The notes under the pieces are model-generated. The model was not told where the DNA came from, ran no database searches, and saw only the letters and a program-made list of their open reading frames with translations. A stretch of 34,318 nt of DNA from a virus. Each line of letters starts with the position of its first letter. Position 1 is the stretch's first letter. Below are positions 1 to 34,318 of this stretch, piece by piece. Location of the stretch: positions 1 to 34,318 of IMG/VR virus record IMGVR_UViG_3300036985_003981, one strand, 5' to 3'. Both the position numbers and the translations under genes were made by a program.

Positions 1-1
1 G

Positions 2-2863
2 CCCCAACCGCCGGACCCGGCGACCGCCCCGGACCCGGCCGCTGAACCGGACCGTGAGACGTTGAAAATCGTCGCGGCCGCCACCGGCCTGACTGTCGCC
101 GAAATCCGTGTGAACTTGAGTCTGGTGGACGCAACCCCGCCGGCCGCTGATCTGGCGAACACGGTGCGGGTGAATGCGTCGTACACCCCGGCGACCCTGG
201 CTGCGCAGCTGACGTCGACGTTGAAAAACTCTGCTAGTGCGGAGTTGCGGGCGGTGGCCGCCGAAGCGTTGGCCGCGGATTCGCCGCTGCTGCGGGACTA
301 CGCGCTGGCCCAGTCCTACGACGCCGCCGCCCTGCAAAACCATGCAGCGCTCACCGCCGCGAACAACAGCGACGAGCCGCTGGAGAAGACCTGGATTTGT
401 ACACTCGATGGGCGCACAAGACCTTCGCATTACCGGGCAGACGGATTGCGCGTGCCTATCGACGGCAAGTTCCCGGTCGGCCGGGCGCAAATGGATTTCC
501 CCGGGGATCGTTCCGCACCGCCGGAGGAATGGAAGAACTGCGTTGTCGGCTCAACCCAGGTCGCTTGGCCTGGGCAGGACGTACTGCAAGCGACGCTGCG
601 GCGCCATAGGGGCACGTTCGTAGATCTCGTCACGGCTGATGGGCGCAAGCTGACCATTACCGCGAACCACAAAGTGCTGACCCCCGCCGGGTACGTCACG
701 GCTGACAGCCTGCGCCCAGGCGACGAGGTGATCGGCAGCAGCAGCTCCGACGTTCCACAGGTAGGCGACGTGCCACCCCGCATCGAAGAGGTTTACCGCG
801 CGTTGAGCGAAGTTCGGGAACCGCAGCGGGTGGTAGCGGGCGCAATGGACTTCCACGGCGACATTACCGAAGGCGACGTAGTCGAGGTTGTAGGGACCGA
901 CCGCGACCTGGGGGGCGAAGTCGACGAACGCAGCGATGTTCTCCAGTGGGCTACGGGCACTCAGAGTGCGCGCTCTGGTTTGGGCGCGGCTGTAGTTGGC
1001 GATCTGGGACTGGGCGTTGGAAGTCATCTCAAAAGGCTGGCGTTGGCTTCGGCGAGCGGCATGAGCGGCCTGCGCGTTGGCGAGCCGTTCGTCGGGGCTC
1101 ATCTTGGCCATTCGGCGGAAATTGGCCTCGGACCTAGTGCGGATGTGGAACCCAGCTTCTTTGAGGTTGCGAACGGCGGTGGGGCGGCTGACTCCGAGGA
1201 CGCTCGCCATCTCTTTCACGCTCATGCCGCTGGCATGAAGCCTGTCGAGTTGTCCGCGGTCAAGATCTATTCGGCGAGTCATGACGTGTACAACCTTTCG
1301 ACAACACAGGAATGGTTCATCGGCAATGGTATCGCGGTGCATAACTGCCGGTGTCGTGTCGGTGTGTTGGCCCCTGATGAGGACATTCCCGACGAGTTGG
1401 ACCGGCACACTGAACGCCTTGATGGCCGGGATTCGGTGGTGGTGAATCGGGATGGTCGCACCCAGGAAGAGGAAATTAGGCGGCGCGCCGCCCAAGGTGA
1501 AACCCGTGCCCGTGATGAACGCGGCCGGACCGCTTCCGGCGAACCCGCACTAGCAGGAGGAGTTATGGATACGTTCCGCACGTTCACCGATTCGGTGATC
1601 GGCCTGGTCGGTCAACCCACCTCGGATGGGCGGATGCTCGCGGCCGGGATTGATCTGACGTTCAGGGCGTTCCCGTTGCCGCTGATGTGGTGCCGGCAAT
1701 CCAAGGAAGGCCACTCCGACTCCTTCACGGTGGGTGTCATTGAGTCGGCCCGGGTTGAGGGTGACCGGGTGTTGGCGTCGGGGTACATGTTGAACAGTGT
1801 TGAGGCGGATGAGGCGGCGGCGCAGCTGGCTCACGGTGTGACGTCCCCATCGGTGGATTTGGCGGCCGCGGAGTGGACGTACACCGATGAGAACGGTGTG
1901 GTGGTTGATGAGCAGGATTTGTGGGATCGGGTTGATGCCGGCCTGCCGGTGTTGACGACGTTCACCGCCGCGGAGCTGATCGGGACAACCCTGGTGGCGA
2001 CGGCGGCGTTCGGGGACACCTCGGTGTCGTTGAACCCGGAGCGTGAGTCCCGTGATGTCGCCTTGGTGGCTGGTGCGGCCGACGATTTCCGGCCCCCGAC
2101 GTATGACCACCGCCTCTTTGATAACCCGAACCTGTCGGGGCCGACGTTGCCGACGATGGGTGAGGACGGCCGGATCTACGGGCACTTGGCGGTGTTCGGT
2201 CAGTGCCATCGCAGCATTCAGACGGAGTGTGTGTTGGTGCCGCGTTCCCCGTCGGGGTACGGGCATTTCCACACGTCGCCGGCGTTGCGTTTGGATGACG
2301 GTTCGCGGCTGCCGGTGGGCCGTCTCACGGTGGGCACAGGACACGCAGACCCACGCCTGGGGGCGTCACCGGCAGCCGCGCACTACGACAACACCGGCTC
2401 CTGCTTTGGCCTTGTCAGGGTTGGTGAGGATGAGCATGGGGTGTGGTTCTCCGGTGTGGCTGCGCCGTGGGCGACTGCGGATCAGATCGCCCAAGGGATC
2501 GCGTCGCCGCTCAGTGGTGATTGGCGTGACTTCGGTCAGGGTTTGGATTTGGTGGCCGCGCTGGCGGTGAACACGCCGGGGTTCGCCGCCCGTGGCCGTG
2601 ATGATGATCAGGGCCGGCCGATTGCGTTGGTGGCGTCGATGGGGCCGTCGCGGGGGAACCTTCGCCGCACGGGTATGTCGGTGGAGGATGTGAAGGCTGC
2701 GGTGCGGGCGGTGTTGTCGGAGCAGGCTGCTGCTGATGCTGCGGCCCGGGTGTCCGCTGCGGAGGCGGTGCGCCGCGATGAGGTGTTGAGTCGGGCGCGT
2801 GACGCGGTGGGTGAGCCGTTGGCGCCGGCGCAGCGGATCGCGCAGATGTTGGGGCGGCGCTAA
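2..2863 (+). CDS. MuF-like minor head protein / capsid maturation protease fusion interrupted by an intein (5' partial)
   Basis: The frame is open to the left edge, so the gene starts outside the window; the TTG at 62 is only the first in-window start-like codon. Before and after the intein the host protein carries a MuF signature: W-I-C-x-L-D-G-R-T-R, a downstream H, DG, F-P-V-G-R, PGD, and then N-C-R-C-R reconstituted across the intein. MuF proteins are minor head proteins linked to the portal. From about 1565 the chain becomes a phage capsid maturation protease. It has a conserved H (codon 1712) in E-G-H-S-D-S-F-T-V-G and a T-S-P-S-V-D-L segment (codons 1841-1861) that are probably the catalytic His and Ser region. 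A charged, Ala-rich C-terminal stretch (about 2680-2860) may be a delta or scaffold-like tail. After splicing, the protein would process the procapsid. The protease part could also be made separately from the ATG at 1565. The family is confident; the exact catalytic residues are inferred. Confidence 0.85.
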   Translation, partial: PQPPDPATAPDPAAEPDRETLKIVAAATGLTVAEIRVNLSLVDATPPAADLANTVRVNASYTPATLAAQLTSTLKNSASAELRAVAAEALAADSPLLRDYALAQSYDAAALQNHAALTAANNSDEPLEKTWICTLDGRTRPSHYRADGLRVPIDGKFPVGRAQMDFPGDRSAPPEEWKNCVVGSTQVAWPGQDVLQATLRRHRGTFVDLVTADGRKLTITANHKVLTPAGYVTADSLRPGDEVIGSSSSDVPQVGDVPPRIEEVYRALSEVREPQRVVAGAMDFHGDITEGDVVEVVGTDRDLGGEVDERSDVLQWATGTQSARSGLGAAVVGDLGLGVGSHLKRLALASASGMSGLRVGEPFVGAHLGHSAEIGLGPSADVEPSFFEVANGGGAADSEDARHLFHAHAAGMKPVELSAVKIYSASHDVYNLSTTQEWFIGNGIAVHNCRCRVGVLAPDEDIPDELDRHTERLDGRDSVVVNRDGRTQEEEIRRRAAQGETRARDERGRTASGEPALAGGVMDTFRTFTDSVIGLVGQPTSDGRMLAAGIDLTFRAFPLPLMWCRQSKEGHSDSFTVGVIESARVEGDRVLASGYMLNSVEADEAAAQLAHGVTSPSVDLAAAEWTYTDENGVVVDEQDLWDRVDAGLPVLTTFTAAELIGTTLVATAAFGDTSVSLNPERESRDVALVAGAADDFRPPTYDHRLFDNPNLSGPTLPTMGEDGRIYGHLAVFGQCHRSIQTECVLVPRSPSGYGHFHTSPALRLDDGSRLPVGRLTVGTGHADPRLGASPAAAHYDNTGSCFGLVRVGEDEHGVWFSGVAAPWATADQIAQGIASPLSGDWRDFGQGLDLVAALAVNTPGFAARGRDDDQGRPIALVASMGPSRGNLRRTGMSVEDVKAAVRAVLSEQAAADAAARVSAAEAVRRDEVLSRARDAVGEPLAPAQRIAQMLGRR
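539..1345 (+). mobile_element. Intein (269 aa) inserted in the MuF NCRC motif, carrying an antisense homing endonuclease gene
   Basis: The first residue is Cys (codon 539) in C-V-V-G-S-T-Q-V, a block A start. Block B follows with T-A-N-H (His codon 668) in K-L-T-I-T-A-N-H-K-V-L-T. The C-terminal blocks F and G read D-V-Y-N-L-S-T-T-Q-E-W-F-I-G-N-G-I-A-V-H-N, ending with the expected His-Asn (1340-1345), and the next extein residue is Cys (1346). Removing the element restores W-K-N/C-R-C-R, the MuF motif, so the borders are precise. Between block B and block F about 180 residues are Gly/Ala-rich and show no LAGLIDADG or HNH motif on the sense strand. The opposite strand of this same stretch encodes a nuclease-like protein. 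Splicing is a family-based inference from intact terminal residues. An alternative reading is a Hint domain without splicing, which the restored extein motif makes unlikely. Confidence 0.92.
551..1282 (-). CDS. Putative antisense homing endonuclease (HTH plus Vsr-like EDxHD nuclease) nested in the intein
   Basis: This 243-residue reading frame runs opposite to the intein and lies entirely within it. The chosen ATG (1282-1280) is the first Met before recognisable protein; the frame is open further upstream but that part is the shadow of intein block F/G. A weak GAAAGG stands 11 nt before the ATG. Residues 8-55 resemble the HTH of phage homing enzymes: M-S-V-K-E-M-A-S-V-L-G-V-S-R-P-T-A-V-R, then L-K-E-A-G and R-T-R-S-E-A-N. 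An M-S-P-D-E-R and H-A-A-R-R linker follows. Residues 111-177 look like the Vsr-type EDxHD fold: E114, V-G-P-Y-N-L-D134, V-A-V-E144-V-H146, H151 and a final G-W-H-V-A-Y-L-W-N strand. The predicted role is a site-specific cut at an intein-less MuF gene to drive intein homing. The family call rests on pattern recognition, and activity is not shown. The stop TGA (553-551) falls 12 nt inside the intein start. Codons on the two strands are exactly aligned. Confidence 0.8.
   Translation of the reverse strand: MTRRIDLDRGQLDRLHASGMSVKEMASVLGVSRPTAVRNLKEAGFHIRTRSEANFRRMAKMSPDERLANAQAAHAARRSQRQPFEMTSNAQSQIANYSRAQTRARTLSARSPLENIAAFVDFAPQVAVGPYNLDYVAFGNVAVEVHCARYHPLRFPNFAQRAVNLFDAGWHVAYLWNVGAAAADHLVAWAQAVSRDVPGGGQHFVVRGNGQLAPISRDEIYERAPMAPQRRLQYVLPRPSDLG
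1555..1567 (+). promoter_or_regulatory. Internal Shine-Dalgarno and ATG before the protease domain
   Basis: AGGAGG at 1555-1560 stands 4 nt before an in-frame ATG at 1565, exactly where the MuF part ends and the protease part begins. This could give a separate protease from an internal start, in addition to the MuF-protease fusion. The spacing is short for an SD, so use is uncertain, but the hexamer is a full consensus. Confidence 0.5.
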
Positions 2864-3043
2864 ATGTGTGGGTGTCGGAAGAACCGGGTGGCGGACGGGA
2901 ATCGGATCCTCGGGTTTGAGGTGACGTTGCCGAACGGCACAGTGATGCCGTCCCTGTTTTTGACAGTGGCCGAAGCCCGTGCCGAGGTGCGCCGTGCCGG
3001 TGGCGGGACGATCCGCCAGAAAACGAAGCCGCAGATAACCTAA
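2864..3043 (+). CDS. Small Cys-containing head-region protein (59 aa)
   Basis: The ATG at 2864 follows directly on the TAA stop of the protease gene (2861-2863). The product begins M-C-G-C-R-K-N and continues with an E-V-T-L-P-N-G-T segment, F-L-T-V-A-E-A-R-A-E-V-R-R-A-G-G-G-T-I-R-Q near the C-terminus, and ends at the TAA at 3041-3043. Small CxC proteins of this layout are common between protease and capsid genes of actinobacterial phages, but their function is not known to me. A CxC pair could bind metal. It has no upstream SD of its own and is probably translated by coupling to the gene before it. Confidence 0.7.
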   Translation: MCGCRKNRVADGNRILGFEVTLPNGTVMPSLFLTVAEARAEVRRAGGGTIRQKTKPQIT

Positions 3044-3250
3044 CTCGTTCGTTCGCTTTATTTTCGGGCAAACGTGCAACTTTGGCGCACTGCGGCCTCC
3101 GCCACACCGTCCCGCCCAAGCCGTTGCACGCCTTGTTTCTAGCGTTCGGGGTGTAGAGAGTCCTGCTGAGCTACGTGCCGGGGATCCGCTCAACGAAAAC
3201 GAATTAAACCGTTGACCGTTTGCTATCCACGCCAAGGAGCGAAACCCGAT
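3044..3250 (+). other. Intergenic leader of the major capsid gene
   Basis: These 207 bases hold no convincing gene. The last part carries AAGGAG (3234-3239) serving the capsid ATG at 3251. A short GTGC/GCAC inverted repeat near 3074-3092 is too weak to call. A TTGACC at about 3213 lacks a good -10 at the right distance. A long untranslated leader before the capsid gene would be typical of strong late expression, but nothing here proves a promoter. Confidence 0.4.
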
Positions 3251-4930
3251 ATGAGTAAGTTTGATCTTCCCGAGCAGCTGCCCACCGTGGCCGCCGAGCT
3301 TGACGAGCTGGCCCAGCAGGCCCGCGCCGAGATCGGCGTGTTCCAGGCCCGCGTCACCGCCGCCGACGACCTCAACCCCGCCGACGTGGAACGGTTGCAA
3401 TACCTCCTCGACGGCCTCGACACCGTGACCGACAAGTCCCGGCAGATCGCCGACGCCGAAAAGTCCACCGCCGAACGCCTCGGCGGACTCCTCAACCGGG
3501 CCACCACCGCCACCACCCCGGCAGCCGTCGAGGTGGCACCGGAAGAAGTCGAGGTCGAAGAAGTTGAGGTCGACGAAGTCGCCGACCCCGAACTGATCAC
3601 CGAAATCGCCGAGCCCGTCATGGCCGCAGCCACCACTAAGCCGGTCACCTTCGCCGGTGCCGGTGTGACCGCCGCCCCCGCCCAAGACACCGGTCCCGGC
3701 TGGGAAATGGTTCCCGGCGCCCCCGGCTACCGCCCCGGCAAGATCGGGTTCAAGGAGATGGGTGCGGCACTTGACGCGGTGCGGGGAACCTCCGCACGGG
3801 TCTCCCCGAACCGCTCCGATGTGCGCCAGTCCGCCGCCCGCGGCCTGGCTCAGCTGTCCCGGCAGATGAACGTCGTGCAGGACTCCCACGAACTCGTCCG
3901 CGAGATCGAGCGGGTCACCACCGAGATCCCCGGCCACGGCAAGGTCACCGCGCAAGCTTTGACCGCAGCCGGTGGTTGGTGCGCACCGTCCGAGCAGATC
4001 TACACCTTCTGCGACGTGCCGGCTGCCACCGACCTGATCTCCCTGCCGGAGATCGCCATCAACCGTGGCGGCATCCGCTGGCCCGTCGAGCCCGACCTCA
4101 GCGGAATCTTCGACAGCTTCGAGTTCTTCTTCACCGAAACCGACCTCGAGGCGACCGACGCCACGGGCAACCCCACCGCGATCAAGCATTGCGTCGAGGT
4201 GCCCTGCCCGGACGAGTTCGAGGAGTTGCGCCTCAACGCGGTCGGTTACTGCGTCGAAGCGGGGATCCTCCAAAAGCAGGGCTGGCCGGAAAGCATCGAG
4301 TGGTTCCTGCGCAGCCTGACGCAGGAGCATTTCCGGGCGTTGTCGCGTCGGACGATCCTCGACATGGTGGCCGGTTCCGACGCCAAGGTCATCACCGCCG
4401 ATCAGGTCAACGCCACCAGCTCGGTCCTCAACGCGATCAGCCTGATGGCGACGAACCTGCGCCTCGACCGCGGCCTGTCACGTAACGCCACCATTGAGGG
4501 TGTTGCCCCGTCCTGGCTGATGGAGGTGTTGCGCGCGGATCTGGCGATGATGGGTTGCGGCGGCGGCGGTTACGCCGTGACCGACGCCCAGATCAACGAC
4601 TGGCTGACCGCCCGCGGTATCGCGCTCCAGTTCGTGTCCGATTGGCAGACCCGCGGTGTGGGTCAGCCGGGCCACCTGGATACCGTGGCGTGGCCGTCGA
4701 CCGTGCAGATCCTGCTGTACCCGGCCGGCACCTGGTTCCGCAGCCTGTCGAACATCATCGAGGTCGGGGTGCTTTACCCGAAGGAGCAGTTGCAGATCAA
4801 CCGCTACACGGAATATTTCACCGAGGATGCGATCGCGGTGGGTAAGCGGTGCAACCGGTCGCTGCTGGTGGACATCCCGATCTGTGTCACGGGTGGCCGC
4901 GGCGATTCCGTCGCCATCACCTGCCCCTAA
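3251..4930 (+). CDS. Major capsid protein with N-terminal scaffold-like domain
   Basis: The predicted product is a 559-residue capsid shell protein with an HK97-type fold expected. Residues 1-75 are helical and charged (E-L-D-E-L-A-Q-Q-A-R-A-E-I, then A-D-V-E-R-L-Q-Y-L-L-D-G-L) and are followed by a very acidic stretch around 95-115. This is the usual scaffolding (delta) segment removed by the protease encoded upstream. The rest holds typical shell features, including G-G-W-C-A-P-S-E, the R-G-G-I-R-W-P segment and a C-terminal L-L-V-D-I strand. The ATG at 3251 was chosen over an upstream start at 3212 because AAGGAG precedes it and M-S-K-F-D begins the helical domain. Context (protease upstream, head and tail genes downstream) supports the call. 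Several Cys residues (for example C-V-E-V-P-C) could form disulphides. Confidence 0.85.
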   Translation: MSKFDLPEQLPTVAAELDELAQQARAEIGVFQARVTAADDLNPADVERLQYLLDGLDTVTDKSRQIADAEKSTAERLGGLLNRATTATTPAAVEVAPEEVEVEEVEVDEVADPELITEIAEPVMAAATTKPVTFAGAGVTAAPAQDTGPGWEMVPGAPGYRPGKIGFKEMGAALDAVRGTSARVSPNRSDVRQSAARGLAQLSRQMNVVQDSHELVREIERVTTEIPGHGKVTAQALTAAGGWCAPSEQIYTFCDVPAATDLISLPEIAINRGGIRWPVEPDLSGIFDSFEFFFTETDLEATDATGNPTAIKHCVEVPCPDEFEELRLNAVGYCVEAGILQKQGWPESIEWFLRSLTQEHFRALSRRTILDMVAGSDAKVITADQVNATSSVLNAISLMATNLRLDRGLSRNATIEGVAPSWLMEVLRADLAMMGCGGGGYAVTDAQINDWLTARGIALQFVSDWQTRGVGQPGHLDTVAWPSTVQILLYPAGTWFRSLSNIIEVGVLYPKEQLQINRYTEYFTEDAIAVGKRCNRSLLVDIPICVTGGRGDSVAITCP

Positions 4931-5015
4931 TCGGGTCCAGAGACGAGAGCGGTGGCATGGGCACAACGAGGCCGTCCGTGCCACCGCCCTCCCCCCGAAA
5001 CCAAAGGAGTAGCCG

Positions 5016-5897
5016 GTGACCACACCATTCGCGAACCTGTATCCGACTGAGCCGTATCAGCCGGTCGATGAGTCGCTGTACGACCCGGCCGGAACACCCC
5101 CGTCTGGGGAATCGTTGTACAACCCCGCCCAGGTGGGTGACCGGTTCTCCGCAGTGTTCGTCCCGCCCGCATCACTCGCACCTAAGGGTGTGTTCGATGC
5201 GGTGACGTGGATTCAGAACGGCACCACCCCGTTGCGGTTCCTCGACGGGATGAGCATTCGGCAGTCGAATGTCGGGTTGGATTCGCAGGTCGGTGTGTGG
5301 GGTTCGGACTGGTGTGATGACCTCGACACCGAATCGAAGGTCAAGGAGCGCCCTGACGCGGTCCTCACCGACGTCGCCCCGATCACGGTTTACGCCTACG
5401 ACTCCAACCAGTGCGGGGATCTGACCCAGGGATCAAGGGATGAGGTTCGCGCTCGCGCCCAGCAGGCAATGCTGTTGGGTGAACAGACCGCCGTCGAGCG
5501 GTCGCTGGCGGAACGATTCAAAGCCGAGGCACCCAACGCCGGCACCGCCGCCACGGTTATTGAGGCGGTGTCGATCCTCGAGACCGCTCTCGCGAAGGCC
5601 GGGGTCACCGGCTACATCCACGCATCCCCGAAGTGGGCGGCCTACCTGGCTGATGGGGCGCGGCTGTCCAACGGCGGCACCTCCCCGATGGGGCACCGCT
5701 GGGTGTTCGGCAACGGGTACACCGACATATTGGGCGACACCCTGGTTGCGACGACCGACCTGTTCGGGTGGCGCGGCCCTTTGGCGGTCCGAGACACCAT
5801 CCAATACGACCAAAACCGATACGTCGTCGTTGTCGAACGGTCGCTGCTCATCGCCTACGAGGCCGCAGTCGCCGCGGTCACCGTCACCCCCGCATAA
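5016..5897 (+). CDS. Capsid-associated protein, possibly a second HK97-like head protein
   Basis: The 293-residue product starts at GTG 5016, preceded by AAAGGAG about 6 nt upstream. It has a Pro/Tyr-rich N-terminus with a repeated S-L-Y-D-P / S-L-Y-N-P motif. A helical middle follows (A-R-A-Q-Q-A-M-L-L-G-E-Q-T-A-V-E-R). The C-terminal half contains Y-I-H-A-S-P-K-W-A-A-Y-L-A, G-H-R-W-V-F-G-N-G-Y and a closing N-R-Y-V-V-V-V-E-R-S-L-L-I-A-Y strand, features I associate with capsid-like head proteins. Its position right after the major capsid gene fits a decoration, vertex or second shell subunit. The exact role is not established from sequence. Confidence 0.55.
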   Translation: MTTPFANLYPTEPYQPVDESLYDPAGTPPSGESLYNPAQVGDRFSAVFVPPASLAPKGVFDAVTWIQNGTTPLRFLDGMSIRQSNVGLDSQVGVWGSDWCDDLDTESKVKERPDAVLTDVAPITVYAYDSNQCGDLTQGSRDEVRARAQQAMLLGEQTAVERSLAERFKAEAPNAGTAATVIEAVSILETALAKAGVTGYIHASPKWAAYLADGARLSNGGTSPMGHRWVFGNGYTDILGDTLVATTDLFGWRGPLAVRDTIQYDQNRYVVVVERSLLIAYEAAVAAVTVTPA

Positions 5898-5912
5898 AAG
5901 GAGAACAACGTC

Positions 5913-6614
5913 ATGCCCGCTGGAATCGAAGCCGTGGTCGAGGACGGGTTCACCACCCTCGACTTTGTAGATCGCTCCCTCGTCGGCCCCGCCCTGGAAA
6001 CCCTGCGCCTCGCCGGATCCAAGGTGTCGAAAGTGACCAGGGTCGGCCCCCGCACCCAGTACCGGCTGACCGAGGCTGACGCCGTCGCCGCCGGTCTCCT
6101 CGACGCCGCCACCGTGCGCCCCGAAGCGTTGGCCTACGGCGACACCGGTTACGCCGAAGATCTGGAGTCCGTGGGCAACGCAGGCGCCCGCCCCCACCGG
6201 CCCACCGTGCGCGGCAACGCCTACGTCGGGAAAACCCCGGCCGCTGACGTGATGGCCGTCCCCGGTCCGTCGACCACCGTCAACGGTTCGGTGCCCGATG
6301 ACCGGGTCGTGCCCCCGCTGCACGAGGAAGTCATCGACACCGTCGGTGAAACAACCATCCATTCGCCGCAGCCGCAGCGCCCGCCCGCGGCCGGTGACGG
6401 CGGATCGTCCACCCCGCCGCCGGTGGTGCCCGCCCCGCTGCCCGCAGTCGACCCCGTGTCCCACGCAACCACCCAGCCCGCACCCGCCGGCGGCACCCCG
6501 AACGAGGACTGGACGAACGCGGAGATCAAGGCATACGCCGACGCCAACGGCATCGACCTTGATGGCGCCACGAAGAAGTCCGACATGCTCGCCGCGATCG
6601 AGCTGGCGAGCTAG
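5913..6614 (+). CDS. Head protein with proline-rich linker and C-terminal HeH/LEM-like domain
   Basis: This 233-residue protein starts at ATG 5913 with AAAAGGAG upstream, 15 nt after the previous stop. Residues 1-75 form a small domain (F-T-T-L-D-F-V-D-R-S-L-V-G-P, Y-R-L-T-E-A-D-A). A long Pro/Ala-rich linker spans about 110-195. The last 35 residues (W-T-N-A-E-I-K-A-Y-A-D-A-N-G-I-D-L, then K-K-S-D-M-L-A-A-I) match a HeH/LEM helix-extension-helix module, seen at the ends of several phage head or tail proteins. The role is unknown; it may bind DNA or another virion protein. Confidence 0.6.
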   Translation: MPAGIEAVVEDGFTTLDFVDRSLVGPALETLRLAGSKVSKVTRVGPRTQYRLTEADAVAAGLLDAATVRPEALAYGDTGYAEDLESVGNAGARPHRPTVRGNAYVGKTPAADVMAVPGPSTTVNGSVPDDRVVPPLHEEVIDTVGETTIHSPQPQRPPAAGDGGSSTPPPVVPAPLPAVDPVSHATTQPAPAGGTPNEDWTNAEIKAYADANGIDLDGATKKSDMLAAIELAS

Positions 6615-6691
6615 AAGGTTTGCACGGCTGCCCTATTCACTAGAGACAGCCTCGACAGAAGATCGAAACAGAACTTAGGAGGTAGCGGCGA

Positions 6692-7516
6692 ATGTCCGTT
6701 TTCCCAGTTGTAAGAGGCCTTCGCCTTCGCGCGACGCGCATTAACTCGTGCGGGCTGCCTATCGGTGGCGAGGCCAACCGGCTGGTCACTGACGGCTTCG
6801 TGGCCGTGGAGCTGGTGCCGGTCATGAAGGACGCCAAGGAGTTGGAGCAGGAGAACGCCGAGGGTTCGGTGTGCGTGTCTGATCGCACCCCGCCGACCCG
6901 CAAGTATTACGACGTCACCGTGGAGCTGTGCCAGGTCAACACCGGCCTGATCAGTATGTTCAACGGGTGGTCGCAGGTTCTCGACTACGCCAACAACAGC
7001 GTGGGCATTGAGGACGACGAGGACGTCGACTCCGATTACGGTGTGGCCCTTGAGGTGTGGACCGGTGGCCGTTCCGACGACGACTGCCCCGCCCCCGAGT
7101 CCGACGACGTGTTCGCCTCCACCAGCTCCGGTAAGGGCTACGGCTACCTGCTGTTCGGTGCCTCCGAGTTCACCCTCGGCAACGTCAAGGTTGATGCGAA
7201 CATCTCGACGTTCACCCTGACGGGTCGCTCGATCGCCCTGTCGCAGTGGGGTCGCGGACCGTACAACGTGGTCCCGGTCGATGAGGCCAACACGGCTGGC
7301 CGTCTCCTCAAGCCGCTGGGCCGGGATGCTCATTACCACCTTCAGCGCACGACGATCGCCCCGCCGCCGGTCACTCCTGGTGCCAACCCGGTTCCGCTGG
7401 ACATCACGGGCACGTTCGTTGCCCCGAACTACTACTTCGGTGGCCCGACCGGTCAGCCGGCGGTGGATGTTGCCCCGGAGCAGCTGATCCCGCTCGCCGC
7501 CTCCGTGGCCGCCTGA
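6692..7516 (+). CDS. Major tail protein
   Basis: The 274-residue product is the likely tail tube subunit. The ATG at 6692 follows a consensus AGGAGG at 6677-6682. Recognisable family features run in order: a T-R-I-N-S-C-G-L-P near the N-terminus, V-T-D-G-F-V-A-V-E, V-C-V-S-D, Y-D-V-T-V-E-L-C-Q-V-N, G-Y-G-Y-L-L-F-G, F-T-L-T-G-R and W-G-R-G-P-Y-N-V. This series is typical of major tail proteins of actinobacterial siphoviruses. A strong ribosome site fits a protein made in many copies. It lies before the adaptor and tail terminator genes rather than after them, which is less usual. Confidence 0.75.
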   Translation: MSVFPVVRGLRLRATRINSCGLPIGGEANRLVTDGFVAVELVPVMKDAKELEQENAEGSVCVSDRTPPTRKYYDVTVELCQVNTGLISMFNGWSQVLDYANNSVGIEDDEDVDSDYGVALEVWTGGRSDDDCPAPESDDVFASTSSGKGYGYLLFGASEFTLGNVKVDANISTFTLTGRSIALSQWGRGPYNVVPVDEANTAGRLLKPLGRDAHYHLQRTTIAPPPVTPGANPVPLDITGTFVAPNYYFGGPTGQPAVDVAPEQLIPLAASVAA

Positions 7517-7529
7517 TCCGGGGTCTGTG

Positions 7530-8045
7530 ATGGCGAACAGCAAGGTCGCAATCGGTGAGACCGTGGTGGTTGAGGGCAGCCTCAGCCCGGCGGTGGGTTA
7601 CCTCAAGCGCGGCGAGAAGGCCGAGGTGGCGTACTCCGAGAATGTGGCGGATCTGCACCGCAAGGGGTTCATCGTCGTGAAGGGTAAGCCGTCGGCGAAT
7701 CCGGTGACGCCGGGTGTGCCGGTGGCCCCGGATCAGACGATCCCCTCCGTGTCGTTTGAGAAGCCGGATCAGACGGTTCCGTCGGTTCCGTCGGGCACGA
7801 ACCAGGATCTGGTGGATGCGGCGCCGCCCGCACCGGCGGGGAACCCGGTCACCCCTACGGTGCCGCAGGGCACCGATCAGGGTCTGGTTGAGGCCACCCC
7901 GGTGGCACCGGAGCCCGCACCGGAGCCCAATCCCGATGTGGATAACGGTCTGGTCGAGGTCGCTAACCCCGACGTGGACAACAGCCTGGTCGATGTCAAC
8001 GCCAAACCGGCGTCGGCGACTACCCGCACTACCGCCAAGAAGTAG
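7530..8045 (+). CDS. Small virion-region protein with degenerate C-terminal repeats
   Basis: The start could be ATG 7530 or the adjoining GTG 7527. The first 50 residues form a compact domain (V-A-I-G-E-T-V-V-V-E-G, Y-L-K-R-G-E-K-A-E-V-A-Y). The remainder is low-complexity and repetitive, with P-D-Q-T-I-P-S-V / P-D-Q-T-V-P-S-V, then N-Q-D-L-V-D-A, D-Q-G-L-V-E-A, D-N-G-L-V-E-V and D-N-S-L-V-D-V. It ends in a Thr/Lys tail. I do not recognise a family. The gene lies right after the major tail gene and is the last before a strong terminator, so it could be an accessory decorating protein of the head or tail. Confidence 0.55.
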   Translation: MANSKVAIGETVVVEGSLSPAVGYLKRGEKAEVAYSENVADLHRKGFIVVKGKPSANPVTPGVPVAPDQTIPSVSFEKPDQTVPSVPSGTNQDLVDAAPPAPAGNPVTPTVPQGTDQGLVEATPVAPEPAPEPNPDVDNGLVEVANPDVDNSLVDVNAKPASATTRTTAKK

Positions 8046-8065
8046 TTCGCTGCCCGTCACGGGCA

Positions 8066-8110
8066 TGAGAAAGCCTCACCGGGCCCCTTCCTCCGGTGGG
8101 GCTTTTCTCA
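8066..8110 (+). terminator. Intrinsic terminator after the capsid/tail-tube block
   Basis: Left arm 8066-8082 (TGAGAAAGCCTCACCGG) pairs with right arm 8093-8110 (CCGGTGGGGCTTTTCTCA) with one bulged or mismatched base and a 10-nt loop. The right arm ends in a TTTT run and the left arm carries the matching A-run, so it could work in both directions. It lies 21 nt after the stop of the preceding gene. Confidence 0.85.
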
Positions 8111-8136
8111 TGTCTGGGCTGCGCACTGTGTCCCGC

Positions 8137-8142
8137 TAGCCT
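8137..8142 (+). promoter_or_regulatory. Leaderless-type -10 box (TAGCCT) before the adaptor gene
   Basis: TAGCCT at 8137-8142 fits TANNNT and stands exactly 7 nt before the ATG at 8150. No Shine-Dalgarno sequence is present before this ATG. It comes 27 nt after the intrinsic terminator, so a fresh transcript would begin at or next to the start codon. No good -35 is visible. Confidence 0.6.
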
Positions 8143-8149
8143 CGCTGTT

Positions 8150-8902
8150 ATGACGTGCAATTGGCCGGTCGACGATGGCTGTTTGCCCGCACTGCCCGCC
8201 GAGGACGACCCCGCCTACCCCGCAGCCGTCGCTGCCCGCCAGGCCGCCATAGAGCTGGCCACCCAAGTGCTGTGGGCGCTTTCCGGCAGGCAGTACGGTC
8301 AATGCGAAGCGTTAGTCCGCCCCTGCCCCACGGGTGCCTGTGGTGGGACGGTTCGCCAAGGTTCGCCGTGGGACCAGACCGTCGCACCGATGATGCCGAC
8401 GTACCAGGGTGGGCAGTGGTCGAACGTGTCGTGCGGCTGCCCCACGGGGCGCTGTAACGCCGCCGGCCCGCGGGCGGTGCATCTGCCCGGCCCGGTCGGC
8501 CCTATCGTCACCGTGACGATTGACGACGTGGTGCAAGACCCGTCGGAGTACATCCTCGAGGGTGACATTCTGTACCGGAAGTACGGTGATTGGCCGGGGC
8601 AGGATTACAACCGCCCGCTCGGTGAGGACGGCACCTGGTCGGTGCTGTATCTGCGGGGTCAGCCCGTGCCCGCCGGGGTGGGTTCCTTTGTCGGGCAGTT
8701 GGCGAAGGAGTTTTTGGCGGCGTGCTCCGGTGACCAGTGCCGGCTGCCGCGGAATGTGGTGTCGACGACGAGTCGTGGTGTGTCTCGGCAGTTCGATCCG
8801 TCGCAGATTTACGCGAACGGCAAGACCGGGCTGTCGGAGATCGACTTGTGGTTGGCTGCGGTGAATCCGCACGCCATCATGCAAGCGCCGAGGGTCATCT
8901 AG
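8150..8902 (+). CDS. Head-to-tail adaptor protein
   Basis: The start was set at ATG 8150 and not at the more upstream 8096, because 8096 lies inside the terminator hairpin and TAGCCT stands 7 nt before 8150. The 250-residue product has an N-terminal helical region (A-A-V-A-A-R-Q-A-A-I-E-L-A-T-Q-V-L-W-A-L-S-G-R-Q-Y followed by C). It continues with R-P-C and a Cys-rich stretch, then G-P-V-G-P-I-V-T-V-T-I-D-D-V-V, Y-I-L-E-G-D-I-L-Y-R and W-S-V-L-Y-L-R-G. It ends in a P-R-N-V-V-S-T-T-S-R-G-V helix region. This is the pattern of gp6-like adaptor proteins that sit under the portal in actinobacterial phages. Several Cys pairs may form disulphides. Confidence 0.7.
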   Translation: MTCNWPVDDGCLPALPAEDDPAYPAAVAARQAAIELATQVLWALSGRQYGQCEALVRPCPTGACGGTVRQGSPWDQTVAPMMPTYQGGQWSNVSCGCPTGRCNAAGPRAVHLPGPVGPIVTVTIDDVVQDPSEYILEGDILYRKYGDWPGQDYNRPLGEDGTWSVLYLRGQPVPAGVGSFVGQLAKEFLAACSGDQCRLPRNVVSTTSRGVSRQFDPSQIYANGKTGLSEIDLWLAAVNPHAIMQAPRVI

Positions 8903-9399
8903 TGACGTCGCCGGGGTGTGTGGATCCGGCTTCCGACGTCATCACCGCGGTGATGAACGCCCTCAAAGCCGTCTACGCCGCCGACTCGGCGTGCCCCCCG
9001 CTGGGCGGCACCACCGACAAGGTGTCGTTCTTCGCCGCCGACATGGCCCCGCTCGACGAGATCCATTGCGCTAACCCGCTGCTGTGGGTTCGGCTCGCCG
9101 GCCGCCACCGCTCCATCGTGTTCCCTGAAATGTCGATCGCGGCGTCGCCGTGCGGCGCCCTCGACGTGATCGTTTTGGAGATCGGGGTGGCGCGCTGCGC
9201 CGACCTCGACCCCAGCTTCAAAGCCAAAGCCACCGAGGCCGAAGTCGCATTAGACGACACCTGGCGGCTATCGAGGGCGTTATGCATGGTGTCCGGGCAG
9301 CTCAAAACCGACCACCAGGTCGGTTACGACAGCATTGTGCCGTTCGGCCCGGAGGGCGGGGTCATTGCTTGGACCGCCCTGGTCTACATCTCGGTTTGA
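8902..9399 (+). CDS. Tail terminator / head-tail completion protein
   Basis: The GTG at 8902 overlaps the preceding TAG stop (TAGTG), pointing to coupled translation. The 165-residue product shows D-V-I-V-L-E-I-G-V-A-R-C, L-D-D-T-W-R-L-S-R-A-L-C and a C-terminal V-G-Y-D-S-I-V-P-F-G-P-E-G-G-V-I-A-W. This last motif occurs in proteins annotated as tail terminators or neck proteins in related phages. It probably caps the tail tube or joins it to the head. Its position after the adaptor and before the tail chaperone agrees. Terminator versus stopper cannot be decided from sequence alone. Confidence 0.55.
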   Translation: MTSPGCVDPASDVITAVMNALKAVYAADSACPPLGGTTDKVSFFAADMAPLDEIHCANPLLWVRLAGRHRSIVFPEMSIAASPCGALDVIVLEIGVARCADLDPSFKAKATEAEVALDDTWRLSRALCMVSGQLKTDHQVGYDSIVPFGPEGGVIAWTALVYISV

Positions 9400-9411
9400 C
9401 ACCCTCGGGCG

Positions 9412-9483
9412 ATGACACTCCTGCTGACGCTCATCGCGTGTATCGGTGTTCTTTACTTCGTCGCGGCGGTGCTGTTCCCGTAG
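9412..9483 (+). CDS. Predicted 23-residue single-span membrane peptide
   Basis: ATG 9412 to TAG 9483 encodes a peptide that is hydrophobic almost throughout (M-T-L-L-L-T-L-I-A-C-I-G-V-L-Y-F-V-A-A-V, then L-F-P). It is long enough to span a membrane once. It fills most of the gap between the tail terminator and the tail chaperone genes. There is no strong SD (only CGGGCG just upstream). It could be real and easily missed, or a chance frame. Confidence 0.4.
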   Translation: MTLLLTLIACIGVLYFVAAVLFP

Positions 9484-9546
9484 CCGGTTGTTGCACCCTG
9501 CGGTGGGATTGTCGGCTTGTTCGTCCGACCGTTGAAAGGCCTCGAA

Positions 9547-9921
9547 ATGAGTAAGACCGCCGTACCTGAAACCGCCCCCGCCGCCGCACCGCCGGCTGTG
9601 GAGGAGCCTGTCTTCGATCCCGGGTGGGAGCATCAGCGCATCACCTTCGCCGGTGATGAGTTGGCGGTCCGCGCCCCCACCACCCAAGCCTTGACCGGCT
9701 ACTCGCTGGCGTCATCGAAGTACGTTCCCAACGAGGTGCGCAACGACATGACGGGGCTGTTCATCGTCACCCACCTCGGCCCTGAGTCCTACGGGCGGGT
9801 CATCGCCCGGATGATGGACGGCGACGACAGCGAGTACACGGTCGACACCGTGGGAACGTTGATGCGGGAGATCGTTCTCCTGGCTACGGCTGCGAAGGTC
9901 AACGAGAGCGCGGATGTCTGA
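9547..9921 (+). CDS. Tail assembly chaperone candidate
   Basis: ATG 9547 was preferred to the upstream 9517 because GAAAGG precedes it and the product then begins M-S-K. The 124-residue protein is Ala/Pro-rich for about 25 residues and then folds (W-E-H-Q-R-I-T-F-A-G-D-E-L-A-V-R-A-P-T). A helical region follows (Y-G-R-V-I-A-R-M-M-D). Size, acidity and position just before the tape measure block suit the short tail assembly chaperone. No canonical slippery heptamer or second frame resembling the long chaperone form is visible. Confidence 0.55.
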   Translation: MSKTAVPETAPAAAPPAVEEPVFDPGWEHQRITFAGDELAVRAPTTQALTGYSLASSKYVPNEVRNDMTGLFIVTHLGPESYGRVIARMMDGDDSEYTVDTVGTLMREIVLLATAAKVNESADV

Positions 9922-10312
9922 CGGGAGTTTCAACCTCGACGAGTCGGCGCTGAACACGCAGATTCGGTCGATTGGTCGGGCCCGTATGGCGTCGTTGCAG
10001 CGCCGTATCGCCAACCAGGCCCGCCAGGACGTGCCAGTCAAAACCGGCAACCTGGGCCGCTCTGTGGGTGAGGGGAAGATCGGGTTCTCCGGGCCCCGCA
10101 CCGTCACCGGGAGTGTGTATGCGGCAGCGAGGTATGCGGCCGCGGTTCATGAGGGGCGGCGTGCCCGAGTGATCGTTCCGGTGCGGGCGCAGGCGCTGAA
10201 GTTCCAGATCGGGGGCCGCACGGTGTTCGCGAAGATCGTGCGTCAAGGCCCGGTGAAGGGCCGCCCGTTCCTGCGGAACGCGGCAACACGCATCGCCTCG
10301 CAGGAGAAGTAG
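9914..10312 (+). CDS. HK97-gp10-like minor head/tail completion protein
   Basis: The ATG at 9914 overlaps the preceding gene by 8 nt. The 132-residue basic protein contains A-R-Q-D-V-P-V-K-T-G-N-L-G-R-S-V, V-Y-A-A-A-R-Y-A-A-A-V-H-E-G and a final G-R-P-F-L-R-N-A-A. These three segments are the signature of the HK97 gp10-like family, found at the neck or tail joining step. Here it lies between the chaperone and the tape measure gene, further right than usual for this family. Confidence 0.75.
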   Translation: MSDGSFNLDESALNTQIRSIGRARMASLQRRIANQARQDVPVKTGNLGRSVGEGKIGFSGPRTVTGSVYAAARYAAAVHEGRRARVIVPVRAQALKFQIGGRTVFAKIVRQGPVKGRPFLRNAATRIASQEK

Positions 10313-10328
10313 CCGCACCCCGCACGGC

Positions 10329-10334
10329 TAATTT
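10329..10334 (+). promoter_or_regulatory. Leaderless-type -10 box (TAATTT) before the tape measure gene
   Basis: TAATTT at 10329-10334 stands 6 nt before the GTG at 10341. No SD is near this GTG; the nearest purine run (AGGAGA) is over 30 nt away. The bases just upstream, GCACGGCTA, recur before the endolysin gene at about 30525-30533. Confidence 0.5.
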
Positions 10335-10340
10335 TGCTCT

Positions 10341-13300
10341 GTGACAACCCCTGTCGGCTCAATCAAGGTCGACCTCGTTATCGACGGCTCAAAAGCCGAC
10401 GATCAGGTCACTAAGGCGGTCACGAAGGCTGTTAAGCCGGCGATCGCTGAGGTTGAGAGGCTCGGCACCGCGTTCGGCAAGGTCGGTCAGGACTCCGGGG
10501 TTGATCGGATCTCTGGGCAGCTGCGGGACGTTGAGCGGGCCAGCAGCGATTTAGGTGCCTCGCTGAGTAAGGCGTTTGATCTGAAGCCGGCGATGACGCG
10601 GGCTGAGGGTGCGGTTGACCGTTCGGTGTCGAACATGCGGTCGTCGCTGAAGAGCATTGATTCTGGTGTCAGCGGTATTGCGGTTGCGGCGAAGCTGCGA
10701 CCGGAGTTGGAGCGGGCCGAGCAGGTCGTCGACAGCTCCGTTGACTCGATGAGCGCGAAGCTTGCCAACATCAGTGTGGGGATTGCTGGGGCGTTTGGTG
10801 GGATCGCTCAGGAGATCAGCGGGGCGGGTGCGGCTGCGGCTGCGGCGGGTGCTGCGGCGGGTGCCGGGTTCGTGTCGGGGTTCGGCGGTCCTATCGCGGC
10901 TCTGGGTTCTGCGGCCGGGCCGGTCGGTATCGCGTTGGCGGCAACAGCCGGGATCGGTCTGCTCGCGGGTAAGGCGCTTGCCGACGCCGTGTTTGACGGC
11001 ATGGGGCAACTCAACGACCAAGCCAACGTCGCGGCGAAGATGGGGTTGACCCCGGAGCAGATGGCCCCCTTGGGCGCGGCGGCATCGGAGGCTTACGCGC
11101 AGGGCTTCGGGGAGTCCGTCAACGCCAACATGGACACGATCCGTGCGGCGGTCCAGGGCGGGATACTTGACCCCAACGCCAATGCGGCGGACGTGGAGAA
11201 GATCGTCGCGCAGCTGAACACCGTGGCCACGGTGACGGGGGAGGAGATCCCGGCTGCGGTCCGCACGGCGCAGCAGGCGGTCCGCACCGGCCTGGCCACC
11301 GATGTGACTGGGGCATTAGACCTCATCACCCGTGCGCAGCAGCAGGGCTTGAATGTCAGCGGTGATCTGTTCGACACGATCAACGAATACGGCACCCAAT
11401 TCAGGAAGTTGGGGCTTGATGGGGCTGATGCTTTCGGGTTGATTTCCCAGTTAGTGAAGGGCGGTGCCCGCGACACCGATGTGGCCGCCGACGCCATCAA
11501 GGAGTTCTCCATCCGGGCGATCGACGGGTCGAAGCTGACGACGGCCGCCTACGAGAACCTGGGCTTGTCGGCGAAGGCCACCACAGATGCGTTCGCGGCG
11601 GGCGGCGACACCGCCAAGAACAAGTTTCAGGAGGTCATTGACCGCATCGCCGGGATTGCTGATCCGGCTCAGCGGGCGCAGATTCAGGTGGCGTTGTTCG
11701 GCACGCAGGCCGAGGATCTCGGCAACTCCCTGAACAACCTGAACCTGTCTAGTGCGAAGGCTCAGTTCGGTGAGGTTGGTGGGGCTGCGCAGAAGGCGTC
11801 CGACACGTTGAGTAATACTGCGGCGGCGCAGTGGGAGTCGGCGAAGCGCACCATTGAGACTGCTGCGAACAGCGTGAAGATGGCGTTGGCGGAAGTCGCT
11901 ACGCCGGCGTTGAAGGCGCTCGGCGACTGGGTGATCGCCAACCGGGCGGGCATCACTGACTTCTTCTTCGCTATCGCCAGTGCTGCGGTCACCAGCGTCG
12001 ACGTTATCGGCGACGTCATGGGTGGCCTGCTCAAGACGCTGGGCCAGGTGGTCGGCGGGTTCGGCAACGTCCAGGGCGCGGTCCTCAAGTTCCAGGCGTG
12101 GCAAGCCGAAGTCAGAGGCGACACCGAGACCGCCAACGAGCTGCGTCGCCAGTCCGAGGAGGCGTTCAAGCTCGGCGAGGGTATCTACGCCGCTGGCGAT
12201 GCAATGGGGAGCTTTGACGGCACCGCCATGCATCAGGCGTTGGATGCTGCGGCGGAGAAGGCGCGGGGTGCGGCGGGGGAGACCGCCGGGTTCGGCACCG
12301 AGCTAGGGAAGCTCCCCACCGACGGGGTGAACGTGCCGCTCGCGGTAACGGGCATTCCCGAGGCGTCGACCGAGATGGACGCTTTCTTCGCCAGGTACCG
12401 CGAACTCAAGGTGGGCGTCGAACTTGGGGACACGGCGGCATTCGGCGTTGACACTGGGGGACTGCTAGGCGCTGGGGTCGATGCGTCAGGGTTCGACGGT
12501 TCAGCGCGGGACTTCGCGCACAACGTGATGATGCCGATCTGGGAGCAGCAGGGCTTCACGACCGGGGATCATCCCGACCCGCTACCAGGCGGCATCAAAT
12601 ACGGCGAGCACCAGAACGGTGCCGTCGATGTCATGGTGGACAGCATCGCCGAGGGCCAGAAGGTTCTCGCGCAGGCGATACGCGACCCCAACGCCTACGG
12701 CATCATCTTCAACAACCAGACCTACGGCTACGGCAACGACAAGAACAGCCCGCAGCCCTACAGCGCCGGTAACACCGGCGACCCGACGCAGGATCACCAA
12801 GACCACGTCCATATCTGGTACAAGCCGACAGACCTGCCGCCGGGCATGTCTATGCCGACTGTTCCCGCTGGGTTGGGTGCTGCTGCGGGTGTTCCGCTGG
12901 CCATCCCGCCCGGTGGCGTCCCGCTAGCCCTGCCACCCGCACCACCCCCACCACCAGGCATGCCACCCGCCCCCACACCGGCACCCGGAACACCCCCAAC
13001 GCCGGCGCCGGGCAGCATCTTCGTACCCACCACACCGACCACACCCGGCGCCACCACCACGGCGCCCGCGGTGGCACCCCCACCCGTCCCCACCGTTACC
13101 GTCCCCCAGCAGACCGTGGCCGTCGTCCCACTCACCACCCCAACATCCGGGGATCCCGTACAAGACGCCATCCAAGGCCAACTCGACAACCTCAACAACA
13201 CTATTCGGGCGTCCGATGCCTCCAAAGCCGTCACCGACGCCGCACAGAACATCGCCGACGCCCAGGCCGACGTCGAGACTGCGCGGATCGCCCGCGACGC

Positions 13301-15347
13301 CGCGCTCATCGACACGACCAAAACCAACGAAGAAAAAGCCAAAGCCGAACAGGAATACCAGGACTCCCTCAAAGACCTCACCAAAGCGCAGAACGACCAG
13401 GCTGAGGTTCTCCAAGGGCAGGAACGCACCAACCTCCAAGACCAACTCACCAACCGCCGCAACCAAACCACCAAAGCCAAACCCTTCGACTACGACTCCC
13501 TACCAATGGGCGACCCAAGCCGCGCGGCAGCCGCAGCCCTATCCTCATTAGGCGCAAAGCCCCAAGACATCGCCGCCATACTCGGCGGCGCCAACCCACT
13601 AGGCGCCGCGGCCGCCCCGATCAGTGCCGCAGCCGGAGCCGCCGGCGGACCGCTCGGCGGAGTCCTCGGCGGTGTGGTCGCAGACGCCCTATCCGTTCCG
13701 CTACCCGGCCCAATGGGCTACCAGTCCACCCCCACCGCACCATCCAGCGACCTCAACAAGCTTGTGCAGGAACGCAACCCGCTGGCGTTAGCCCAAGCCG
13801 CCGGCATTGACGTCCCCGACTACACCCGCCAAGGCGGCGGCGGCGGTGAGGTGCAACAGGGCAACCCCGCAACCGACGCCAACGGCCGCATCTACAGCGA
13901 CACCGCCGCCCTCATCGACCGAACCTTCACCAACCTCGACGCCTCGGAGCGGGCCCGCCACGACCAGACGATGGCGGTCCTCAACGAGATCAAGGCCAGC
14001 CTGGGCCAAGATGTTTTCGGGCCCGCCGTCGCAGACGCAACTACCACAGCGTTGGAGGGTGTCGCCGCTCAGATCGGTGAGTCGATGGGTCAGGCAGCTG
14101 CGCCGCCTATCGCCGCCGCTGTGAAGGCAGCAGTACCAGCGGACACCGGCAGTAGTGGTGGTGGTGCTGGCGGGATCGTGGGGGCAATCGGCGGGATCGT
14201 GGGGCTGCCAGGTATGGCCGCCGGCGGGTCGGTGACCGGCGGCACACCCGGTAAGGACTCCGTCCCCGCCATGCTGATGCCCGGTGAATTCGTGTTGACC
14301 ACCGCCGAGGTGCAGCGGTTGGGTGGGTTCGCCGGGGTGGAGCGGTTCCGCTCCGCGCTGGGCCGCAGCGGCGGGATGCGCTACTACGCGGCAGGTGGCA
14401 ACGTCGGCGGCAAAGACGGCACCAAGTCCGTCGGCGGCGACTTCTTCGGAATTTCCGAGGTGCCCGTCATCGGCGGGATCATCAACCTGCTCATCAATGT
14501 GCTGCTGAAAATCATCGGTGTTCAGATCGAGCAACGCGACACGTTGATGCAAATGTCTGCGGAGGCGCGGGCGTTCCGCGGCGCCGAGTTCAGGGCATTC
14601 GACGCCGTCGGACGCATCTACAACGACACCACAGGGCTCACTGACCGGTCCTCGACCAGTGACCAGGAAGCCGCCGACGAACGCATCCGCATCTTGAAGC
14701 TGGTCATCGATGGCATCATCAAGTTTGTCATCGAGAAGGTGGTAGTCCCCATCTCCAAGGCGGTGGCCAACACCGTCATCCAAGCCGGGGCTGGGGCTGC
14801 GTCCGGGGCGCTCAACACGGTGGCTCCGGGCGCGGGGAACATCGTCGGATCCCTCATCACGAGTGCCGGCCAGGTTGGGGTGGACGTCGGGGCCGACGTC
14901 TACACCGTGCTAGCCGAGTCCATCGCCTCCCTGGTCATCGACACCATCGGCGAAGCCCTATCAAGCTCAGACTTGGGTAACGCACTGTTCGGCGGCGGGT
15001 CCGCGGCGGTGATCGACCCCATCGCCGGCGGGCTCAGCGGGTCCATCGGCGGCATCACCGCCGGGCTGTCCTCCATCACCGCGATGCTGGCCAGCCTGTT
15101 CGGTGCGGCCAGCTTCGACACCGGCGGGTTGGCAACCGGTGTCGGGTTCATGCCCAAAGCCACCATCCAACCGGAGCGGGTGCTGTCCCCCACCCAAACC
15201 CGGGCATTCGACCGGCTCGTCGCCACCCTCGAGCGCGGCACCCCCACCGGCCAATCCAGAACCATCATCAACGCCCCGTTTACTGTCAACGGCGACGAGC
15301 AGGGCGCACGGATTGTCCACGACCGCCTACTGGCGCTGACCTCATGA
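10341..15347 (+). CDS. Tape measure protein with embedded M15-like peptidase domain
   Basis: At 1668 residues this is the longest gene and the tail-length ruler. It begins at GTG 10341, with no SD and a likely leaderless start. Residues about 30-145 are helical. About 150-220 is Gly/Ala-rich and hydrophobic, as expected for membrane-inserting tape measures. About 235-530 is a helical core with A-D-A-I-K-E-F-S-I-R-A. Residues about 714-830 form a peptidase-like module with H757-x5-D763 in G-E-H-Q-N-G-A-V-D-V and H822-V-H824 in D-H-V-H-I-W, the zinc-ligand pattern of M15-like muralytic enzymes. A Pro/Thr-rich linker, a coiled coil (about 950-1045) and Gly-rich C-terminal segments follow. These include P-A-M-L-M-P-G-E-F-V-L-T, a motif frequent in tape measures. 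The module may open cell-wall peptidoglycan during DNA entry. Confidence 0.92.
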   Translation: MTTPVGSIKVDLVIDGSKADDQVTKAVTKAVKPAIAEVERLGTAFGKVGQDSGVDRISGQLRDVERASSDLGASLSKAFDLKPAMTRAEGAVDRSVSNMRSSLKSIDSGVSGIAVAAKLRPELERAEQVVDSSVDSMSAKLANISVGIAGAFGGIAQEISGAGAAAAAAGAAAGAGFVSGFGGPIAALGSAAGPVGIALAATAGIGLLAGKALADAVFDGMGQLNDQANVAAKMGLTPEQMAPLGAAASEAYAQGFGESVNANMDTIRAAVQGGILDPNANAADVEKIVAQLNTVATVTGEEIPAAVRTAQQAVRTGLATDVTGALDLITRAQQQGLNVSGDLFDTINEYGTQFRKLGLDGADAFGLISQLVKGGARDTDVAADAIKEFSIRAIDGSKLTTAAYENLGLSAKATTDAFAAGGDTAKNKFQEVIDRIAGIADPAQRAQIQVALFGTQAEDLGNSLNNLNLSSAKAQFGEVGGAAQKASDTLSNTAAAQWESAKRTIETAANSVKMALAEVATPALKALGDWVIANRAGITDFFFAIASAAVTSVDVIGDVMGGLLKTLGQVVGGFGNVQGAVLKFQAWQAEVRGDTETANELRRQSEEAFKLGEGIYAAGDAMGSFDGTAMHQALDAAAEKARGAAGETAGFGTELGKLPTDGVNVPLAVTGIPEASTEMDAFFARYRELKVGVELGDTAAFGVDTGGLLGAGVDASGFDGSARDFAHNVMMPIWEQQGFTTGDHPDPLPGGIKYGEHQNGAVDVMVDSIAEGQKVLAQAIRDPNAYGIIFNNQTYGYGNDKNSPQPYSAGNTGDPTQDHQDHVHIWYKPTDLPPGMSMPTVPAGLGAAAGVPLAIPPGGVPLALPPAPPPPPGMPPAPTPAPGTPPTPAPGSIFVPTTPTTPGATTTAPAVAPPPVPTVTVPQQTVAVVPLTTPTSGDPVQDAIQGQLDNLNNTIRASDASKAVTDAAQNIADAQADVETARIARDAALIDTTKTNEEKAKAEQEYQDSLKDLTKAQNDQAEVLQGQERTNLQDQLTNRRNQTTKAKPFDYDSLPMGDPSRAAAAALSSLGAKPQDIAAILGGANPLGAAAAPISAAAGAAGGPLGGVLGGVVADALSVPLPGPMGYQSTPTAPSSDLNKLVQERNPLALAQAAGIDVPDYTRQGGGGGEVQQGNPATDANGRIYSDTAALIDRTFTNLDASERARHDQTMAVLNEIKASLGQDVFGPAVADATTTALEGVAAQIGESMGQAAAPPIAAAVKAAVPADTGSSGGGAGGIVGAIGGIVGLPGMAAGGSVTGGTPGKDSVPAMLMPGEFVLTTAEVQRLGGFAGVERFRSALGRSGGMRYYAAGGNVGGKDGTKSVGGDFFGISEVPVIGGIINLLINVLLKIIGVQIEQRDTLMQMSAEARAFRGAEFRAFDAVGRIYNDTTGLTDRSSTSDQEAADERIRILKLVIDGIIKFVIEKVVVPISKAVANTVIQAGAGAASGALNTVAPGAGNIVGSLITSAGQVGVDVGADVYTVLAESIASLVIDTIGEALSSSDLGNALFGGGSAAVIDPIAGGLSGSIGGITAGLSSITAMLASLFGAASFDTGGLATGVGFMPKATIQPERVLSPTQTRAFDRLVATLERGTPTGQSRTIINAPFTVNGDEQGARIVHDRLLALTS

Positions 15348-15366
15348 CCGGAAGGAGGCGGTTCCT

Positions 15367-16917
15367 TTGACCTTCAGAGGGTTTTTCTCAATTGACGGCC
15401 GAGAGTTCGCGAACTCATCACGCGTATCGGCGCACCTGGGCCGGTCCACCCCCACCCAAGATTTGGAGGCGTTTGGCAGACCGGACTACGGGCTGACCGA
15501 GGTGTCCCGCGGACTGTTCGCCATCCCGTCGGACTGCCAAGAAACCGTCCCCGGTGGGCTGTTCACCCCGCCCACCGGGGCGCAACAAGTGTCCCAAGGG
15601 TTGAACATCGTCACCGACGACTGCGGCCTCACCGAAGTCAGCGATCTTCTTTACGCCATCCCCTCGGAGTCCATCGAAGTCAGTCAAGGGCTGTTCACCC
15701 CGCCTTACGGATCCCGCAGGGCCACCCCCGGCCTGATGCTCGTCGACCGCCGCTGCGCCGAGGCGTCGAAACTCTGCGGGTGCCGCCTCAACGTCGAAGT
15801 CGACGACAGTTGGGTGGGGCTGCAATACTTCCTCGGCCACACCGCCTACCACCCCGAACTGGCCCCCTGGTACAACTCCGTGTTCCCCGAGTCCTCCGAG
15901 TTCGGCGGGGTGTGGGTCGTCAAAGTCGACGGCCTCGACACCACCCCCGTATCGCGGAAAGTCACCGAGAACGCCGGCTCCGGTGCGGTCCCCGGGTTGC
16001 ACCGCGACACCTCCCGCACCATCACCTTCGAGGCGGTCCTCGTGGCCTGCACATCCGCCGGGTTGCAGTACGGGCTGGGGTGGTTGTCCTGCCAGCTGCG
16101 GGCCGCCACCGCAGACGAAGGATCCACCCTCCAATTCCTCGGCGCTCACCCCGGCAACAGTGCCGTCGACCCCGTGAAGCTGTGGCGGGAATCCCGCAAC
16201 GTCGTCCTCACCCAGGCACCGGAGATCACCGAAGCCACCGGCGACGGCCGCCCCAACCAACAGGCCACGATCTACCGGGTGACGTGGGAGATGACAGCCT
16301 GCTCCCCGTATGTGTGGTTGCCGGCGTTGGAGGTTCCCGTGCAGTGGGATTCGGTTACCTCCCAGCCGGTGAACTGGGTTCACGGCGCGGACTGCGACAA
16401 GCCGGAATCATGCTCAACGATGCCGGTCCTGTTCAGTGCGGACTGCGCACCGGAGATGCTGCCCGAAGTGTCCACCCCGCCCCCGGTGTGCGGCGGCTGC
16501 CTCCCCGTCGGCGCCCTCGAGTCCTACACGTTCCATCTGCCGGCGATGACCGCCCCGCTGCGCTGCCGCACCAGTGCGGTGTCCCTGACAATCACCAACA
16601 CCGGCGACGAACCACTATCCCTGCAAGGGTTCTTCGCCCCCGCGACCGCCGACCCCAAATGCGAAGACACCTGGTTCCCCGTCCAAATCAACGGCCTCCT
16701 ACCCGGGGCCACCCTGAACCTCGACGGGGTGTCGGGCCGGTTCTCCGCACAGTACGGCGGACTGAAACGCCGCCCCATCGGCATAGTGGGAACCCCCACC
16801 GGGGCGCCGTGGCGGCCCGCCACCCTCGACCGGTTCCAGGCGTGGGACTTCATCGTCCAAGCCGCCGCCGGCGCCCAGTTCGACACAGTCATCGCCCTCC
16901 ACGACCGGGAAACCTAG
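15367..16917 (+). CDS. Minor tail (distal tail-like) protein with N-terminal repeats
   Basis: The likely start is TTG 15367, served by GGAGG about 9 nt upstream in the short gap after the tape measure gene. The 516-residue product has three imperfect N-terminal repeats built from G-L-T-E-V-S, A-I-P-S and G-L-F-T-P-P (about residues 40-125). It continues with a tail-protein body containing C-G-C-R-L-N-V-E-V-D-D-S-W, R-D-T-S-R-T-I-T-F-E-A-V-L and Y-R-V-T-W-E-M-T-A. Position right after the tape measure and the beta-rich body fit the distal tail protein that starts the baseplate. The repeats are unusual for this family. Confidence 0.7.
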   Translation: MTFRGFFSIDGREFANSSRVSAHLGRSTPTQDLEAFGRPDYGLTEVSRGLFAIPSDCQETVPGGLFTPPTGAQQVSQGLNIVTDDCGLTEVSDLLYAIPSESIEVSQGLFTPPYGSRRATPGLMLVDRRCAEASKLCGCRLNVEVDDSWVGLQYFLGHTAYHPELAPWYNSVFPESSEFGGVWVVKVDGLDTTPVSRKVTENAGSGAVPGLHRDTSRTITFEAVLVACTSAGLQYGLGWLSCQLRAATADEGSTLQFLGAHPGNSAVDPVKLWRESRNVVLTQAPEITEATGDGRPNQQATIYRVTWEMTACSPYVWLPALEVPVQWDSVTSQPVNWVHGADCDKPESCSTMPVLFSADCAPEMLPEVSTPPPVCGGCLPVGALESYTFHLPAMTAPLRCRTSAVSLTITNTGDEPLSLQGFFAPATADPKCEDTWFPVQINGLLPGATLNLDGVSGRFSAQYGGLKRRPIGIVGTPTGAPWRPATLDRFQAWDFIVQAAAGAQFDTVIALHDRET

Positions 16918-17940
16918 ATGATCGTCGGACGGCAAATGGTGTCACTGCACACCGCGTCCGGGGTGCAGCTGTACCAGTTCGCACCCACGGACGTGGACGA
17001 GTTGCGGTGGAGCCGCGAACTGTGCGACGTGTCCCGCTGCGACGTGTCCGTCCCCACCCGCCTAGTCGAGGACATCACCCCGTGGCTGCACTGGATCTCC
17101 GTGTGGGGCGAAGACGACCAAAGCTTGCTATGGACAGGGCCGGTGCAGAAAGCCACCTACCGCCGCGACTCCACCAGCATCGAAGCCCGCGACATCGGGG
17201 CACTCATGTCCCGCACCCGAGTACCCATCACCAAGGCGTGGGAAGCCACCGACCCCGCGTTCATCGCCCGCGAACTGTGGGAAGACATGATCGACCTCCA
17301 CCGGCTCCGCGGGAAACCCGTTGTGCGCCGCGACCCTTTGGCCGACCCGTTCAACTACCAAACCGTCGCCGACACCCAAATGCTCGACGCCACAATGGAC
17401 GAACTCGTCAACCTCGGACTGACCTGGACAGTCGTCGCCGGCACCGTCCTCCTCGGCCCCGCCCCCCGAACCTCAATGGCATCACTCGGCCCCGAGGATT
17501 TTTTGGACGGCAATCTGGCGTTGGTCCGCGACGGGTCACGGGTGTTCACCGACGTCATCCTCCGCGCCGCCGACTCCAAATCCCGTGCCCGCGTCAGCAA
17601 TGCCGGGCTGTCACTTCAGACCATTGTGGACGTGGACTCGCTGTTTGGTGTGTCGAATGCTGACCGGGCCACCCGCCAATACCTGAGGTATACCTCAAGA
17701 ATCCGTGACGCGGTGATCCTCGACGGCTCCGCGATGCTCCACCCCTACGCCCCACTCACCATCGAATCCCTAGTCCCATCAGCACGGGTCACCGTGTCCG
17801 CCTACGGGGCACTGTCCCTCATGGAATTACAGTCAATGGAAGTGTCCATGACCTCCGACGGCGCATCAGTCACCGTCGGCCTCGAGGGCGTAGATGACTT
17901 CCCACCCGAGCTCGTAAAAGTCACAGACAAGGCCCGCTAG
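16918..17940 (+). CDS. Minor tail / baseplate hub-like protein
   Basis: The ATG at 16918 follows the preceding TAG without a gap. The 340-residue protein has L-Y-Q-F-A-P-T-D-V-D-E-L-R-W-S-R near the N-terminus, P-W-L-H-W-I-S-V-W, W-T-G-P-V and a central D-E-L-V-N-L-G-L-T-W-T-V. This layout is typical of the second minor tail protein after the tape measure in actinobacterial siphoviruses, the likely hub of the baseplate. No enzyme motif is visible. Spacing shows tight coupling with both neighbours. Confidence 0.65.
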   Translation: MIVGRQMVSLHTASGVQLYQFAPTDVDELRWSRELCDVSRCDVSVPTRLVEDITPWLHWISVWGEDDQSLLWTGPVQKATYRRDSTSIEARDIGALMSRTRVPITKAWEATDPAFIARELWEDMIDLHRLRGKPVVRRDPLADPFNYQTVADTQMLDATMDELVNLGLTWTVVAGTVLLGPAPRTSMASLGPEDFLDGNLALVRDGSRVFTDVILRAADSKSRARVSNAGLSLQTIVDVDSLFGVSNADRATRQYLRYTSRIRDAVILDGSAMLHPYAPLTIESLVPSARVTVSAYGALSLMELQSMEVSMTSDGASVTVGLEGVDDFPPELVKVTDKAR

Positions 17941-18975
17941 ATGGCGACATCGCTCCCCGGCCGGCGGGGCCGCGCCCCCCGCACCGACCCCGAGTGGGCG
18001 CGGGAAATGCAACGCCGCCTCGCCGCCCTCGAGCAATCCACCACCCTGCGAATCGGCGACTGGGTGCTATCCGGCACCGACGACGGGCACCTCACCGCCC
18101 ACACCGCCGAAGGGCGCAGCGCAATCATCACCGGCATCACCGACCAAGGACAGGTCGACGCCCTAACCGCAAAAGTCTCCAGCCTGAACTCCGCCACAGG
18201 CCAAACCCAATCAGGATTACAAGACCTCATCGACGCCATCGTCAAAGGCTTCACCGCCTGGACCGGGCAGTCCAACTTCAACACCGACGCCGTGCAGGAC
18301 TTCTCCAACACCGTCGCCCAAGCTTTGGGCACCCTCGGCACCATCGGGCTACGGCTACAGAAGCTTGAGAACGGCGGCGCCGTGTTGTTAGAGGACTTCG
18401 CCACTTACCCCAACGGGACCACGCTGGGCGACAAGTGGTTGCAGTGGGAGACGGGCACCGGTCAGGGGAAGCTAGGCATCAATAACAAATACGCCCAGTA
18501 CACCTTGTCCTTGGATGATGTGCAGCGCACCGCGTTTGCGCTGCACAAAACGTCGGCGGCGGGCACCCCGCTGCACCGGGTGTCAGCCACAATCTCCACT
18601 CCGCAGGACGTATTCGGGCAGGCCGAGAATCTGCTCATCGCCAACGCGAATAACACCACCGACACTGACTACGTGTTCGCTGGCATGACTTGGACGAAGA
18701 TTCGGCTGGGCTATGTGAAAGCCGGGCAAGTCACCGAGATGATCGGGAAAAACTGGCTCTTCAAAAACGGCAGCACTTATACCTTGGACCGGACCACCGC
18801 CAACACGGTGAAACTGTTTGAGAACACCAACTTGCTGTTGGAAGCCAGCAGCGTGGGCGCACCGACCGGCGAATTCGCCGGCTTTGCGATGCGGGCTCCG
18901 AATGGGGCCGCTCGCCCCGGCGTTATCGGCAGCTTCGCAGTATTCGACGAGCCGCCTAAACCGGTCAGTCTCTGA
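17941..18975 (+). CDS. Minor tail protein with coiled-coil N-terminus and beta-rich C-terminal domain
   Basis: The ATG at 17941 directly follows the previous stop. The 344-residue product has a basic N-terminus and a helical stretch M-Q-R-R-L-A-A-L-E-Q, then more helix to about residue 140 that probably trimerises. The C-terminal 200 residues are beta-rich and resemble a lectin or carbohydrate-binding sandwich (L-E-D-F-A-T-Y-P-N-G-T-T-L-G-D-K-W, R-P-G-V-I-G-S-F-A-V-F-D). It likely forms part of the tail tip. Binding specificity cannot be read from sequence. Confidence 0.6.
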   Translation: MATSLPGRRGRAPRTDPEWAREMQRRLAALEQSTTLRIGDWVLSGTDDGHLTAHTAEGRSAIITGITDQGQVDALTAKVSSLNSATGQTQSGLQDLIDAIVKGFTAWTGQSNFNTDAVQDFSNTVAQALGTLGTIGLRLQKLENGGAVLLEDFATYPNGTTLGDKWLQWETGTGQGKLGINNKYAQYTLSLDDVQRTAFALHKTSAAGTPLHRVSATISTPQDVFGQAENLLIANANNTTDTDYVFAGMTWTKIRLGYVKAGQVTEMIGKNWLFKNGSTYTLDRTTANTVKLFENTNLLLEASSVGAPTGEFAGFAMRAPNGAARPGVIGSFAVFDEPPKPVSL

Positions 18976-19001
18976 CAGGTTTTCGTAGCACCCGCGAAAC
19001 G

Positions 19002-19007
19002 TAGCCT
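19002..19007 (+). promoter_or_regulatory. Leaderless-type -10 box (TAGCCT)
   Basis: TAGCCT at 19002-19007 is 7 nt before the GTG at 19015, the same hexamer and spacing as at 8137. No SD is present. A short inverted repeat (TTTCG/CGAAA) lies just upstream. Confidence 0.55.
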
Positions 19008-19014
19008 CTGCCCT

Positions 19015-19653
19015 GTGACAGCCGCATGGACGGGGCCATCCGTCTGCCTTGATGAGCACCTGGCCGTCGATGATGGTGGGCTGCTGCGGTTAGAGCCGTG
19101 GTCGGTGCCCCGCCTTGTCTGGGACACCAAAACAGACTCGATCGTAGATGGACAGCTCAAAGAGACGATCGCGTTGCCCGGCAAACTCATGATCGAAAAC
19201 AGCGCCCCCACATGGGCGAACGACAGCCCCGTGGATCAGATGGTCCTCATCAGGATCATCCGCAGCTGGAAATCGTGGCTCACATCCAACCCCAACGCGA
19301 TCCAATTCAGGGACAGGTGGACATGGGCCATTGACCGCGCACCCGCCATCCCCGTCACCACCGGAGTCTTCAACAGTCAATGCGGCTCGGCCATCGACGT
19401 CGGAACTAATACCGTTGCGGAGCCCAATCCCGGCCGGCAGTGGATGTGGGCTCCGGTCACGATGGCTGATGAGTGGGTGGGGCCGCTGACACCTGGGCAG
19501 CGGATCAATTTGCATTACCGGTGTTATGTGTGGACGCCGCCACCGTGGAGCAACAATGCCAATAAGGCTTCGCCGCAGCATGAAGCGGCCGCGCGCTACA
19601 CCCGCATCCAACTTCTCGTTTTCCCACAACAAGGAAACGTGGTCGTAGGGTAA
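19015..19653 (+). CDS. Minor tail protein, first of three related proteins
   Basis: This begins at GTG 19015 with a leaderless-type signal and no SD. The 212-residue product contains S-P-V-D-Q-M-V-L-I-R-I-I-R, S-N-P-N-A-I-Q-F-R-D-R-W-T-W and a late Y-T-R-I-Q-L-L-V-F. The central part aligns by eye with the next two genes (N-P-N plus a W-x-W motif and similar spacing), which suggests tandem duplication and divergence. It is expected in the tail tip. The biochemical role is unknown. Confidence 0.6.
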   Translation: MTAAWTGPSVCLDEHLAVDDGGLLRLEPWSVPRLVWDTKTDSIVDGQLKETIALPGKLMIENSAPTWANDSPVDQMVLIRIIRSWKSWLTSNPNAIQFRDRWTWAIDRAPAIPVTTGVFNSQCGSAIDVGTNTVAEPNPGRQWMWAPVTMADEWVGPLTPGQRINLHYRCYVWTPPPWSNNANKASPQHEAAARYTRIQLLVFPQQGNVVVG

Positions 19654-19717
19654 TGCGATTCCAGCGCGTCGACACGCACCGTAAACGCAGTTGGGTGTTC
19701 GGGCCGTATCGCGGTCG

Positions 19718-19723
19718 TACCCT
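19718..19723 (+). promoter_or_regulatory. Possible -10 box (TACCCT)
   Basis: TACCCT fits TANNNT and would start a transcript near 19731, just before the GGAGG (19735-19739) that serves the GTG at 19748. No -35 is seen. This is weaker than the four leaderless cases. Confidence 0.25.
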
Positions 19724-19747
19724 GTCAATTACCTGGAGGTGGGGGCG

Positions 19748-20344
19748 GTGATCAAAGCGTGTGTGGCCGAGTTTATGATCGCCGAGCCTGGCGCTATGGG
19801 GATGCGCCGCAACTGGTTTCCCAGGATTGTGTCTGAGCGGTTCCTGACCGCCACCAAAGACGGCGAAATCAAGAGGTGCCCCGACCCGGTCACCACCATC
19901 GAGGGCGACCTCACCTGGTTCAACAACTCACCCGACTACCAGGAAGTGTTCGTCCAGGTGCTGCGCGCCCCGAGAACCGTTGTCGCACAGAACCCGAACA
20001 CCGTCATCATTCACGACGCGTGGAGCTGGGCGGTGGGGGAGGATCCGACCGCCGATTACCCGTCGGTTATGCAGGACACGATGGGCGGCAAGTTGCAGAT
20101 CGACCGCCCCGAAGTCGCACCGAAGGATTTGCAGTTCGCCCGCTTCTTTTACGACTTCGATGCCTCGCAGGCGTGGGTAGCCATCGGCATCGTCCCCTCA
20201 ATGCAGCTGCTCCACTTCCGGTATTTGGCGGCGTTCCAGACGCCGGGGGTGTGGACAACCCCCTCGGAGTACGAGCCGCGCTGGGAGGCGTCGGCACGCT
20301 GGGCAAGGTTGTTGGCGTTCGCCACCCCGGTGGGGTCAATGTGA
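19748..20344 (+). CDS. Minor tail protein, second of three related proteins
   Basis: GTG 19748 was chosen because GGAGG (19735-19739) lies 8 nt before it; upstream starts at 19691 and 19739 are less well placed. The 198-residue product includes W-F-N-N-S-P-D-Y-Q-E-V-F-V-Q-V-L, Q-N-P-N-T-V-I-I-H-D-A-W-S-W-A-V and A-R-W-A-R-L-L-A-F-A near the end. These match positions in the gene before it. The 94-nt gap upstream holds no other gene. Confidence 0.6.
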   Translation: MIKACVAEFMIAEPGAMGMRRNWFPRIVSERFLTATKDGEIKRCPDPVTTIEGDLTWFNNSPDYQEVFVQVLRAPRTVVAQNPNTVIIHDAWSWAVGEDPTADYPSVMQDTMGGKLQIDRPEVAPKDLQFARFFYDFDASQAWVAIGIVPSMQLLHFRYLAAFQTPGVWTTPSEYEPRWEASARWARLLAFATPVGSM

Positions 20345-21666
20345 CCTACCCCGATCATTTCACCCAGGTCGACGGGGTGATTGCCCCGCAGCCGTGGATG
20401 CAGCTTCGGCGGGTGGCGACCACCTCCACGCCGTCGGTGTCCCGCAGCTACGACCCGCAGGGCGGCAATGCCAAGAACGAGGTTTACCAGACTGTTTCGA
20501 CGTCGTGGGTGAATAAGACGCCGTTGACGCAGTGGGTGTATGGGTTGGTGCATCAGGGTGGCAGCGCGGTCAGCTTGCAGGCCCGGTCGCGGGGTTATCT
20601 TCAGGTGAATCACGGCTTTGAGGTGGGGCCGGCGCCGAAAGCTCCTGCGTTGACTGAGGTGTCGCGGTTCGGTGGTGGGGTTGATACGGGCATGGGTGGG
20701 TTGTTGGCCACGGGCACGGATTACGCCATCCACTCCGTGCGCAGCCATTCCACCAGTGTGCCGTTGATGCCGCAGCTGACCGGGTGGAAAACCGTCAAGC
20801 CGGGGGAGAAAGCCACCGCCACCGTCGAAGTCAGGTTCATCTCCGAGTTCTGGGAAAACACCACGATCACCGGGGGTAAGACGAACACCGACTGCACCGT
20901 GTTGGCGGGGGAGCTGGGCCTGGACCTGTTCGCGGTGCCGCAGATCGCCGCGCCGCCGCCCCGGAAGATCCCGACGGTGTTCGCGTCGGTGACGGGGATG
21001 GAGATCGGTAAGCCGGTGACGGTGGCCGCCCCGGCCGGGTTGAAGGTCGGCGACATGCTGGTGGCGATCTGCGGCAATCAGTGGGGTTCGTCGTCTGACA
21101 TCACCCCACCGGACAGCACCTGGTCGTTGATGCTCAGCGTGAACGACCAGTTCCTGGGCGGGTTCAACGGCACCCATCTGCGGGTGTTCCTGAAGCCGGT
21201 GGTGGCGGGTGAGCCGGCGTCGTACACGTTCGGTAATCCGGCGTTGGCTGAGGGGATTGTGCATTTGATGGTGTTGCGGGACACCGCCCCGCTGACCGGT
21301 GACATTGATGCGAGCGGTTGGCAGGTGGCGTACACCCGCACCAGGTGGGCGAAGTCGGGGCAGATGCACACAGCGCCGTCGATTGGGTCGAATGGGCAGC
21401 TCCTGGTGTGCGCCAGCTTTTACGGGCGCACCGATAACCCGTTGGATCTGATTTTGGGTCCGGAGCCGGGCACACAAACGTCGCCGCCGGGGATGACGAC
21501 GTCGGTGGATAAGAACGGGTTGTCATCGTCGATGAACGTGGCTTACCTGTTCAGCCCACCGAATCCGACGCAGGCACGCATGTTCAACTCAGTCCCGCGG
21601 GCGTACTTCTCCGACCACTCGATCAGCGTGTCGATCCTGATACCGGGACTGCAACCGATCACCTAA
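20341..21666 (+). CDS. Minor tail protein with extra C-terminal domain, third of three related proteins
   Basis: The GTG at 20341 overlaps the previous TGA (GTGA). Of its 441 residues the first about 215 resemble the two preceding proteins (W-V-N-K-T-P-L-T-Q-W-V-Y-G-L-V, Y-L-Q-V-N-H-G-F-E-V-G). The second half begins at about residue 220 (V-F-A-S-V-T-G-M) and contains V-G-D-M-L-V-A-I-C-G, P-P-D-S-T-W, F-L-K-P-V-V-A-G-E-P-A-S-Y-T-F and I-V-H-L-M-V-L-R-D. This is a beta-rich module found at the ends of phage tail fibres. It probably contacts the cell surface. Confidence 0.65.
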   Translation: MTYPDHFTQVDGVIAPQPWMQLRRVATTSTPSVSRSYDPQGGNAKNEVYQTVSTSWVNKTPLTQWVYGLVHQGGSAVSLQARSRGYLQVNHGFEVGPAPKAPALTEVSRFGGGVDTGMGGLLATGTDYAIHSVRSHSTSVPLMPQLTGWKTVKPGEKATATVEVRFISEFWENTTITGGKTNTDCTVLAGELGLDLFAVPQIAAPPPRKIPTVFASVTGMEIGKPVTVAAPAGLKVGDMLVAICGNQWGSSSDITPPDSTWSLMLSVNDQFLGGFNGTHLRVFLKPVVAGEPASYTFGNPALAEGIVHLMVLRDTAPLTGDIDASGWQVAYTRTRWAKSGQMHTAPSIGSNGQLLVCASFYGRTDNPLDLILGPEPGTQTSPPGMTTSVDKNGLSSSMNVAYLFSPPNPTQARMFNSVPRAYFSDHSISVSILIPGLQPIT

Positions 21667-21685
21667 CCCCGTAGGAGCCTCGTAG

Positions 21686-22036
21686 ATGTACTCCCCCCCT
21701 CCCGGGTATGACGACATGGCCGGTGACGCTGAAACCGCCCCGTACTCCGACCGCTTTGATGACCTTGATGTCGAGGGTGTGGGCCCGGTGTCGGCCCGCC
21801 GCCCCATGCCCAACGCCATCCCCGCGCTGGCATCAGCCGCCAACTCCAAGATCGACGCCCAAGCCAGGGTCGACTACCTGGTGCTGTTCGTCCGCAACCA
21901 CCTGGCACCCGGTGAGCTGGAACGGATCTACCACGGAATGATTACCGGGGACACCCCCTCCGACAGTGTGGAGAGGATCGCCAGAGCGGTGGCGACGTGG
22001 GGCACCGCCCGCCCTACATTGCCGTCATCACACTGA
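21686..22036 (+). CDS. Tail-region protein of unknown function (116 aa)
   Basis: The ATG at 21686 has AGGAGC about 10 nt upstream. The N-terminal 45 residues are acidic and disordered. A helical part follows (V-D-Y-L-V-L-F-V-R-N-H-L-A-P-G-E-L-E-R-I-Y, then V-E-R-I-A-R-A-V-A-T-W-G). I do not recognise a family. The stop codon TGA is the 3-nt loop of the hairpin at 22021-22049, which also covers the next start. Confidence 0.55.
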   Translation: MYSPPPGYDDMAGDAETAPYSDRFDDLDVEGVGPVSARRPMPNAIPALASAANSKIDAQARVDYLVLFVRNHLAPGELERIYHGMITGDTPSDSVERIARAVATWGTARPTLPSSH

Positions 22037-22053
22037 GTGTGATGACGGCTTTT
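22021..22053 (+). terminator. Perfect 13-bp hairpin with TTTT tail overlapping stop and start codons
   Basis: GCCGTCATCACAC (22021-22033) and GTGTGATGACGGC (22037-22049) pair perfectly around the loop TGA (22034-22036), followed by TTTT (22050-22053). The loop is the stop codon of the upstream gene and the ATG of the next gene (22042) lies in the right arm. It looks like an intrinsic terminator but could instead control translational coupling. Confidence 0.7.
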
Positions 22054-22350
22054 CACTGGCGTACGGTGCGGACGTCGCTGCTGCTGGCCGGGATCGCGGA
22101 CCCGATGGGTTTGAGGAACATGCACATGCTGTTGGATGCGACGGAGTCGAAGATTCTTGAGTCGATTTCGATGAGCGGGGAGCGCGACGCGGAGTTCCAA
22201 CGCAGCCAGTTCCTCGACCAGTTGTACTCCCCGGCTAACGATGTTGGTTTGGGTGGCGGTCGCGCCGCTATCCCGGCAGGGTTTGAGCCCGATGAGGTGG
22301 ATTCCGCATTTGAGGCTTTCGCCGCTGCTACATCAGGTTCTGCCGTCTAG
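22042..22350 (+). CDS. Tail-region protein of unknown function (102 aa)
   Basis: The ATG at 22042 lies within the right arm of the hairpin that ends the previous gene; a more upstream start at 21997 would overlap that gene by 40 nt. The product starts M-T-A-F-H-W-R-T-V-R and has L-L-L-A-G-I-A-D-P-M-G-L-R-N-M-H-M-L-L-D. A helical acidic C-terminus follows. Together with the preceding gene it forms a pair of small helical proteins among tail fibre genes. There is no SD before the ATG, so translation likely depends on the upstream gene. Confidence 0.6.
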   Translation: MTAFHWRTVRTSLLLAGIADPMGLRNMHMLLDATESKILESISMSGERDAEFQRSQFLDQLYSPANDVGLGGGRAAIPAGFEPDEVDSAFEAFAAATSGSAV

Positions 22351-22355
22351 TTTCC

Positions 22356-22361
22356 TAGAGT
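22356..22361 (+). promoter_or_regulatory. Leaderless-type -10 box (TAGAGT)
   Basis: TAGAGT at 22356-22361 stands 7 nt before the GTG at 22369, with no SD. It lies 6 nt after the previous stop codon, the same plan as at 8137 and 19002. Confidence 0.55.
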
Positions 22362-22368
22362 TGCGGCT

Positions 22369-24864
22369 GTGGCCAACGACCTCTTTGTTTCCTACGACAG
22401 CGACCGTGAACCTGGCGACCGGCTAGCCCCGGAGGTGGTTGATGAGATCTGCCTGATCTCGGGGTCGGATGAGTGCGGCGGCGGCGGCGGCGGTGCTGAC
22501 GGCGCTGAGATGAAAGCCAACAAGGGTCAGATCAACGGGTACGCCGCCCTTGACGGCAGCGCCCGCCTCCCGGCTGCGCAGCTTCCGCTGCCGGCCTTGG
22601 AGTACAAGGGGACGTGGAACGCGAGTTCTAATACTCCGACGCTGTCCAACGGTTCGGGGAACCTGGGTGACATCTGGCGGGTGAGCACGGCGGGTAACGA
22701 TCTCGGCTTCCCGGTCGAGGTCGGCGACGTGATCTTCTACGACGGCAACGCCTGGTACAAGCTGGGCGGCGGTTCTGGCAGCGGCGGCGACTACACGTTG
22801 CCGGTTGCTACCGCCACGGTGCTGGGTGGTGTGAAGCAGGGCACCGGGGTCACTATTGCTGCGGACGGCACCCTGACCGCCACGGTTAATTCGACCACTT
22901 TGGCGAGCTATCAGTTGAAGGCCGAGAAGGGCGTTAACAACGGGTACGCCTCCCTTGACGCTTCGGGGAAGCTGCCGAGTTCGCAGTTGCCGCTGTCGGC
23001 CCTGGAGTACAAGGGGACGTGGAACGCGGCGACCAACACCCCGCCGCTGGCGGCTGGTGTGGGCACCCAAGGTGATATGTGGCGGGTGACTGTCACGGGC
23101 ACGCAGTTCGGTGTGAAGTTCACCGCCGGGGACTTCGCGTTGTTCAACGGAACCTCGTGGGAGACCGCCACGTCGGGCACCGCAGGTGTGTCGACGGTGG
23201 CCGGGCTGACCGGGGATGTCGCGGCGGCACCGCTCAAGACCGCTTTGGCGCTGGATCAAGTGGACAACACCGCCGACGCCGCGAAGAACGTCCTGTCGGC
23301 GACCCAGTTGACGACGCCCCGCCTGTTGAACGGTGTGCCGTTCGATGGCACGGTAGATATCACGATCCCGGTGGACCAGGCCACCGACGCGCTGTACGAG
23401 CGGGTATCCAGCAAGGGTCAGCCTGACGGGTATGTGCCGCTTGATGACCGGAGCATGATCCCGGCACAGTTCCTGCCCGCCCGCGTGGAAACGATGGCCG
23501 AGCTTACGGATGTGACCCCGGTTGGTTTGTCGGTGGGGACCGCCGTGGATGCGACTGCGGCGCGGAACGCCATCGAGGCGGTCAGCGATTTCGATCCGCG
23601 ACTGGATGACAACCGGATGCCCATCGACGGGAGTGTGACGACGCAGAAGTTGGAGGCGTCGATCGCTACGACGGTGGGTGCGTTGCAGTCCCCGTATTTC
23701 GGTACGTCGACTACGGGTGTGCTGAATGCGGATAACGGCACAAACCTGACGTTGAAGAAGACCGCGTTCGGTGTGCGCCCCTACACGCTCACGGAGAAGC
23801 CGTTCTACGGGATTCAGATGAACGCCGACACATCGGCGAACTTGCTGCGGCTGGGTGGCGGGTCGACAGTGGGCCGTGCGGCCACTCAGATCGAGTTTTA
23901 CACGGCGGCGAACAACACCACCGACACGGGGACGCGGTGGGCGCGGATCACCGGCACGGGCGACACGTTTTTCTATGGCGTGCAGCTCACTGTGGGTGAT
24001 GCCGCCGCGACGGTGACACAACAAGTGGTGGTGAACTCCGGCCCTACTTCTTCCTGCGATTTAACCTGGGCTACCGGGTCTTTGGGGCGGTGGTCGCTGC
24101 GGGCTGATGCCACACCGGAGACCGGTGGTGATGCCGGTTCGGATTTGGTGTTGTTGCCCCGCACGGATGCGGGTGTTCCGAAGCCTGAAGTTATGCGGTT
24201 CGCCCGTGCTACTGGGGCGGTGAAGTTCTCCACCGCTACGGAGTTCGCCGGTACCGTGACAATGGGCGGCAGCGTTACGGCCAGCTACCTGACCCTGAAC
24301 CAACCCGCAAACGGCGGGCTGTGGCTTAGCGCCCCGACGGGTGATGCGTCAAAGATTTACGCCAAGGGTGGGACCGGGGTGCTGTACCTGGACGCCTCGG
24401 CGGGGGTGCAGATAAACGGGGTTCCGGTGGTGACCACGACAAGTGTGTCGTCGATGTCCAACAAGACTCTGCTGGACCCGACGATTGCCGCCACGTCCGG
24501 GTCGACGGCCTGCAAGTTCACGGCGGCGATAACAACGGGTAACTACGTCCAGATCACCGGCACCGCAACGGGCAGCGGCTTTGTAGTAATTGCCCCGGCG
24601 GGGTCGGACACCAACTGCAACATGTCGTTTAACCCGAGGGGTGCGGGGTTGCTGACCACCAGGGTTGATGCGGCGATATCCCCCACCGGGGTGGAGATTG
24701 CCTCCGCGCGGGTCGGTGTGAAAGTTGATGCCCCGCCGCTGAAAAACTCCCCCGGTCAGCCGGGGCAGTTCGCGGTGGGAACGGATGGAACCTCGTACTG
24801 GCTTTACATCTGTGTGGCTGCCAGCGTATGGATGCGCTCAGCGGCTTTGTCAAACAACTTCTAA
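22369..24864 (+). CDS. Tail fibre / minor tail protein with duplicated N-terminal module
   Basis: The 831-residue fibre starts at GTG 22369. After an acidic N-terminus and a poly-Gly run (about residues 38-43) a module of about 135 residues occurs twice. Its parts are K-G-Q-I-N-G-Y-A-A-L-D / K-G-V-N-N-G-Y-A-S-L-D, L-P-x-x-Q-L-P-L, then A-L-E-Y-K-G-T-W-N-A with N-T-P, and W-R-V. A third shorter copy is near residue 345 (K-G-Q-P-D-G-Y-V-P-L-D). A Y-T-L-P-V-A-T-A-T-V-L-G-G-V-K motif is shared with the collagen-like fibre further right. The C-terminal 450 residues are beta-rich and Thr/Gly/Ala-heavy, as in fibre shafts. It probably binds the host envelope. Confidence 0.75.
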   Translation: MANDLFVSYDSDREPGDRLAPEVVDEICLISGSDECGGGGGGADGAEMKANKGQINGYAALDGSARLPAAQLPLPALEYKGTWNASSNTPTLSNGSGNLGDIWRVSTAGNDLGFPVEVGDVIFYDGNAWYKLGGGSGSGGDYTLPVATATVLGGVKQGTGVTIAADGTLTATVNSTTLASYQLKAEKGVNNGYASLDASGKLPSSQLPLSALEYKGTWNAATNTPPLAAGVGTQGDMWRVTVTGTQFGVKFTAGDFALFNGTSWETATSGTAGVSTVAGLTGDVAAAPLKTALALDQVDNTADAAKNVLSATQLTTPRLLNGVPFDGTVDITIPVDQATDALYERVSSKGQPDGYVPLDDRSMIPAQFLPARVETMAELTDVTPVGLSVGTAVDATAARNAIEAVSDFDPRLDDNRMPIDGSVTTQKLEASIATTVGALQSPYFGTSTTGVLNADNGTNLTLKKTAFGVRPYTLTEKPFYGIQMNADTSANLLRLGGGSTVGRAATQIEFYTAANNTTDTGTRWARITGTGDTFFYGVQLTVGDAAATVTQQVVVNSGPTSSCDLTWATGSLGRWSLRADATPETGGDAGSDLVLLPRTDAGVPKPEVMRFARATGAVKFSTATEFAGTVTMGGSVTASYLTLNQPANGGLWLSAPTGDASKIYAKGGTGVLYLDASAGVQINGVPVVTTTSVSSMSNKTLLDPTIAATSGSTACKFTAAITTGNYVQITGTATGSGFVVIAPAGSDTNCNMSFNPRGAGLLTTRVDAAISPTGVEIASARVGVKVDAPPLKNSPGQPGQFAVGTDGTSYWLYICVAASVWMRSAALSNNF
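22598..22623 (+). repeat. 26-nt direct repeat, copy 1
   Basis: The 26 bases at 22598-22623 are identical to those at 23003-23028. They encode the core of the L-E-Y-K-G-T-W-N-A motif of the duplicated fibre module. Identity at third codon positions points to a recent duplication or ongoing recombination. Confidence 0.85.
23003..23028 (+). repeat. 26-nt direct repeat, copy 2
   Basis: This is the second copy of the exact repeat, 405 nt (135 codons) downstream of the first, so recombination between them would keep the reading frame. Confidence 0.85.
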
Positions 24865-24875
24865 GGAGAACCGGA

Positions 24876-25139
24876 ATGGCTTTATACGACGAGGTTTTCG
24901 CCGACATGACCGCGAAGATGAACGCACTGATGGAGGTCGTCGCGGCGCACCCTGAGATTCAGGACGAGGTCCGTGCGGCGTGGACCGCCGAGCCGGAAGA
25001 AGTGCTGGTCGATGACCCCACCGACCTTGCACGGGCTAACGCCCTGGATTCGGTTCTGCGTAACGCCGAGCAGGTCGTGGGAATCCAAGACGTTGACGCC
25101 ATACCGGGTGAGTCCAGCGCAGAGCCCGATGCGGTGTGA
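24876..25139 (+). CDS. Small acidic helical protein between fibre genes (87 aa)
   Basis: ATG 24876 follows AAGGAGA with good spacing; the upstream start at 24828 overlaps the fibre gene. The product is helical and acidic (M-T-A-K-M-N-A-L-M-E-V-V-A-A-H-P-E-I-Q-D, then A-W-T-A-E-P-E-E-V). It could be a fibre assembly helper because it lies between two large fibre genes, but no family is recognised. Its stop overlaps the next start (GTGA). Confidence 0.6.
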   Translation: MALYDEVFADMTAKMNALMEVVAAHPEIQDEVRAAWTAEPEEVLVDDPTDLARANALDSVLRNAEQVVGIQDVDAIPGESSAEPDAV

Positions 25140-27658
25140 AGTATCAGATTTATGACCCGGTGATCGAGCCGGGGATGGTGTTCGACGCGTGGGACAACAC
25201 GGTAGGGCAGAACTACGCCTCAAACCCCACAATCGTGTGGTGGAAAGGTCTTTGGTACTCCGCGTTCGATGCGACACCGGGGTTCGTGGAAAACGCCGCA
25301 TTCCAACACGTTTGGATGCGGACCTCCGCAGACGGGGTCACATGGTCGGAGCCTTTCAAGCCGTTCCGCGACCCCGCGCACTGCACCAACCCGATCATCG
25401 ACACCGGGGGAACTGGGTCCGATAAGGACATGCAGCCGTGCCTCGTGGTAGTCGGTGACGAACTGTGGTGCGCGTGGAATGTGCAGGGCTTCTACTCCGC
25501 TGCGTACCTGTCGAGGCTCGCCGCACCCGACCAGCCGTGGACTAATCACCGCTTTCAGTTCGTAGGGGACAAGGCTTCCACCAACTCTGAAGTGGTGAAC
25601 GGCCCCGCCCCCGCTGGCACGTCGCTGAACGCCGCGTTCGACGGGGTGTCGGATTGGGTGGCGTTCTTCACCCATCCACCTGTGGTGCTGAGCGACAACA
25701 CCGTGCTCATCACGTTGGTATACCTCAGCTATACGGCGTTCTCGCAGACGAAGCCGCCGGGGTCCAACGACTTCTATGCAATGCGGAAAGTCGCCGCCCT
25801 GCTTCGCACCACCACGGCTGCGGACACCTGGGAGCAGACCAGGATTGATCCCGGCAGTTACGCCGACTGTCAGGCGTGGGAACCGTTCGTGGTGGAGAAC
25901 CCCGCCGATCATGTGCAGTTGTTTGTGCGGATGATGGAACCGAAGACCAACGAGGACGCGATGGCGACCGCCGCCAGCTACGACCGTGGTGTGACGTTCC
26001 CCCCGCTGAAATCCTCCAAGATGTTGGTGGCTGACGCGCGAGGGTTCTCCGCGAGGCTGTCGCCCAACCGTTGGCTGATGGCACATTGCGATTACCCGGC
26101 GAAGTCGGGCCGCAGGAACGGTTCCCTGTTCCTCTCACGCAGGGGCGGTAACGATTTCATCCCCGGCGTGGGCTTCACCGGAACCGATCCGATTGTGTCG
26201 TACCCGCACTGGGGTGTCGGGCCTGACGGGAAGATTCGGGTGGTGTACGGCTCCGGTGTCGACAACCAACGCAAGTCGATCAGGTTGGCGACTATTGACC
26301 CACCACCGTCTGACGATGTGGCGTTGGTGTCTCCGCGCAGCCTCACCACGGTGATGTCCTCGTCGGTCAGCAGCCCGACAACCAGCCAAGGACCGCCCCC
26401 GTACTACGCCTTCAATGGGCAGCGGAACCTCAAAGGTGTCACCCCGGTGACCGCCGCTACGGGGTGTGTGTATGCGGCGTGGGTGCGCCCGGAGTACGCG
26501 GGTTCCGTCATCATCGACGCCCGCAAATCCAACTTCGGCGGCGGGCTGGTTCTCACCTCTGGGTTCAACACTCACGGGTTGTCGTGGTCGTCAGGTTTCG
26601 TCCCGAAGAAGCAGGACTACTTCGTCGCCGCCGTCATCGACAACACCGCGAAAACCATCACCCAGTACCTGGGTGACGGGGCTGCGGCGTTCACAGTGAA
26701 GACCGCGCATTTCAACTGTGTTCGGTTCGCCGCCAACACGGCCAACGGGGACACCCTGACCGTTGACGGCACCACCTTCACGTTCCGCACCTCGCCGTCA
26801 GCGGCGCAGGATGTGCAGATCGGTGCCACCGCGAACGCGACAATCACCAACCTTCAAACGAAGCTGACCTCCGTAGGGGTGCCCTCCGGTTGGGTGACGG
26901 GTGACCGCCTGGTGATGACCCACACCGCCGCAACCCCGGTCACCGTTACTTCTGGCTCCACCGCCATCACCATCGAGGGAATGCCGCTGGACGGCGGTGT
27001 GATGAACGTCGGCTACAAGTACGCACTTGCGTCGAATGCCGTCGGTTGGGACGGCAAGATTTACGACGCCAGATTCCACAACACCGCACTCACCGAAGCC
27101 GGAATCAAGGCGCTGTACAACGCCCACGCAAGCGACTTCGGGTACACCCCGATGACCGGGGCAACCACACCCGGCAACGCCTCGATAGTCGCCGACCCGG
27201 CCACCCCCAACACCGCAGAGTTCCCACCGTTCGCAGACCCCCAACCGGGGCGCTGCGAAACCACCGGCACAACCCTGCGGGTATGGGGCGACGGCTCAGC
27301 GTCGGTGGAACTGCCCTACGCGGTGTCACGGCTGACCGTAAACGCAACCCTCGGCGGGGTCGCTGACCGCTATGTCGTGGCGACGTTCGGGTCGATAGCG
27401 CAACCCGCCACGCTCACCGTCACCGGCACGAAGGTGTACTGCGGCACAACACCTGTCGGCGACGTTGTCGGCGGGGCCATCACCATCACCGTCGACGTGT
27501 ACACCGACAAGATCAGGATCGGCGCATTCGAGAAAGCATTCGAGGGGAAACCCCGCGCCTTCCTGGGTCACGCCTGGCCTTCGGGGACGGTCAACCCCGC
27601 GCAGTTCATTGATTACGACGTAGCCGCAATGTCCGTGGAAAGGGTTTTACAGCGATGA
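25136..27658 (+). CDS. Receptor-binding tail protein with sialidase-like propeller and LamG-like domain
   Basis: The GTG at 25136 overlaps the previous TGA. Of 840 residues, about 1-400 look like a five- or six-bladed beta-propeller of the sialidase type. Asp-box-like motifs are visible (S-A-D-G-V-T-W and S-Y-D-R-G-V-T-F) along with repeated strands such as W-W-K-G-L-W-Y-S-A-F. About 420-665 resembles a LamG/concanavalin sandwich (Y-Y-A-F-N-G-Q, ending H-N-T-A-L-T-E-A-G-I-K-A-L-Y). Inside it, about 528-610, sits another module (G-D-T-L-T-V-D-G-T-T-F-T-F and I-G-A-T-A-N-A-T-I-T-N-L). The last about 170 residues are beta-rich. It likely recognises or trims a surface glycan. I cannot confirm the catalytic Arg triad of true sialidases. 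Confidence 0.65.
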   Translation: MKYQIYDPVIEPGMVFDAWDNTVGQNYASNPTIVWWKGLWYSAFDATPGFVENAAFQHVWMRTSADGVTWSEPFKPFRDPAHCTNPIIDTGGTGSDKDMQPCLVVVGDELWCAWNVQGFYSAAYLSRLAAPDQPWTNHRFQFVGDKASTNSEVVNGPAPAGTSLNAAFDGVSDWVAFFTHPPVVLSDNTVLITLVYLSYTAFSQTKPPGSNDFYAMRKVAALLRTTTAADTWEQTRIDPGSYADCQAWEPFVVENPADHVQLFVRMMEPKTNEDAMATAASYDRGVTFPPLKSSKMLVADARGFSARLSPNRWLMAHCDYPAKSGRRNGSLFLSRRGGNDFIPGVGFTGTDPIVSYPHWGVGPDGKIRVVYGSGVDNQRKSIRLATIDPPPSDDVALVSPRSLTTVMSSSVSSPTTSQGPPPYYAFNGQRNLKGVTPVTAATGCVYAAWVRPEYAGSVIIDARKSNFGGGLVLTSGFNTHGLSWSSGFVPKKQDYFVAAVIDNTAKTITQYLGDGAAAFTVKTAHFNCVRFAANTANGDTLTVDGTTFTFRTSPSAAQDVQIGATANATITNLQTKLTSVGVPSGWVTGDRLVMTHTAATPVTVTSGSTAITIEGMPLDGGVMNVGYKYALASNAVGWDGKIYDARFHNTALTEAGIKALYNAHASDFGYTPMTGATTPGNASIVADPATPNTAEFPPFADPQPGRCETTGTTLRVWGDGSASVELPYAVSRLTVNATLGGVADRYVVATFGSIAQPATLTVTGTKVYCGTTPVGDVVGGAITITVDVYTDKIRIGAFEKAFEGKPRAFLGHAWPSGTVNPAQFIDYDVAAMSVERVLQR

Positions 27659-27828
27659 GAGTTCGACTTCTGAAAGTTGTTGTGCAGCCGGTGTTCGTCG
27701 CCGACGACGGCGACACGTTGACTGAGCAGGTCGCTGAGCCGATCACCGTCCCGGCTGCGGGGTGGCAGGACTTCGCGGATTCGTTCGCCGCCAAGGTCGA
27801 TGAGTTCACCCAAACCGACCAGAATTAG
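27655..27828 (+). CDS. Small tail-region protein (57 aa)
   Basis: The ATG at 27655 overlaps the previous TGA (ATGA) and the frame ends at TAG 27826-27828. The product begins M-R-V-R-L-L-K-V-V-V-Q-P-V-F-V-A-D-D and ends with an acidic helix (W-Q-D-F-A-D-S-F-A-A-K-V-D-E-F). It is a small single-domain protein of unknown function. The overlap with the upstream gene and the clean junction to the next SD support it as a real gene. Confidence 0.65.
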   Translation: MRVRLLKVVVQPVFVADDGDTLTEQVAEPITVPAAGWQDFADSFAAKVDEFTQTDQN

Positions 27829-27852
27829 CCGCACCGTCTGAAAGGGGCCACC

Positions 27853-29292
27853 GTGTCCGACAAGCTTGTAGCCATCAACACCGCCGATCCGCACGGAGCC
27901 CAGTTCAACGCCGCTGTGAATGAGGAGATCGAGTTCCTCGTCGGGCAGCTGGGCGGTGTTGCCGGTCCAGCGGGTCCGACTGGTCCTGCGGGGGCAACCG
28001 GCCCCGCTGGGGCAACCGGCCCCGCTGGGGCCAAGGGTGACACCGGAGCCGCTGGAGCCAAGGGTGACACCGGAGCCGCCGGGGCGGCGAGTACCGTCCC
28101 CGGCCCCGCCGGACCGCAGGGCGTCAAAGGTGACACCGGAGCCGCCGGGGTCAAGGGTGACACCGGCGCAGCGGGGCCGCAGGGCATCCCCGGCGTCGAC
28201 GGTGCCGTCGGCCCCGCCGGAGCTAAGGGCGACCCCGGCATCCAAGGCGAAACCGGTTTGCAGGGAATCCAGGGCGAGCAGGGAATCCCCGGACTGGGCA
28301 TCGCCTACAAAGGGGCACTGCCCACCGTTGATGACCTTCCTGACGGTGCCACTCAAGGCGACCTGTATCTGGTTGAAGACCCCGCCCCGGCACACGGATG
28401 GGTGTGGGACGACACCGAAGCAGCCTGGATTGATGCCGGTCAGTTGCAGGGGCCGCAGGGCATCCAGGGAACCCAGGGTGTCGCCGGTGTCGCCGGCCCC
28501 ACCGGGGCCGACGGAGCCATCGGGCCGCAAGGCGTAGCGGGCAAGGACGGGGCAGCGGGAGCCGACGGGGCCGCTGGACCCAAAGGCGACACCGGGGCTG
28601 CCGGAACTCAGGGCATCCAGGGCGTCCCCGGCGTCGACGGTGCTGTAGGCCCCGCCGGACCACAGGGCGAGGTCGGCCCCGCCGGGCCGCCCGGCGCTGA
28701 CGGCACCGGAGGTGGTTCTACCTACACGCTGCCCGCAGCCACGACCACCGTGTTGGGCGGTGTGAAGGTCGGCACCGGCCTGGCCGTGGACGGCACCGGA
28801 ACCCTGTCGGCCACCGTCGCCACCGGCTTCCTGCCGCTGACCGGTGGAACCATGACCGGGACCATCACCTTGCCGACTACGGTGCAGGGGCTGCTGTTCG
28901 GCACGTCCGGCTACAACATCTTCGGTGCTAGCGGCGGTATGGCCATCCGCTCCAACAACACCAACATCGTCAACTTCACGGCTTCTGAGATTGCGGCTTC
29001 TAAGCCAATCACCGCTGCGGGAACGGGTGAGGGCGTCCGGTTCGGCAGTGGCGGGCCGTCGCTGTCGAGGTCTGGTACGGCGATTGCTTCGTCGGGTCCG
29101 ATCACCGTTGCTGCGGCACCCGCCGGCCCCAACGAACTGGCAAACAAGATTTATGTCGATTCGGCTATTGCAACTGCCGGGGTCGCTAACCCTGTTGCCG
29201 GCTCTACTGCCGGGTTGACCCTCTGGACAGGCTCGCAATCCGCGTATGACGCTTTAACGAAGGACCCTAAAACCGTATACATGGTGGTTTGA
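27853..29292 (+). CDS. Collagen-like tail fibre protein
   Basis: GTG 27853 has GAAAGGGG upstream. The 479-residue protein has a short N-terminal domain, a Gly-X-Y collagen tract (about residues 34-150), a small globular insert ([16 protein letters not shown], then L-Y-L-V-E-D) and a second collagen tract (about 200-288). Then comes [19 protein letters not shown], shared with the fibre at 22369. The C-terminus ends [12 protein letters not shown] with K-T-V-Y-M-V-V, a fibre-end motif frequent in actinobacterial phages. It would form a trimeric fibre. Confidence 0.85.
27991..28080 (+). repeat. Tandem repeats in the collagen tract
   Basis: Two perfect 18-nt units lie at 27991-28008 and 28009-28026. 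They are followed by two 27-nt units (28027-28053 and 28054-28080) that differ at only a few bases. All are multiples of 9 nt, so unit gain or loss keeps the Gly-X-Y phase. Confidence 0.8.
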
Positions 29293-29294
29293 CC

Positions 29295-29996
29295 GTGGGT
29301 GCGAGTGTTGGTGGTTCCGCTCTGAGTAAGGCGTTCGTGGGCACTGTTCCGGTTCAGAGGATTTACGTCGGCGCGGACAAGGTGTGGCCCGTTGAGTTGA
29401 AGTATCTCAATGGTGGGGCGTATGCAGGTGCCTCCGTGGGGTTCGGTGCTGTGACACCGGGTGATCTGATCGTGTTGATCGCGCAGAGGTTGTCTGCTAC
29501 TGCTGCCGCCGCCCCGTCTGTTCCTGCCACTGGTGGGACTGTCCCGGTGTGGAATCAGGTGTGGAACTCTGGTTCGGCACCGTTGGCCGCAACGATGGCG
29601 TGGGCTGTCGCTGATTCTTCTTCGATGACGTCGGGGACGTGGACTGGCGCGGAGGTGATGACGTTCCTGCATTTCGCTAACGGGAAGTCGGTTGGTGCGT
29701 CTGTCGCTTCGTATCAGGCAACGCCTGCGGACAACCTGGGCACTGTGTCTGCGTTGACCCCGCAGCGTTCAGATTCGTTGGTGTTTGCGTATTACGCGAA
29801 TAACGCAACGGCGGGTGCGTATGTGAAGCCTGCTGCCGGGGTTGAGGATTCTTACGGGTATCTGAACCTGTTTTCCACAACGAAAATGTGCGTGAATCGG
29901 AAGGTTGATACGTCTTCGGTTCCTGCGGCGAAGCAGGGTCACGCTGCCTCCAATTTGCATTGGCGGGGCCTCCATTTCGAGGTTTTGCCGAAATAA
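29295..29996 (+). CDS. Minor tail protein with N-terminal VGG/YVG motif
   Basis: GTG 29295 lies 2 nt after the previous stop; a TTG at 29289 that overlaps the stop (TTGA) is an alternative. The 233-residue product starts V-G-A-S-V-G-G-S-A-L-S-K-A-F-V-G-T-V-P and R-I-Y-V-G-A-D-K-V-W-P, a motif repeated in the next gene. The rest is a beta-rich domain (G-D-L-I-V-L-I-A-Q-R, A-W-A-V-A-D, D-S-L-V-F-A-Y-Y) ending L-H-F-E-V-L-P-K, similar in type to fibre-tip domains. It is probably a tail tip or fibre component. Confidence 0.6.
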   Translation: MGASVGGSALSKAFVGTVPVQRIYVGADKVWPVELKYLNGGAYAGASVGFGAVTPGDLIVLIAQRLSATAAAAPSVPATGGTVPVWNQVWNSGSAPLAATMAWAVADSSSMTSGTWTGAEVMTFLHFANGKSVGASVASYQATPADNLGTVSALTPQRSDSLVFAYYANNATAGAYVKPAAGVEDSYGYLNLFSTTKMCVNRKVDTSSVPAAKQGHAASNLHWRGLHFEVLPK

Positions 29997-30352
29997 TGCT
30001 CAACGTAGGCGGTGCCCCCGCATCCAAGGTGTACGTCGGGTCAACCCCCGCGAAGGCGGTGTACGTCGGCGACGCCAAGGTGTGGCCTCCGGCGGGGTTG
30101 TACGCGGTGAACGTGGAATATCTGCCCAACTACGAGGTCAGGTTTACCGCTCGGACCTCATACGCCACCAGTGCCCAAGACAATTTCTTCTTCAACGGCC
30201 CCCCGACAGTCTCAGGATTTAACGGCTTCGTCGGGCGCACGTTCACACGGCAGTGGGCATCAGGTGCGGCAATAGAGTGCACCTTGGAGGACTCCTACGG
30301 TGCTGGTGGACCCCTGAACACGATCACCGTCACCGTCACCCCGAAGCCGTGA
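29996..30352 (+). CDS. Minor tail protein with paired YVG motifs (118 aa)
   Basis: The ATG at 29996 overlaps the previous TAA (TAATG). The N-terminus L-N-V-G-G-A-P-A-S-K-V-Y-V-G-S-T-P-A and A-V-Y-V-G-D-A-K-V-W-P matches the start of the preceding protein. The two share an attachment module but have different bodies. The remaining 85 residues are beta-rich. This looks like a modular pair of fibre-tip proteins. The function is inferred from context only. Confidence 0.55.
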   Translation: MLNVGGAPASKVYVGSTPAKAVYVGDAKVWPPAGLYAVNVEYLPNYEVRFTARTSYATSAQDNFFFNGPPTVSGFNGFVGRTFTRQWASGAAIECTLEDSYGAGGPLNTITVTVTPKP

Positions 30353-30516
30353 TTCCCCGCCCGGTGCTCGCGATGATCGCCGGCTGCATGATGCTCGCCG
30401 CCACCTTCGACACCTTCATCATCGGTTCCTCCAACCGCTTCGCGCACGCCGCCGTAGCAGGGTTTGTCTACGGGGCGATCACAGCCATCACCCAAGAAGT
30501 TTGGCCAGACCTGTAA
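30349..30516 (+). CDS. Small membrane protein (55 aa)
   Basis: The GTG at 30349 overlaps the previous TGA (GTGA). The product has two hydrophobic stretches (V-L-A-M-I-A-G-C-M-M-L-A-A-T-F and A-A-V-A-G-F-V-Y-G-A-I-T-A-I). It lies directly upstream of the endolysin gene and could belong to the lysis cassette. Size and topology are compatible with a small holin-like protein, but no family is recognised. Confidence 0.55.
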   Translation: MIPRPVLAMIAGCMMLAATFDTFIIGSSNRFAHAAVAGFVYGAITAITQEVWPDL

Positions 30517-30550
30517 CCCCTGTTGCACGGCTATTTCGGATGATTAAGCC

Positions 30551-32077
30551 GTGGCCCAACAGGTACTTACGATCCCGCGACCAGAAATGCTGTACCAGCA
30601 AACCGGCTGGTTTTGCGGCCCGGCCAGCGTACAGACAAGCCTCCAAGTACTCGGCCAGTGGATCGAAGAAGACCAGCTCGCCATCGAGATGGGCACAAAT
30701 GAGGACGGCACCCCATCCATCGAAGTCCTCCAAGCATGTTTGTCCCAACATGCCCACCACGCGCAGTGGGAAGCGGTTTGGCTCAGTACCGACCCACCCA
30801 CCCCGCAGCAAACCGAGGAGTTCTGGACCCGACTCACAGCGTCCCACGCCGCCGGCTTCGCAGTGCCCGGGAACTGGGTCTCCCCCGAAAACAACCATCC
30901 GATAGCTGTCCTCCCCGGCGGGGAGTACACCGGCCAGCAACCAAACTACCGGGGAACGATCTACCACTACGTCTGTTACACAGCCTCGGCTGACGTGAAC
31001 GGGCAACGCTACGTTGGTGTATCCGATTCGGGATTCAGTGTCGGCCAACCCTATTCGGTGTTCCAGTCCGAATACCAGTACTGGGTGACACTTGAGCAGT
31101 GCATGACGCTGATGCCCCCCAAGGGCTACGTTTGGGCGTCCGCCGCACCGATCGGATCCCCGGGCACCCCAACACTTCCCGGGCCTGCGCCGGCACCGGC
31201 GGGTGGTGCTACTGCTGATCTGCTGTACCAGGCGATGGGTGGGGCGTTGCCATTGCAACGGTATGCGGAGCTGCTCCCCGCGGTCCTTGAATCGTTGGCG
31301 GCTTCCGATTGCACCAACGAGACCCGGGTCGCTGAATGGATGGCGCAGATCGGACACGAAAGCGGTGGGCTCGCTTATCAGGAGGAGATCGCTGACGGCA
31401 GCGCCTACGAGGGCCGCGAAGATCTCGGCAATGTCCACCCAGGTGACGGCCCGAAGTACAAGGGCCACGGCTGGATCCAAATTACAGGGTACGAAAACAC
31501 GCGCCAAGTCAGCGAGTGGGCCTATCAGCAGGGCCACGTCGGTTCACCGACGTATTTCCTCGACTACCCCGAGCAGCTGGGTTCGGACCAATACGCGGGG
31601 ATGGGTGCGGCGTGGTACTGGACAGTCGCTAGGCCAAAGATCAATGCGATGGCCGATGCCCGCGACCATGATGGCGTTTGTCGCGCCGTTAACGGCGGAC
31701 TGAACGGCTACGACGATCGTGTGAATCGCTTCGATAATGCGTTGCCGATTGCGGCTAGTTTCCTTCCGGCCAACAATCGGCGGCCGGCACCGATGCCAGC
31801 TCCGACGCCGGTACTGGATGCGGCGCAGATGGTGGTTAACCACCTTCCCGGGCCTGCCGCACCCGCACCCGCACCTGCGCCGCCGCCGCCCGCCGCCCCG
31901 GCGGCGACGTGCCTCACCGGCCGCCCACACCACCACTCCGAAAATAGCCCCAGCGATCAGCAGCTCCTCGACATCCGTGCAGAAGGCCTAATAACGCAGC
32001 GTTTGGTATACGAACTTGCGTTACGCGCAGGGTTGGACGCGGCGGGGCTGTACCAAGAAACCCGGGACTCATTCTGA
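30551..32077 (+). CDS. Endolysin (lysin A) with C39-like peptidase and GH19 domains
   Basis: GTG 30551 is the first start after an in-frame TAA (30545-30547) and has no SD. Residues about 5-200 form a C39-like cysteine peptidase domain with C22 in G-W-F-C-G-P-A-S and H139 in Y-H-Y-V-C-Y. A Pro/Ala linker follows. Residues about 225-405 match GH19 chitinase-type muramidases, with E270 in Q-I-G-H-E-S-G-G-L, then Y-E-G-R-E-D-L-G-N, Y-K-G-H-G-W-I-Q-I-T-G and N-G-G-L-N-G-Y-D-D-R. A second Pro-rich linker leads to a C-terminal segment of about 45 residues that may bind the wall. It would cut peptide and glycan bonds of peptidoglycan at lysis. No lysin B (mycolyl esterase) is in the window. Confidence 0.88.
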   Translation: MAQQVLTIPRPEMLYQQTGWFCGPASVQTSLQVLGQWIEEDQLAIEMGTNEDGTPSIEVLQACLSQHAHHAQWEAVWLSTDPPTPQQTEEFWTRLTASHAAGFAVPGNWVSPENNHPIAVLPGGEYTGQQPNYRGTIYHYVCYTASADVNGQRYVGVSDSGFSVGQPYSVFQSEYQYWVTLEQCMTLMPPKGYVWASAAPIGSPGTPTLPGPAPAPAGGATADLLYQAMGGALPLQRYAELLPAVLESLAASDCTNETRVAEWMAQIGHESGGLAYQEEIADGSAYEGREDLGNVHPGDGPKYKGHGWIQITGYENTRQVSEWAYQQGHVGSPTYFLDYPEQLGSDQYAGMGAAWYWTVARPKINAMADARDHDGVCRAVNGGLNGYDDRVNRFDNALPIAASFLPANNRRPAPMPAPTPVLDAAQMVVNHLPGPAAPAPAPAPPPPAAPAATCLTGRPHHHSENSPSDQQLLDIRAEGLITQRLVYELALRAGLDAAGLYQETRDSF

Positions 32078-32475
32078 TGATGCCGTGGGATTCCTCCCCC
32101 GCCGATCAGATGGTCCCCGATGTTCCGGTGATCGCCCGAAACCCGGCCACCGGGGAACAGGTCCGGGTCAATGTGTCAGCGGCCCTACGCGAAGCCATCA
32201 AAGCGGCGATCACCGAAACGGTGGCCGGCACGATGGTTTCGGCGTTCGCCGTTGAGCACCCGAAAGCCGTGACGGTGGCTTACCGGCTGACCGACCGAAC
32301 CCTGATGCACGGCGCGGCTATCGACCTCGCGGTGGCTGCGGCGGCTGTGGTGGCCACGATCCTGTCACCGGACTCCACATTCACCGCCGCGATGTGGGTG
32401 GTCACCGCCGTGTTAGCGGTGAAAACCTTGGTGCAGGCCTCGGTGAGTTACGCCGTGGAGCGGGTGGCGTCGTGA
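32077..32475 (+). CDS. Membrane protein, holin candidate
   Basis: The ATG at 32077 overlaps the endolysin stop (TGATG). The 132-residue product has a soluble N-terminal half (N-P-A-T-G-E-Q-V-R-V-N-V) and two hydrophobic spans in the C-terminal half (D-L-A-V-A-A-A-A-V-V-A-T-I-L and M-W-V-V-T-A-V-L-A-V-K-T-L-V). Its position straight after lysin A suits a holin or lysis accessory. Which of the several small membrane genes here is the holin cannot be decided. Confidence 0.6.
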   Translation: MMPWDSSPADQMVPDVPVIARNPATGEQVRVNVSAALREAIKAAITETVAGTMVSAFAVEHPKAVTVAYRLTDRTLMHGAAIDLAVAAAAVVATILSPDSTFTAAMWVVTAVLAVKTLVQASVSYAVERVAS

Positions 32476-32660
32476 GAGTGGTGTGCGCGGCGTGCCTCCT
32501 GCATTACGCGGACCTCGAGGATTCGTTGCCGTTCGCCGAGAAGATCGTGTGGTCCGATTCGTTGGCGGAGTGGCACGGCCCGAACTGCACTGCCACCCGC
32601 GACGAACACCAGGCCGCCCTACAGATGATGCAGGCGGTTGAGGCGGTTGAGGCGTCTTGA
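32472..32660 (+). CDS. Small Cys/His protein (62 aa)
   Basis: The GTG at 32472 overlaps the previous TGA (GTGA). The product begins M-R-V-V-C-A-A-C-L-L-H-Y and later has W-H-G-P-N-C, so a CxxC plus H and C could bind zinc. It is a small soluble protein set between two membrane protein genes. No family is recognised, and the tight overlaps on both sides support it as a real gene. Confidence 0.6.
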   Translation: MRVVCAACLLHYADLEDSLPFAEKIVWSDSLAEWHGPNCTATRDEHQAALQMMQAVEAVEAS

Positions 32661-33016
32661 ACCTGAAGGAGATTCCGCCGCACACGTTGATCACCGGGGT
32701 GGTGGCTGTCGCCTGGCTGGGCAGCTTCGGGATCAGGGCGGTGGTCCCCGACTTCGCGTTGGGCACCGCCGCGGATGCCCTGATGACGACGACGGTGGGC
32801 TACTGGTTCACGGCGCAGAAGCGGGCCGGTAAGGGTGATGGTGGCGGGGATTTGTTGGGCGAGTTGGTGAACAAGAACGTGTTGCCGATGATCGCGGGGG
32901 CGTCTCCCCCTCCGGCCGGCCCCACCCCACCCTCGGCCACCCCGCCGGCACCACCTCGGCCACCTCAACCACCACCACCATCGACAACTAAAGGGGGTTT
33001 GCCGTGGGGTTCCTAA
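32657..33016 (+). CDS. Membrane protein with proline-rich tail, holin candidate
   Basis: TTG 32657 overlaps the previous TGA (TTGA), continuing the overlap pattern. The 119-residue product has two hydrophobic segments (L-I-T-G-V-V-A-V-A-W-L-G-S-F-G-I and A-A-D-A-L-M-T-T-T-V-G-Y-W-F), a basic turn and a long Pro-rich C-terminal tail. Two short spans with a charged tail are a common holin layout in actinobacterial phages. The next gene starts within its last 13 nt. Confidence 0.6.
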   Translation: MNLKEIPPHTLITGVVAVAWLGSFGIRAVVPDFALGTAADALMTTTVGYWFTAQKRAGKGDGGGDLLGELVNKNVLPMIAGASPPPAGPTPPSATPPAPPRPPQPPPPSTTKGGLPWGS

Positions 33017-33303
33017 GTCCTGGCACCGCCGTCCTCATCGGCGTGCTGATCTTGGTTTACGGGCTGCTCATCGGCGGGACGTGGGTGACACGGCATGACG
33101 GGAAACTGTTTGACACCATCTCAGCCGTCGCCATGCTGGTCATCGCCGCGGTCGTGGCGTGCCATTTGGTGATCGTGGGCGCCCGGCAGGCTGAGGCGTT
33201 CCAGAAGGCGCGGGACCGGCTTAACTGTGTGGCTGTCCAGCTCGACGCGGTGCGCGTCCAGGCCCCGATGCCGGAGTGCAGTGTGAAGTGGGACGGCGGC
33301 TGA
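33004..33303 (+). CDS. Two-span membrane protein (99 aa)
   Basis: The GTG at 33004 is preceded by a GGGGG run (about 33 bases into the tail of the previous gene). The product has hydrophobic spans at about residues 9-26 (A-V-L-I-G-V-L-I-L-V-Y-G-L-L-I-G-G) and 41-60 (A-V-A-M-L-V-I-A-A-V-V-A-C-H-L-V-I-V). A helical soluble tail ends with a Cys pair. It may be a lysis accessory or second holin component. The overlap with the gene before it suggests joint translation. Confidence 0.6.
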   Translation: MGFLSPGTAVLIGVLILVYGLLIGGTWVTRHDGKLFDTISAVAMLVIAAVVACHLVIVGARQAEAFQKARDRLNCVAVQLDAVRVQAPMPECSVKWDGG

Positions 33304-33304
33304 G

Positions 33305-33556
33305 ATGTTGCGGGCCGCTGTCACTGTGATGTTGGTGGTGGCGGGTGTGTGGGTGGCCGCGCCCGCCCACGCCGGCTGTGACTATGCGTCCCGCACGGTC
33401 ACTTGCGACGGCCGATACCGCCCCGACGGCAGCTACGCGATCTGCTCGCTGCATGTGAAGTTGTTGGGTGGGGCTGAGGCGGATTGTGTGCGGGTCTGCC
33501 CACCCGTGGCGGGGCAGGTGGATCCACGCCCGTTCGTGGAGGGGCGGCCCTGCTAG
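33305..33556 (+). CDS. Secreted CDGP-type protein with signal peptide (83 aa)
   Basis: ATG 33305 begins 1 nt after the previous stop. Residues 1-23 are a clear signal peptide (M-L-R-A-A-V-T-V-M-L-V-V-A-G and A-A-P-A-H-A just before the cut). The mature part is Cys-rich with C-D-G-R-Y-R-P-D-G-S-Y-A-I-C, resembling the CDGP-type secreted proteins of mycobacteria, and probably forms three disulphides. It would act outside the cell membrane. The function is unknown; a role in the infected or lysogenic cell envelope is possible. Confidence 0.65.
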   Translation: MLRAAVTVMLVVAGVWVAAPAHAGCDYASRTVTCDGRYRPDGSYAICSLHVKLLGGAEADCVRVCPPVAGQVDPRPFVEGRPC

Positions 33557-33591
33557 GCGGGCGCGGGTAGGTTGCTGTCCGTATGTGGTCG

Positions 33592-33600
33592 GCATCACGC
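33592..33600 (+). repeat. Operator-like 9-mer GCATCACGC, site 1
   Basis: GCATCACGC at 33592-33600 forms a perfect inverted repeat with GCGTGATGC at 33618-33626, and recurs at 34112-34120. It lies just upstream of the promoter at 33611. Confidence 0.6.
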
Positions 33601-33610
33601 ATTACTCAAC

Positions 33611-33639
33611 TTGCATCGCGTGATGCGTAACGCTAATGT
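33611..33639 (+). promoter_or_regulatory. Sigma-70-like promoter of the DUF732-type gene
   Basis: TTGCAT (33611-33616) and TAATGT (33634-33639) are separated by 17 bp, the best promoter match in the window. Transcription would start near 33646, giving a leader of about 30 nt with AAGGGA (33664-33669) before ATG 33677. Confidence 0.7.
33618..33626 (-). repeat. Operator-like 9-mer, site 2 (inverted)
   Basis: GCGTGATGC at 33618-33626 is the reverse complement of site 1. It lies between the -35 and -10 and ends 7 nt before the -10, so a bound protein would block RNA polymerase. Confidence 0.6.
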
Positions 33640-33676
33640 CGTTAGTGTTAGAGAAACCCAACGAAGGGAACCGACC

Positions 33677-33994
33677 ATGAAGAAGACCATCACCGCGACT
33701 CTGATCGCCGGAGCAGCAACCGCCGCCCTCATGGGTGCCGGCACCGCCAACGCTGACGTCTACGACGTCGCCTTTGTCACTGTCCTTGAGAAGCGCGGCA
33801 TCACCGCCACAAGCGACGCCAGCCTCATCCGCTTGGGCCACGCCGCATGCGTCAGCATCGCCAAGGGCTTGAGCCCGGTCGCCGTCGCCAAGCAGCTCTA
33901 CGCCGGCTCCGAGTTGAGCCAAAGCGAAGCGGGCTACTTCGTCGGCGCATCCATCAGCGCCTACTGCCCCCAGTACAGCAGCCTCACCGACTAG
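33677..33994 (+). CDS. Secreted DUF732-type protein (105 aa)
   Basis: ATG 33677 was chosen because AAGGGA lies 7 nt upstream and the product then begins with a classical signal peptide (M-K-K-T-I-T-A-T-L-I-A-G-A-A-T-A-A-L-M-G, cut after A-N-A). The mature part (D-V-A-F-V-T-V-L-E-K-R-G-I, L-I-R-L-G-H-A-A-C, ending A-Y-C-P-Q-Y) fits the DUF732 family, abundant in mycobacteria and some of their phages. Two Cys residues probably pair. It has its own promoter with an operator-like repeat, so it may be expressed outside the late programme, for example from a prophage. The molecular function of the family is not known to me. Confidence 0.75.
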   Translation: MKKTITATLIAGAATAALMGAGTANADVYDVAFVTVLEKRGITATSDASLIRLGHAACVSIAKGLSPVAVAKQLYAGSELSQSEAGYFVGASISAYCPQYSSLTD

Positions 33995-34026
33995 AACCGC
34001 GATGGGTTTGACGGCATCTACGAAAA

Positions 34027-34055
34027 CGGCCGCGGAGCTGTGAACTCCGCGGCCG
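34027..34055 (+). terminator. GC-rich hairpin after the DUF732-type gene
   Basis: CGGCCGCGGAG (34027-34037) pairs perfectly with CTCCGCGGCCG (34045-34055) around a 7-nt loop. There is no T-run after it. U-poor hairpins may still terminate in actinobacteria, so this is a probable but not certain terminator. Confidence 0.55.
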
Positions 34056-34111
34056 CCCACGATTCCAAGATTGAAGTACTACTGGTGAAGGTGGACAAGA
34101 AATGACGGCTC

Positions 34112-34120
34112 GCATCACGC
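34112..34120 (+). repeat. Operator-like 9-mer GCATCACGC, site 3
   Basis: This third copy ends 7 nt before the -10 box TACGAT (34128-34133), the same distance as site 2 from its -10, although in the opposite orientation. Confidence 0.6.
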
Positions 34121-34127
34121 AACGCGC

Positions 34128-34133
34128 TACGAT
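34128..34133 (+). promoter_or_regulatory. Leaderless-type -10 box (TACGAT) before the HTH gene
   Basis: TACGAT fits TANNNT and stands 7 nt before the ATG at 34141. The -35 region is weak. The operator-like site 3 lies just upstream. Confidence 0.55.
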
Positions 34134-34140
34134 TGAGGGC

Positions 34141-34314
34141 ATGGAAGATGACCTCATTGGAACCTTGGAGGCCACCCGGATCCTTTCGGTGGACAAAACG
34201 ACCATCACAAGGTGGGTGGCGTCGGGCAAGCTTGTGCCGGCCATGAAATTGCCTAAGGTCAACGGCGCATATCTATTTCACCGCTCCCAGGTGGAAGCCC
34301 TTAAAGACAAGTAG
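34141..34314 (+). CDS. Excisionase/MerR-like helix-turn-helix protein (57 aa)
   Basis: The product contains L-E-A-T-R-I-L-S-V-D-K-T-T-I-T-R-W-V-A-S-G-K-L, a HTH of the excisionase/MerR-like (HTH_17) type, followed by the usual Y-L-F-H-R-S-Q-V-E-A-L wing. ATG 34141 is supported by TACGAT 7 nt upstream. An alternative start at 34102 has an AAGGTGG about 7 nt before it and would add 13 residues. Proteins of this class serve as excisionases or small transcription regulators. Three operator-like 9-mers nearby make self-regulation and control of the DUF732-type gene possible, which is inference. Confidence 0.7.
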   Translation: MEDDLIGTLEATRILSVDKTTITRWVASGKLVPAMKLPKVNGAYLFHRSQVEALKDK

Positions 34315-34318
34315 TTTG

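Follow-up and report, generated by a model that had tools for sequence, protein, structure and literature searches.

Intein endonucleases have been described as fusions with the intein polypeptide (PMC3943268). The nested-endonuclease inteins, such as PI-SceI, PI-MtuI and VMA (PMC3943268, PMC8966425), have blocks A, B, F and G with the nuclease placed between B and F, and they occur as presence/absence alleles at one site, with decayed nuclease copies. The intein family reported here resembles them in all of these respects, but its nuclease is a separate gene of the Vsr-like class on the complementary strand instead of an in-frame domain. A second point of comparison is I-Bth0305I, a Vsr-like (EDxHD) enzyme that is a mobile-intron protein by the name of its PDB entry, 3r3p. 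Our family shares with it the nuclease core, by profile (E=2.9e-5) and by fold (Z 7.3), and the coupling of that core to a separate DNA-binding region, whereas the gene studied here occupies the antisense strand of an intein, and the final D of its EDxHD set has not been identified. Third, antisense homing endonuclease genes were previously known in nuclear group I introns, as with I-DsqI of Didymium (PMC9548176). There too, a homing gene lies opposite a spliced element and travels with it, but enzymes of the I-DsqI type are His-Cys box proteins of eukaryotic rDNA, their genes placed in a peripheral segment of the ribozyme (PMC9548176), and the strand opposite is a ribozyme, whereas in our family the same bases encode proteins on both strands. 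Finally, phages of Salmonella and E. coli have been noted to carry capsid or head inteins (PMC8425127, PMC11162368), in passages that make no mention of an antisense nuclease. The inteins of KMB36, UPWr_S2-S5 and Snoke belong to the family described here; the Snoke intein is annotated, and of the annotated regions examined, those of vB_StyS-sam and PK1 alone have hypothetical proteins on the antisense strand. We could not find this gene arrangement of a mobile intein described, which bears out, for inteins and within the open-access literature, the remark in the initial annotation that no such system was known; relevant papers that are not open access may exist outside that scope.

The window, meaning the whole stretch of DNA that was analysed, comprises 34,318 bases of a virus record, and its first bases already lie inside a MuF head gene. 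Its features are as follows.

2-538, plus strand: N-extein, a 5'-truncated MuF-type head morphogenesis protein (Phage_Mu_F, E=7e-4; PHROG head morphogenesis families)
539-1345, plus strand: intein of 269 aa, from Cys1 to His-Asn, with Cys+1 at 1346 (Intein_splicing, E=9.4e-7; model matches solved inteins)
551-1282, minus strand: antisense homing-endonuclease-like gene, 243 aa, ATG at 1282-1280 and TGA at 553-551 (homology, model, selection, recoding control)
653-682, plus strand: intein block B, TITANHKVLT (read from the translation; T41, N43 and H44 conserved)
755-949, minus strand: Vsr-like nuclease core, residues 112-176 of the antisense protein (E114, D134 and E144 invariant; R161 in 75/77)
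848-862, plus strand: DFHGD, a conserved sense motif that faces the antisense nuclease core, with F105 opposite E144 (coordinates derived)
902-1186, plus strand: sense linker under the antisense gene, intein residues 122-216, predicted disordered (pLDDT about 30)
1157-1261, minus strand: helix-turn-helix (HTH), residues 8-42 of the antisense protein (HTH_38; model helices 9-17, 22-29 and 33-42)
1286-1345, plus strand: intein blocks F and G, VYNLSTTQEWFIGNGIAVHN (translation and family conservation)
1294-1298, minus strand: AAAGG, resembling a Shine-Dalgarno sequence, 11 bases ahead of the ATG (family consensus (G)GAGG at a spacing of 8 bases)
1346-2863, plus strand: C-extein, the remainder of MuF, continuing into a long C-terminal region with matches to portal/head-protein PHROGs (phrog_859, E=1.9e-248)

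The sense strand carries the sequence marks of an intein, with the nucleophile Cys1 encoded at 539-541, the T-x-x-H of block B present as TITANH, blocks F and G reading VYNL...IAVHN, and a C-terminal HN that ends at 1345 and is followed by Cys. For the window intein the match to Pfam Intein_splicing falls short of the gathering cut-off, but the same family is matched by 23 of 24 aligned inteins, the best at 1.5e-11. A model of the two end segments, which are predicted confidently, matches solved inteins of the HINT fold (best E=1.9e-4). Positions 539-1345 are thereby confirmed, on sequence grounds, as a complete intein, and protein splicing itself is inferred. Domain and profile searches recognised no nuclease family on the sense frame of the window. 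When a search was seeded with the sense intein, the antisense nuclease was present in the best 80/80 loci and a sense-strand nuclease in none of them, although these loci were ranked by whole-intein similarity and the sample thus favours the nuclease-bearing family. Since the sense frame lacks a nuclease family in the window and in these 80 loci, and since the linker is predicted to be disordered, the window intein does not have the classical nested in-frame endonuclease domain, as the initial annotation had proposed in describing full splicing motifs without an endonuclease. The sense motif DFHGD is best read as a reflection of the nuclease core opposite it, and a role on the sense strand is not excluded.

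The antisense ORF is codon-aligned with the intein frame and lies opposite and wholly inside the intein, the placement expected of an antisense homing gene, and the 243 residues and both ends agree with those first proposed. Its start at ATG 1282 is only inferred from family conservation, since the stop-free frame continues upstream to 1495 and a longer ORF beginning with TTG exists. Of 141 relatives, 135 have their nuclease stop within the intein borders, and it mostly sits no more than about 20 codons from Cys1. At the start, block F encodes His-Val-Tyr-Asn-Leu-Gln/Glu (HVYNLQ/E), whose reverse complement in most members gives (G)GAGG, 8 bases and then ATG. Across 92 members, and without correction for relatedness, the Leu codon of block F is CTC in 88% (24% in the exteins, p=4e-36) and the His codon is CAT in 86% (34% in the exteins, p=2e-20). 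From these codon choices, which would create the Shine-Dalgarno sequence and ATG of the antisense gene, we infer that an intein motif doubles as a putative translation start. In the window, the ATG lies one codon further on than the family norm, and AAAGG is weaker and more distant. A simple sigma-70 and terminator scan, which is a weak test, found no promoter-like site or terminator above shuffles.

An antisense frame of this kind could be a shadow of the sense gene, open and similar among relatives merely through codon usage and conservation of the sense intein. The codon-aligned phase does allow sense conservation to leak into the antisense frame, and the antisense motif YRVIRG, which faces block B, is partly such leakage. 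We therefore redrew the synonymous codons in 2000 trials while keeping the sense protein, and scored the products with a profile that excluded the window. The antisense frame was still open in 37/2000 recodings, and the recoded sequences retained 37 +/- 11 bits with a maximum of 79, as against 200.8 bits for the real one. Across 127 loci, extein codon usage would predict 843 antisense stops and none was seen, a test that is partly conditioned in that loci with split nuclease ORFs were excluded. Furthermore, the antisense protein is predicted to fold, at pLDDT 90, whereas disorder is predicted for the sense linker.

The substitutions in 11 pairs of genes point the same way. Within the overlap, differences at sense codon positions 1, 2 and 3 numbered 623, 176 and 394, compared with 433, 313 and 962 in the exteins of the same genes, and identity was higher for the antisense protein (0.82) than for the sense protein (0.73), with the antisense ahead in 10/11 pairs. 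Counted per opportunity, overlap substitutions that are silent on both strands occurred at 0.386, those changing only the sense protein at 0.214, those changing only the antisense protein at 0.077 and those changing both at 0.021; the corresponding extein values were 0.245, 0.026, 0.326 and 0.029. These rates imply that both strands are constrained, the antisense more strongly, and purifying selection on both strands, which the initial annotation had named as a test, is thus observed in these pairs. The splicing blocks on either side show a ratio of position-1 to position-3 differences of 0.2-0.4, which reaches 2.9 within the overlap, so that the pattern switches at the borders of the antisense gene. 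Together with the recoding control, this border-switching pattern leads us to reject the shadow interpretation, to which we give practically no credence, in favour of two genes encoded by the same bases.

The antisense protein had been proposed to combine an HTH with a Vsr-like EDxHD nuclease core. The HTH is recognised in the window protein by Pfam HTH_38 (E=3e-4), and HTH matches are strong in many family members (HTH_7 best 2e-13). For the nuclease, the window protein alone gave a weak match to MTES_1575 (E=0.06) and a single-sequence PDB search was uninformative; REase_MTES_1575 is matched at E<1e-3 by 54/77 family members (best 3e-9), and the family profile matches the I-Bth0305I catalytic domain (3r3p) and an endonuclease-like protein, 3hrl (2.5e-5), so that the suggested profile search against Vsr-like nucleases had a positive outcome. 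An AlphaFold model of the protein aligned with 76 relatives (mean pLDDT 90.1, pTM 0.69) consists of the HTH, a helical linker and an alpha/beta nuclease core. VIA-align ranked 3r3p first (3.4 A over 85 residues), with E. coli Vsr, 1vsr, next to it at the top (Z 7.1, 2.7 A, 96 residues); these Z values are moderate, and sequence and fold evidence concur. Plain Foldseek against PDB returned only weak matches for the model, perhaps due to the two-domain shape of the protein. E114, Y131, N132, D134 and E144 are invariant in 77/77 members and H151 is found in 65/77. The HTH and the Vsr-like fold thus stand, as do the E, the D and mostly the H of the EDxHD set, accompanied by the extra invariant E144, but the second D remains unidentified. 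As far as sequence and model can tell, the Vsr-like catalytic fold is present, and DNA cleavage itself is inferred.

The strong HTH matches, and the fact that a textbook EDxHD catalytic set has not been shown, would also suit a regulator that binds DNA and whose nuclease-like domain is inactive. We regard this as very unlikely in view of the invariance of E114, D134 and E144 and the retention of H151 in most members, and because the nuclease ORFs are always nested in an intein. Moreover, the copy in REQ3 keeps the nuclease core and lacks the HTH, which makes the core the constant part of the family. Identity as a defence system was rejected separately: the window protein has no PADLOC match, and its Chloroflexota relative has one weak match.

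The arrangement is a widespread family of well over a hundred distinct phage inteins. A tblastn search with the antisense protein matched 125 phage records, of which 105 aligned across 80% or more of the query, with a best identity of 43%, in phages of Gordonia, Salmonella, E. coli, Klebsiella, Pseudomonas, Edwardsiella, Vibrio, Aggregatibacter and others, together with one match on a Chloroflexota plasmid; in all 20 loci read in detail, the gene is antisense to a MuF or head gene. Scans of IMG/VR and GTDB genomes added about 190 loci, including records labelled Firmicutes, Gammaproteobacteria, Peregrinibacteria, Salinibacterium and Opitutae, although the window protein as sole query found no viral-contig loci. 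An alignment of 19 members was too diverse for the pattern search, and subgroup alignments were used instead. All 217 homologous nuclease ORFs (from 211 redundant loci, with 144 distinct intein/flank combinations listed) are antisense and codon-aligned to an open opposite frame of mean length 251 codons that matches the intein profile in 217/217 cases, while the remaining two phases average 8 and 16 stops. The host site varies to some extent: the KMB36 intein lies at a different MuF site, one contig carries two such inteins in a single MuF gene, and a few loci have a host gene that cannot be recognised as MuF, in one case a glycosyltransferase-25-like gene. The expectation that the antisense frame is always open in relatives held for nearly all of them and failed for a few (L083, L191/L192), which have antisense stops while the sense frame is intact; these look like nuclease decay, as expected after fixation.

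Evidence of mobility comes from Gordonia phages. Fitzgerald has an empty MuF site, at which Sedona carries an 825-bp intein, and Vivi2/Fosterous carry at the same junction a 948-bp intein whose DNA cannot be aligned with that of Sedona, while the exteins of these phages are 91-97% identical around it. Intein-less MuF genes are common in phages, including the same phage genera, and the family therefore has what homing requires, a defined insertion site with empty alleles in close relatives. The Gordonia pattern is as expected of homing, yet allele comparisons of this kind would show only mobility or recombination, not that the antisense nuclease drives the transfer.

We conclude, with a probability of roughly 0.85, that the locus is a mobile intein and that its homing endonuclease is encoded by a gene of its own on the opposite strand of the intein DNA. 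Two-strand coding, antisense selection, the nuclease fold class, the conserved start signals and the presence, absence and replacement of alleles at one site have been established by computation. That the antisense strand is transcribed, that the enzyme cuts the MuF junction and that homing takes place are inferences, made without transcript, protein or cleavage data. In the mechanism we propose, the head gene would be translated with the intein, which would then splice itself out, and the stretch beneath the nuclease gene would be accommodated as a largely unstructured loop linking the two halves of the splicing domain. Ribosomes starting at the Shine-Dalgarno sequence and ATG contributed by the reverse complement of block F would produce a free HTH-nuclease. 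During co-infection, this enzyme may cleave the insertion junction in copies of the host gene that lack the intein, and repair from the intein-bearing copy would then copy intein and nuclease as one unit. The same cutting would harm an intein-less competitor, and empty alleles are common within the same genera, so the nuclease might instead serve mainly to exclude competing phages by cutting their MuF genes when both infect one cell, and the spread of the intein would then be a side effect. Such a role is compatible with an antisense homing endonuclease and cannot be told apart from homing by sequence, but we consider it unlikely as the main function, given that decayed antisense genes beside intact inteins fit a homing cycle and that PADLOC does not recognise the window protein.

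The antisense homing endonuclease and its intein very probably represent a distinct class of mobile intein, in which one strand encodes the splicing protein, the other encodes a free homing nuclease and intein motif codons also serve as the nuclease translation start, and which occurs in phages or prophages from five or more bacterial phyla and is not confined to a single host gene. Separation of splicing and cutting by strand makes independent expression possible, while the shared bases keep the two genes from drifting apart. The family also provides a large, diverse and well-sampled long antisense overlap of two functional proteins in which selection is measurable on both frames. Finally, it adds many unannotated nucleases to phages, including well-known phages of Salmonella, E. 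coli and Gordonia, and offers natural pairs of intein-bearing and empty phages for tests of homing.

In three of the related loci, the antisense nuclease frame is interrupted by a lone in-frame stop, while the sense intein frame remains intact despite it:
L083, about 3005-3007, lone in-frame stop in the antisense nuclease
L191, about 884-886, lone in-frame stop in the antisense nuclease
L192, about 2852-2854, lone in-frame stop in the antisense nuclease
We consider these three nucleases likely to be decayed copies. At a further locus, L156, a frameshift affects both the sense and the antisense frame. Rhodococcus phage REQ3 (L016) has lost the HTH from its antisense nuclease, and its intein, like those of L071 and L211, apparently begins without Cys1 (HPN followed by Ala).

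The antisense strand also carries hypothetical proteins in the submitters' annotation of two phages, Salmonella phage PK1 (L295, 744-1553, + strand) and vB_StyS-sam (L294, 1030-1431, + strand), and the annotated protein of PK1 corresponds to the nuclease frame. Among viral predicted structures, the sole strong fold match was BFVD entry A0A3G3BXE8 (297 aa, E=5.5e-11). A second match to the nuclease profile, covering the HTH only (E=2.2e-11), lies on the - strand of L267 at 5471-5848, at the edge of that locus, with some 2 kb separating it from the intein. In the window, a terminator-like hairpin at 1476-1495 (- strand) lies upstream of the antisense gene; it amounted to no more than was obtained in shuffled sequences.

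Two inteins of the family occur within a single MuF gene in L025 and L026 (about 2420-4153), each with a separate antisense nuclease ORF:
26-3202 and 3398-4069, nuclease-strand coordinates, paired inteins of the L025/L026 MuF gene
In Escherichia phage vB-Eco-KMB36 (L018; MuF gene 1643-3613), a same-family intein occupies another Cys of MuF, one that lies further upstream, and in L060, L041 and L212 the host genes are not recognised as MuF; the C-extein of L212 weakly matches glycosyltransferase family 25 (E=0.001).

Finally, comparison of L213, L002 and L003 revealed silent codon differences just 5' of the MuF junction, where the empty Gordonia phage allele reads GTCATAAAT and both intein alleles, whose inteins are unrelated, read GTGATCAAC. 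These differences could represent a trace of co-conversion.
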